A stretch of DNA of 33,563 nucleotides, from IMG/VR virus record IMGVR_UViG_3300009168_000039, positions 1 to 33,563 of that record, one strand, 5' to 3'. The notes beneath the pieces are model-generated. The model made no database searches. It had not been told where the DNA came from and saw only the letters and a program-made list of their open reading frames with translations. Below, piece after piece: positions 1 to 33,563 of this stretch. Both the position numbers and the translations under genes were made by a program. The stretch's first letter is position 1. Every line of letters starts with the position of its first letter. Origin of the DNA: a virus.

Positions 1-123
1 CATAATACTTATTGACTGCATCTGAAGAATCAGAAGGAGAACCAAGACCAAGAATTCGTTGATTTTTAAGAGATATAGAACCATCGATTATTGTAGTACC
101 CACAACGTGGAAAAACGTTGAAG
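1..123. repeat. Terminal direct repeat (circular assembly overlap), left copy
   Basis: Bases 1-123 are identical to 33441-33563. The repeat lies inside a protein-coding gene whose frame is preserved across the join, so it is best read as the overlap of a circular assembly and not as a physical phage end. The unique genome length is then 33,440 bp. Confidence 0.93.
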
Positions 124-2065
124 GATTTTGAGTTCCAACGCCAACAACTGTGCTTGTATCTGTAATATTTGAAGTAAAAAATCTTTTCCATTTAAATGTA
201 GGTTGGCCTAGACCAAAAGATTGATTTGCTATAGGAATAAAATCTGTAGCTGCCATTGCTACACCTGTAGTAGATGATGTAGACATCCACCTAAATGTTA
301 ATCCTGTATTACCATTTGAATCAATATATCCATATCCATTTCCAGAATCTTGACCAATTTTAATATAATTTTTAGCAATTTCCGTAGGATTTGCTAATCC
401 ATTTAGAATTGTAAATATTTTGTTTGAAGAATCTATTATTATGTTATTAGAGGTTTTTATAGAGCCATCAATAACAGCAGCACCAGATGTATGTAAGTTT
501 CCAGAAACGTCTAGAGTATAAGTAGGATTTTGAGTTCTAATACCAACCCTTCCACTACTTGTACAAGTTAAAGCTGTAATATAATTTGCTACTAATTCTG
601 CACTTAATAAACCAGTAGCTATAAAATATGTATGGTTAACCCACCCGAATTTAAGGCCTGCTGTAGTTTGCATAAGAACCTGATTTGTTGCAGTTCTATA
701 GGCAGCATTTATTGGAATATTAATATCTCCTGCTGAATCTAAATAATATGATGCAACTGGAACCTTTCCTAAACCAACAGAATTATAAAAATATGAAAAG
801 CCATTAACTCTTAATGAACCATCCATAAAATTCGCTCCAGTTGTATGGAAGTTTCCGGAAACATCCAACGTATATGAAGGTATTTTATTAATACCAATTG
901 AAGCATCAACTTGAAGAACTCCTATCATTGTATCTCCAGCTTTTTGAACATAAAGTCCAAGTGAAGCATCTGAGGCAAAAGCAGCAGTAGATATAGAAGC
1001 ATTAGTTGCATATGTTCCTAATGAACTATCTACATAATATTTGTTGACTGCATCTGAAGAACTTATAGGAGTTAATAATCCGTAAATTCCAGTGTTCTTA
1101 AGAACTAATGAACCATCTATAACAGCAGCACCAGTTGTATGTAAGTTTCCGGAGACGTCTAGATTAGTACTTGGATTAACACCTATACCAACTTTTCCAT
1201 ATACTAATATGTTACTAGATGCTTCTATAGAATGAACATATAAAGTTTTATAACGTTGTGCTTTGTAACCTAGATCTATTGTATTTGTTGTTGGAGGATA
1301 AAATGTAGTAGAATCTAATCTTACTTTTGCATTTGCACCAATTCCAAGTGAAAGTATTGTAGTTGCATTAAAATATGTTTGGCCAGAATAATCTTGAATA
1401 AATGCGTAATTTGAAATTCCATCTAACTTTCTATGTTTAAACATAGCATAATTATCATATCCTGCAGCAGTATGCCAATCTCCTATAACAACATTACCTA
1501 TTCTTGCTTGATTATATCCCTCACTTTTTCCTGAAACATCTAAACTATAATAGTTATTTACATTATTTGCGATTGATAAATTACCTGTCATTATATCTCC
1601 AGCTTTTTGAACATAAAGTCCTAAAGAAGCATTGTTTGCAAAACCAGCAGAAGCAACCGAGGCATTAGTAGTATAAGACAGCATTGATGTATCTTGCTTA
1701 ACATCATAAGTAAAATCAGTCTTAAGTTCTATACTTGCATCTTGCTTAACATCATAAGTGAAGTCAGTCTTAAGTCCTATACTTGCATCCTGTTTAACAT
1801 CATAAGTGAAGTCAGTTTTAAGTCCTATACTTGCATCTTGCTTAACATCATAAGTGAAATCAGTTTTAAGTCCTATACTTGCATCTTGCTTAACATCATA
1901 AGTGAAGTCAGTTTTAAGTCCTAACGCTGTATTTACTGAAGCATTTAATGTTGATAAAGATCCATCAACATAAGTTTGTGAAGCATATTCTCCACCTAAA
2001 ATAACATCTGCTATCCATCCCTGTGTTGAACAATCAAAAATTCTTCCGGTTATTGTATCTGACAT
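1..2065 (-). CDS. Large repetitive tail fibre protein, N-terminal part (continues across the circular join to 31987)
   Basis: The ATG is at 2065 (MSDTITGRIFDCSTQGW...) and the frame stays open to base 1. Base 1 equals base 33441, and the codon phase matches the ORF ending at 31987, so the whole protein is about 1,172 residues. The N-terminal part holds nearly five tandem 16-residue units (LKTDFTYDVKQDASIG), several modules with the pattern YTLDVSGNLHTTGAxxIDGS, and SSDAVNKYYVDSSL units. The last resemble the DAvNKxYVD repeat known from phage long tail fibres. The likely role is a trimeric fibre or adhesin at the tail tip. It follows the 781-residue fibre gene by 52 bases and an AT-rich promoter-like stretch. 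The fibre role is an inference from repeat type and position. Confidence 0.85.
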   Translation of the reverse strand, partial: MSDTITGRIFDCSTQGWIADVILGGEYASQTYVDGSLSTLNASVNTALGLKTDFTYDVKQDASIGLKTDFTYDVKQDASIGLKTDFTYDVKQDASIGLKTDFTYDVKQDASIELKTDFTYDVKQDTSMLSYTTNASVASAGFANNASLGLYVQKAGDIMTGNLSIANNVNNYYSLDVSGKSEGYNQARIGNVVIGDWHTAAGYDNYAMFKHRKLDGISNYAFIQDYSGQTYFNATTILSLGIGANAKVRLDSTTFYPPTTNTIDLGYKAQRYKTLYVHSIEASSNILVYGKVGIGVNPSTNLDVSGNLHTTGAAVIDGSLVLKNTGIYGLLTPISSSDAVNKYYVDSSLGTYATNASISTAAFASDASLGLYVQKAGDTMIGVLQVDASIGINKIPSYTLDVSGNFHTTGANFMDGSLRVNGFSYFYNSVGLGKVPVASYYLDSAGDINIPINAAYRTATNQVLMQTTAGLKFGWVNHTYFIATGLLSAELVANYITALTCTSSGRVGIRTQNPTYTLDVSGNLHTSGAAVIDGSIKTSNNIIIDSSNKIFTILNGLANPTEIAKNYIKIGQDSGNGYGYIDSNGNTGLTFRWMSTSSTTGVAMAATDFIPIANQSFGLGQPTFKWKRFFTSNITDTSTVVGVGTQNPSTFFHVVGTTIIDGSISLKNQRILGLGSPSDSSDAVNKYY
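1693..1924 (-). repeat. 48-bp in-frame tandem repeat in the tail fibre gene (about 4.8 copies)
   Basis: Units begin at 1693, 1741, 1789, 1837 and 1885 with exact 48-base spacing and few substitutions. Each encodes 16 residues of the type LKTDFTYDVKQDASIG. Related single units recur in the C-terminal half near 32817-32900, 33000-33075 and 33225-33260. Because the period is a multiple of three, copy-number change would lengthen or shorten the fibre without breaking the frame. Confidence 0.92.
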
Positions 2066-2117
2066 TTAATTTATTATTTTTATATATATTTATTATTTAA
2101 TAATATATTCGTTTGTT

Positions 2118-4463
2118 TTATCCACAACTTGGTTCGAATCTTCCATCTACCCAATTGAAGTTAAGTCCTAATGAAGCTTCTTTGAGATATGAATTAAACA
2201 TTGTAACAATACTATTATACATTTGATTTAAAGATGCATCAAGCTCTGCTCGAGTAATATAAGAACTAGGATCTTCACCACCCGGAGCATCTGGTGCTGT
2301 TTTTATTTTTAACACTCCACTCTCATTATAAACATCTCCATCATTTACCATAGCAGAGTTTGTAGGTAATCCTTCAAAGTGAACAAGAAGATCAGAAAAA
2401 CCTACTGAAAAATAAAATTGAGGTGTTGCTCCACTTCTATAGGCATTTATTGTTCCAGGTTTTATATACATAATATATGGATTTGCTTCATCATAAGCTT
2501 TTTGCATCCATATTTGAGGTATCTGGTTCGAACCACTTTCGTACATGTTAAATGCCATAAAATCATTTGTTGCCTGTGTACCATATATCATCATTACACT
2601 TGAGTCTGCGGTTTTAATTTCTAAACTTCTTCCACTCGAGTGTGTTCTTACTGCCATATTACCACTTTCATCTAACCATACTGTAGGAGTTCTTAAACGT
2701 CCTGAAGAATCCCAAGTTATTCCATTTGTTGAAAAGGTGTTTGAAGTTTGTTTTGTTCCTGTCCATAGATATTTATTGTCAAAGTTTGTTGCTCCAATTT
2801 GACTAGTTGTACTTAGTTTAAAAACATTTGCTCCACCATAAACACCTAGTAATCCCCAACTACCATCATTAGTATTATCGTAAAATAGTTTTGTATAGTT
2901 TGACGCTGTATTTTGAACTTTAACATATTTTTCTGTTACAGAAGATTTTAATTCTATTCCATAACCAACGGCTAAATTTGATAAAGTATATGTAGATATA
3001 TCCCAGTTTCCAATCTTTCCAGTATTGGAATATAAATGTCCTGTAAAATGTCCATTATTTGTATAAAGTCCATAGTAATTTGTTTGTGTACCACTTAAAC
3101 CACCGTTTGTATCTGTAATTCCATCTAATTTTCCTAAACGAACTTTTGTTGTAAAAGCTCCACCTACACTTGCACATCCATAAATAACATCAATATAAGG
3201 TGAATCATCATCATTTGATGTAATATAAACTGCTCCTCTTCTATCTACATCTGTTGAACCAACTCTTACAACATCATCTCCAGCTATAGGAATATCCGTA
3301 CCAATATAATATGCTGGTTCTTCGTGATCAACGATAAAATAAGGCGGATCAGATAAATTATTAACACTTGTACATTGTGCTTGCCAAAATCTAGAACCTG
3401 TATCTGTCCAATTTTGACATCTTAAAATGTCTCCAACATCAAATGGCACTAAATTCTTTCCACTTGCATCGTCTATAAAACACCAAGTACCTTCACTTTC
3501 TTCTTCAGCACGATCTATTTTACATCCATCACTAAACCAATATGAACCATTTCCAGATTTAATCTTTTCAATTTCTAATTCATAAACTTTTAATGCTCTT
3601 CTTACAGTTAGATTATCAACTGTTGCATCTGCAGTTGCTCCATTTTGTATCTTCCAACCTGAACCAGCAAAACCACTTGTAAAAACAGTTGATGAAATTA
3701 AATTATTATCATTTACACTTGAACAATGTATAGCAGCAAATGTAGGAGTACTTATAGTTTTAACAGGTTGATTTAAATAATCTGCAAAATGATATCCATC
3801 CCATAAATCTGCATCCAAGCCTGAACCAGAGCCATCTACAGTTAATAGTTTTCCTAATATTTGTGCTGGAGTAACTAATGCACTAACTTCTGTTCTTGTA
3901 TAATAATTACTTAAATCAACAGAACTATCATTATTAAAATTTCTTGTATCATATTGCATAGTTACATCACCTGCATTATTAACTGAAGCATTTATTATGA
4001 TATCATTACCACTATAAGCTACAGAAAAATCTATAGATTCAGATTCTATATTTCCTGTACATGCATCATTAGAAATAAAATAGTCTGGACTTTTAAAAAG
4101 AGTAGAACCATCATTTAAAATACTAAAATCTCCTTGTCTTTTACCTTCACCTCTAGTTAAAAAGTAATATATGTATAAAGATTTATCTGTTGTTTTATCT
4201 CCAACAATAATAGGTGTTGTAGTATTAGTAGTTAATGTAGTACTATAAGTATAATTATAATTTAAAAGTGTAGAAGCATTTGATACTAAATATCCTGCAA
4301 CCCAATCTAATCCAGAACCTATTGATGCTTCTTTAACATAAGTACCGGGAACAACAGTTGTACCTCCGGTTCCACTATAAACATATAAATTTCCACCACC
4401 AGAACCTGCGCCATAATATTTTTCATCTACATAATAACTTCTAATTGAAACATCTACTGCCAT
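2118..4463 (-). CDS. Tail fibre / receptor-binding-like protein (781 aa)
   Basis: Large protein with an N-terminal segment rich in Gly, Ser and Tyr, then beta-rich repeats (NNGHFTGHLYSNTGKIGNWD, TPTVWLDESGNMAVRTHSSG) typical of phage fibre shafts and heads. It carries the motif YxKEASxGxxxxWxxG twice, near residue 44 (YVKEASIGSGLDWVAGYL) and near the C-terminus (YLKEASLGLNFNWVDGRF). The neighbouring 1,172-residue fibre has it once. It starts 4 bases after the stop of the tail-tip gene, so the two are probably cotranscribed. Position after tape measure and tail-tip genes supports a distal tail role. No enzymatic domain is recognised. Confidence 0.75.
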   Translation of the reverse strand: MAVDVSIRSYYVDEKYYGAGSGGGNLYVYSGTGGTTVVPGTYVKEASIGSGLDWVAGYLVSNASTLLNYNYTYSTTLTTNTTTPIIVGDKTTDKSLYIYYFLTRGEGKRQGDFSILNDGSTLFKSPDYFISNDACTGNIESESIDFSVAYSGNDIIINASVNNAGDVTMQYDTRNFNNDSSVDLSNYYTRTEVSALVTPAQILGKLLTVDGSGSGLDADLWDGYHFADYLNQPVKTISTPTFAAIHCSSVNDNNLISSTVFTSGFAGSGWKIQNGATADATVDNLTVRRALKVYELEIEKIKSGNGSYWFSDGCKIDRAEEESEGTWCFIDDASGKNLVPFDVGDILRCQNWTDTGSRFWQAQCTSVNNLSDPPYFIVDHEEPAYYIGTDIPIAGDDVVRVGSTDVDRRGAVYITSNDDDSPYIDVIYGCASVGGAFTTKVRLGKLDGITDTNGGLSGTQTNYYGLYTNNGHFTGHLYSNTGKIGNWDISTYTLSNLAVGYGIELKSSVTEKYVKVQNTASNYTKLFYDNTNDGSWGLLGVYGGANVFKLSTTSQIGATNFDNKYLWTGTKQTSNTFSTNGITWDSSGRLRTPTVWLDESGNMAVRTHSSGRSLEIKTADSSVMMIYGTQATNDFMAFNMYESGSNQIPQIWMQKAYDEANPYIMYIKPGTINAYRSGATPQFYFSVGFSDLLVHFEGLPTNSAMVNDGDVYNESGVLKIKTAPDAPGGEDPSSYITRAELDASLNQMYNSIVTMFNSYLKEASLGLNFNWVDGRFEPSCG

Positions 4464-4467
4464 TTTA

Positions 4468-6600
4468 TTAAATTAAATTTAAATTTACGACTTGTGTATT
4501 ATCATATTCAAGCCAACTACATTTATAAGAATCTTCTGTTATATTGTATGTATAATCTGTAAGTAAATAATGTCTTTCACTTGGATCTGCTGTATCAATC
4601 CAAGAAGTAAAAGGTTTCATTATCATTGGATAATGTAATGTTCCATCTATTTTTCTTCTATTTTTATTAAATAATTGAAATTTATCGCGTATTAACAAAT
4701 TAGATAAACTATAATATGTTGAAATATCTTCATCAATCCATAACATTGTTCTATTTTCATATGTCTCTCCATAAAATAAACCATTTTTATAATTAAGATT
4801 ATCTATATCAAATATTCTTAAATCAATAGTTTCTTTATTAAGTACATTATTATTAATTTCTGCAAGTATTCTATTATTTTGTAATCCTGAATTTGCAGAT
4901 ATTTTAAAATCTCCATAATGTGCATATAAATTAGTTCCAGTATAATTATTGGCATCTTCTAGACTTGTTTCCTCACCCATTAAACCAAATATAATATCAA
5001 AATCCCCACTTCCTAATGGCCAATCAGTAATCTTACCCATTGGTATATCAATATTAATTTCGGCTATTCCATTATTATCATCTAAATCTGATTTTTTAAT
5101 TTCTTTATGAATTAATGCATTTGAAAAAAGTGTAGTATAATAATAAGATTGATCATCTGTGTTGTATGCTACATATCTACCTCCTGGTGGTATTCTTATG
5201 AAAAAATTACATTGATAATCATAAATATTTGTTGAAGGGAGTGATGCATATAATGGTGCAAATTTCCACTTTAAATTAAGTGTTGTACCCAAACCTGCTG
5301 ATGAATCATCCGTAGTTTTTTCATCATAAATTGTCATTCTAAATCTTGTACATAATGAGGCTCTACTATTATCTCCTACACCATCATCATCTCTAGGTAT
5401 ATCATATCTATAAATTGAATTTCCTATTGTTTTATAGGGCATTCCTGGATATAAATAATAATTAGGAAGAGTTGGAAATGGTTGTTCTCTATCAAAACGA
5501 TATCCAATACTTGGATTTAAAAGATTTGAACCAATATAATATCCTGGATATTTATATCCATCAAATGGTATTGTACTATAATAAGCTTCCCATCCACGAA
5601 GAGGAGGATACATAGCTTCTGCAGTCAAGTTCCTTCGTTTTACTATTCCTAAGTCCGGACTTGTTAAATTAATATATTCTTCAATATCATTTTTAATTTC
5701 TAAATATTGTAATCCTGGAATCATTGAAATATTCTGGGATTGTCCTATAAAAGCTTTATCTGTAAAACTTGTAATTGGTAAAGTTACTGGAGTTTCACCA
5801 AAATCTATTTCACCTCCATTATCTTCATATCCATATGATAAATCTACATCATAAATAGTATAGTGTTTTTGATTAGCATCGGGCCAAGCATCAGGATATC
5901 TTTCTATATACCATCTATCATTCCACCAATATATATAACAATCTAACGGTTTTAATATATCTGTAATTATTTCTTTTGCACTATTACGCTCATTATCGTT
6001 TTTCCAAAATATTTCTTTATCTACACCAGTAAGATTAAAAACAGTTTTTGTATCTGTAACCATCGGACCAGGATATGTGCCTGAAGGTTCAAGCGTACAG
6101 TTAACACGTATATCATTTGCCTTTCCTGTTAATTTTAATGATTCATTAATTAAATTAATTAAACTCTCTCTTCCTGTAGTATCAATAATAGTTGGATGAA
6201 CATTATCTAATTTTGAAATATAATTTGATGCAGTTAAAGTAATTTTAGAATTATTTAAATATTTTTGTGTTACAACATCTGAATTAATAAATCCATCAAA
6301 CAATGTTACATGTGTAGTGCTATCAGATGCATTTATTACAACTCTAAATTCTTTTTCATTTAATGTTGCTATATCTTCAAGATCATACCAATTTGAAGCA
6401 TTATTAAGAATTGAAAAGGATGCACTTTGACCTATAATTGGATTAAACCAACTATCGTGTTTATAATCAACAGTAACACCATCAGATAATAAATGAAGTC
6501 TTGAAGCAGAACCATCATAATCCTTTTTTTGTATTGAAACTCTATAACCTACACCCCTCTTTGATGTTCCTGCTACATAATATTTTTCTGTATATGACAT
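4468..6600 (-). CDS. Tail-tip / baseplate hub-like protein (710 aa)
   Basis: It lies directly after the tape measure gene (3-base gap), where siphophages encode distal tail or tail-associated proteins. The N-terminal 150 residues (YRVSIQKKDYDG, HDSWFNPIIGQSASFSILNN, TLFDGFINSDVV, ITLTASNYISKLDN) look like the beta-rich hub domain often found in Bacteroidota phages. Further on is a segment with DILKPLDCYIYWWNDRWYIERYP. The rest is Tyr- and Asn-rich with no catalytic motif that I recognise. It probably connects the tail tube to the fibre proteins that follow. Function is inferred from position and general character. Confidence 0.65.
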   Translation of the reverse strand: MSYTEKYYVAGTSKRGVGYRVSIQKKDYDGSASRLHLLSDGVTVDYKHDSWFNPIIGQSASFSILNNASNWYDLEDIATLNEKEFRVVINASDSTTHVTLFDGFINSDVVTQKYLNNSKITLTASNYISKLDNVHPTIIDTTGRESLINLINESLKLTGKANDIRVNCTLEPSGTYPGPMVTDTKTVFNLTGVDKEIFWKNDNERNSAKEIITDILKPLDCYIYWWNDRWYIERYPDAWPDANQKHYTIYDVDLSYGYEDNGGEIDFGETPVTLPITSFTDKAFIGQSQNISMIPGLQYLEIKNDIEEYINLTSPDLGIVKRRNLTAEAMYPPLRGWEAYYSTIPFDGYKYPGYYIGSNLLNPSIGYRFDREQPFPTLPNYYLYPGMPYKTIGNSIYRYDIPRDDDGVGDNSRASLCTRFRMTIYDEKTTDDSSAGLGTTLNLKWKFAPLYASLPSTNIYDYQCNFFIRIPPGGRYVAYNTDDQSYYYTTLFSNALIHKEIKKSDLDDNNGIAEINIDIPMGKITDWPLGSGDFDIIFGLMGEETSLEDANNYTGTNLYAHYGDFKISANSGLQNNRILAEINNNVLNKETIDLRIFDIDNLNYKNGLFYGETYENRTMLWIDEDISTYYSLSNLLIRDKFQLFNKNRRKIDGTLHYPMIMKPFTSWIDTADPSERHYLLTDYTYNITEDSYKCSWLEYDNTQVVNLNLI

Positions 6601-6603
6601 TAT

Positions 6604-8514
6604 TTAATAAATATTTTTAAATTTTTCAGCATTAGTAATAGCAAGTAATAAATCTTGTCCATCAACTCTTATTGTACCATATAACTCATTATTCATACTT
6701 GATCCTTTTCTATTTAACAAATTAAACATTTGAGTTTGTTGATTTTTATTTATCATCATTTCACCACTATTTGCTAATATAGGTACTTGATCTCCTGTAA
6801 ATGAAGTTCCGCCAACAATACCTCCTTTTGCAAATGTTTGTGATTTTATAGTTCCTATTTCTATTCCACCTGCTATAGCTACTAATGCTGCAGGAATAAG
6901 TGAATATGGAAATGGATAATCTGCCAACGCTCCTGCTACTGCTTGTGCTGTTTTTATAATTGCCATAATTGTTGCTATTTTCTGTTGTTTTTTAGCATAT
7001 TCTTTGATAATTTGTTCTTTTTTCTTTTCATTATTTCCGGCCATTTTTAATTCAGCATCCATTTGTTTACTATACATATCATTTACTTTAGACAAAATAT
7101 CTGATATTCCATTTGCCATTACATCAAAATGTCCCATAAATTCTTGACTGAATAATGCTCCATTTTCATTAAGTGTTCCAAGAAAATCTTTAAATGTTAT
7201 TACACCAGCAGCAAGATCTTCTTTAGCCCAAGATAGTCTCATTTGATATTGCATTTCTTGATTTCCTTCAGGAATTGCAGCATATTGTTCTGCACGATTA
7301 GGAGATGATGTAGTTATAGGTGATGGAGTTTGTGGATTTAATGTTGTATATTTTACAAGTGGAGAAGAAATCATTTGTGGAGCTTCGTTTTGCATTAAAT
7401 AAATTATTTCTTTCCTTAGTCTTATTTCATCTTCTAATTCTTTTTGTTTTTTATCAGCATTTTTATCACCTTCTTTACTTAATCTATTTTCTGTTTTTAA
7501 TGTAGTTTTTAATGCATCATCTAAACCTAATTGTGCATCTTCTACAAGATTTAAATCTTTTTCTATTTTATCTAAATCTCCACCCACAGAACTACTTAAT
7601 TTTTCATATCCATCTATATTTTTAAATATGATTTTTTCTGTGTCAGTAAGAGTATTCATTATATTTTTAACACTTTCATCATATTTATTATTTGCACGTG
7701 CAACAGCATCCATATCCTGAACACCTGAAGTCATGATACCTTCTGGTGTACCTTTGATCGGTGTTGCTTTACTTATTTCTACTTTTCTTTGATTATCTAA
7801 TTCAATAATATCTTCTTTAGCTTTTTTAACTTTTGCAATATTATTATAATAATCTTTATAATACTTAATTAAATTTTTAATAGATTCCGTTGGAATTCCA
7901 GCTAAACGGGATGCATTTTCTAACTCTGCTTTTAATCTATCAGAAGCTATCTTTTTTTCTTCACCAAACCATTTTTTTGCATTTTCTTTATATCTATCTA
8001 AAGCATCTATTCTATCTTTTGATGTATTATTCATATTTGAATATATGAGATATTCTTTATTTAATTCCTCTCGATGAGCCTTTGATAAAATTCTCATTGA
8101 ACGTTCTCTATCTCCTAATGTATCCATCGTGTCAGCATATTCTCCTGCTTTTTTCGCCGCTTCTTTAAGATGTTTAATAAAATCATCCCAATCACCACTG
8201 GCAATAGTTTTAAAGAAATAACTAACTGCAGTTGATGCTTTTGTCATTGCTCTTTCAAATTGATCTGCACTTGTTTCTGTTGAATCAATAATTTTTTTAA
8301 AAATTTTAATTGTTCCTCCTAACGCACCTATTGCTAAACCTATAATACCTACAGATTTTTGAAAAGTAGTAAACACGCCACTTAATTTAGAAAAATTACC
8401 TTCAGTTTCTTTTCTAAATTTATTTACATTATTATTAGCACTTTCAAGACCTTTCTTAAGTTCTGCTACATCAGCAGAAAGTTTTAAAGAAAGATCTGCC
8501 ATTATTTTACCCAT
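6604..8514 (-). CDS. Tape measure protein (636 aa)
   Basis: The N-terminus (LSLKLSADVAELKKGLESANNNVNKFRKETEGNF) is the typical start of tape measure proteins. It is followed by a hydrophobic Gly/Ile segment near residues 55-70, long charged coiled-coil stretches (about 80-370), and a hydrophobic Ala/Ile region near 520-570 (KTAQAVAGALADYPFPYSLIPAALVAIAGGI). The C-terminal GGIVGGTSFTGDQVPILANSGEMMIN is a common tape-measure ending. It sets tail length and is ejected with the DNA. An alternative in-frame ATG lies four codons downstream (MADLSL) and is an equally good start. It sits after the G/GT chaperone pair and before the tail-tip gene, as in most siphophages. Confidence 0.88.
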   Translation of the reverse strand: MGKIMADLSLKLSADVAELKKGLESANNNVNKFRKETEGNFSKLSGVFTTFQKSVGIIGLAIGALGGTIKIFKKIIDSTETSADQFERAMTKASTAVSYFFKTIASGDWDDFIKHLKEAAKKAGEYADTMDTLGDRERSMRILSKAHREELNKEYLIYSNMNNTSKDRIDALDRYKENAKKWFGEEKKIASDRLKAELENASRLAGIPTESIKNLIKYYKDYYNNIAKVKKAKEDIIELDNQRKVEISKATPIKGTPEGIMTSGVQDMDAVARANNKYDESVKNIMNTLTDTEKIIFKNIDGYEKLSSSVGGDLDKIEKDLNLVEDAQLGLDDALKTTLKTENRLSKEGDKNADKKQKELEDEIRLRKEIIYLMQNEAPQMISSPLVKYTTLNPQTPSPITTSSPNRAEQYAAIPEGNQEMQYQMRLSWAKEDLAAGVITFKDFLGTLNENGALFSQEFMGHFDVMANGISDILSKVNDMYSKQMDAELKMAGNNEKKKEQIIKEYAKKQQKIATIMAIIKTAQAVAGALADYPFPYSLIPAALVAIAGGIEIGTIKSQTFAKGGIVGGTSFTGDQVPILANSGEMMINKNQQTQMFNLLNRKGSSMNNELYGTIRVDGQDLLLAITNAEKFKNIY

Positions 8515-8551
8515 AATATTTAATTATTTTATATTCTATATATTCATAAAT

Positions 8552-8576
8552 AAAAAAAAGGAACCATTACAGTCCC
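8552..8576 (-). terminator. Possible weak intrinsic terminator after the tail chaperone genes
   Basis: Read on the minus strand, a 5-bp stem (GGGAC with GTTCC, including one G-T pair) with a 7-base loop is followed by eight T residues. It overlaps the end of the GT frame and precedes a TGAATATATAG box upstream of the tape measure gene. The stem is short, so termination would be partial at most. Confidence 0.35.
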
Positions 8577-9333
8577 TTCACTTCATTTGCATTCTTAATT
8601 TCACCTAAATTTTTAGAATTCATCATATTTTGTTCAAATTTGTCCCAATCTTCTGCTGTCCATTGTTTAACTATATTTGTATTTTCATCTATTTCAATTT
8701 TATCCCATTTAAATGGCATCAATTCTTTACAAAATTGATTATATGTTAAATGATGTTTTATTTCTAGATTTAAATAAGAATAATAACATATTTGTCTATT
8801 ACATTCCCACTTATGTTGTAATTCTAATTTTTTATCTTCATTCCAAACATTAAATAAAAGATAAAATTCCTTAGGTGTTAATTTATAACAACCTTCTTTA
8901 GTTAAGCCAAATCGTACTTGGGCAGTTGCAATTAATTCTTCTAAATCTAATTTTTTTTTACTTCATTAATATCATCAGTAATTTCATTTGGAATATTAAC
9001 ATATAAATAAAATTCGCCAATCATTGAAAGCCAATCTCCAAATCTTTCACTAAAAAATGTATGTAAGTTTTTACTTCTTATACCATAGTTATTTCCAGTA
9101 AAAATTTTATATATAGTTTGTTTAAATGAAGATAATTTCATCATTGATCCTCTTCTAAGCATCATATGAAACATTAAAAGAAGTGAGTCAAAGGTATCTT
9201 TATCAGTTAATTTTTTACTTAAAAAAACCTCAAATTCTTCACCTTTAATATCTTTGAAAGAAACCAATTCTTCAATAGTTAAACTAAGAGGAAATTTTCT
9301 TCTGTAATATTTTATAAAATCAACTTTAGGCAT
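8567..9333 (-). CDS. Tail assembly chaperone GT fusion made by -1 frameshift (about 255 aa)
   Basis: The 128-residue G protein ends in GTA AAA AAA AAT TAG. A -1 slip on the run of nine A residues (8951-8959) skips that stop and enters a 128-codon open frame from 8950 to the TAA at 8567-8569. This frame starts LDLEELIATAQVRFGLTKEG and ends NANEVKGL. It lacks a sensible start codon of its own, as expected for a T extension. G and GT pairs between the tail tube and tape measure genes are a conserved feature of siphophages. They chaperone the tape measure and tube during assembly. Slippery run, open frame, location and size all agree. Confidence 0.85.
8947..9333 (-). CDS. Tail assembly chaperone G (128 aa, unshifted product)
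   Basis: MPKVDFIKYYRRKFPLSLTI... is a small, mostly helical protein encoded 3 bases after the tail tube gene and just before the tape measure. It is the unshifted product. Its last codons overlap the slippery A run that yields the longer GT form. No enzymatic motifs. The assignment rests on position and on the frameshift architecture. Confidence 0.78.
   Translation of the reverse strand: MPKVDFIKYYRRKFPLSLTIEELVSFKDIKGEEFEVFLSKKLTDKDTFDSLLLMFHMMLRRGSMMKLSSFKQTIYKIFTGNNYGIRSKNLHTFFSERFGDWLSMIGEFYLYVNIPNEITDDINEVKKN
8951..8959 (-). other. Programmed -1 frameshift slippery site (nine A residues)
   Basis: On the coding strand the sequence is GTA AAA AAA AAT TAG. Tandem AAA codons allow both tRNAs to re-pair one base upstream. 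The shifted frame stays open for 128 codons. Confidence 0.78.
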
Positions 9334-9336
9334 TAA

Positions 9337-9777
9337 TTATGCTGACCCAGTTCTCTTAGTTAAAAGTCCTGTTCCTTTAAATTCTAATGAAGTTTTAATT
9401 GCATCACCAACTCCTCCAGAAAAACCTGGATTAACTGGATAAGCAACACCTTCGTAATAATTTATTGAACCACCTACAGTAGGATATACACTTACCAATA
9501 CTGAAGAATCTGCAGTTAATGCTTTATCAATCATATTGACAATATAAGTATAACCAGCAGAAGTATCTTTTACTCTTGGAAAAATACCATTTGTAGTAAC
9601 TGACCAATCATATCCATCTGTAATGAATTGAGAAACCACACTATCAAGATACTTAACTTCAATTAATTTGTTATTTATTTTGAAGTCAAAATCTGTTGCA
9701 CATCCTAAGATACTAGTATCAACTTTTATTACCATCATTGAACCCAATAAAGGGGTACTTGTGTTTGAATAACTCAT
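9337..9777 (-). CDS. Major tail tube protein (146 aa)
   Basis: A compact beta-rich protein in the tail-tube position, between the tail terminator-like protein and the tail chaperones. Features typical of TP901-1-type tube proteins are the early GSMMVIKVD and CATDFDFKINNKLIEVKY strands, the DGYDWSVTTNG stretch, and a late SLEFKGTGLLT strand. It should polymerise as stacked rings around the tape measure. A TGAATATATATA box lies upstream (about 9805-9816), consistent with its own promoter for a protein needed in many copies. Its assignment is by family appearance and location. Confidence 0.8.
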   Translation of the reverse strand: MSYSNTSTPLLGSMMVIKVDTSILGCATDFDFKINNKLIEVKYLDSVVSQFITDGYDWSVTTNGIFPRVKDTSAGYTYIVNMIDKALTADSSVLVSVYPTVGGSINYYEGVAYPVNPGFSGGVGDAIKTSLEFKGTGLLTKRTGSA

Positions 9778-9821
9778 CTTATTTAATTTATTTTAAGTTT
9801 ATTTATATATATATTCATAAT

Positions 9822-10223
9822 TTATTTTATTATTGAAAAAAGTAATTCACTAATGTAAATTCCATCTTGTCCTTCTTCAAGTTTTGTATATTTATTTTCA
9901 CTTTCAAATTTTATGTATGATATATTACTTGAACTATATGTATTAATATTTGTAAGAACACTTTCAACTATTAAATCTAGTTGATCCTCAGAATCTGGTG
10001 TCATGATAACAACTAAAACATCATAAATTTTATAACCACCACCATCATTAGTATTAATAATTTCTTTAACATTACAATCCCAGGCAATATAATTTTTAGT
10101 CCAATCAACATTCTCATCAGAATCTGTTGGCAAATTACGGTACCATATACCGCCATCAATTAGTGTATTTAAATCACTAAAAGATTTTATTAAAGTAGAA
10201 AAAGAACTATAAAGTGTAGGCAT
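9822..10223 (-). CDS. Tail terminator / tail completion-like protein (133 aa)
   Basis: MPTLYSSFSTLIKSFSDLNTLIDGGIWYRNLPTD... resembles the small tail-terminator proteins that cap the tube and join it to the head. It lies between the HK97 gp10-like gene and the tail tube gene, the usual place for this role. Its ATG shares one base with the stop of the preceding gene (TAATG), suggesting coupled translation. No catalytic residues expected. The family assignment is moderate. Confidence 0.65.
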   Translation of the reverse strand: MPTLYSSFSTLIKSFSDLNTLIDGGIWYRNLPTDSDENVDWTKNYIAWDCNVKEIINTNDGGGYKIYDVLVVIMTPDSEDQLDLIVESVLTNINTYSSSNISYIKFESENKYTKLEEGQDGIYISELLFSIIK

Positions 10224-10663
10224 TATTTATTAATTTTTTTAATTCTTTTTTGTAAGAAATTTTCTATTTCTTCACCATATTGAGTATTTACGTAATTAAT
10301 AATAGGCTCAATTTGTTGATCAACTATAGGTTCTATTGTATTTTTTCCTGTAATACTACCACGATTATAACCTTTCTTTGTCTCTCTTTGTTTTGTTCCT
10401 TTTTCTACAAAACGAATCCAAAATGCATCACTTGAAGGACCTGCAAATACTGCAGTTGGATCTTCTCTATCATTTTGTACTACAAAACTTTTTTTAGTAG
10501 TTGAAGAATAAGGAGTTCCTGCTCTTAATGAATCTATAATAAACTTTTTTGCAGTTTTTCTATGTACCGATTGAAGAAGTTTAGCATTAACCTTTGCAGG
10601 CAATTGTAAAAGTGCTTCTTGAATTTCCTTTACACCTTTAAGTTCATATCTTATTGCTTCCAT
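10223..10663 (-). CDS. HK97 gp10-like head-tail / tail completion protein (146 aa)
   Basis: The N-terminus (YELKGVKEIQEALLQLPAKVNAKLLQSVHRKTAKKFI) and the central FWIRFVEKGTKQRE segment match the HK97 gp10-like family. These structural proteins act at the head-tail junction or in tail completion. The gene is linked by 1-base TAATG overlaps to both neighbours, so the four connector genes behave as a translational unit. A basic C-terminus (RIKKINK) may contact DNA. Confidence 0.78.
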   Translation of the reverse strand: MEAIRYELKGVKEIQEALLQLPAKVNAKLLQSVHRKTAKKFIIDSLRAGTPYSSTTKKSFVVQNDREDPTAVFAGPSSDAFWIRFVEKGTKQRETKKGYNRGSITGKNTIEPIVDQQIEPIINYVNTQYGEEIENFLQKRIKKINK

Positions 10664-10974
10664 TATGTAAGTGTTGTAATTATTTTCATAAATGAATTTT
10701 GTTCTATAGGTTCAATAAATTCAATCTTATATGTTTTTTCATTCCATATTATTTGACAATCATAATCTACACTAGAATTATAACGTATCGTAAATATTAC
10801 TGTGGTTGATATTGATTCATATTGTGCATTGTATTGTGTATTTCCAGAACTAACGTTAACATTAGCATAACAATATCTAAGAAAACTATAAGTTTTTAAA
10901 GGTTTTCCTGTAGTTGTACTTGAATTAGAAGATTTTTGAATCTTTATCCTATATTTTAAATCATTACTATTCAT
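10663..10974 (-). CDS. Head-tail joining (head closure-like) protein (103 aa)
   Basis: A small beta-barrel-like protein with NDLKYRIKIQKSSNSS at the start, CYANVNVSSGNTQYNAQYES in the middle and IIWNEKTYKIEFIEPI near the end. This pattern is typical of the phage head-tail joining family (head closure, SPP1 gp16-like). It would plug the connector after DNA packaging. Both ends share 1-base TAATG overlaps with neighbours. Confidence 0.75.
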   Translation of the reverse strand: MNSNDLKYRIKIQKSSNSSTTTGKPLKTYSFLRYCYANVNVSSGNTQYNAQYESISTTVIFTIRYNSSVDYDCQIIWNEKTYKIEFIEPIEQNSFMKIITTLT

Positions 10975-11525
10975 TAGAATCTTTGTTCTATATAGAAGTT
11001 GAGTATTGTTTCAAATACTTTGTTGTCTTGCATTCCATTCCAAGCAAAATTTGACCGCGCTGAATCGTATAAATCACCAATTTTTGTCAATATTGCCTGT
11101 TTTATTAATACAGGACATTCATCATAACCTGTGTAATATGTTAGTGTGATAGGATCTGTAGTAATTGTATCTGTCCATTCAACAATAAATGAATTATCAT
11201 GATTAAGTATATAATCTAGTGTACCTATTGAAGCATCATTTGAATCCACTACATCAATTATTGAAATATAATTACCTTCATAAACCTCAAGATAATCACT
11301 TGAAAAATCATAAATCCTTAATGTATTTGTTGTTTTTGCAATGTCTTTATTAATATAATTTTCTGCGAGTGTTGTTGCTGCTGTAATTAAATTTTCAATA
11401 TAGTCATCATCATCACGAAAATCAACATCAACCCTTAAATGCCTTTTAGCTTCTGCAAGACTAATTGGATAAAGTGCTTTAGATTTTGTAATATTATAAT
11501 CAGAACTTATATTAAGTAAATTCAT
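10974..11525 (-). CDS. Head-tail connector (adaptor, gp6-like) protein (183 aa)
   Basis: The YPISLAEAKRHLRVDVDFRDDDDYIENLITAATTLAENYINKD segment is the hallmark of gp6-like head-tail connector adaptors. The central domain is beta-rich. The C-terminal helix (CPVLIKQAILTKIGDLYDSA) is also typical. The protein forms a ring under the portal. It lies 14 bases after the small post-capsid gene and heads the connector cluster. Confidence 0.82.
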   Translation of the reverse strand: MNLLNISSDYNITKSKALYPISLAEAKRHLRVDVDFRDDDDYIENLITAATTLAENYINKDIAKTTNTLRIYDFSSDYLEVYEGNYISIIDVVDSNDASIGTLDYILNHDNSFIVEWTDTITTDPITLTYYTGYDECPVLIKQAILTKIGDLYDSARSNFAWNGMQDNKVFETILNFYIEQRF

Positions 11526-11539
11526 TTTAATTCATTATT

Positions 11540-11815
11540 TTACAATACAAGAGATGCACATAATACGTGATGCCAAACTCCACCTGTTTTAAGATATAAA
11601 GAAGAATCTTGCACAAACATATTTCCATTTGCACCACTAGCATCTTTTAAATTAGCTATTACTAAATTTGTTACAATTTTTGCAGCAGTTCCTACTGAAG
11701 CATTTAAAGTAACAAATCCTGTTTCAACAGAATCTACTACAGATTGTATGTTTTCTGCAGTACCAAAAGATGTTTGATTTGAATTAAAATCTGCAGGTAA
11801 ATTTATGTATGCCAT
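11540..11815 (-). CDS. Small post-capsid protein, possible head fibre or decoration protein (91 aa)
   Basis: The protein (MAYINLPADFNSNQTSFG...) lies between the second capsid gene and the connector gene. The C-terminal half (DASGANGNMFVQDSSLYLKTGGVWHHVLCASLVL) looks like a short beta-structured head domain, and the middle (TLNASVGTAAKI) recalls repeats in the tail fibres. A head fibre or capsid decoration role fits size and position but is an inference. It follows a hairpin terminator, so expression may be below that of the capsid genes. Confidence 0.5.
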   Translation of the reverse strand: MAYINLPADFNSNQTSFGTAENIQSVVDSVETGFVTLNASVGTAAKIVTNLVIANLKDASGANGNMFVQDSSLYLKTGGVWHHVLCASLVL

Positions 11816-11832
11816 AATTTTTAATTTATTTT

Positions 11833-11864
11833 AAAAAAGGGAGAAGATTAATCTCCTCTCCCTT
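11833..11864 (-). terminator. Intrinsic terminator downstream of the capsid genes
   Basis: The minus strand folds into AAGGGAGA paired with TCTCCCTT, with a further inner palindrome AGATTAATCT, followed by six T residues. It lies 23 bases after the second capsid stop. It would trim transcripts after the highly expressed capsid genes while allowing some read-through into the connector genes. Confidence 0.72.
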
Positions 11865-11886
11865 AAATATTTATTTACTTTATAAT

Positions 11887-12780
11887 TTAAGCAACTGAAG
11901 GGTCATAAAGATTTAAAACTCCAAGTGTATTGTATACACCAGAGTCAAACATACCTACAATTGTAAGATTAATTAAACCCTTCTTTGCATCTGTGTACGG
12001 ATCAACTATAATTTCAAGTCCACCCCATTGACCAACACAAACTTTATTCCAATCAGCAAATGTAATTACTGAAGTATTTTGAGCAGGAACTGCATATGCA
12101 GGATAAGAATTAATCTTACCAGCATCATAAATAGGACCTTGATTAGTCATCTTTGCAGTTGTACTAAGATAAGCACGTGTTGCAGGAGTAACAACATAAG
12201 CAGGTGAAGTAAGCATATAGTCACCTAATGAAGCTTCCATATCTACTAAATTTGTCCAAGTAACATATGTAGTTTTTGAATTTTCATTTGTACTAGGGCA
12301 ATCTGCTAAAACTTGATCAAAAACATCATTTGTTACACAATTCCATACACCATTTACAAGGTTTTGTATAATTCCATTGTATATACCTGGTGATGTTTGA
12401 ACTAAAGTTTCTTTTGAAATAGCTTGTGAGTGTGATACTCTACGAGGAGTCAAAGTTAAACTTGTAGTTGATAAACTTGCAGATGATGCATCTTGATTTT
12501 CAGCAACAAATTTTCCAGTAGATTGTGCCATTGCAGGTACTACAAATTGTCCATTTAAACCACTGAAAAATTGTACACCCAATTGACGTAAGAAAGCTTC
12601 TGCAGGTGATGTAAGAACATCAATCCCACCAAAAACTGTCTTTTCTACAATATCAGTATCAGTTGAAGTTATAATAGGGTCTGCTCTTAATGATGCAGAT
12701 CTACCACTATCAACTGCTTCTTTTAACCAATCTCTAAAGGTTGGTTTTTCTTGTTTTAATATATTTTCCATATTATTCAT
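11887..12780 (-). CDS. Second major capsid protein paralogue without delta domain (297 aa)
   Basis: HK97-fold capsid protein, closely related to the preceding 361-residue one. Shared blocks include RADPIITSTD, SPAEAFLR, APRRVSH/TPRRVSH, QAISKETL, QNLVNGVWNCVTNDVFD, YPAYAVPA and GQWGGLEIIVDPYTDA. It begins at the FRDWL block and lacks the 80-residue charged N-terminal region of its paralogue. It therefore probably has no scaffolding delta domain to be cleaved by the prohead protease. A gap of 21 bases separates the two genes. It could co-assemble with the longer form, occupy special lattice positions, or be a duplicated gene under divergence. Confidence 0.85.
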   Translation of the reverse strand: MNNMENILKQEKPTFRDWLKEAVDSGRSASLRADPIITSTDTDIVEKTVFGGIDVLTSPAEAFLRQLGVQFFSGLNGQFVVPAMAQSTGKFVAENQDASSASLSTTSLTLTPRRVSHSQAISKETLVQTSPGIYNGIIQNLVNGVWNCVTNDVFDQVLADCPSTNENSKTTYVTWTNLVDMEASLGDYMLTSPAYVVTPATRAYLSTTAKMTNQGPIYDAGKINSYPAYAVPAQNTSVITFADWNKVCVGQWGGLEIIVDPYTDAKKGLINLTIVGMFDSGVYNTLGVLNLYDPSVA

Positions 12781-12801
12781 TATTTAATTTTAGTTTATTG
12801 A

Positions 12802-13887
12802 TTAAGCATTTGGACACCAAGTAATTCCCTTAGTTTGAAAACATCCTGTGTCAAATAAACCAACAACTGTTAAATTAATAAGTCCTTTATTAGCATCAGT
12901 ATAAGGATCAACTATAATTTCAAGTCCACCCCATTGTCCAACAGCCATCTTTGAGAAATCTCCAAGATACATCATTGTTGAATTTGCAGCAGGAACTGCA
13001 TATGCAGGATAACCCAAAACTGTATTATCAGGACCCCAAATAGGAGCTTGATTTGACATTGTTGCTGTAGTTTTTAAAGTTGCTCTGTTTGCTGGTGTAG
13101 TTACATAATTAACTGAACCAATATTGGTATAAGCTAAACTAGCTTCAAGATTTGCAATTTTTGCATATGTAATACCGGCAGTTTGTCTTTGAGCTGGTGC
13201 ATCACTTTGTAATGTATCAAATACATCATTAGTAACACAATTCCATACACCATTCACAAGATTTTGTAAAATACTTGAATAAATAGTTGGATTTACTTCA
13301 CTTAAAGTTTCTTTAGAAATTGCTTGTGTATGAGATACACGTCTTGGTGCTAAAGTGAGACTTGATGTTGACATACTAGCTGAAGCAGCACCTGTATTTT
13401 CACCAGGAAAAGCTGCAGTATCTTCTGCCATTGAAGGAATAACTAATTGACCATTTAAACCTTGGAAAAATGTTACACCAACTGTACGTAAGAATGCTTC
13501 CGCTGGAGACACCATAATATCTACACCTGCTTTTACAGTTTTATTAATAATTGCAGAATCTGTACTAGTGATTATAGGATCTGCTCTAAATGAAGGAGTT
13601 TTTCCACCATTTGCTACAGATTCAAAAAGCCAATCACGGAATTTAACACCTACTGGTTTTTCATCTTCTGATTTAGTTTCCATAAGATATTCTGCTTCTG
13701 TTTTAGTTTTATTTAAAGCTTCTTGTCTTTCTAAAAGAGCAAGTTCTTCATCAATAGTCTTAATTTTACTATCATTTGCATCCCATTCGGATCTTTGTTC
13801 ATCTGTAAGTGCTTCACTCTTAGTGATTTCTTCCATTTTAGATATAAGGTCTGAACGTTCTGATTTTAAATCATTTATGCGTTTCAT
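12802..13887 (-). CDS. Major capsid protein, HK97 type, with delta domain (361 aa)
   Basis: Residues 1 to about 75 (MKRINDLKSERSDLISKMEEITKSEALTDEQ...) are a charged coiled coil, as in the delta or scaffolding domain of HK97 gp5-type proteins. The mature domain starts near KFRDWLFESV and carries SPAEAFLRTVGVTFFQGLNGQLVIPSMAE and the C-terminal GLEIIVDPYTDA block. The prohead protease encoded just upstream (24-base gap) should remove the delta region. It builds the icosahedral shell. A close paralogue follows immediately. Confidence 0.9.
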   Translation of the reverse strand: MKRINDLKSERSDLISKMEEITKSEALTDEQRSEWDANDSKIKTIDEELALLERQEALNKTKTEAEYLMETKSEDEKPVGVKFRDWLFESVANGGKTPSFRADPIITSTDSAIINKTVKAGVDIMVSPAEAFLRTVGVTFFQGLNGQLVIPSMAEDTAAFPGENTGAASASMSTSSLTLAPRRVSHTQAISKETLSEVNPTIYSSILQNLVNGVWNCVTNDVFDTLQSDAPAQRQTAGITYAKIANLEASLAYTNIGSVNYVTTPANRATLKTTATMSNQAPIWGPDNTVLGYPAYAVPAANSTMMYLGDFSKMAVGQWGGLEIIVDPYTDANKGLINLTVVGLFDTGCFQTKGITWCPNA

Positions 13888-13910
13888 AATTTATTTTATT
13901 TAATTTTAGT

Positions 13911-14570
13911 TTAATTTTTAAATTTTAGGATTTTTAGATGCATTTTCATTCTTTCAATTTCATCATTGAGTCTTTTGAATTCTTCATCTAATGAATTTTC
14001 TTCAACTTTTGGTTCTTCAGATTTAACTTCTTCTTCATCTTTATCTTCATCTCTTGCAAATATGTCTGTATTTGAATAGGCAGCATCAACAACTACACTT
14101 ACATCGTATAGTTTTGCAATTTTTTTAATTACTCTAATATTATTGCCTTCTTCATCTTTAGACCATTCGTCATCACCTTTATTCATAATAAAAGCGAAAC
14201 TATTTTCAAATAAATCTGATCTTGAAACAAGTTCATATACATCATTTCCTAAAGTAGTGTTAGGTACTAATGCCCTGAAATGCAATCCTACATCATCTGT
14301 TGAAAGTTGCAAAGTGCCTGATTTTGTACGTCCTAAAACTCTATCATTTTCATGATTGAAGTTAAAGACAACATTTAAATCTTCACGTTGTAGTGCTTCA
14401 TCAAAAGCATGTCGGTCTATTATCTCAGTAAATAGTTTATTATTTTCAAACAAAATTTTTGATTTTTGATTAAAAACAGAAGCATATCCTTCTAAATATC
14501 TTTTACCATCTTCTTCAAATGCTCTAAAAGATATTTGTTCAGGATCTAAGTTTCTTATAATTTTCTTCAT
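13911..14570 (-). CDS. Prohead maturation protease (219 aa)
   Basis: Serine protease of the HK97 gp4 type (herpesvirus assemblin-like fold). Visible motifs are LEGYASVFN near residue 30, NFNHENDRVLGRTKSGTL with the probable catalytic His at 73, and LFENSFAFIM with the probable nucleophile Ser124. The acidic and coiled-coil tail after residue 170 may act as a scaffold. It cleaves capsid delta domains during prohead maturation. It lies between portal and capsid genes, the standard order. Confidence 0.88.
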   Translation of the reverse strand: MKKIIRNLDPEQISFRAFEEDGKRYLEGYASVFNQKSKILFENNKLFTEIIDRHAFDEALQREDLNVVFNFNHENDRVLGRTKSGTLQLSTDDVGLHFRALVPNTTLGNDVYELVSRSDLFENSFAFIMNKGDDEWSKDEEGNNIRVIKKIAKLYDVSVVVDAAYSNTDIFARDEDKDEEEVKSEEPKVEENSLDEEFKRLNDEIERMKMHLKILKFKN

Positions 14571-14610
14571 TCTAAATTTTATTTTATTATTATATATATT
14601 TATTATTTTT

Positions 14611-15882
14611 TTAAATATTTAAAGAACTATCTTTATTTATTATGTTTGTAGAACTATCTGTTTTACCTGCTATTTGTTCAACTGTTAAATAATTTCCAGG
14701 AATATAATGTTTATCTCCCTCTGGATATGTAGAAAATCCTTCAAGTTTTGCTACATCATTTATAGTTGCTACACCCATACCAGTCATAGTCTTTAAATAT
14801 GCTGATCTTGTTGCTGCATCCAATTCAACCATTGACATTGTATTAAATTCTATAGATATTCCACCTAATCTTTCTTCAGTTGTTAAAAGTTTATGTTCCA
14901 TTTCTTGTCTATATAATCTTGCGATTGCTGCAATTGCATTTATATAAAAGTTTTTTTGAAGTTGTTCAACATTATTAAATTTTGAAGCTTCAAACAATCC
15001 AACCATTTCAGGAGGAATACCAAAAAGTGATGATATCTGACTTGCATTAAATTTAAAAGTTTCAATGAAGACTGCATCAGCAAAATTCATTGACATATCT
15101 TGTAATTCGGAATTTGGTGGTAATGTAATCATCTTACCAGCATTAATTGCACCAACATATTTCTTATTAAATTCTTCAATTGCTTCAAGAAGGGCCTTTT
15201 GATTTGCACCAGTGACAGTAGATTTAATAGCCTTAGGTGATACTGCATTATTTTTATAGAAGTTTTCAAGTGTTTGAATACCCTGATAAGAAGAACTTAA
15301 GTTCATTTTTAAGGCCTCAAGTGCACTTACCCCCCATATTCCATCCTTTGTAATACCTTTAAAGTGTAATATTTCACTTGCATTTATCTTTTGTTCTGTA
15401 TTTTCATCAATTTTTATTTTATAATATAATTCATCATTTATAATATTATATCCTATTACTCTTGAAGGCGGAATAAGAACTAATGATTTTAACTTTCCAT
15501 TACCATTTCTATAAATTCTTGCAAAAGAATTACCTTTAAGATTTCTCCAGTATTCTAGAGCACTAAAAAAAGTTTGTTGATTTGTCCAGTTATTTGGATT
15601 ATAGTGTAGAATTGGATATCTATAATCTTCTTTATCTACCGTACGTCCCTGTCCTTTATCAGAATAAATATTTAATGGCATACGTGATAATGTTTCAGAA
15701 AGAATTTTAATACAGGTAAAAAGAGTAGATATCTTTTCTGCATTTTCTATATTAAATTCTGCATTTGTTGAGCCTATCATTGTTGGCATTATGGAATCTA
15801 TCCACACTTTCTCAGTTCCTAATATAAAATTGGGATTATTCCAAGCAGATCTTAAATTTTGGGTAAATATTTTTAATGACAT
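14611..15882 (-). CDS. Portal protein, HK97 family (423 aa)
   Basis: Characteristic blocks are ISTLFTCIKILSETLSRMPLNIY (residues about 50-72), the YPILHYNPNNWTNQQTFFSAL segment, GNSFARIYRN, and ILHFKGITKDGIWGVSALEALK. FGIPPEMVG appears later. These match HK97-type portal proteins, which form the dodecameric ring at the capsid vertex for DNA entry and exit. Length is normal for the family. It is followed by the prohead protease and preceded by an AT-rich leader with a GAATATATATA box. Confidence 0.9.
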   Translation of the reverse strand: MSLKIFTQNLRSAWNNPNFILGTEKVWIDSIMPTMIGSTNAEFNIENAEKISTLFTCIKILSETLSRMPLNIYSDKGQGRTVDKEDYRYPILHYNPNNWTNQQTFFSALEYWRNLKGNSFARIYRNGNGKLKSLVLIPPSRVIGYNIINDELYYKIKIDENTEQKINASEILHFKGITKDGIWGVSALEALKMNLSSSYQGIQTLENFYKNNAVSPKAIKSTVTGANQKALLEAIEEFNKKYVGAINAGKMITLPPNSELQDMSMNFADAVFIETFKFNASQISSLFGIPPEMVGLFEASKFNNVEQLQKNFYINAIAAIARLYRQEMEHKLLTTEERLGGISIEFNTMSMVELDAATRSAYLKTMTGMGVATINDVAKLEGFSTYPEGDKHYIPGNYLTVEQIAGKTDSSTNIINKDSSLNI

Positions 15883-15943
15883 TAATTAAATTTATTTTTA
15901 TATATTTTTATATATATTCTTTTTTTTAATTAATATATATATT

Positions 15944-15965
15944 GTTAATATCGCTAGGTATTAAC
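15944..15965. promoter_or_regulatory. Inverted repeat and promoter-like leader upstream of the portal gene
   Basis: GTTAATA and TATTAAC flank an 8-base centre (tcgctagg). Downstream on the minus strand (about 15910-15920) is a GAATATATATA box like those upstream of other genes here. This suggests an operator-promoter unit for portal and capsid genes. The assignment is inferred from motif resemblance. Confidence 0.4.
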
Positions 15966-15985
15966 CATATTTTAATATTTTTTTT

Positions 15986-16033
15986 CTGCTCCGGTATCTA
16001 GTTCTATAGAGTATTGCATATAAGCCGGAGCAG
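15986..16033. other. Long-loop GC-rich hairpin between methyltransferase and portal genes
   Basis: A perfect 9-bp stem (CTGCTCCGG with CCGGAGCAG) encloses a 30-base loop. T residues follow it only on the plus strand (TTTTTATTT), while on the minus strand, the direction of the genes, it is followed by A residues. It is therefore not a normal terminator for the operon. It may be a processing or stability hairpin, or stop antisense transcription. Confidence 0.55.
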
Positions 16034-16043
16034 TTTTTATTTC

Positions 16044-16421
16044 TTATAACGATTCAAAATCAAACTTTAATGCATCTGCACAAACTATATTATGATTCAT
16101 AATAATATATGCTTCTGGAGTAGGTGATAGAAGAGTATATAATAAGCGTTTTTTCATCTCTTTTACATTATCTGCCATTAATTCTACACCATATATAGTT
16201 GAAAGTGATTGTAAATCTCCGTGTCCTTGAAGAATTTTACGATGTAAAATTTCTACTAAAAAATTACCATTTCCTGCAGCAGGATCACAAAAAGTTTTAG
16301 TAGGATCTATAAAGACTTCAAATGGAAGTTTATCAAGCATTTCAGAGACAAGTTTAGGAGGTGTAAAACACTCTGCAGTATTTTTTTTTCTTTGTTGTCT
16401 TTTATTTTCTAATTCTGTCAT
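16044..16421 (-). CDS. N6-adenine DNA methyltransferase, SAM-binding half (motifs X, I-III; 125 aa)
   Basis: Residues 16-29 (AECFTPPKLVSEML) correspond to motif X. CDPAAGNGNF (45-54) is the SAM-binding motif I, YGVEL is motif II, and the C-terminal NIVCADALKFDF is motif III. The protein stops exactly where the NPPF motif IV would follow in an Eco57I/gamma-like enzyme. That part is encoded by the gene immediately upstream, and the two overlap by one base (TAATG). Together they should form one two-chain adenine methyltransferase, possibly protecting phage DNA from host restriction. No restriction nuclease lies next to it. Confidence 0.82.
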   Translation of the reverse strand: MTELENKRQQRKKNTAECFTPPKLVSEMLDKLPFEVFIDPTKTFCDPAAGNGNFLVEILHRKILQGHGDLQSLSTIYGVELMADNVKEMKKRLLYTLLSPTPEAYIIMNHNIVCADALKFDFESL

Positions 16422-17257
16422 TAATAGTATTTAGGTATATTTTTTTCTATAAAATTTATTTCTTCTTGTGTTAATTCAAAATATTTATAAAGTTTTTCAT
16501 CTGTCCATTCTTGTGAAAAATCCAACCAAGGTACAACCTTTAATTCTCCTCTATCTAAATGTACATTAACTTTATATATTGATAAGCATGCTCTTGCAAA
16601 ATTTGTTTTTAAATATTTAAAAAAGTTATTAGCGTCATTTTCTTTATAAAATGATACATAAAATTTTATATTACCAGATCTTCCAGTTCTTATTGTCCGT
16701 TCAACTTTAGTATTATTTGGGTAAAATGTATAAAAATTATTATCTAACATTTTATCTATATCTTTAAAATTAACATTTCCTCGTATTATTGCAATATTAA
16801 CAAAATAATCTCTTACATGTTTATTAAGATGATTTAAAATATTATCTTTATTACAAAGTTGTTGTATATTGCATTTAAATTTAGTAAAAATAGGGTCGCC
16901 CCATTTATTAACCTCATTTAAACTTGAAACCATTATAGTTTTTTTATTAATTTTATCTATTATTTGTATATTATTATTAATTATGGATTTATCAATATAT
17001 GTTATAGCAAAAGGAAGAAAGGCGCCGACATTAAATAATGAGTTACCATTAAAAAATGTTATATTATTAATATGTTTTTCAATTATATTATTAACTGATT
17101 CGTATTTTCTTTTAATTCCTTTTTCATCTAAAAATTGACTAGATGGAGATATCCATAAAATATATTGTTTTGATATATTATACGCTAATTCTAAAAAAGA
17201 TAAATGTAACCCACCTTTAAACGGTGGATTTCCCACTACACAATCAAACTTTGGCAT
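16421..17257 (-). CDS. N6-adenine DNA methyltransferase, catalytic and target-recognition half (NPPF; 278 aa)
   Basis: The protein begins almost at motif IV: MPKFDCVVGNPPF, with NPPF at residues 10-13. NPPF is the catalytic motif of N6-adenine methyltransferases. The body (ELAYNISKQYILWISPSSQFLDEKG, FLPFAITYIDK) matches the later catalytic motifs. The basic C-terminal half is a likely target-recognition region (VERTIRTGRSGNIKFYVSFY). It has no SAM-binding DPAAG motif, which is supplied by the next gene. It lies 19 bases after the large terminase stop. The gene order (catalytic half first, SAM half second) is reversed relative to a single-chain gamma-type enzyme. Confidence 0.82.
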   Translation of the reverse strand: MPKFDCVVGNPPFKGGLHLSFLELAYNISKQYILWISPSSQFLDEKGIKRKYESVNNIIEKHINNITFFNGNSLFNVGAFLPFAITYIDKSIINNNIQIIDKINKKTIMVSSLNEVNKWGDPIFTKFKCNIQQLCNKDNILNHLNKHVRDYFVNIAIIRGNVNFKDIDKMLDNNFYTFYPNNTKVERTIRTGRSGNIKFYVSFYKENDANNFFKYLKTNFARACLSIYKVNVHLDRGELKVVPWLDFSQEWTDEKLYKYFELTQEEINFIEKNIPKYY

Positions 17258-17276
17258 ATCTTCAATTTTTATTTTA

Positions 17277-18977
17277 TTATGTTTGTGTTTTCATCCATTC
17301 TGTATAAGAATTTATACCCTTTATTTCATCTCCAAATTTATAATTTATCCAACCACCTATTGCCATAGCCAAAGCAACACAACCATCAACAGCATCAAGT
17401 TGTTTATTTTTTATAATCTTAATATTAGCATTATTATCAACCCATAATACAATATTTGAAAAATTCCACAATAGACAAGGATTTTTCATTCTAATATTAT
17501 TATTATAAACCATTTCTTCTAACATCTTTAAAGGTGCATTAAAACACATAGCACTTTGTATAAAAGGTTCACAATTAAAACCATAATCCTTTAAATTTGA
17601 TACTAATAATTTTGAATTTGGTAAATCATATTGAATAGAAACTATATTATAGATTTTATTTAATTCCACTATTTTGTTAAATATAAGATCATAATCAATA
17701 GTTTTTGACTTACATTTTGTAATATAACAATCAAATATCCAATTTGAAAGATCTTTTCCATTCTTCCTGATAACATTTCCAGGCATATCTGCCATCCAAT
17801 AATAAGGAATAGCATAAGAAATTTCTTCTCCTGGTATATAAACTACTATAGAAGTTAAATCTGTATGCTTTGATAAGTCCATTCCTATATAAATATCCTT
17901 ACCATAAAATTGTGTTTCATTAAAATCTTCGAATAGAGGAAGCAGATATCCTTCAGGTATCCAAACATCAGGTGTATCATAAAATATATTAAGGTGTTTT
18001 GTAATAAAGAAATATTGATCTGCAAATGAGTGTTTAGCAGAATTATATGCTATAAGTAAATCATCTAATGTATTTATAATTCCTAAACTTGGATTTGCTT
18101 TCACCCAACATTCAGAATTTGATAAATCATCTTCAGGATCAGGTTGAAATAACATTGAAAGTACACTATCATCTTCTATATTACCATCTAAAATGTTTTG
18201 GTGGTACTTCAAATACTCATTACAGAATCCATTATTCTTTGCACCTGCTGTAGATATAAGAAATATCATAGGATTTAGGCGAGCACCTATTCCTGTTTTT
18301 ATTGCTTGATATATTGTGTTGTCTGTATATCCGTGTATTTCATCTAGGATTGCCATTGAGGGTGAATAACCTTCTAGTCTCGCTGAATCAACAGGTGAAA
18401 ATATTTGAATAAACCCTTGTTTTTCTATATCTTTAAATATGATTCTACTTCTTTGACCTATTAAACGATTACGTAACTCGGGTGTATGAATCACCATATT
18501 TTTTGCAAAGTTTAATGCTATAGAAGATTGTTGTGAAGTGTTTGCAAGAAGAATTGATTGTGGAACTGCAACCCCATCAAATAACATCCCATACATTTGG
18601 AGAGCAGCAGCAAATGAGGTTTTACCATTTTTGCGGGCCATAAAGAGAAAAGCTTCTCGTATAACTCTCTTTTCTGAATCACTACTATGGTAGAATCCAA
18701 AGGCAAAGGCAAGGAAGAAACATTGCCAGGATAACAAGGAAAATTGTTCATATTTGTTTTTTAATTCTATATTTAAAAAAGAAAAGAATTTAAATACTTT
18801 ATCTACTTTATCAACTCTATATAAGTACTTATCTTTTTGAAGTAGCATTCTAGAATAAAGATTAACTACTTTCTTAATATACTTACCAACTATAATTGAA
18901 CCATCATTAACTTCTTCAATATAAGATTGTACTTTTTCCCAACATGAATCTGAATATAGTTGTGAATTTAATCTCAT
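17277..18977 (-). CDS. terL: Terminase large subunit (566 aa)
   Basis: DNA-packaging motor with an N-terminal ATPase and a C-terminal nuclease domain. Visible motifs: Walker A ARKNGKTS at residues 114-121, Walker B MAILDEIH at 208-215, coupling motif FLISTAGAKNNG near 238-249, first nuclease Asp in YIGMDLSKHTDLTSIV (D366), and a late acidic DAVDGCVALAMAIG. This is the HK97-like (Terminase_1) family and normal length. Its start shares one base with the small terminase stop (TAATG). Confidence 0.93.
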   Translation of the reverse strand: MRLNSQLYSDSCWEKVQSYIEEVNDGSIIVGKYIKKVVNLYSRMLLQKDKYLYRVDKVDKVFKFFSFLNIELKNKYEQFSLLSWQCFFLAFAFGFYHSSDSEKRVIREAFLFMARKNGKTSFAAALQMYGMLFDGVAVPQSILLANTSQQSSIALNFAKNMVIHTPELRNRLIGQRSRIIFKDIEKQGFIQIFSPVDSARLEGYSPSMAILDEIHGYTDNTIYQAIKTGIGARLNPMIFLISTAGAKNNGFCNEYLKYHQNILDGNIEDDSVLSMLFQPDPEDDLSNSECWVKANPSLGIINTLDDLLIAYNSAKHSFADQYFFITKHLNIFYDTPDVWIPEGYLLPLFEDFNETQFYGKDIYIGMDLSKHTDLTSIVVYIPGEEISYAIPYYWMADMPGNVIRKNGKDLSNWIFDCYITKCKSKTIDYDLIFNKIVELNKIYNIVSIQYDLPNSKLLVSNLKDYGFNCEPFIQSAMCFNAPLKMLEEMVYNNNIRMKNPCLLWNFSNIVLWVDNNANIKIIKNKQLDAVDGCVALAMAIGGWINYKFGDEIKGINSYTEWMKTQT

Positions 18978-19318
18978 TATAATTTAGAAATTTCATCAAA
19001 CTCATCTTGCTCTTTAAGTTCTACAAGTTTTAACATCATCCTATCTTTTCTAGATATTCCAAGTTTAGATGCAGATTGATTAATATTTCTAAGAGCCATT
19101 TGATAAATATTAAAGGCAGGATTCATTTTAGTTGTTGTAAATCCATTACCTGTTGTAATGTCTATAACACAACCTTTTTCATCTAAATCCTTTTTCATTT
19201 GATTTGCATACTCAATATTTTCAAGTAATAAATCAATCTGATAGTCATCAACATCAGGATCATAATTACCTTTCTTTTTAAGATGCTTAATAATGTCTTT
19301 TCTAAGAGTGTTTGCCAT
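18977..19318 (-). CDS. terS: Terminase small subunit, P27-like (113 aa)
   Basis: The C-terminal half (MNPAFNIYQMALRNINQSASKLGISRKDRMMLKL) matches the P27-type small terminase pattern, in which NPxxxIYxxAL is followed by a ...LGISPxxR-like helix. It recognises the packaging site and recruits the large subunit. It directly precedes the large terminase gene with a TAATG overlap. The intergenic region before it (19319-19566) holds promoter-like boxes and is the obvious candidate for a packaging or late-promoter site. Confidence 0.85.
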   Translation of the reverse strand: MANTLRKDIIKHLKKKGNYDPDVDDYQIDLLLENIEYANQMKKDLDEKGCVIDITTGNGFTTTKMNPAFNIYQMALRNINQSASKLGISRKDRMMLKLVELKEQDEFDEISKL

Positions 19319-19566
19319 AGTTATATATTTATATTATTATATATCTTTAGTGCAAGAGATATCATCTAATGCATTATAGGGGTATACTATATAATATATA
19401 TTCAAGTGTATATAAGAAAAACCTGTAATAGGGTAGTGATAGTTATGTGAGGTTAAAAATAATAGAGCCAGTGATATACAGGCAAAGGCTTTCTATCATT
19501 TCGTATGGCCTATGGTCATTACATTGTAGTTGAGTGCTATACTCACTATACTCTCTACTGTTTGTC
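19319..19566. promoter_or_regulatory. Intergenic region upstream of terminase: late promoter / packaging-site candidate
   Basis: No convincing ORF. On the minus strand it contains a TTGAATATATATTATA box (about 19389-19404) and ATATATAATA near 19335-19343. It also has the tandem nonamer GAGTATAGTGAGTATAGC (about 19529-19547) and a 25-base segment at 19362-19386 recurring at 27069-27093. Base composition is less AT-rich than the genome average. The roles are inferred from position before the terminase genes. Confidence 0.4.
19362..19386 (+). repeat. Direct repeat bracketing the early module, left copy
   Basis: TCATCTAATGCATTATAGGG plus GTATA matches 27069-27093 at 20 of 25 positions in the same orientation. 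The copies sit at the two boundaries between the late operon and the early/lysogeny module. Confidence 0.45.
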
Positions 19567-19752
19567 TTATCTTAACTTTGGTTGTTCAACATCATCATAT
19601 ACTCTTTGTTTGTGACAACAGTTACGACAATCGTCAAATGAACACTCATTTGCGGGTCTATTATGTATGATATCTATATGCCACCTGTTACATACATAGT
19701 GTCTATGTACTACACCTGAATAATCATGATTACTAGTCTTTGGTCTACCCAT
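19567..19752 (-). CDS. Small Cys/His-rich protein, probable zinc-binding (61 aa)
   Basis: MGRPKTSNHDYSG... has a dense Cys/His cluster: H16, H18, C21, H25, H30, then C37, C42, C45, C46 and H47. The arrangement suggests a small zinc-binding domain, perhaps for DNA or RNA binding. I do not recognise the family. It is tied to the upstream thymidylate-synthase-like gene by a TAATG overlap, so the two may work together. Codon use is less AT-rich than in neighbouring genes. Confidence 0.55.
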   Translation of the reverse strand: MGRPKTSNHDYSGVVHRHYVCNRWHIDIIHNRPANECSFDDCRNCCHKQRVYDDVEQPKLR

Positions 19753-20180
19753 TATAATTGTCCATAATTATTTTCAATCCCTTTATTTTCATGATAATGA
19801 TTTACATTAACATATATCTTATATCTTTTTAATCTTAATCCTTTCATCATTATACTACTAAAGTACTGTAGCATTTCTGTATCGTGCGGTCTACCATTGA
19901 TAGCACACTCACTCCTAAAGTTCGCTATAGTTATAACTCTTTTATTAACTACTAAAAATTGTACAGACAACAGACAGGCGTGATTAAGGTTGTCGTTAGT
20001 CATTATCAATGCATTACGACTACCAGGATTCTTTTGTAGAATATCAATCATTGTTGGTAACAAAGGCAGAACCCTAAGGCGATAGCACGTTTCGTCAACT
20101 ATATCATTATACTTAATAAAATCATAGTGATTAACAAATTTGAAAGGCATTACATAATGGTAATTTATCTTTGGTTGCAT
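19752..20180 (-). CDS. Miniature thymidylate synthase-fold protein (142 aa)
   Basis: Residues about 45-130 align by eye with the core of thymidylate synthase (ThyA). NPGSRNALIMTND matches the PxxRRxI phosphate-binding strand. C69 sits six residues before F75 of VQF, as the catalytic Cys does before QF. FRS (88-90), then G96, P98 and D100, match RSxxxxxGxP(F)N, and Y129 matches the substrate-binding Tyr. The Asn of ThyA that reads the pyrimidine is Asp here, a change known to shift specificity from dUMP towards dCMP in hydroxymethylases. The enzyme is about half normal length and lacks the folate-binding C-terminus. It could be a reduced nucleotide-modifying enzyme or a repurposed protein. Confidence 0.55.
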   Translation of the reverse strand: MQPKINYHYVMPFKFVNHYDFIKYNDIVDETCYRLRVLPLLPTMIDILQKNPGSRNALIMTNDNLNHACLLSVQFLVVNKRVITIANFRSECAINGRPHDTEMLQYFSSIMMKGLRLKRYKIYVNVNHYHENKGIENNYGQL

Positions 20181-20200
20181 ATCATTTTTTATTTTAAATA

Positions 20201-20221
20201 TAGGTTGTTTGCTTTAACCTA
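20201..20221. promoter_or_regulatory. Inverted repeat TAGGTT/AACCTA upstream of the thymidylate-synthase-like gene
   Basis: TAGGTT at 20201-20206 and AACCTA at 20216-20221 form a 21-bp dyad just 20 bases ahead of the start codon. A similar TAGGTTT/AAACCTA dyad lies before the recombinase gene (24938-24963). It is a candidate operator for a common regulator. Confidence 0.42.
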
Positions 20222-20236
20222 AAGTGTGGGTGTTGA

Positions 20237-20283
20237 GTCTCAGGGAGAGACCGAGGATTTATTTATACAAAATAAATAAATCC
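20237..20283. other. Hairpin cluster next to the iterons (origin candidate)
   Basis: GTCTC/GAGAC (20237-20251, 5-base loop) is followed by a perfect 12-bp hairpin: GGATTTATTTAT at 20255-20266 and ATAAATAAATCC at 20272-20283, loop ACAAA. Next comes a TTATATTTATATTTATATT tract (about 20300-20321), suited to strand opening. Together with the iterons at 20363-20446 this resembles a replication origin. The function is inferred. Confidence 0.45.
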
Positions 20284-20348
20284 GAAGGGATCGAGTATTT
20301 ATATTTATATTTATATTCACGTTTTGAAATGATTGGTACATAAGGTCT

Positions 20349-20954
20349 CTATTCATCATCGGTTACCTTAATGTTACTAATTATTACCTTAATGTTACTA
20401 ATTGTTACCTTAATGTTACTATTTATTACCTTAATGTTACTAATTTCTTTTAATATTTTTCTTTTAATACACATTTCTTTATTACTTATATTATCAAATA
20501 CAGATTTAATAAATTCATTTATATTATAAGTATACGTATTCTGAAATGTCATACGAAGTATACTATAAAATTTTAATATAAATAATAATTGAGTTTTAGT
20601 AAGTTTTGTATATATTAATTCTTCAGCAACTTTAATAGGAATCTTATAATATGTATAATTTCTTAAACTATTTCTTAACTGAGTTAATTGTTCCTTTGCT
20701 TTTTGGGGGTTTGATTTATCGATAACTGTATTTTTTATTTTTAATATTTGATCAATTTTAGGTTTTAAGTATGATAAATATTTGAAATCTCTTTTAAATC
20801 TAATATTTGATTTATGATATAATATAGTTTTAAGATTGATTTTTAAATTTGTATTTAATGCAATTAAAATTAATTTTATTTGGTTACATGTTAAGTATTT
20901 AAATTCTATATCTAAATCATCAGTAATAATTATACTTTTAATAATTTTTTTCAT
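20349..20954 (-). CDS. Probable replication initiator with iterons in its 3' end (201 aa)
   Basis: A very basic, helical protein. The N-terminal part (YLTCNQIKLILIALNTNLK) and the middle (KVAEELIYTKLTKTQLLFILKFYSIL) recall the winged-helix halves of plasmid Rep_3-type initiators, though identity is weak. The C-terminus repeats SNIKVxx four times because the gene end contains four 21-bp direct repeats. Origin iterons inside an initiator gene are known from lambdoid O genes. No other replication protein is recognisable in the genome, so this gene is the best candidate for recruiting host replication. Its start is embedded in a strong RNA structure (20957-21032). Alternative: a DNA-binding regulator. 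Confidence 0.5.
   Translation of the reverse strand: MKKIIKSIIITDDLDIEFKYLTCNQIKLILIALNTNLKINLKTILYHKSNIRFKRDFKYLSYLKPKIDQILKIKNTVIDKSNPQKAKEQLTQLRNSLRNYTYYKIPIKVAEELIYTKLTKTQLLFILKFYSILRMTFQNTYTYNINEFIKSVFDNISNKEMCIKRKILKEISNIKVINSNIKVTISNIKVIISNIKVTDDE
20363..20446. repeat. Four tandem 21-bp iterons (origin candidate)
   Basis: Units start at 20363, 20384, 20405 and 20426, each beginning TTACCTTAATGTTACTA with one or two changes at the end. The period of 21 bp is two helical turns, so all copies face the same side of DNA. Each unit holds two TTAC half-sites 11 bases apart. They encode the four SNIKVxx repeats of the putative initiator. Confidence 0.85.
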
Positions 20955-20956
20955 TG

Positions 20957-21032
20957 GGCAATGGTTATTTTATATGTCGATGACCCAGTACTTCAATAGC
21001 CATTGCCAACTATATCCATACTGGGGTCGACA
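20957..21032 (-). promoter_or_regulatory. Interleaved inverted repeats in the initiator leader: pseudoknot or translational switch
   Basis: In transcript order: TGTCGACCCCAGTA (21032-21019), GGCAATGGCTATT (21007-20995), TACTGGGTCATCGACA (20990-20975), AATAACCATTGCC (20969-20957). The first pairs with the third and the second with the fourth, in an interleaved order. The last strand ends 2 bases before the ATG at 20954, so forming this stem would block ribosome entry. The loop across the first stem is only 5 bases, so the two full stems may exclude each other. Confidence 0.65.
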
Positions 21033-21098
21033 TTATATTTTTATATATTCATTTTAAATTTTTATTAATTAAATTTAATATATTTTATTTTAAATTAA

Positions 21099-21146
21099 AA
21101 AGCCCCGAATATCATCTTCATCCACTAAGAGATATACCGGGGCTTT
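21099..21146 (-). terminator. Long-loop terminator hairpin downstream of the 84-residue gene
   Basis: AAAGCCCCG (21099-21107) and CGGGGCTTT (21138-21146) form a 9-bp stem around a 30-base loop, within which ATATC/GATAT can pair further. On the minus strand the stem is followed by T residues (TTTTTAATTTAAAA). It ends the early transcript before the initiator promoter. Confidence 0.65.
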
Positions 21147-21208
21147 GTTGAAACAATTGAACGATATTTTTAAAATGTGGATGATTTTATATTTTCTATA
21201 TTATATAT

Positions 21209-21463
21209 CTACACAATTTTAATATCTACTAAATCAGCTTCTATATAATTTAAAGCTGCTTGAGATCTATTATTATTATCTTTTAAACGAATAGGTTTAT
21301 TTTCATCGTTAAAATATTGAAGTATTTTGACAATAGGAGATTTATTAGGTTCAAATTCAATATACATATCTTTAATACATTTTATTTCATTATTAGTTTC
21401 AACATCAAATACTTTATTGCTATTATTTTTATTTAAATCTACCTCAATTCTTACTTTTTCCAT
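21209..21463 (-). CDS. Hypothetical early protein (84 aa)
   Basis: MEKVRIEVDLNKNNSNKVFD... is a small Asn/Lys-rich protein predicted to be mixed beta and helix, with a segment DNNNRSQAALNYIEADLVDIKIV at the end. I do not recognise the family. It has its own copy of the early promoter element (21484-21531) and a strong terminator downstream (21099-21146), so it is a single-gene unit. A role early in infection or in lysogeny control is only suggested by context. Confidence 0.6.
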   Translation of the reverse strand: MEKVRIEVDLNKNNSNKVFDVETNNEIKCIKDMYIEFEPNKSPIVKILQYFNDENKPIRLKDNNNRSQAALNYIEADLVDIKIV

Positions 21464-21483
21464 AATTTTTATTTTTTTAGTTT

Positions 21484-21531
21484 ATTATATATATTCAAGA
21501 CAATTTTTCAGCAAAAAGCCACTTAATGTAA
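21484..21531 (-). promoter_or_regulatory. Early promoter element, copy A
   Basis: On the minus strand ACATTAAGTGG (21529-21519) is followed after 22 bases by GAATATATATAATAAA. The 84-residue gene starts about 20 bases later. Copy B is nearly identical over some 45 bases. Copies C and D keep the TAAGTGG box, spacing and TATATA box. Promoter function is inferred. Confidence 0.6.
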
Positions 21532-21533
21532 GT

Positions 21534-21618
21534 AACTAGAGAACCTCCGAGGCGCGTAGTCTATATTCAAAATTTGCAAGTTTGTTACGATGTATCGCGA
21601 CCCTCGTTACTACTAGTT
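21534..21618. other. GC-richer structured intergenic element
   Basis: Between the stop of the 110-residue gene and promoter copy A. AACTAG (21534-21539) pairs with CTAGTT (21613-21618), and CGAGG-CGCG (21548-21556) pairs with CGCG-a-CCTCG (21596-21606). It is unusually GC-rich for this genome, which suggests a structured RNA or terminator. I recognise no known RNA family. Confidence 0.4.
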
Positions 21619-21629
21619 TTTAGTTTATT

Positions 21630-21962
21630 TTATATATTAGTTTCTTCATCTATATTATTAGAAATATATTTTTCTAAAGCTCCACATCCTTCTAATATTA
21701 TTTTTTTATGTGCGAAACCTTTATAAACTTCTCCTTTATCTTCATCAAATATTATTATTTCTACTAGTTGTAGAGGTTTATCTAAAAATGGTATTACTTC
21801 CCATTTAAATCCGGCATTAGGAGGTAAAGTACGTACATAAACATCATTTTCATATCCATTGTATATACTAGGATCTTTAATAATTTTAAGCATAAAATGA
21901 TTTGATTTTTCTATAATTTCATTTTCTTTGATTGAAATTTCTCTAATTGTTAGTGTTTTCAT
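21630..21962 (-). CDS. Hypothetical early protein (110 aa)
   Basis: MKTLTIREISIKENEIIEKSNHFMLKIIKD... contains YENDVYVRTLPPNAGFKWEVIPFLDKPLQLVEIIIFDEDKGEVYKG, a beta-rich stretch, and a helical end (CGALEKYISNN). The family is not recognised. It has its own promoter element (copy B, 21974-22022) almost identical to that of the 84-residue gene. The two genes may have come from a duplicated expression cassette, although their products are not similar. Confidence 0.6.
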   Translation of the reverse strand: MKTLTIREISIKENEIIEKSNHFMLKIIKDPSIYNGYENDVYVRTLPPNAGFKWEVIPFLDKPLQLVEIIIFDEDKGEVYKGFAHKKIILEGCGALEKYISNNIDEETNI

Positions 21963-21973
21963 AATTATATTTT

Positions 21974-22022
21974 TTATTATATATATTCAAGACAATTTTT
22001 CAGCAAAGACCACTTAATGTAA
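21974..22022 (-). promoter_or_regulatory. Early promoter element, copy B
   Basis: ACATTAAGTGG (22020-22010 on the minus strand), then after 21 bases GAATATATATAATAAA, 12 bases before the start of the 110-residue gene. It differs from copy A only by small changes in the spacer. Confidence 0.6.
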
Positions 22023-22033
22023 GCTTTTTAATA

Positions 22034-22207
22034 TTAATCTTTAAATCTTTCTGAAAAACCCTTACTTCTTAGTTCTTCTTCATCTATTTTAGAATAGTGA
22101 TTGATATATCCTTCAGGTGTGACTGCGTGTGCATAACATAAGCTTATTAATCTTTCATAAACACTTACATCTAAAGTTAAATTAAGTCTTTTAATCGATT
22201 TTTTCAT
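22034..22207 (-). CDS. Small protein, possible ribbon-helix-helix regulator (57 aa)
   Basis: ATG at 22207, TAA at 22034. The product begins MKKSIKRLNLTLDVSVYERL and has HAVTPEGYINHYSKIDEEEL later. The LNLTLDVSVYERLISLCYAHAVTPEGYI pattern (beta strand, helix, turn, helix) recalls ribbon-helix-helix DNA-binding proteins, but the match is weak. The ATG lies 5 bases after the stop of the lipoprotein gene, so the two are probably cotranscribed. With no classical repressor in sight, it is a candidate regulator. Confidence 0.55.
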   Translation of the reverse strand: MKKSIKRLNLTLDVSVYERLISLCYAHAVTPEGYINHYSKIDEEELRSKGFSERFKD

Positions 22208-22212
22208 AATTA

Positions 22213-22458
22213 TTATTGTATTTTACATTTCATTCGTAAACTCTCCCCTGATATTTTAGATATATGAGTTTTATCAAATTCATTAATTCTATGCCTCATT
22301 TGAGCTTCGGTTTGATTACAATAACTGTCATAATATTCTCTTATATATTCAGTCCGAGATTTTGCTACTGTACAATCCCAACATATTTCTTCTTTTTCAC
22401 AAGATGTTAAAAGATAACTTCCAATAAGAAGCATTCCGATAAATAGTAATTTTTTCAT
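22213..22458 (-). CDS. Small lipoprotein (81 aa)
   Basis: The N-terminal signal peptide MKKLLFIGMLLIGSYLLTSC ends in a lipobox with the lipidated Cys at residue 20, followed by EKEE as in many Bacteroidota surface lipoproteins. The mature part is about 60 residues with CWDC and two further Cys (C47, C78), so disulphides are possible. Small phage lipoproteins are often expressed in the lysogen and block superinfection. That role is inferred here from type and location in the early/lysogeny module. It could instead be a passenger gene of the prophage state. Confidence 0.75.
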   Translation of the reverse strand: MKKLLFIGMLLIGSYLLTSCEKEEICWDCTVAKSRTEYIREYYDSYCNQTEAQMRHRINEFDKTHISKISGESLRMKCKIQ

Positions 22459-22541
22459 ATTTATATTTTTTTAGTTAATTCAATCTAATCATTTTCAATG
22501 ACTTTAAATCATCTTTTTTGTTAATTATTTGTTAAATATGT

Positions 22542-22712
22542 TTATCTTACCTCCATTTCCTCACGATCATGATCGATCATTTGAGTCTTTATTTTACGTT
22601 GTTGTTTAATATATTCTAAAAATTGTTTAACTGTCATATTCTTACATTCTTCAGAATTGATAAGCTCATAAAGTTTATCCTTTTTAAGTTTATATCTTCT
22701 TAAATTTTCCAT
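22542..22712 (-). CDS. Hypothetical small charged protein (56 aa)
   Basis: ATG at 22712, TAA at 22542-22544. The product (MENLRRYKLKKDKLYELINS...) is highly charged and helical, ending MIDHDREEMEVR. Its start overlaps the last 13 bases of the HNH endonuclease gene in another frame, indicating translational coupling. Family unknown. The compact overlap and lack of other explanation for the stretch support it as real. Confidence 0.5.
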   Translation of the reverse strand: MENLRRYKLKKDKLYELINSEECKNMTVKQFLEYIKQQRKIKTQMIDHDREEMEVR

Positions 22713-23026
22713 AGTCTTTTAATATCTCCTTTTTCATTTTTATTCCAAGGTATTCTTCCTTTATTTAGCTTTGAAAGTGTCTTTCTTGAGTGACATTTAG
22801 TACATAACGGTTGAATGTTTTTATAGTCCAGACACTTTGAAGGATCATCAACAATATCAACAATATGATCACAAACTGATGCTGAAACTAAATATCCTTC
22901 TACTTTACATCTTCTACAAAATGGTTCAACTGCTAATACATAATTACGTAAGTTCTTCCATTCCTCTGATGCATAAAATTGTTGCCGCCCTTCTCTAGTA
23001 CTAAAATTTTCAATGTTTATTGACAT
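22700..23026 (-). CDS. HNH endonuclease (108 aa from ATG)
   Basis: The HNH fold is visible: CRRC zinc pair, then VCDHIVDIVDDP (catalytic His in DHI), then NIQPLCTKCHSRKT (second zinc pair and final His). Such small HNH proteins cut DNA with a metal ion. In HK97-type phages they often assist packaging next to the terminase, but here the gene sits with the early genes. An upstream GTG at 23053 would add nine residues. The ATG at 23026 is preferred because it gives normal spacing from the TATATATA box of promoter copy D. Confidence 0.82.
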   Translation of the reverse strand: MSINIENFSTREGRQQFYASEEWKNLRNYVLAVEPFCRRCKVEGYLVSASVCDHIVDIVDDPSKCLDYKNIQPLCTKCHSRKTLSKLNKGRIPWNKNEKGDIKRLWKI

Positions 23027-23034
23027 TTTTATAT

Positions 23035-23085
23035 TATTTTTATATATATTCACAGTCCAAATGTTTCATTTAACCACTTAGTGCA
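23035..23085 (-). promoter_or_regulatory. Early promoter element, copy D (divergent region)
   Basis: CACTAAGTGG (23083-23074, minus strand), 22-base spacer, then GAATATATATAAAAAT just before the HNH gene. It lies between two divergent genes (HNH on minus, 110-residue gene on plus). The bound factor could therefore control both. Confidence 0.5.
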
Positions 23086-23106
23086 TAACCCTAATAAACT
23101 ATAGTT

Positions 23107-23439
23107 ATGAAAAAAAATGCAACAGGTAAAATTTTTACTTTAAAAGCTTATAAAGTTCAACACTTTGATCAAGACAGTTTGACAGAATTTGTAAATGGAC
23201 TTTCTCCAACAAAAGTTGAAGAATTAAGTGTTTATTATCCAATTGAAGTTGATGATTATCAATATAGATCTAAGAAGAAAATGAGATCTAAACTATATGA
23301 TTTATACAAACTAGGAGAAGAACCTATTATAACAATAGCTTGTAATTATACAATTGAAGAACTTAAAAAAATTGCACGTAAATGTGTTGAAGATAAATTA
23401 TTTGCTGCTGATATTTGTGATTCACTTAAAGAAATTTAA
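23107..23439 (+). CDS. Hypothetical protein on the plus strand (110 aa)
   Basis: MKKNATGKIFTLKAYKVQHFDQDSLTEF... is a charged protein with helical C-terminus (YTIEELKKIARKCVEDKLFAADICDSLKEI). The family is not recognised. It is one of only two likely genes on the plus strand, divergent from the HNH gene and converging with the recombinase, whose stop overlaps its stop by 4 bases. Separate orientation suggests expression at a different stage from the rest, possibly in the lysogen. Confidence 0.65.
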   Translation: MKKNATGKIFTLKAYKVQHFDQDSLTEFVNGLSPTKVEELSVYYPIEVDDYQYRSKKKMRSKLYDLYKLGEEPIITIACNYTIEELKKIARKCVEDKLFAADICDSLKEI

Positions 23440-24932
23440 TATGATATTTTATAATTTGTAGATATACTAGTTATTGTCATTATTATAGGTTTTATGTTTC
23501 CAATAACATATATTTCTAATTTATGTCCTTCTTTACTCTTAAATATTTTTATCTTATCAATATAAGTTAAAACATAATCTCTTCTGGTTTGAAAGTCTGC
23601 AGATGCTACATTTCTCCATAGTTTGCCTACTGCTTGTGTTTTATTATAGATTTTTATTTTATTTAATAATGTTAGTATACTGCTTTGATGTGATAAATTA
23701 TCATTTTTAATATCTCTTTGATCTTTATTAAAAACTGTTTCATTTATATAATCATCTTTGTATAATTGAATTATTCTTTTGCCTTTTAATTCATTTTTTG
23801 TAATTAAATCTTTATAATATTCAATTTGTCTTTTAACCTCATTTTCATTAAATTCCTTTGCATTATCTTCATATATTTTTAACAATATATCTTTATTCTT
23901 AATGAATACTGCTTCATATAACAATTTATCAAAATGTTTTGAAGAAATTTGTCCATTTTTACATCTAATATTTTCATCTTTTCTACCTCCACAATAATAA
24001 AATGAATATAAGTAATTCCTTCTATATTTACTTTCACTTGCATATGTATGCATGCAATAACCACATATTATTTTACCTTTAAATAAATATTCATATTTTG
24101 TAGCTGTTTTATATCCTATATTTGTTTTAAAATTATTTTGAACATTATTCCATAATTCTTCACTTACAATCTGAGGTATTTTAATAATAATTGAATTTTT
24201 ATAAGTCCTTTCTCCTTTATAAAGTGTTGAGTGTAATATTTTACATATTGTATTATGTCGCCAAACACTTTTAAATTTTTGTCCTGTTTTAAGTTTTGAA
24301 ATTCTTCCAATTTCATTGTATCTTGTTGGAATGTTTTTGCTATTAAGGTACGTTGCAATTTGTCGAATTGAAATTCCCCTAGAGAACTTCTCATATATCA
24401 TTCGTACAATTTTCGACTCATTTGAATTAATATCTATATATCCATCCTTATCCTGAAAGCCATAAGGCATTATTGGAAAATTAATTCTTTTACCTTTTTG
24501 TGCAGATAAATCTCTTCCTCTACTCATTCTACTTTTTAATGTACTTACTTCAAGTTCTGAAATAGATGATAATAAACTTAATAAAAGTTTTGTAGTTGGT
24601 TGATCGTCAAGTGTATTAATATTTTCTTTTTTAAAATAAATATTTACTCTTTGTTTTGAAAAATATTCTATTTCTTTTAATGTTTGTAAAGTTGAACGCC
24701 CAAGTCTTGAAATTTCATAACATAAAATATGTTTAATATTATTTTCCTTTATATAATTTTTAAGATTTTGAAGTTCATCACGTTCAGTAATAAATCCTGA
24801 AATCGCTTCACAAAAAACGTTTTCAATTAAATAATTGTTTTGAATAGACCATTTTTGAATATCCTGAATTTGACTTTGTGTATCTTGCAAAGTTGTTGAT
24901 ACCCTAGCGTAAATTACTGCCGTTGTTTTCAT
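23436..24932 (-). CDS. int: Large serine recombinase, probable integrase (498 aa)
   Basis: The resolvase domain (residues 1-150) starts AVIYARVSTTLQDTQSQ with Ser12 as nucleophile, and has LCYEISRLGRS near 70-80. The Recombinase domain follows (about 160-270; PYGFQDKDGYIDINSNESKIVRMIYEKF). Then come a zinc ribbon with C290, C293, C314 and C324, and a coiled coil from about 340 to 420. These are the parts of large serine integrases of temperate phages. It would insert the circular phage genome at a host site. The upstream region contains palindromes and is the likely attP location. Confidence 0.92.
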   Translation of the reverse strand: MKTTAVIYARVSTTLQDTQSQIQDIQKWSIQNNYLIENVFCEAISGFITERDELQNLKNYIKENNIKHILCYEISRLGRSTLQTLKEIEYFSKQRVNIYFKKENINTLDDQPTTKLLLSLLSSISELEVSTLKSRMSRGRDLSAQKGKRINFPIMPYGFQDKDGYIDINSNESKIVRMIYEKFSRGISIRQIATYLNSKNIPTRYNEIGRISKLKTGQKFKSVWRHNTICKILHSTLYKGERTYKNSIIIKIPQIVSEELWNNVQNNFKTNIGYKTATKYEYLFKGKIICGYCMHTYASESKYRRNYLYSFYYCGGRKDENIRCKNGQISSKHFDKLLYEAVFIKNKDILLKIYEDNAKEFNENEVKRQIEYYKDLITKNELKGKRIIQLYKDDYINETVFNKDQRDIKNDNLSHQSSILTLLNKIKIYNKTQAVGKLWRNVASADFQTRRDYVLTYIDKIKIFKSKEGHKLEIYVIGNIKPIIMTITSISTNYKISY

Positions 24933-24937
24933 ATATT

Positions 24938-24963
24938 TAGGTTTTTATGTAAATATAAACCTA
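24938..24963. promoter_or_regulatory. Operator-like inverted repeat before the recombinase start
   Basis: TAGGTTT (24938-24944) and AAACCTA (24957-24963) form a dyad whose inner TAT/ATA bases also pair. It lies 6 bases upstream of the recombinase ATG. A shorter form of the dyad lies ahead of the thymidylate-synthase-like gene. Confidence 0.45.
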
Positions 24964-24983
24964 TTTTTCTTAATTAAAAAACA

Positions 24984-25038
24984 AATTTCATAATGTTATT
25001 ATATTATGAAATTGTTATATATAACTAATTAATTAGTT
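24984..25038. other. Palindromes in the recombinase upstream region (attP or operator candidate)
   Basis: AATTTCATAAT (24984-24994) and ATTATGAAATT (25003-25013) form an 11-bp inverted repeat. It is followed by the perfect 16-bp palindrome AACTAATTAATTAGTT (25023-25038). The rest of the 229-bp gap to 25161 is AT-rich with no ORF. Large serine recombinases usually have attP next to their gene, so this gap is the best candidate, but no core dinucleotide can be identified from one sequence. Confidence 0.4.
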
Positions 25039-25161
25039 TCCAATATATTATAAATTATATTTTCTTCATTATTTTTTCATTTTCTCCTCAAAATATTTGG
25101 TAGTCTCATTTTTTTTCATTATATTAATAATAGATGTAAAAATTATTATTAATTAAAAATT

Positions 25162-25419
25162 ATGAAAATGAAAAAATTAGATTATGTTATGTTAAAAATT
25201 GGTATGATTTTAAAAGATCTTTTTATACTAAAAAAAATTGAGTGGTATATAAGTATCGTATATTATGAAATGGATTTTCCTTCAACGTGTCCTTATAATA
25301 TTTTTGAAAAAGAATTTAGAATTAGATTAAAAAATGGAAATAAATTATGTAAGTTTTTATATTATTATATCATTTTTAATGAATGGTATAATAATTTAAT
25401 TATACGTATCTTTAATTGA
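25162..25419 (+). CDS. Hypothetical protein on the plus strand (85 aa)
   Basis: MKMKKLDYVMLKIGMILKDLFILKKIEWYI... is rich in Ile, Tyr and Lys, with a hydrophobic C-terminal stretch (LCKFLYYYIIFNEWYNNLIIRIF). The family is not recognised. It is divergent from the recombinase and followed 24 bases later by a strong terminator with eight T residues, which supports a real transcription unit. The amino-acid composition partly reflects AT-rich DNA, so the protein remains uncertain. Confidence 0.45.
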   Translation: MKMKKLDYVMLKIGMILKDLFILKKIEWYISIVYYEMDFPSTCPYNIFEKEFRIRLKNGNKLCKFLYYYIIFNEWYNNLIIRIFN

Positions 25420-25443
25420 AAAACTATTATTAACTTAAAAATT

Positions 25444-25473
25444 AAAATGCACTTCTCAGGGTGCATTTTTTTT
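25444..25473 (+). terminator. Bidirectional intrinsic terminator
   Basis: AAAATGCAC (25444-25452) and GTGCATTTT (25461-25469) form a 9-bp stem with 8-base loop, followed by eight T residues on the plus strand. It ends the plus-strand 85-residue unit. It also overlaps the 3' end of the convergent minus-strand gene. Confidence 0.82.
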
Positions 25474-25821
25474 ATTTTTTAAATCATCATAATATTTTTT
25501 CCTACACATTGATAGTTTTGTTTTAGTAAGTTCAGAAGCCTTTCGTCCTTTATTTGCTTTAGATATTCTTTTTTTAGTTTCTTCACTACATATTCTAGTT
25601 CGTCTAACTTCACTCATACGTTTTCTACTTTCTTCTGAAAATTTGAATTCTTTATTAAAAGAATTACGAAAATTCTTTATAGGTTCATGTTCATAATCCT
25701 CATATAGTATTATAGTTTCAAGTTCATTTGATATAACTTCAATTGTATCTTGATGTTTTTTTAGTTTTTCAATAAAATTATTTACGAATTTACTAAAAGC
25801 ATAATCATTAATTTTTTTCAT
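25456..25821 (-). CDS. NUMOD3-motif DNA-binding protein without nuclease domain (121 aa)
   Basis: Residues about 57-105 hold tandem NUMOD3-like motifs: FSEESRKRMSEVRRT, CSEETKKRISKANKGRK and SELTKTKLSMCRKK. These are DNA-binding helices usually found in GIY-YIG or HNH homing endonucleases. The N-terminal 55 residues (FVNNFIEKLKKHQDTIEVISNELE) are helical and show no GIY-YIG or HNH motif. It may be a remnant of a homing endonuclease or a DNA-binding regulator built from its binding part. It lies 6 bases after the stop of a 53-residue gene and ends in a terminator. Confidence 0.68.
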   Translation of the reverse strand: MKKINDYAFSKFVNNFIEKLKKHQDTIEVISNELETIILYEDYEHEPIKNFRNSFNKEFKFSEESRKRMSEVRRTRICSEETKKRISKANKGRKASELTKTKLSMCRKKYYDDLKNKKNAP

Positions 25822-25827
25822 TTTTTA

Positions 25828-25989
25828 TTATATTTTTTTTATAGGTAATACAATATTAGCATATTCTTCACCCCAATCTTCTAAATAATCAATAGTTGTA
25901 GTAAAGAATTCTATTTCTTTGGATGATAATTCTTTATTATAAAAGTTTGGATTTTTTCTCCATCTTTTAATAAATTGTTTTTCGGTCAT
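25828..25989 (-). CDS. Hypothetical small protein (53 aa)
   Basis: ATG at 25989, TAA at 25828-25830. The product begins MTEKQFIKRWRKNPNFYNKE and ends EEYANIVLPIKKI. It is charged and helical. Family unknown. It fills the gap between the PD-(D/E)XK-like gene (4-base spacing) and the NUMOD3 gene (6-base spacing), which supports translation as part of the same small operon. Confidence 0.5.
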   Translation of the reverse strand: MTEKQFIKRWRKNPNFYNKELSSKEIEFFTTTIDYLEDWGEEYANIVLPIKKI

Positions 25990-25993
25990 TTTA

Positions 25994-26482
25994 TTATTTT
26001 AATGTTAATATTCCTTTAGCATCTATATCAGACCTATATTCAAGCATTATTACATTTTTTATTATTTTATAATCATCTGATATGTAAGTTTTTGCATTCA
26101 TATATTTTTGTTCTATTTTAGGAGAATTTATTTTCCATTCTTTTATTCTCGGCAAAAGATTAAAAATTATAAAATCTTTATTATTTGGGTGTTCTGATTC
26201 AAAAAAGTTTACATAATATATTCTATCAAATTTATCTTTATGTGCTTTTTTACAAAGTCCTAATAGTTTCTCTACTTCAAGTATATACGTATTATATTTA
26301 TTTATTCCAAAATTTCGTATTTTTATTTCTCCAAGTATTGTTTTATCAACCGTCTTTATTATACAATCATAACATATTCGACCACTTGTGAATGTGAAAT
26401 CAATAATTTCTGGAATATATTTGAATAATTTTGTTGCATAATATCTTTCTTTAGTTTCATAATCATCTAGTATTTCTGACAT
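25994..26482 (-). CDS. Possible PD-(D/E)XK nuclease-fold protein (162 aa)
   Basis: The segment CYDCIIKTVDKTILGEIKIRN (residues about 36-57) has an Asp followed by a hydrophobic strand and ExK (GEIKIR). Next comes a helix YNTYILEVEKLLGL, matching the D...ExK core of PD-(D/E)XK nucleases. The following strand DRIYYVNFF is consistent. Roles in this superfamily include restriction, recombination and junction cleavage. The match is by motif only, so function is open. It is the second gene in an operon started by promoter copy C. Confidence 0.5.
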   Translation of the reverse strand: MSEILDDYETKERYYATKLFKYIPEIIDFTFTSGRICYDCIIKTVDKTILGEIKIRNFGINKYNTYILEVEKLLGLCKKAHKDKFDRIYYVNFFESEHPNNKDFIIFNLLPRIKEWKINSPKIEQKYMNAKTYISDDYKIIKNVIMLEYRSDIDAKGILTLK

Positions 26483-26499
26483 TTAACATAGTAATCATT

Positions 26500-26739
26500 T
26501 TAGTTATTTGGAAAAGTACCATTAAGAAGTCTTTCCAATGATTTAATTGAATCTGATTTTTTTCTAGGTTTTTTTTCACCTTCAAAATATATAGTGAGAT
26601 ACCCTTTAAGATCACACGCTATATCTACTCTACCTCCTGTTATTTCTTGCATTCTATTTTGAAAATCTTGAAATACATCTGATAAACTTCCATCATAATT
26701 CAGAGGTATTGTAACTGGCATTTTTTTTATTGTTTTCAT
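26500..26739 (-). CDS. Hypothetical early protein (79 aa)
   Basis: MKTIKKMPVTIPLNYDGSLSDVFQDFQNRMQEITGG... has a beta-helix-beta look, with a short basic segment EGEKKPRKKSDS and a C-terminal helix. Family unknown. It heads the operon of four small genes (26739 to 25456) and has the early promoter element copy C directly upstream. Its product is therefore likely made early, together with the PD-(D/E)XK-like protein. Confidence 0.58.
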   Translation of the reverse strand: MKTIKKMPVTIPLNYDGSLSDVFQDFQNRMQEITGGRVDIACDLKGYLTIYFEGEKKPRKKSDSIKSLERLLNGTFPNN

Positions 26740-26761
26740 TGAATTTTGATTATTTTATTTG

Positions 26762-26811
26762 TTTATTATATCTATTCATTTAAAAAATTGTTAAAAAGGC
26801 CACTTAATGTC
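26762..26811 (-). promoter_or_regulatory. Early promoter element, copy C
   Basis: ACATTAAGTGG (26810-26800, minus strand), 22-base spacer, then GAATAGATATAATAAA, about 23 bases before the ATG of the 79-residue gene. The spacer differs from copies A and B, so the conserved boxes stand out as the functional parts. Confidence 0.58.
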
Positions 26812-26883
26812 GGTTTTTTAAAAAACTTTAATTAAAACTTTAATATATAATCTATAGGTTAGCAACTAAAAAAATATTTAAGT

Positions 26884-26914
26884 AAAAAAACTTTATGATT
26901 TAAATCATAAAAGT
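26884..26914 (-). terminator. Minus-strand hairpin terminator
   Basis: The arms ACTTTATGATTT (26890-26901) and AAATCATAAAAGT (26902-26914) form a 12-bp hairpin. On the minus strand it is followed by seven T residues (complement of 26884-26890). It would back up the late terminator. Confidence 0.55.
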
Positions 26915-26917
26915 TAA

Positions 26918-26960
26918 CCTCTATGATTTTAAGGTTATAAGCCTATCATAGGGGTTTTTT
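26918..26960 (+). terminator. Plus-strand hairpin terminator with no obvious gene upstream
   Basis: CCTCTATGAT (26918-26927) pairs with ATCATAGGGG (26945-26954) with one G-T pair, followed by six T residues on the plus strand. No plus-strand protein gene precedes it, so it may end a small RNA or stop antisense transcription. Confidence 0.5.
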
Positions 26961-26989
26961 ATTATTAATAACGTATAAAATATGAACAT

Positions 26990-27016
26990 AAAAAAAGAGG
27001 GCCCCGAGACCCTCTT
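26990..27016 (-). terminator. Late-operon intrinsic terminator
   Basis: AAGAGGG (26995-27001) and CCCTCTT (27010-27016) form a GC-rich stem with an 8-base loop (ccccgaga). On the minus strand seven T residues follow. It lies about 90 bases after the last late gene and can also work on the plus strand. Confidence 0.85.
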
Positions 27017-27068
27017 ATTTTTATAGACATTATATTATATTACCCTAATAGTTTGAATTCATCCTGAT

Positions 27069-27093
27069 TCATCTAGTGCATCGTACAGGTATA
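27069..27093 (+). repeat. Direct repeat bracketing the early module, right copy
   Basis: TCATCTAGTGCATCGTACAG plus GTATA matches 19362-19386 at 20 of 25 positions, same orientation. It lies between the last late gene and its terminator. Confidence 0.45.
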
Positions 27094-27102
27094 TTTTAAC
27101 TA

Positions 27103-27510
27103 TTATATATTAGTAGACTTTTTAGGAGCAACTTTAATTTGTTCCAATAATTTTCTAAGCCAATCAATATTGTAAATAACATTTGCACCTGTTGCAAAAC
27201 TAATTACAATTATTAATACATTCCACCATTCAATATCAGCGAATATTCCTAAATTAAGAAACCATCCAACATATCCAATAATTAATGCAACGATCCAGCT
27301 TGCAATACTTCTACCAAGTGCTGAAAGATTTTTTAATAGATATTTACTTATAACACCTGTAATAACTAAAACACCTGCCCCAAAGGTTGCAAACGAAGTG
27401 AACAAATTCATAATGTCAAACCCTAAAGAATCATCTCCGGTTTGAGCAAAAATTGAAATGGGAATTAACATAAACAATCCCATTAAAAAAAATTTTAAGT
27501 ACTTTTTCAT
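27103..27510 (-). CDS. Holin-like membrane protein (135 aa)
   Basis: The N-terminal hydrophobic segment (KFFLMGLFMLIPISIFAQ) looks like a signal sequence or first membrane helix. Three more follow: about residues 34-60 (LFTSFATFGAGVLVITGVI), 68-88 (SIASWIVALIIGYVGWFL) and 95-115 (WWNVLIIVISFATGANVIY). A basic tail (KVAPKKSTNI) ends the protein. Size, number of helices and place at the end of the late operon suggest a holin, which opens the inner membrane at lysis. It might also be an integral membrane protein of another lysis step. Confidence 0.55.
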   Translation of the reverse strand: MKKYLKFFLMGLFMLIPISIFAQTGDDSLGFDIMNLFTSFATFGAGVLVITGVISKYLLKNLSALGRSIASWIVALIIGYVGWFLNLGIFADIEWWNVLIIVISFATGANVIYNIDWLRKLLEQIKVAPKKSTNI

Positions 27511-27515
27511 ATTAT

Positions 27516-27794
27516 TTATTTTTGTGGTTTTCTAATAAAATTTGCATCTACCCAAGTTTTAATAACATCTAGAGAATTTGTCTCTATTGTTATTACTCTA
27601 AGATTTAATGCAGCAACATTTGATACATTCATATCTTGTACTGTTTTAAGTCTTACCAATTCAGTAGCTTGAGTTTGTTGTGCTTTTTTAACATTATTAA
27701 TTGTAATAAAAATTATCATTGAAAAAGCACATATAAGTGTTAACAATGATGTATTTAAATATTGAAATAATTTTGATTGATTTTCATTTGACAT
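27516..27794 (-). CDS. Small single-span membrane protein with coiled coil (92 aa)
   Basis: The short cytosolic N-terminus is followed by one membrane segment (LNTSLLTLICAFSMIIFITI, residues about 13-32) and a helical, charged periplasmic part (KAQQTQATELVRLKTVQDMNVSN). This topology resembles inner-membrane spanins (Rz-like) and some antiholins. It is 5 bases upstream of the holin-like gene. No outer-membrane partner is obvious. A second protein of similar design lies at 31050-31298. Assignment to lysis is by position and topology only. Confidence 0.5.
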   Translation of the reverse strand: MSNENQSKLFQYLNTSLLTLICAFSMIIFITINNVKKAQQTQATELVRLKTVQDMNVSNVAALNLRVITIETNSLDVIKTWVDANFIRKPQK

Positions 27795-27810
27795 TTTATT
27801 ATATATTATT

Positions 27811-28149
27811 TTATTTAATTGAGTCTATAATTTTCAAAGAATCTTGTATAACTGTTATATTTTTATTATTACTTGTATCTATAATTAAGACTTCGTAAAC
27901 ATAATCTCCAACTACAAGTGAAGTATCTGTTGGTGTAAAATCAAATGTATATGCTCCTTGAGCTGCATTTTTAGATGCATGTCCAATAGATATATCATAA
28001 GTTGCATTTGCTTTAACAGGAAACTTTTTTGCATAAAATGCTCCATTATAATTTGTTAAATCCATTTGAGTTCCTGAAGAATCAATAACTGAACAGAACA
28101 ATGTTTTACTATTTCCTTGATAAAATTGGAGTGTATTATCGTAAGCCAT
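27811..28149 (-). CDS. Ig-like beta-sandwich tail or baseplate protein (112 aa)
   Basis: LQFYQGNSKTLFCSVIDSSGTQMDLTNYNGAFYAKKFP at the start, then AQGAYTFDFTPTDTSLVVGDYVYEVLIID, show the alternating strands of a small Ig-like domain. The pattern recalls the N-terminal domain of baseplate upper proteins (BppU-type) in siphophages. It probably attaches fibre or lectin parts to the tail. A GAATATATATT box lies in the 35-base gap upstream. Family assignment is tentative. Confidence 0.5.
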   Translation of the reverse strand: MAYDNTLQFYQGNSKTLFCSVIDSSGTQMDLTNYNGAFYAKKFPVKANATYDISIGHASKNAAQGAYTFDFTPTDTSLVVGDYVYEVLIIDTSNNKNITVIQDSLKIIDSIK

Positions 28150-28184
28150 TTAATTTTATTTATTTTAATATATATTCATTTTTA

Positions 28185-30503
28185 TTATCTACTTATATAC
28201 TGTTTTCTACCGCCTATCCATAATGTCATCCTCCGGTTAAGCCATATGTAAGTTCTTGTGGGTTCTTCGTCAATATCTTCATAATAAAATTCATCATCAA
28301 TAGTTGAAATAGTTCCTGATTCATACATTAAAGCTTTAGCTGAATGCTCAACCACAAGAACTGAATCTTGAATAGTATCACCCTCTAAATCTATAAAGGC
28401 ACAATCACCTAAGTCAAAATAATGAGAGCTATTAGATCCATTCATAAATACTTTAACAAAATCAGATGAATCTACACCACAGCCTAATTCCCACATTTGA
28501 CTATTCTTATTTGTTGTAGAGTTTTCTTCATAACCAAATGTTGAAAACCAAGTAGTAATTGTGTAATTAGTTCTAGGAACTTGATCTCCCCAATAAGCCA
28601 TAAAATAATGTGATAAAGTATCTGTTCGTATAGGTGTATAAAAATCATTATTGTCCATTATAGTTCCTGTAGAAGTAGGAGCTGTTTCTCCTGATGCTCC
28701 ATTCCATCCTAAAGCTGCTCCAGTACCATTATCTGTAGATATAATATCATTATTTTGAATATTTAAATAATGAATTCCATTAGGTGGTGGATATTGTGGT
28801 ACATCACAAAAAATACCCGAGAAACCAAATGTAAAAGTGGATCTATTAAACTTAGCAAAAAGATTATGATTTATATCATGATGTCTACTTGCATTATGGC
28901 CGTGAATATATAAACCCATAGCTGCATCATAAACAACATTTGAATCAACTGTAAAATGCCAGGAACCATCATCCAAATAAAGACCATTTAAAATTCCTGC
29001 AGATGTTGCTGTATGCTCACCCATTTTATAAACAATATTCTTCCTATATTTTTTAGAAACATTAACACTATCCTGAGCAGAATAAATTCCAGAGCAGTCA
29101 CCTGAATACATACAATAATCGGATATAACATTTTCATAAAAATCTATAGTAGCTCCACTATGACTTCCGGCATGACTAATTCCACATCTTGAAACTGAAT
29201 CTATTATATTATCTCTTATTGCAATGTTAGTAGTTGTATGAATAGATATAATAGCCTCTGCCATTCTTTCTCTATCTAAGCCAACACTCTCTATTCCAAT
29301 TCTTCTTATATCATTATATTCAATTAAAGCAGTTCCATTTCTATCTGTTACTATACCGTATTGAGGAAAATCAGCTAAAGTATTGTTTGATAAAGTAACA
29401 TTAGTAACGCTTACAGTTAAAAGTCCTGTATGTGCAGAATAAGATGCATCACAATTTTTTATTGTAATACTGTCTCCGTCTAATGCAGCAATACTAGCTA
29501 TAAGGCCACCTTTTATCTCTAATCCATCAACAATAACATTTTTACACGTATCTAATTTTATAGCATAATCTTGACTATTAACTTCAATAGTATGAGTATT
29601 TAAGTCAGCACCATCAAAATAAATGTATAATTTCGTATTAGTATAATCCCAATAAGACTCATAATTTAAATCTAGTGTATTTAAATGATTTACAATAAAA
29701 TATTTTGATGATGTCTTAACAGTTCCGTTTCCACAAGAGCAACACCAGTCTCCAGCACCTATAGTAAGATCAAATAAATTAGTACTACTCCAACTAATTC
29801 CTGCGTTTGTCATTACCCATCCACAATCAGAAAATCGAAGAGTTCCTCCCTGCCATTGATTACCTGACCATTCTTGTCCATTATCTACTATTTGTAAATC
29901 AGTTAAATAACACCATTCTCCATCGTGTCCTTCAGCAAAAGTAGTATTAACAGAACTATATTCATTAAATCCTGTATTAGGATATCTACCTACAGAATAA
30001 TGAACACCATCTACAAATATACCTCCAATAAAAGGAGATGAATTATAAGTAGTATTATTTGCCTCAGGACTTGATCCAATAACTCCTATTGATACTTTTC
30101 TCCTACTAGGCAAAGTAGCATCTGTAATATCCCAAATATTACTAGAATTCTCTGTAAAATCAGTTACTTCTTTTATAGCCCTTAATATAGGTTTTGCTCC
30201 TGTTCCATAGGATGATAAAACAATTGGCTGAGATACATAACCAGATATATTATCAAAAACTAAATTAACATCATCCCATACTTCTCCACATTTAAATAAT
30301 ATAGAATCTCCAGGATCTAAAGAATCAGCATTAACAAGAGTTTGTAGATGAGCTATAGTTTGTTTAGCTGTTTCTGTAGAGTGTCCATCATTATCATTAT
30401 CTCCACCTGTAGCATCAAAATACCAATTAGTTAAATCTGTGCTAAATGTTAAAGTGGGAATTAAAAGAAATAAAATTAAAAGTATATTACGTATTCTTTG
30501 CAT
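28185..30503 (-). CDS. Secreted right-handed beta-helix protein, possible polysaccharide depolymerase (772 aa)
   Basis: Residues 1-21 (MQRIRNILLILFLLIPTLTFS) form a signal peptide. Next is the start typical of pectate-lyase-like proteins: WYFDATGGDNDNDGHSTETAKQTI, then PGDSILFKCGEVW and QPIVLSSYGTGAKPIL. The centre (about 270-560) consists of beta-helix coils such as VIVDGLEIKGG, SITIKNCDASYS and VTLSNNTLADFPQYGIV. It could degrade host capsule or exopolysaccharide. A signal peptide is unusual for a virion tailspike and suggests export from the host cell. Its start overlaps the previous stop by one base (TAATG). Confidence 0.78.
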   Translation of the reverse strand: MQRIRNILLILFLLIPTLTFSTDLTNWYFDATGGDNDNDGHSTETAKQTIAHLQTLVNADSLDPGDSILFKCGEVWDDVNLVFDNISGYVSQPIVLSSYGTGAKPILRAIKEVTDFTENSSNIWDITDATLPSRRKVSIGVIGSSPEANNTTYNSSPFIGGIFVDGVHYSVGRYPNTGFNEYSSVNTTFAEGHDGEWCYLTDLQIVDNGQEWSGNQWQGGTLRFSDCGWVMTNAGISWSSTNLFDLTIGAGDWCCSCGNGTVKTSSKYFIVNHLNTLDLNYESYWDYTNTKLYIYFDGADLNTHTIEVNSQDYAIKLDTCKNVIVDGLEIKGGLIASIAALDGDSITIKNCDASYSAHTGLLTVSVTNVTLSNNTLADFPQYGIVTDRNGTALIEYNDIRRIGIESVGLDRERMAEAIISIHTTTNIAIRDNIIDSVSRCGISHAGSHSGATIDFYENVISDYCMYSGDCSGIYSAQDSVNVSKKYRKNIVYKMGEHTATSAGILNGLYLDDGSWHFTVDSNVVYDAAMGLYIHGHNASRHHDINHNLFAKFNRSTFTFGFSGIFCDVPQYPPPNGIHYLNIQNNDIISTDNGTGAALGWNGASGETAPTSTGTIMDNNDFYTPIRTDTLSHYFMAYWGDQVPRTNYTITTWFSTFGYEENSTTNKNSQMWELGCGVDSSDFVKVFMNGSNSSHYFDLGDCAFIDLEGDTIQDSVLVVEHSAKALMYESGTISTIDDEFYYEDIDEEPTRTYIWLNRRMTLWIGGRKQYISR

Positions 30504-31039
30504 TAACTTAATTTATTTTTATAAATCTGATATTGCTGAAGACCAATGATAACAATTAAAATAGAAATAAATCTTTTTAACCATTTAAATTCTTTATTTA
30601 AACGATCTGTACGATCCCATTCTTGTTTTAGATATCTATGGAGTCTTTCAAGTTCAAACTCTATTTGATAATAAGCATACTTTGCATTTATTTGTTCACG
30701 ATCTTGTCCGTGTGCTTCTTCTGTTCCAAAATCAGGATAAGGAAGAGGAAGTGACATTAATAATTCTGCTTTATTATAAAATTCAGGATATGATAAAAGA
30801 TTAGTTGTCCATCCATCTGCGGCATCAACAATTGATGCAGTATCAATTCCACCAGTTAATTTATATAAAAGAAGTGTTACAGTATCTGCATCATCTGTAT
30901 CAAATTTTGTTAATAATATATCTGATGTGATTGTAGTAGAACCTTTTATAGTTAAATCTCCTCTAATTGTTTGTTTATCAGTTGCATATAAAGAAAGATT
31001 TATAAATAATAATATTAATAAAGCAAATATATTTTTCAT
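30503..31039 (-). CDS. Exported protein with C-terminal membrane anchor (178 aa)
   Basis: The N-terminal signal peptide is MKNIFALLILLFINLSLYA. The following GDLTIKGSTTITSDILLTKFDTDDADTVTLLLYKL resembles fibre-type repeats (xGDLTIxGS). After residue 105 comes a coiled coil (DREQINAKYAYYQIEFELERLHRYLKQEWDRTDRLN). A membrane segment lies near 155-170 (FISILIVIIGLQQYQIY). Topology suggests a protein anchored in the inner membrane with its body outside. It is coupled to the beta-helix gene by TAATG. The role is unknown. It could be a spanin-like or display protein. Confidence 0.6.
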   Translation of the reverse strand: MKNIFALLILLFINLSLYATDKQTIRGDLTIKGSTTITSDILLTKFDTDDADTVTLLLYKLTGGIDTASIVDAADGWTTNLLSYPEFYNKAELLMSLPLPYPDFGTEEAHGQDREQINAKYAYYQIEFELERLHRYLKQEWDRTDRLNKEFKWLKRFISILIVIIGLQQYQIYKNKLS

Positions 31040-31049
31040 TTTTAATTTT

Positions 31050-31298
31050 TTATTTTAAATATTGAATTATCTTACCATTAAGAGTTTGTTGCTCCATTAA
31101 AATATCATTAATTTTTTTAAGTTGTTCTGTAGTTTCATTTATAGAATTAGTTAAAATCTCAATTTTATTTTTAATGTTAGTTTCTTTAATAGTTGCTGAA
31201 CGTATCCAACCACCAGTAATTATTATAAGACTTAATAATAAAGATATGTCTTTAATTATATTCATATTTTTCTTCCAAGATGTTATTTTTTCCGGCAT
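31050..31298 (-). CDS. Small membrane protein with coiled coil (82 aa)
   Basis: A membrane segment (IIKDISLLLSLIIITGGWI, about residues 13-32) is followed by a coiled coil (NKIEILTNSINETTEQLKKINDILMEQQTLNGKIIQYL). The topology matches spanin- or holin-associated proteins. It sits between the lectin gene and the exported-protein gene in the late operon. The protein at 27516-27794 has the same layout but no clear sequence identity. Family unassigned. Confidence 0.55.
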   Translation of the reverse strand: MPEKITSWKKNMNIIKDISLLLSLIIITGGWIRSATIKETNIKNKIEILTNSINETTEQLKKINDILMEQQTLNGKIIQYLK

Positions 31299-31328
31299 TA
31301 TTTTAAATTATTTTAATTGAATAGTATT

Positions 31329-31982
31329 TTAATATACTAATCCTTTACCACTATTATATAGAAGTGTCACTTCATTTGCTGTTAATGCTCTATTCCAAAT
31401 ACCAACTTCATCTATACTTCCATTCCAAGCTCCACCACCAACTACATCACTTCCAATACCCCATTCATAAGCATTATTTGCTAATGCTGAAGTATAATTT
31501 GCACCAACTTTATATATTCCATCTACATAAAACTTTAGATTTAATGTTGCTAATGTATTGTCATAAGTTCCAACAAAATGATGCCAACTTGTAGTGTCAT
31601 ATTCTATTGTTGAATTTATCCATTGATTATTAAGGGCAAAATACCAATTTCCACCTAACGTTACAAGTGAATCTTGTGTCCAGCATCTTCCAACTAAAAC
31701 TCTATTACTTGCTGCATCATTCATTTTTCCCCAGGCCGATATAGTTAATTTATTACCAACATTTATTACTCCACAATTAGCATATTCAGTACCATCAACA
31801 GTTATGCCTGTACCAATTATTCCAGGTGCTCCTAGAGTTGGTGTATTTACATATTCACCATCATAAATATGTGTTGAACTTTTTACATATGTACCACCTG
31901 TTTCATCTAATTTATAATATGCTAAACATCCATTATATGGAAATCTTGAAATTGTTGTCCAAAAAAATGATTTGTTTAACAT
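31329..31982 (-). CDS. LamG-like / concanavalin A-type lectin protein (217 aa)
   Basis: The pattern GCLAYYKLDETGGTYVKSS, TISAWGKMND, WHHFVGTYDNTLATLNLKFYVDGIYKVG, GSIDEVGIWNRALTANEVTLLYNSG is the classic laminin-G/ConA-like jellyroll (LamG-like). The C-terminal EVxxLYNxG is almost universal in this family. It binds carbohydrates on cell surfaces and here probably serves as a receptor-binding part of the tail. It lies 4 bases after the stop of the 1,172-residue fibre gene. Confidence 0.85.
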   Translation of the reverse strand: MLNKSFFWTTISRFPYNGCLAYYKLDETGGTYVKSSTHIYDGEYVNTPTLGAPGIIGTGITVDGTEYANCGVINVGNKLTISAWGKMNDAASNRVLVGRCWTQDSLVTLGGNWYFALNNQWINSTIEYDTTSWHHFVGTYDNTLATLNLKFYVDGIYKVGANYTSALANNAYEWGIGSDVVGGGAWNGSIDEVGIWNRALTANEVTLLYNSGKGLVY

Positions 31983-31986
31983 CTTC

Positions 31987-33563
31987 TTATTGAATTTTAT
32001 TTATTGTATAAACTTGATTATCAGAATCAAGATATTGAACATAAATAAAGTTGTTAGTACAGCCGTCATATGTTCCACCTATTTTCTTAAATGATGCTGG
32101 AACTGCTATTCCTGTTGAATTTTCTTGATGTATAGCAAGAGATACTACACCTAATAATGCTCCAGTTGTTGATACTGTAATTGCACCGGTTAATGGAGCT
32201 GCTATAGTTCCATAAACATATCCAAGTGTTTTATCAAATCTCATTTCGGTTGCAGTAGAAGAATTAACTGCTGATATTTTTGAAATTAAGTTTGCATTAG
32301 CTGAAGCATTGGTTGTATAAGCTCCTAAAGCAGTATTTACCGAAGCATTAGTTGTTGTTAATCCTAATGAGGCATTTATAGTTGTAATAATTAAATTAAC
32401 TGAAGCATTAGTTGCATAAGGATATAAAGCACTATTAACTGAAGCATTAGTTGCATAAGCTAACATCGAAGTATCAAAATCAACAATTGATAGTTTATCA
32501 TTATGTGCGTGTCCTATTAATGAATAATTGGATACGGCGGCATTAACTGAAGCATTAGTTGCATAAAGTCCAAATGAAGCATTCTTTGCAAAAGCTGCAG
32601 TATTAATAGAAGCGTTAGTTGCAAAAGCTGCAATATTTATAGAAGCATTAGTTGCATAAGCTAACATTGAAGTATCAAAAGCAGTAATACTTAATTTATC
32701 ATTGTGCGCATGTCCTATTAATGAATAATTGGATATAGTAGCATTAACCGAAGCATTTAAAGTTGATAATGATCCATCAACATATGTTTGAGAAACACCA
32801 CTAATTGCTGCAATACTTGCATCCTGTTTTACTGAATAAGTGAAATCAGTCTTAAGTCCAATGCTTGCATCTTGTTTAACATCATAAGTGAAATCAGTTT
32901 TTAATCCTAAAGAAGCATTTATAGTTGCTATAACTAATCCAACTGAAGCATTAGTTGCAAAAGCTTTATCTGCAGTTACTAATGCTGTAATACTTGCATC
33001 CTGTTTTACTGAATAAGTAAAATCAGTTTTAAGTCCAATGCTTGCATCTTGTTTAATTGAATAAGTAAAGTCAGTCTTTAATCCTAAAGAAGCATTTATA
33101 GTTGCTATAACTAAATTAACACTTGCATTAGTTGAATAAGAGTATAAAGCACTATTAATTGAAGCATTAAGTGTTGATAAACTTCCATCAACATAAGATT
33201 GAGAAACACCACTAATTGCTGCAATTGAAGCATCTTGTTTAATTGAATATGTAAAGTCAGTTTTAGTTGCTAAACTTCCATCAACATAATCTTGAGAAAC
33301 ACCACTACCAGCTATAGTACTAACATCAAGTTTTCCTGAATTCCATACATATCCAGTACCTAAAGAAGCTTCTTTAAGATATAAGTTAAGTGTATCATTA
33401 ATTGAAACATTAGTTGTATAATTTAATAATGAACTATCTACATAATACTTATTGACTGCATCTGAAGAATCAGAAGGAGAACCAAGACCAAGAATTCGTT
33501 GATTTTTAAGAGATATAGAACCATCGATTATTGTAGTACCCACAACGTGGAAAAACGTTGAAG
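31987..33563 (-). CDS. Large repetitive tail fibre protein, C-terminal part (continuation of the gene starting at 2065)
   Basis: This is the 3' part of the wrap-around fibre gene; the ATG at 33543 is internal and should not be taken as the start. It contains many short repeats: (T)NASVN, KTDFTYSIKQDASI, SQTYVDGSLSTLNASVN and IGHAHNDKLSI-DFDTSMLAYATNAS. It also contains YLKEASLGTGYVWNSGKLD, shared with the 781-residue fibre. The C-terminal 80 residues are non-repetitive (TGALLGVVSLAIHQENSTG..., YVQYLDSDNQVYTINKIQ) and probably form the tip domain. Only after joining both window ends does the gene have its full length. Confidence 0.85.
   Translation of the reverse strand, partial: STFFHVVGTTIIDGSISLKNQRILGLGSPSDSSDAVNKYYVDSSLLNYTTNVSINDTLNLYLKEASLGTGYVWNSGKLDVSTIAGSGVSQDYVDGSLATKTDFTYSIKQDASIAAISGVSQSYVDGSLSTLNASINSALYSYSTNASVNLVIATINASLGLKTDFTYSIKQDASIGLKTDFTYSVKQDASITALVTADKAFATNASVGLVIATINASLGLKTDFTYDVKQDASIGLKTDFTYSVKQDASIAAISGVSQTYVDGSLSTLNASVNATISNYSLIGHAHNDKLSITAFDTSMLAYATNASINIAAFATNASINTAAFAKNASFGLYATNASVNAAVSNYSLIGHAHNDKLSIVDFDTSMLAYATNASVNSALYPYATNASVNLIITTINASLGLTTTNASVNTALGAYTTNASANANLISKISAVNSSTATEMRFDKTLGYVYGTIAAPLTGAITVSTTGALLGVVSLAIHQENSTGIAVPASFKKIGGTYDGCTNNFIYVQYLDSDNQVYTINKIQ
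33441..33563. repeat. Terminal direct repeat (circular assembly overlap), right copy
   Basis: Identical to bases 1-123. Codon phase in this copy matches that of the left copy in the same fibre gene, so the two ends join without frameshift. Confidence 0.93.

Follow-up and report, generated by a model that had tools for sequence, protein, structure and literature searches.

Organization of the locus

The window, that is, the whole 33,563-base stretch of a virus contig that was analysed, contains a single ORF A and a single ORF B, which carry between them the motifs of one adenine methyltransferase. They lie between the terminase and portal genes, as the first-pass annotation had stated, and the features of the region are as follows.

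14611-15882: portal gene, neighbour of A and B
16044-16421, minus strand: ORF B, 125 aa, the putative S-adenosylmethionine (SAM)-binding half with motifs X, I, II and III
16260..16286, minus strand: SAM motif I, DPAAGNGNF (B residues 46-54)
16359..16367, minus strand: motif X-like FTP (B residues 19-21), kept among standalone B
16419..16423, minus strand: TAATG stop/start overlap of A and B, a likely site of termination-reinitiation
16421-17257, minus strand: ORF A, 278 aa, the putative catalytic half from motif IV onward plus the target-recognition domain (TRD), without a SAM-binding half
17219..17230, minus strand: motif IV, the catalytic tetrapeptide NPPF (A residues 10-13), read from the sequence
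17277-19318: terminase genes, neighbours of A and B

ORF A begins with MPKFDCVVGNPPF, with no sequence ahead of motif IV, and its residues N10, P11 and P12 are invariant across relatives. ORF B carries, in order, ECFTPP (X-like FTPP), FCDPAAGNGNF (I), GVEL (II), VCADALKFD (III) and VCADALKFDFESL, and its stop codon falls nine residues past the motif III aspartate. The split point lies between motifs III and IV, and the two ORFs together hold exactly one motif set, the N-terminal half (N-half) that is known from relatives being missing here; placed end to end in the hypothetical order B-A, they read as one ordinary methyltransferase. Within TAATG, the final A of the ORF A stop codon is also the first base of the ORF B ATG, an overlap of one base. 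Both ORFs, their motifs and the junction were found as the first-pass annotation had claimed, namely two overlapping half-genes in swapped order. We also weighed a frameshift that would join A and B of the window into one product and rejected it, as no slippery sequence is seen in the overlap and reinitiation at TAATG is explanation enough.

The neighbours also include an HNH nuclease and a serine integrase, which together with the portal and terminase genes indicate that the window virus is probably a temperate phage. Elsewhere in the window, the adjacent major-capsid-like ORFs at 11887-12780 and 12802-13887 (minus strand) share 58% identity over 290 residues (E 1e-113), a duplication of a capsid-like gene in which the first-translated copy has an additional N-terminal part. 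The unit of a 48-bp tandem repeat at 1691-1923 (4.9 copies, 94% match) resembles repeats at 32800-33134 inside a fibre-like ORF (31987-33543) at the opposite contig end, and this repeat may be a piece of a repeated tail-fibre sequence.

Family recognition and class assignment

Pfam recognized ORF B as N6_Mtase (1.4e-5, above the cut-off) and gave only a sub-threshold match to Eco57I for ORF A. The profile of phrog_11371 (383 aa) matched ORF A over positions 3-248 (8.5e-45) and ORF B over positions 283-383 (8e-19), and phrog_21201 also matched ORF B (3e-19). As A aligns with the front and B with the back of phrog_11371, fused members in the same order exist within one family. The family models built in this analysis recognized ORF A at 1.1e-78 and ORF B at 4.8e-48, with the window among the model members; the PHROG matches, by which both halves are likewise recognized, are independent of these models. 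The PADLOC and Pfam matches across the family were to N6_Mtase and Eco57I/type II gamma models. Across all loci there were 2,779 ORFs with a length of 80 aa or more; NPP[FY] was present within the first 20 residues of 72 of them, and all 72 were A-family members; shuffled ORFs gave an expectation of 0.45, and chance is thereby ruled out as the source of NPP[FY] near the ORF start.

The motifs of the pair are those of the gamma class, DPAAGNGNF in ORF B having the form DPxxGxG of motif I and NPPF in ORF A the form NPP[FY] of motif IV. The gamma-class succession X-I-III-IV-TRD in one chain is absent, as the halves are apart and the gene order is reversed, and a TaqI/CamA-like catalytic half with its TRD was seen in the fused relative of locus L085, not in the window pair itself. 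The gene order of the window is instead that of the beta class (IV...X-I-III), which occurs as a single chain in L085, Aeh1 and CC2; beta-lineage sequence and a beta-type TRD were not found, the family matches being to N6_Mtase/Eco57I/type II gamma models and the TRD of L085 being gamma-like. Nor do the C5 motifs and the variable-region split of the M.AquI type occur, since the motifs are those of amino-methyltransferases and the split falls between motifs III and IV. Judging from these motifs, the window pair would work like a gamma enzyme, yet it is not a standard gamma member.

Structural models were compared by VIA-align. The natural swapped fusion of L085, whose identity to the window is only about 12% (A) and 36% (B), was predicted as one methyltransferase fold (pLDDT 91.3, pTM 0.89). 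The beta-class enzymes MboIIA (1g60; Z 13.1, rmsd 3.0, 156 residues) and RsrI (1eg2; Z 11.8, rmsd 4.1, 175 residues) are collinear with this model across the whole core, from model residue 1 to 406-419. The gamma-class TaqI, CamA, BseCI and BrxX align with its A part only (model 1 to 273-286), CamA with Z 12.5 and rmsd 5.0 over 279 residues (model 1-286), and TaqI residues 96-412 with model 1-273 at Z 11.8 and rmsd 4.1 over 253 residues. In its predicted structure, the swapped fusion therefore has the beta-class order and a gamma-class (TaqI/CamA) catalytic-TRD half. The combination of beta-class order with gamma-type motifs that had been proposed for the window is in this way borne out on a relative, through structural alignment to both classes.

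Architectures among relatives

The family models of A and B were run over all gathered viral and bacterial loci, and the two halves were found to recur across dozens of unrelated phages; over viruses and bacteria together, the relatives number in the hundreds. Fusions in the swapped order A-B are encoded by the Aeromonas phages Aeh1 (ORF084c, 415 aa) and CC2 (CC2_106, 383 aa) and by L022, L023, L027, L055 and L085. Split A-then-B pairs are present in the cultured Prochlorococcus phage P-SSM2, where PSSM2_036 and PSSM2_037 overlap and are both annotated as hypothetical, as well as in many cyanophage contigs and others. Most A-then-B neighbours overlap, and the junction of L114, TAATGACTGAA, is near-identical to that of the window, TAATGACAGAA. 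The A closest to that of the window (45%) is found in L096, where the halves are separate genes in the normal order B-then-A, and L079, L097, L099 and L102 encode a single B-A chain in normal order with no additional B. Related phages thus hold both the fused and the unswapped versions for which the first-pass annotation had advised a search. It had also named, as an outcome that would speak against a split enzyme, a complete methyltransferase in relatives with one half as an unrelated gene; complete single-chain relatives do exist, and they are made of the same two halves, so that neither half is an unrelated gene.

Besides these forms, an N-half joined to A and followed by B was seen with the N-half intact, altered or eroded, in a graded series from intact to lost, and in S-CAM7 and the Lak phages a degenerate front half on A is accompanied by a B further downstream. 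Some phage proteins join a ResIII helicase to N-half-A, and L021 adds a GIY-YIG-type MUG113 domain. Several A genes accompany a single B in L009, L100, L113 and L114, and the L112 record (G001; locus L186) contains five N-half-A units and then one B, giving arrays of two to five. The A copies of an array share 18-38% identity in the middle, TRD-bearing part versus 34-66% over the first 45 residues, which suggests that several target specificities could be served by one B.

The closest relative of the window B (about 64-68% identical) lies near the contig start of L012 (462-1581), directly behind an ORF resembling an HNH/NUMOD homing endonuclease, a kind of insertion that can split phage genes. 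L005, L035, L042, L045 and L047 contain an intact B with no recognizable A and form their own clade (99*) on the B tree; A was not found in ten B-only records in a search with a weak control, and the B of these five loci may pair with a host partner or an undetected one.

Proposed division of labour between the two halves

An intact GxG in motif I is present in 178 of the 185 distinct standalone B domains and in all seven B at the C-terminal end of fusions, as against just 25 of the 116 N-halves attached to A, 15 of these 25 being without motif X. Relatives often combine a large subunit, in which the motif I of the SAM-like N-half is altered or lost, with a separate intact B beside it. Among the loci fetched by A alone, a separate B adjoins 23 of the 26 distinct viral A units that lack an N-half, with the order A-B in 19 and B-A in four. 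Over all loci, B is present for 34 of 41 such units (seven as A-B fusions), and three of the seven exceptions are at contig ends; this count takes in loci fetched through B, and the former is fairer. Records with an N-half-less A and without B include L130 (31.7 kb) and L162 (36.7 kb), which are possibly fragments.

A decayed or broken methyltransferase gene, or an artefact of assembly, could be suspected, as frameshifts often underlie split genes in AT-rich phage contigs and the record is metagenomic. We regard this as extremely improbable: a frameshift cannot swap halves, the motifs are intact, and the arrangement recurs in unrelated records and in cultured phages. The 26 split cyanophage pairs have a median dN/dS of 0.106 for A and 0.104 for B and are under purifying selection. 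The misassembly that had been raised as a possible refutation is excluded by the recurrence in many independent records, including the near-identical junction of L114.

Combined with the above analysis, A and B are very likely two subunits of one N6-adenine DNA methyltransferase, in which B would bind SAM and A would provide catalysis and target recognition. A would be translated first and then B, through stop-start coupling. On the one hand, B could bind S-adenosylmethionine via motifs X and I-III and contribute strands 1-3 of the Rossmann sheet; on the other hand, A could complete the sheet and bring in the catalytic NPPF together with the TRD. We infer that the chains assemble into one gamma-type enzyme, that B uses SAM, and that the enzyme methylates phage DNA and probably host DNA too, for which protection against restriction would be the simplest role. 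Regarding the obligate two-chain enzyme proposed earlier, the co-occurrence and the division of motif I make the two ORFs halves of one methyltransferase that are very probably interdependent.

Alternatively, B could be an accessory or regulatory subunit rather than the SAM half of the A site, with A obtaining its cofactor site otherwise. Bacterial and many phage B adjoin a large subunit with a folded N-half of its own, and in L010, where an eroded N-half-A is accompanied by a separate B, the decayed N-half and A are still predicted as a complete gamma-type fold (pLDDT 91.6), to which CamA aligns with Z 19.4 and rmsd 3.4 over 328 residues (residues 2-362), even with motif I gone (IMVMFNLEF at the site). 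However, the A of the window and of tens of relatives has no N-half at all and nothing else in it that completes the fold, motif I is nearly always intact in B alone, and A and B are fused at two places of the tree, with one fused chain predicted to fold as one enzyme. An accessory B is therefore considered improbable, and the two-subunit enzyme with B as its SAM half is preferred.

The bacterial two-subunit form

In bacterial genomes of many phyla (L187-L266), the usual form is B followed by a large subunit whose motif I is replaced by DPxxK[ST]G. L190 (2782-7824) is the sole bacterial locus whose sequence was examined closely; there, B and the large subunit are followed by a gene resembling GIY-YIG and helicase sequences. 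PADLOC labels the large subunit as type II or IIG. Together with the helicase fusions, these features make the bacterial form look like a restriction-modification operon. DPxxK[ST]G is itself conserved in bacteria, with a lysine where SAM enzymes carry glycine. The notion that every N-half without GxG is simply dead was softened for this reason, and the DPxxK[ST]G N-half may be functional. Motif I of M.TaqI likewise deviates from GxG.

Comparison with described methyltransferases

Among known proteins, Aeh1 ORF084c and CC2_106 resemble the window pair in halves and order, and both window proteins match their family, phrog_11371; they are single chains annotated as hypothetical or of unknown function, whereas the window has two chains and a TAATG overlap. 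PSSM2_036 and PSSM2_037 of P-SSM2 are likewise overlapping genes, an A-type with an N-terminal GNPPY and then a B-type, though this A is shorter (193 aa) and beyond about 100 aa is not alignable to the window A.

M.TaqI, CamA, M.BseCI and BrxX/PglX, with which the fused relative aligns in its catalytic half and TRD, differ from the window in having X-I-II-III-IV-TRD on a single chain. The fused relative is collinear with M.MboIIA, M.RsrI, M.BceJIV and CcrM, with the motif IV half first and the SAM half last, but its catalytic-TRD half is gamma-type, unlike theirs, so the beta-like order of the A-B family looks like an independent arrival. A jumbo-phage survey mentions a circularly permuted M.EcoKI-like DNA adenine methylase in phages (PMC7824862); by its description this belongs to the same broad enzyme clade as A and B, and the part of the survey that treats it mentions no split or shared-subunit form of the kind found in the A/B family. 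M.AquI and M.EcoHK31I are natural two-polypeptide C5 methyltransferases (PMC3404938). The analogy to M.AquI that had been drawn for the window holds for the two polypeptides and is otherwise loose, because M.AquI is a cytosine-C5 enzyme in normal order and the split in both enzymes falls inside or beyond the variable region, as opposed to between the SAM half and the catalytic half (PMC3404938). In a limited search of the open-licence literature, neither the split gamma-type pair, nor a single B accompanied by several A, nor the two-subunit form of bacteria was found described; for split adenine methyltransferases the same literature gave C5 or engineered cases only, a weak sign of absence.

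Evolutionary history

The A tree (111 rows, from a quick search) is unrooted and has many weak forks. In this tree, the A-B fusions require two separate changes, each forced by starred branches, and the Aeromonas fusions are sister to the split A of the L100 array. L096 is the nearest neighbour of the window A, and both fall in a clade (support 85) together with the single-chain normal-order L097 and L099 and the split swapped L098. The B tree has few columns, is unrooted, and does not separate the neighbours of the window. Given the placement of the fusions and of the window clade on the A tree, the permuted single chains plausibly derive from split A-B pairs. The natural A-B fusions are the sole true circular permutants. 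Gene order by itself is a minor trait, because L096 is split as B then A and B likewise precedes the large subunit in the bacterial operons. The window had been put forward as a possible intermediate of circular permutation; it is not singular in this respect, being one member of a two-subunit family that is widespread and comprises split, fused, duplicated and eroded forms.

As to why the split is kept, a modular methyltransferase can be put forward tentatively, with chances a little short of even: one B would serve several interchangeable A, a phage or cell would alter or extend its methylation specificities through additional A genes alone, and permuted single chains would arise by local A-B fusion, at least twice. 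Provided that several A do share one B, the family would also offer an off-the-shelf modular platform for constructing methyltransferases against target sequences of choice.

That permutation proceeds by way of duplication was proposed earlier, and permuted examples exist among the C5 enzymes (PMC5944983). Applied here, a tandem BA-BA would have lost its first B and last A to leave A-B, an origin that is compatible with two-subunit function. It would accord with the tandem N-half-A copies of L112 (five plus one B), with the occurrence of both N-half-A then B and A then B, with the graded erosion of the N-half, and with the leader of A in L009, which matches the N-half/A junction of L010 at 80% identity over 97 nt. 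Nevertheless, the tree is unrooted and B poorly resolved, the L009/L010 likeness is readable in either direction, and the two-subunit form with B and a large subunit is already common in bacteria, so that a new tandem duplication is a less simple explanation than a change of order within a two-gene operon. We consider an origin by duplication rather unlikely.

The motif orders of DNA methyltransferases (alpha, beta and gamma) have so far been argued mainly from finished enzymes. The A/B family includes single-chain normal, split normal, split swapped, duplicated, eroded and permuted members, some of them in cultured phages, so the proposed routes of rearrangement become testable in the laboratory.

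The stretch common to L009, whose A has no N-half, and L010 spans the start of A in the former and the N-half-A junction in the latter. About 40 nt ahead of the ATG are N-half codons in L010 and contain the ribosome-binding-like AGAAGGAGA, a likeness compatible with loss of the N-half or with the opposite change. At L010:3960-4000, AGAAGGAGA lies within the N-half/A frame just ahead of an internal ATG of A, and the same stretch precedes both A genes of L009 as their leader; L010 may also produce A by itself.

Follow-up and report, generated by a model that had tools for sequence, protein, structure and literature searches.

The C4 RNA shares a promoter with its target, and the upstream a1 and b1 copies also pair with it. 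In P1 and P7 the loops a' and b' of C4 are complementary to their targets, with the b' loop partly covering the ribosome-binding site, and specificity depends on a few loop bases, P1 and P7 being separated by a 4-nt difference (PMC5320573). C4 has the Rfam entry RF01695, the c4-a1b1 motif being listed too, and is recorded from Proteobacteria and phages of these bacteria (PMC2864571). The CI RNA of P4 is an antisense RNA located in the leader of P4's own replication genes, with seqA upstream and seqC downstream; it prevents expression of these genes in the lysogen and acts by premature transcription termination after processing (PMC4825925). IsrK of the Gifsy-1 prophage is a terminated short leader RNA whose trans target is the read-through mRNA transcribed from the promoter that both share (PMC4825925). 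In the ColIb-P9/IncB group, going by a table in PMC5415839 and the titles cited in PMC10724649, a pseudoknot in the Rep leader is activating and is disrupted by a countertranscribed antisense RNA.

The window analyzed here is a stretch of 33,563 nt that makes up the entire IMG/VR virus record IMGVR_UViG_3300009168_000039. Because it has an exact 123-bp direct terminal repeat, the genome is probably complete. Its GC content is 28%, the minus strand carries nearly all of its genes, and it encodes TerL, other structural-gene candidates and a serine recombinase. A related but broken TerL with three in-frame stops was found within a prophage remnant of Labilibacter sediminis (L042/L043), so the host of the window phage presumably belongs to the Bacteroidota.

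The gene of interest is an open reading frame for a 201-aa candidate replication initiator on the minus strand (20352–20954, with its ATG at 20954 and stop at 20349–20351), which is 53% identical to a 213-aa protein of the relative L036. Pfam and NCBIfam profile searches gave no match to this protein, a PHROG search gave a single weak match to phrog_1017 (E 0.028; function unknown there), and a structure prediction was discarded as unusable (pLDDT 49). Iteron-type initiators can hold their origin within their own gene. Tandem Repeats Finder located an unstranded array of four 21-bp direct repeats with 93% matches at 20363–20445, occupying the last quarter of the gene at its 3' end, and this array supports the label of initiator that an earlier note on this DNA had attached to the frame starting at 20954. 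The L036 homologue has iterons of identical period and copy number (21 bp, 4). Next to the initiator, at 19755–20180 of the window, lies the gene for a 142-aa protein belonging to a conserved group of 140–154 aa that is also present at L002 6001, L025 6600, L036 6001 and L037 6001; the L025 homologue weakly resembles thymidylate synthase (Pfam E 2e-4, below the cut-off).

Two complementary pairs in the arrangement A-B-A'-B' had been described directly before this ATG, and they are present as located with small imperfections only. On the sense (minus) strand the order is the S1 5' arm, a ATGGATATAGTT region, A', GAAGT, the S1 3' arm, ATAAA, A2, CA and ATG 20954. Sequence and stem scan place the S1 5' arm, ATGTCGACCCCAGTAT, at 21018–21033 and the 3' arm, ACTGGGTCATCGACAT, at about 20974–20991; together they form hairpin S1 (21033–20974), with 15 bp, a small C/UCA interior loop and a duplex energy of −20.2 kcal/mol. 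Within its loop lies A' (GGCAATGGCTATT, 20995–21007, minus), which is complementary to A2 (AATAACCATTGCC, 20957–20969, minus), and A2 ends 2 nt ahead of the ATG. Pairing of A' with A2 covers 12 of 13 positions, with one C.A mismatch on the sense strand, and has a duplex energy of −15.6 kcal/mol. A −10-like box recognized by sequence, P2 (GAATATATAAA, 21040–21050, minus, with TATATA at 21047–21042), predicts a start near 21035, directly before S1, so that transcription from it would retain the first arm; L025 has AATGAATATATAA at the matching position. Six of the last 10 nt ahead of ATG 20954 are G or C. At the other 34 listed window starts this count has a median of 0 and never exceeds 3, and of all 35 starts this one alone is preceded by a G/C-rich segment, namely A2.

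The earlier note had also remarked that the 5-base connecting loop seems too short for both full stems at once, and had called a two-state switch plausible. By geometric estimate, the full 13 and 15 bp pairings are indeed probably not possible together, but an 8-bp loop pairing should be compatible with S1, given the 9-nt linker that separates the foot of S1 from the 8-bp A2 core. Since A' sits inside the S1 loop, this A':A2 core does not compete with S1, and the idea of a switch between the arm pairs fares poorly; in relatives the segment that competes for A' is a third segment, A1, and not S1. The RNA folding tools applied do not model pseudoknots.

In an energy-based scan of both strands, no interleaved stem pair of the window scored better than the reported element, whose energies sum to −33.9 kcal/mol (minus strand) and −37.9 kcal/mol (plus strand) against −31.5 for the best of 52 whole-window dinucleotide shuffles. 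A second scan with lenient gap scoring proved too permissive and did not separate the element from shuffles. Neither did a simple architecture scan of the window alone, in which 0.29 chance matches per shuffled genome were obtained at the window's score, and where the window's element has a lower stem score than the relatives' loci found at the strict cut-off. Because these two scans do not separate the element from shuffles, the comparative evidence outweighs the single-sequence statistics. A comparison of G.U with A.C pairs as evidence for the plus strand being the RNA strand involved two positions only and was set aside; the fixed geometry to the AUG was given more weight instead.

A direct search for relatives of the initiator found none in IMG/VR, in phage and plasmid collections or in 395 genomes of one phylum. 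A DNA pattern of the arms gave three matches in IMG/VR that were discarded as chance, the partner arms being missing. L036 and L037 were reached via the 142-aa neighbour gene conserved beside the initiator, and L022, L023/L025 and others via TerL. L036 carries the only homologue of the initiator gene found, while L037, L025 and L022 have initiator-like genes other than the window's, those of L025 and L022 being weakly identified; iteron-type repeats occur at the initiator-like genes of the window, L036 and L037. The leader of L036 consists of A1 TTACTGTGCA (4815), a hairpin AATAAAGCCCC/GGGGCTTTATT (4858–4907) with loop TGCACAGTAG, followed by TTAAAATAAC, A2 CTGTGCAT, CA and ATG 4930. That of L037 has CTACTACTC (4596), hairpin AAAGACCTTAGAACC/GGTTCTAAGGTCTTT followed by TTT, loop GAGTAGTAG, A2 CTACTAC and AATG, and that of L025 has AAACCGTGA (4841), hairpin AAAAGAGGTTC/GAACCTCTTTT, loop GTCACGGTTT, A2 ACCGTGAC and CAATG. 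L022, which was found by a blind geometry scan once the pattern had been defined on the other phages, has ACTGGGCA (1153), hairpin GAAGGCCTCC/GGAGGCCTTC, loop TGCCCAGT, A2 ACTGGGCA, CT and ATG 1263. In all four, a hairpin that is often terminator-like carries a loop segment A' complementary to a short A2 at the start, and A' additionally matches an A1 near the predicted transcript 5' end. Judged from its sequence, the A1 of L025, which starts 2 nt past a −10-like box, may lie partly outside the transcript.

The strict pattern, which required a stem scoring 26 or more and A':A2 complementarity over 7 nt or more, was run on five contigs. It matched only at these initiator-like starts, apart from one mirror match on the opposite strand of L022, and the four loci found all have A1 and all lie at initiator-like genes. 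In 347 shuffle sets of the contigs, the pattern occurred 0.035 times per set, and 0.003 times when A1 was included. Across the comparative set of five independent phages, pairing each loop with its own A2 ranked first of 120 permutations (sum −67.4 versus −56.3 for the next best), and own loop with own A1 was likewise the best permutation. A2 starts at −10 in four phages and at −8 in L037; the arm sequences differ in every phage, and where they stand with respect to hairpin loop and AUG is fixed. Geometry and complementarity thus persist through sequence change in five phages. L036, L037, L025 and L022, which keep the loop-to-start complementarity with differing sequences, support the earlier note's proposal that a base-pairing device lies over the start of the initiator gene; the note had regarded a lack of arm compensation in relatives as grounds for rejection, and the retained complementarity of these four speaks in its favour. 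The TAAAATAA before A2 is ordinary start context in these phages, which indicates that the special feature is the conversion of a usually A/T spacer before the AUG into a loop target. TAAAATAAC, common before starts in these phages, was rejected as a marker of the device.

No strict copy was found in the scan of L002/L003 and L004, relatives with other initiators. At L004 829–939, we observed interleaved repeats over the first early-operon gene. They comprise AAATCTGTCA / TGACAGATTT as well as a helix of 21 bp, two of them G.U pairs, that covers ATG 916. There, the hairpin itself serves as the downstream arm, and any A2 would contain nothing but A and T; the locus may be a divergent form of the device.

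Directly upstream of the reported element, hereafter module 2, the window contains a second interleaved element (module 1; 21099–21184, minus) that is absent from the earlier note. It has a terminator-like hairpin AAAGCCCCGG / TCGGGGCTTT (21099–21146, minus) that has a T run after it and GTGGATGA as part of its loop (21125–21118), and an A1, TCATCCAC (21177–21184, minus), that pairs with this loop at −14.0 kcal/mol. A promoter-like TAGATA-17-TATAAT, P1 (21200–21228, minus), scored 10/12 in a pattern scan as a consensus match only; module 1 A1 lies about 8 nt past the start predicted from it, a distance identical to that in L036, where the −10-like box is TATAAT. Module 1 has no A2, and module 2, with hairpin, A', A2 and its own −10-like box, has neither A1 nor a U-run. 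The module 1 stem AAAGCCCC/GGGGCTTT is common to the L036 leader hairpin, while A1 and A' both differ yet still match each other, which we read as a recognition word changed in concert on a kept scaffold. The module 1 loop does not match the window's A2, and its pairing with module 2 was not significant (61 of 300 shuffles were as good).

We believe, with a probability of roughly 0.6, that the element is a leader regulatory RNA controlling translation of the initiator, in which loop pairing shuts the ribosome site in cis and/or in trans. So read, the device appears to be an RNA lock on the replication of the phage, self-specific and maintained. We infer its transcription as RNA, repression by pairing, production of a short RNA and action in trans. 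The leader hairpin would present the recognition sequence A' in its loop, and A' would pair with A2 between TAAAATAA and the AUG; as A2 fills this segment, the pairing would close the ribosome-binding region. With A2 lying over −10 to −3 of the start, blocking is likelier than activation. In the relatives, A1 at the 5' end of the transcript would be a second target competing for A'. Since the relatives' hairpin is terminator-like, a short A'-bearing leader RNA could be released, which would act in trans on A2 of initiator mRNAs of the same specificity. The predicted outcome would be copy-number feedback together with immunity of the resident phage against its own kind, as with P4 CI RNA and P1 C4 RNA. 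The window phage would carry a doubled device, with A1 and the terminator hairpin in module 1 and the predicted promoter, hairpin and A2 in module 2; given what module 2 lacks, release of a short RNA there would need processing or module 1.

Our best reading by analogy is that the element works most like C4 and CI, more than like ColIb/IncB, and is a variant of them, not a member. With C4 it shares a predicted same-strand leader RNA and a loop complementary to target segments, and the scan, duplex and permutation data agree in placing the same-strand complement of the loop on the downstream ribosome-binding region. C4 differs in that it controls an antirepressor and has three stem-loops, two recognition loops and an RNase P cut (77-nt RNA), whereas the element here has one hairpin and one loop and stands at an initiator gene in presumed Bacteroidota phages. 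The Rfam C4 model (RF01695) gave no match in the window at gathering score and none up to E = 1 in the window, L036, L022, L032 and the L037 leader, and an Rfam search at gathering and lax thresholds returned nothing relevant. As the C4 model fails, and transcripts and function are here predicted from sequence, we do not call the element a C4 member. In comparison with P4 CI, the order A1-A'-A2 corresponds to seqA-seqB-seqC and is found in L036, L037, L025 and L022; the window has it as two half-devices only, A1 and A' in module 1 and A' and A2 in module 2. The position in a replication-gene leader is likewise shared, at genes that are initiator-like (weakly so in L025 and L022). Unlike in P4 CI, the downstream target lies on the start codon and the hairpin itself is terminator-like, and no sequence relation is claimed. 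IsrK resembles the proposed model as a terminated short leader RNA with trans action on read-through mRNA, but it activates anrP translation via an upstream ORF and has another geometry.

The earlier note had likened the element to ColIb-P9/IncB leaders, where the loop-to-start pseudoknot would activate initiator translation and a plus-strand antisense RNA, the complement of the hairpin, would block it. The likeness lies in RNA-level control of an initiator and in the same topology, a large-loop hairpin pairing with a segment beside the initiator start; moreover, the loop holds UUGGCA, resembling the UUGGCG loop motif in the title of a ColIb paper cited in PMC10724649, and the structure on the plus strand, which ends in TATATTTTTATA, has a slight edge in stability. 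This analogy holds poorly, since the pseudoknot there activates whereas the position of A2 here, on the ribosome-binding region itself and not upstream of an inhibitory stem, argues for blocking. The ColIb/IncB inhibitor is countertranscribed, and a leader peptide is translated upstream of Rep. A promoter pattern scan, which gave six promoter-like sites in total against a shuffle mean of 3.2, placed two plus-strand sites nearby and none upstream of the hairpin on that strand; neither a plus-strand promoter nor a gene for a leader peptide was identified for the element. A1, present in the relatives, has no ColIb/IncB equivalent and would be superfluous. We consider such activation unlikely. We also hold it improbable that the element is a transcription attenuator, with the terminator-like hairpin as output and A1:A' or A':A2 pairing altering termination instead of ribosome access. 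Sense-strand U-runs after the hairpin in L037, L036, window module 1 and L002 would suit attenuation, as would an A1:A' duplex stronger than A':A2 in L036, L037 and L022, but the reported module 2 hairpin is without a U-run, A2 is pinned to the start codon for no purpose that attenuation needs, and matching to the own loop is true of A2 as well as of A1.

Inverted and direct copies near an iteron-bearing origin could serve as paired protein sites, in which case the repeats would act as DNA, as operators or recombination sites for a dimeric protein. A protein site is expected to keep its sequence, however, and here the sequences are wholly different between phages with 53% identical initiators while the positions to loop and AUG are fixed, which makes this reading very unlikely. 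Smallest of all is the probability of chance or of a functionless relic of duplication: AT-rich genomes give many weak stems, and the lenient and simple architecture scans do not set the window's element apart, but the energy scan beats all shuffles and the arrangement recurs at initiator-like starts in four other phages.

Within the leader-RNA reading, we tentatively suggest, as a possibility short of an even chance, that each phage carries an A1/A'/A2 word of its own, set in a leader scaffold that is conserved, forming a rapidly diversifying RNA specificity system that determines which incoming phages or replicons of this kind would be shut down at their initiator. The divergence of words between phages with internal matching kept fits a specificity-dependent system (immunity or incompatibility), and neutral covariation could be the source of the same divergence. 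If the suggestion is true, an RNA-based immunity or incompatibility type would be readable straight from sequence. Phage replication and immunity are known to be under RNA control in a few Proteobacterial systems (C4, CI), and our searches of the open-licence literature yielded no account of such a device from Bacteroidota phages; a one-loop minimal version at the initiators of presumed Bacteroidota phages would show a wider spread of the principle. It would also offer a regulatory handle on uncultured temperate phages, with immunity groups predictable from an 8-nt leader word, and it would represent a family without conserved arm sequence that is invisible to covariance-model libraries and can be found by geometry.

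Several other features were noted in these genomes. Proteins of ~385–400 aa with LDLKSSQ and SVHDS motifs, which we take to be reminiscent of family A-like polymerases (TV-Pol), are encoded at the initiator position at L025 4955–6166, L004 2079–3242 and L002 3315–4466, the one of L004 standing further down the early operon; those of L025 and L004 gave no Pfam match above the curated cut-off. Another intergenic region of L022 (1773–1912, minus) contains interleaved inverted repeats, TAAGTAAATCCCT / AGGGATTTTCTTA with TCTCTTTAATAAGGGAAGG / CCTTACTCTTTTTAAGGAGA. On the plus strand of the window, the intergenic stretch 26846–26963 holds three mutually exclusive stems ending in TCATAGGGGTTTTTTATT and looks like an attenuator or a terminator/antiterminator. 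Finally, a motif around CTTACATTAAGTGGC recurs ~20–35 bp upstream of TATATATAAT-like boxes at 21520–21535, 22005–22022, 23065–23085 and 26800–26815 of the window, at L002 4650–4665 and at L036 4752–4768, and probably represents a promoter or operator element of the phage that its relatives have in common with it.
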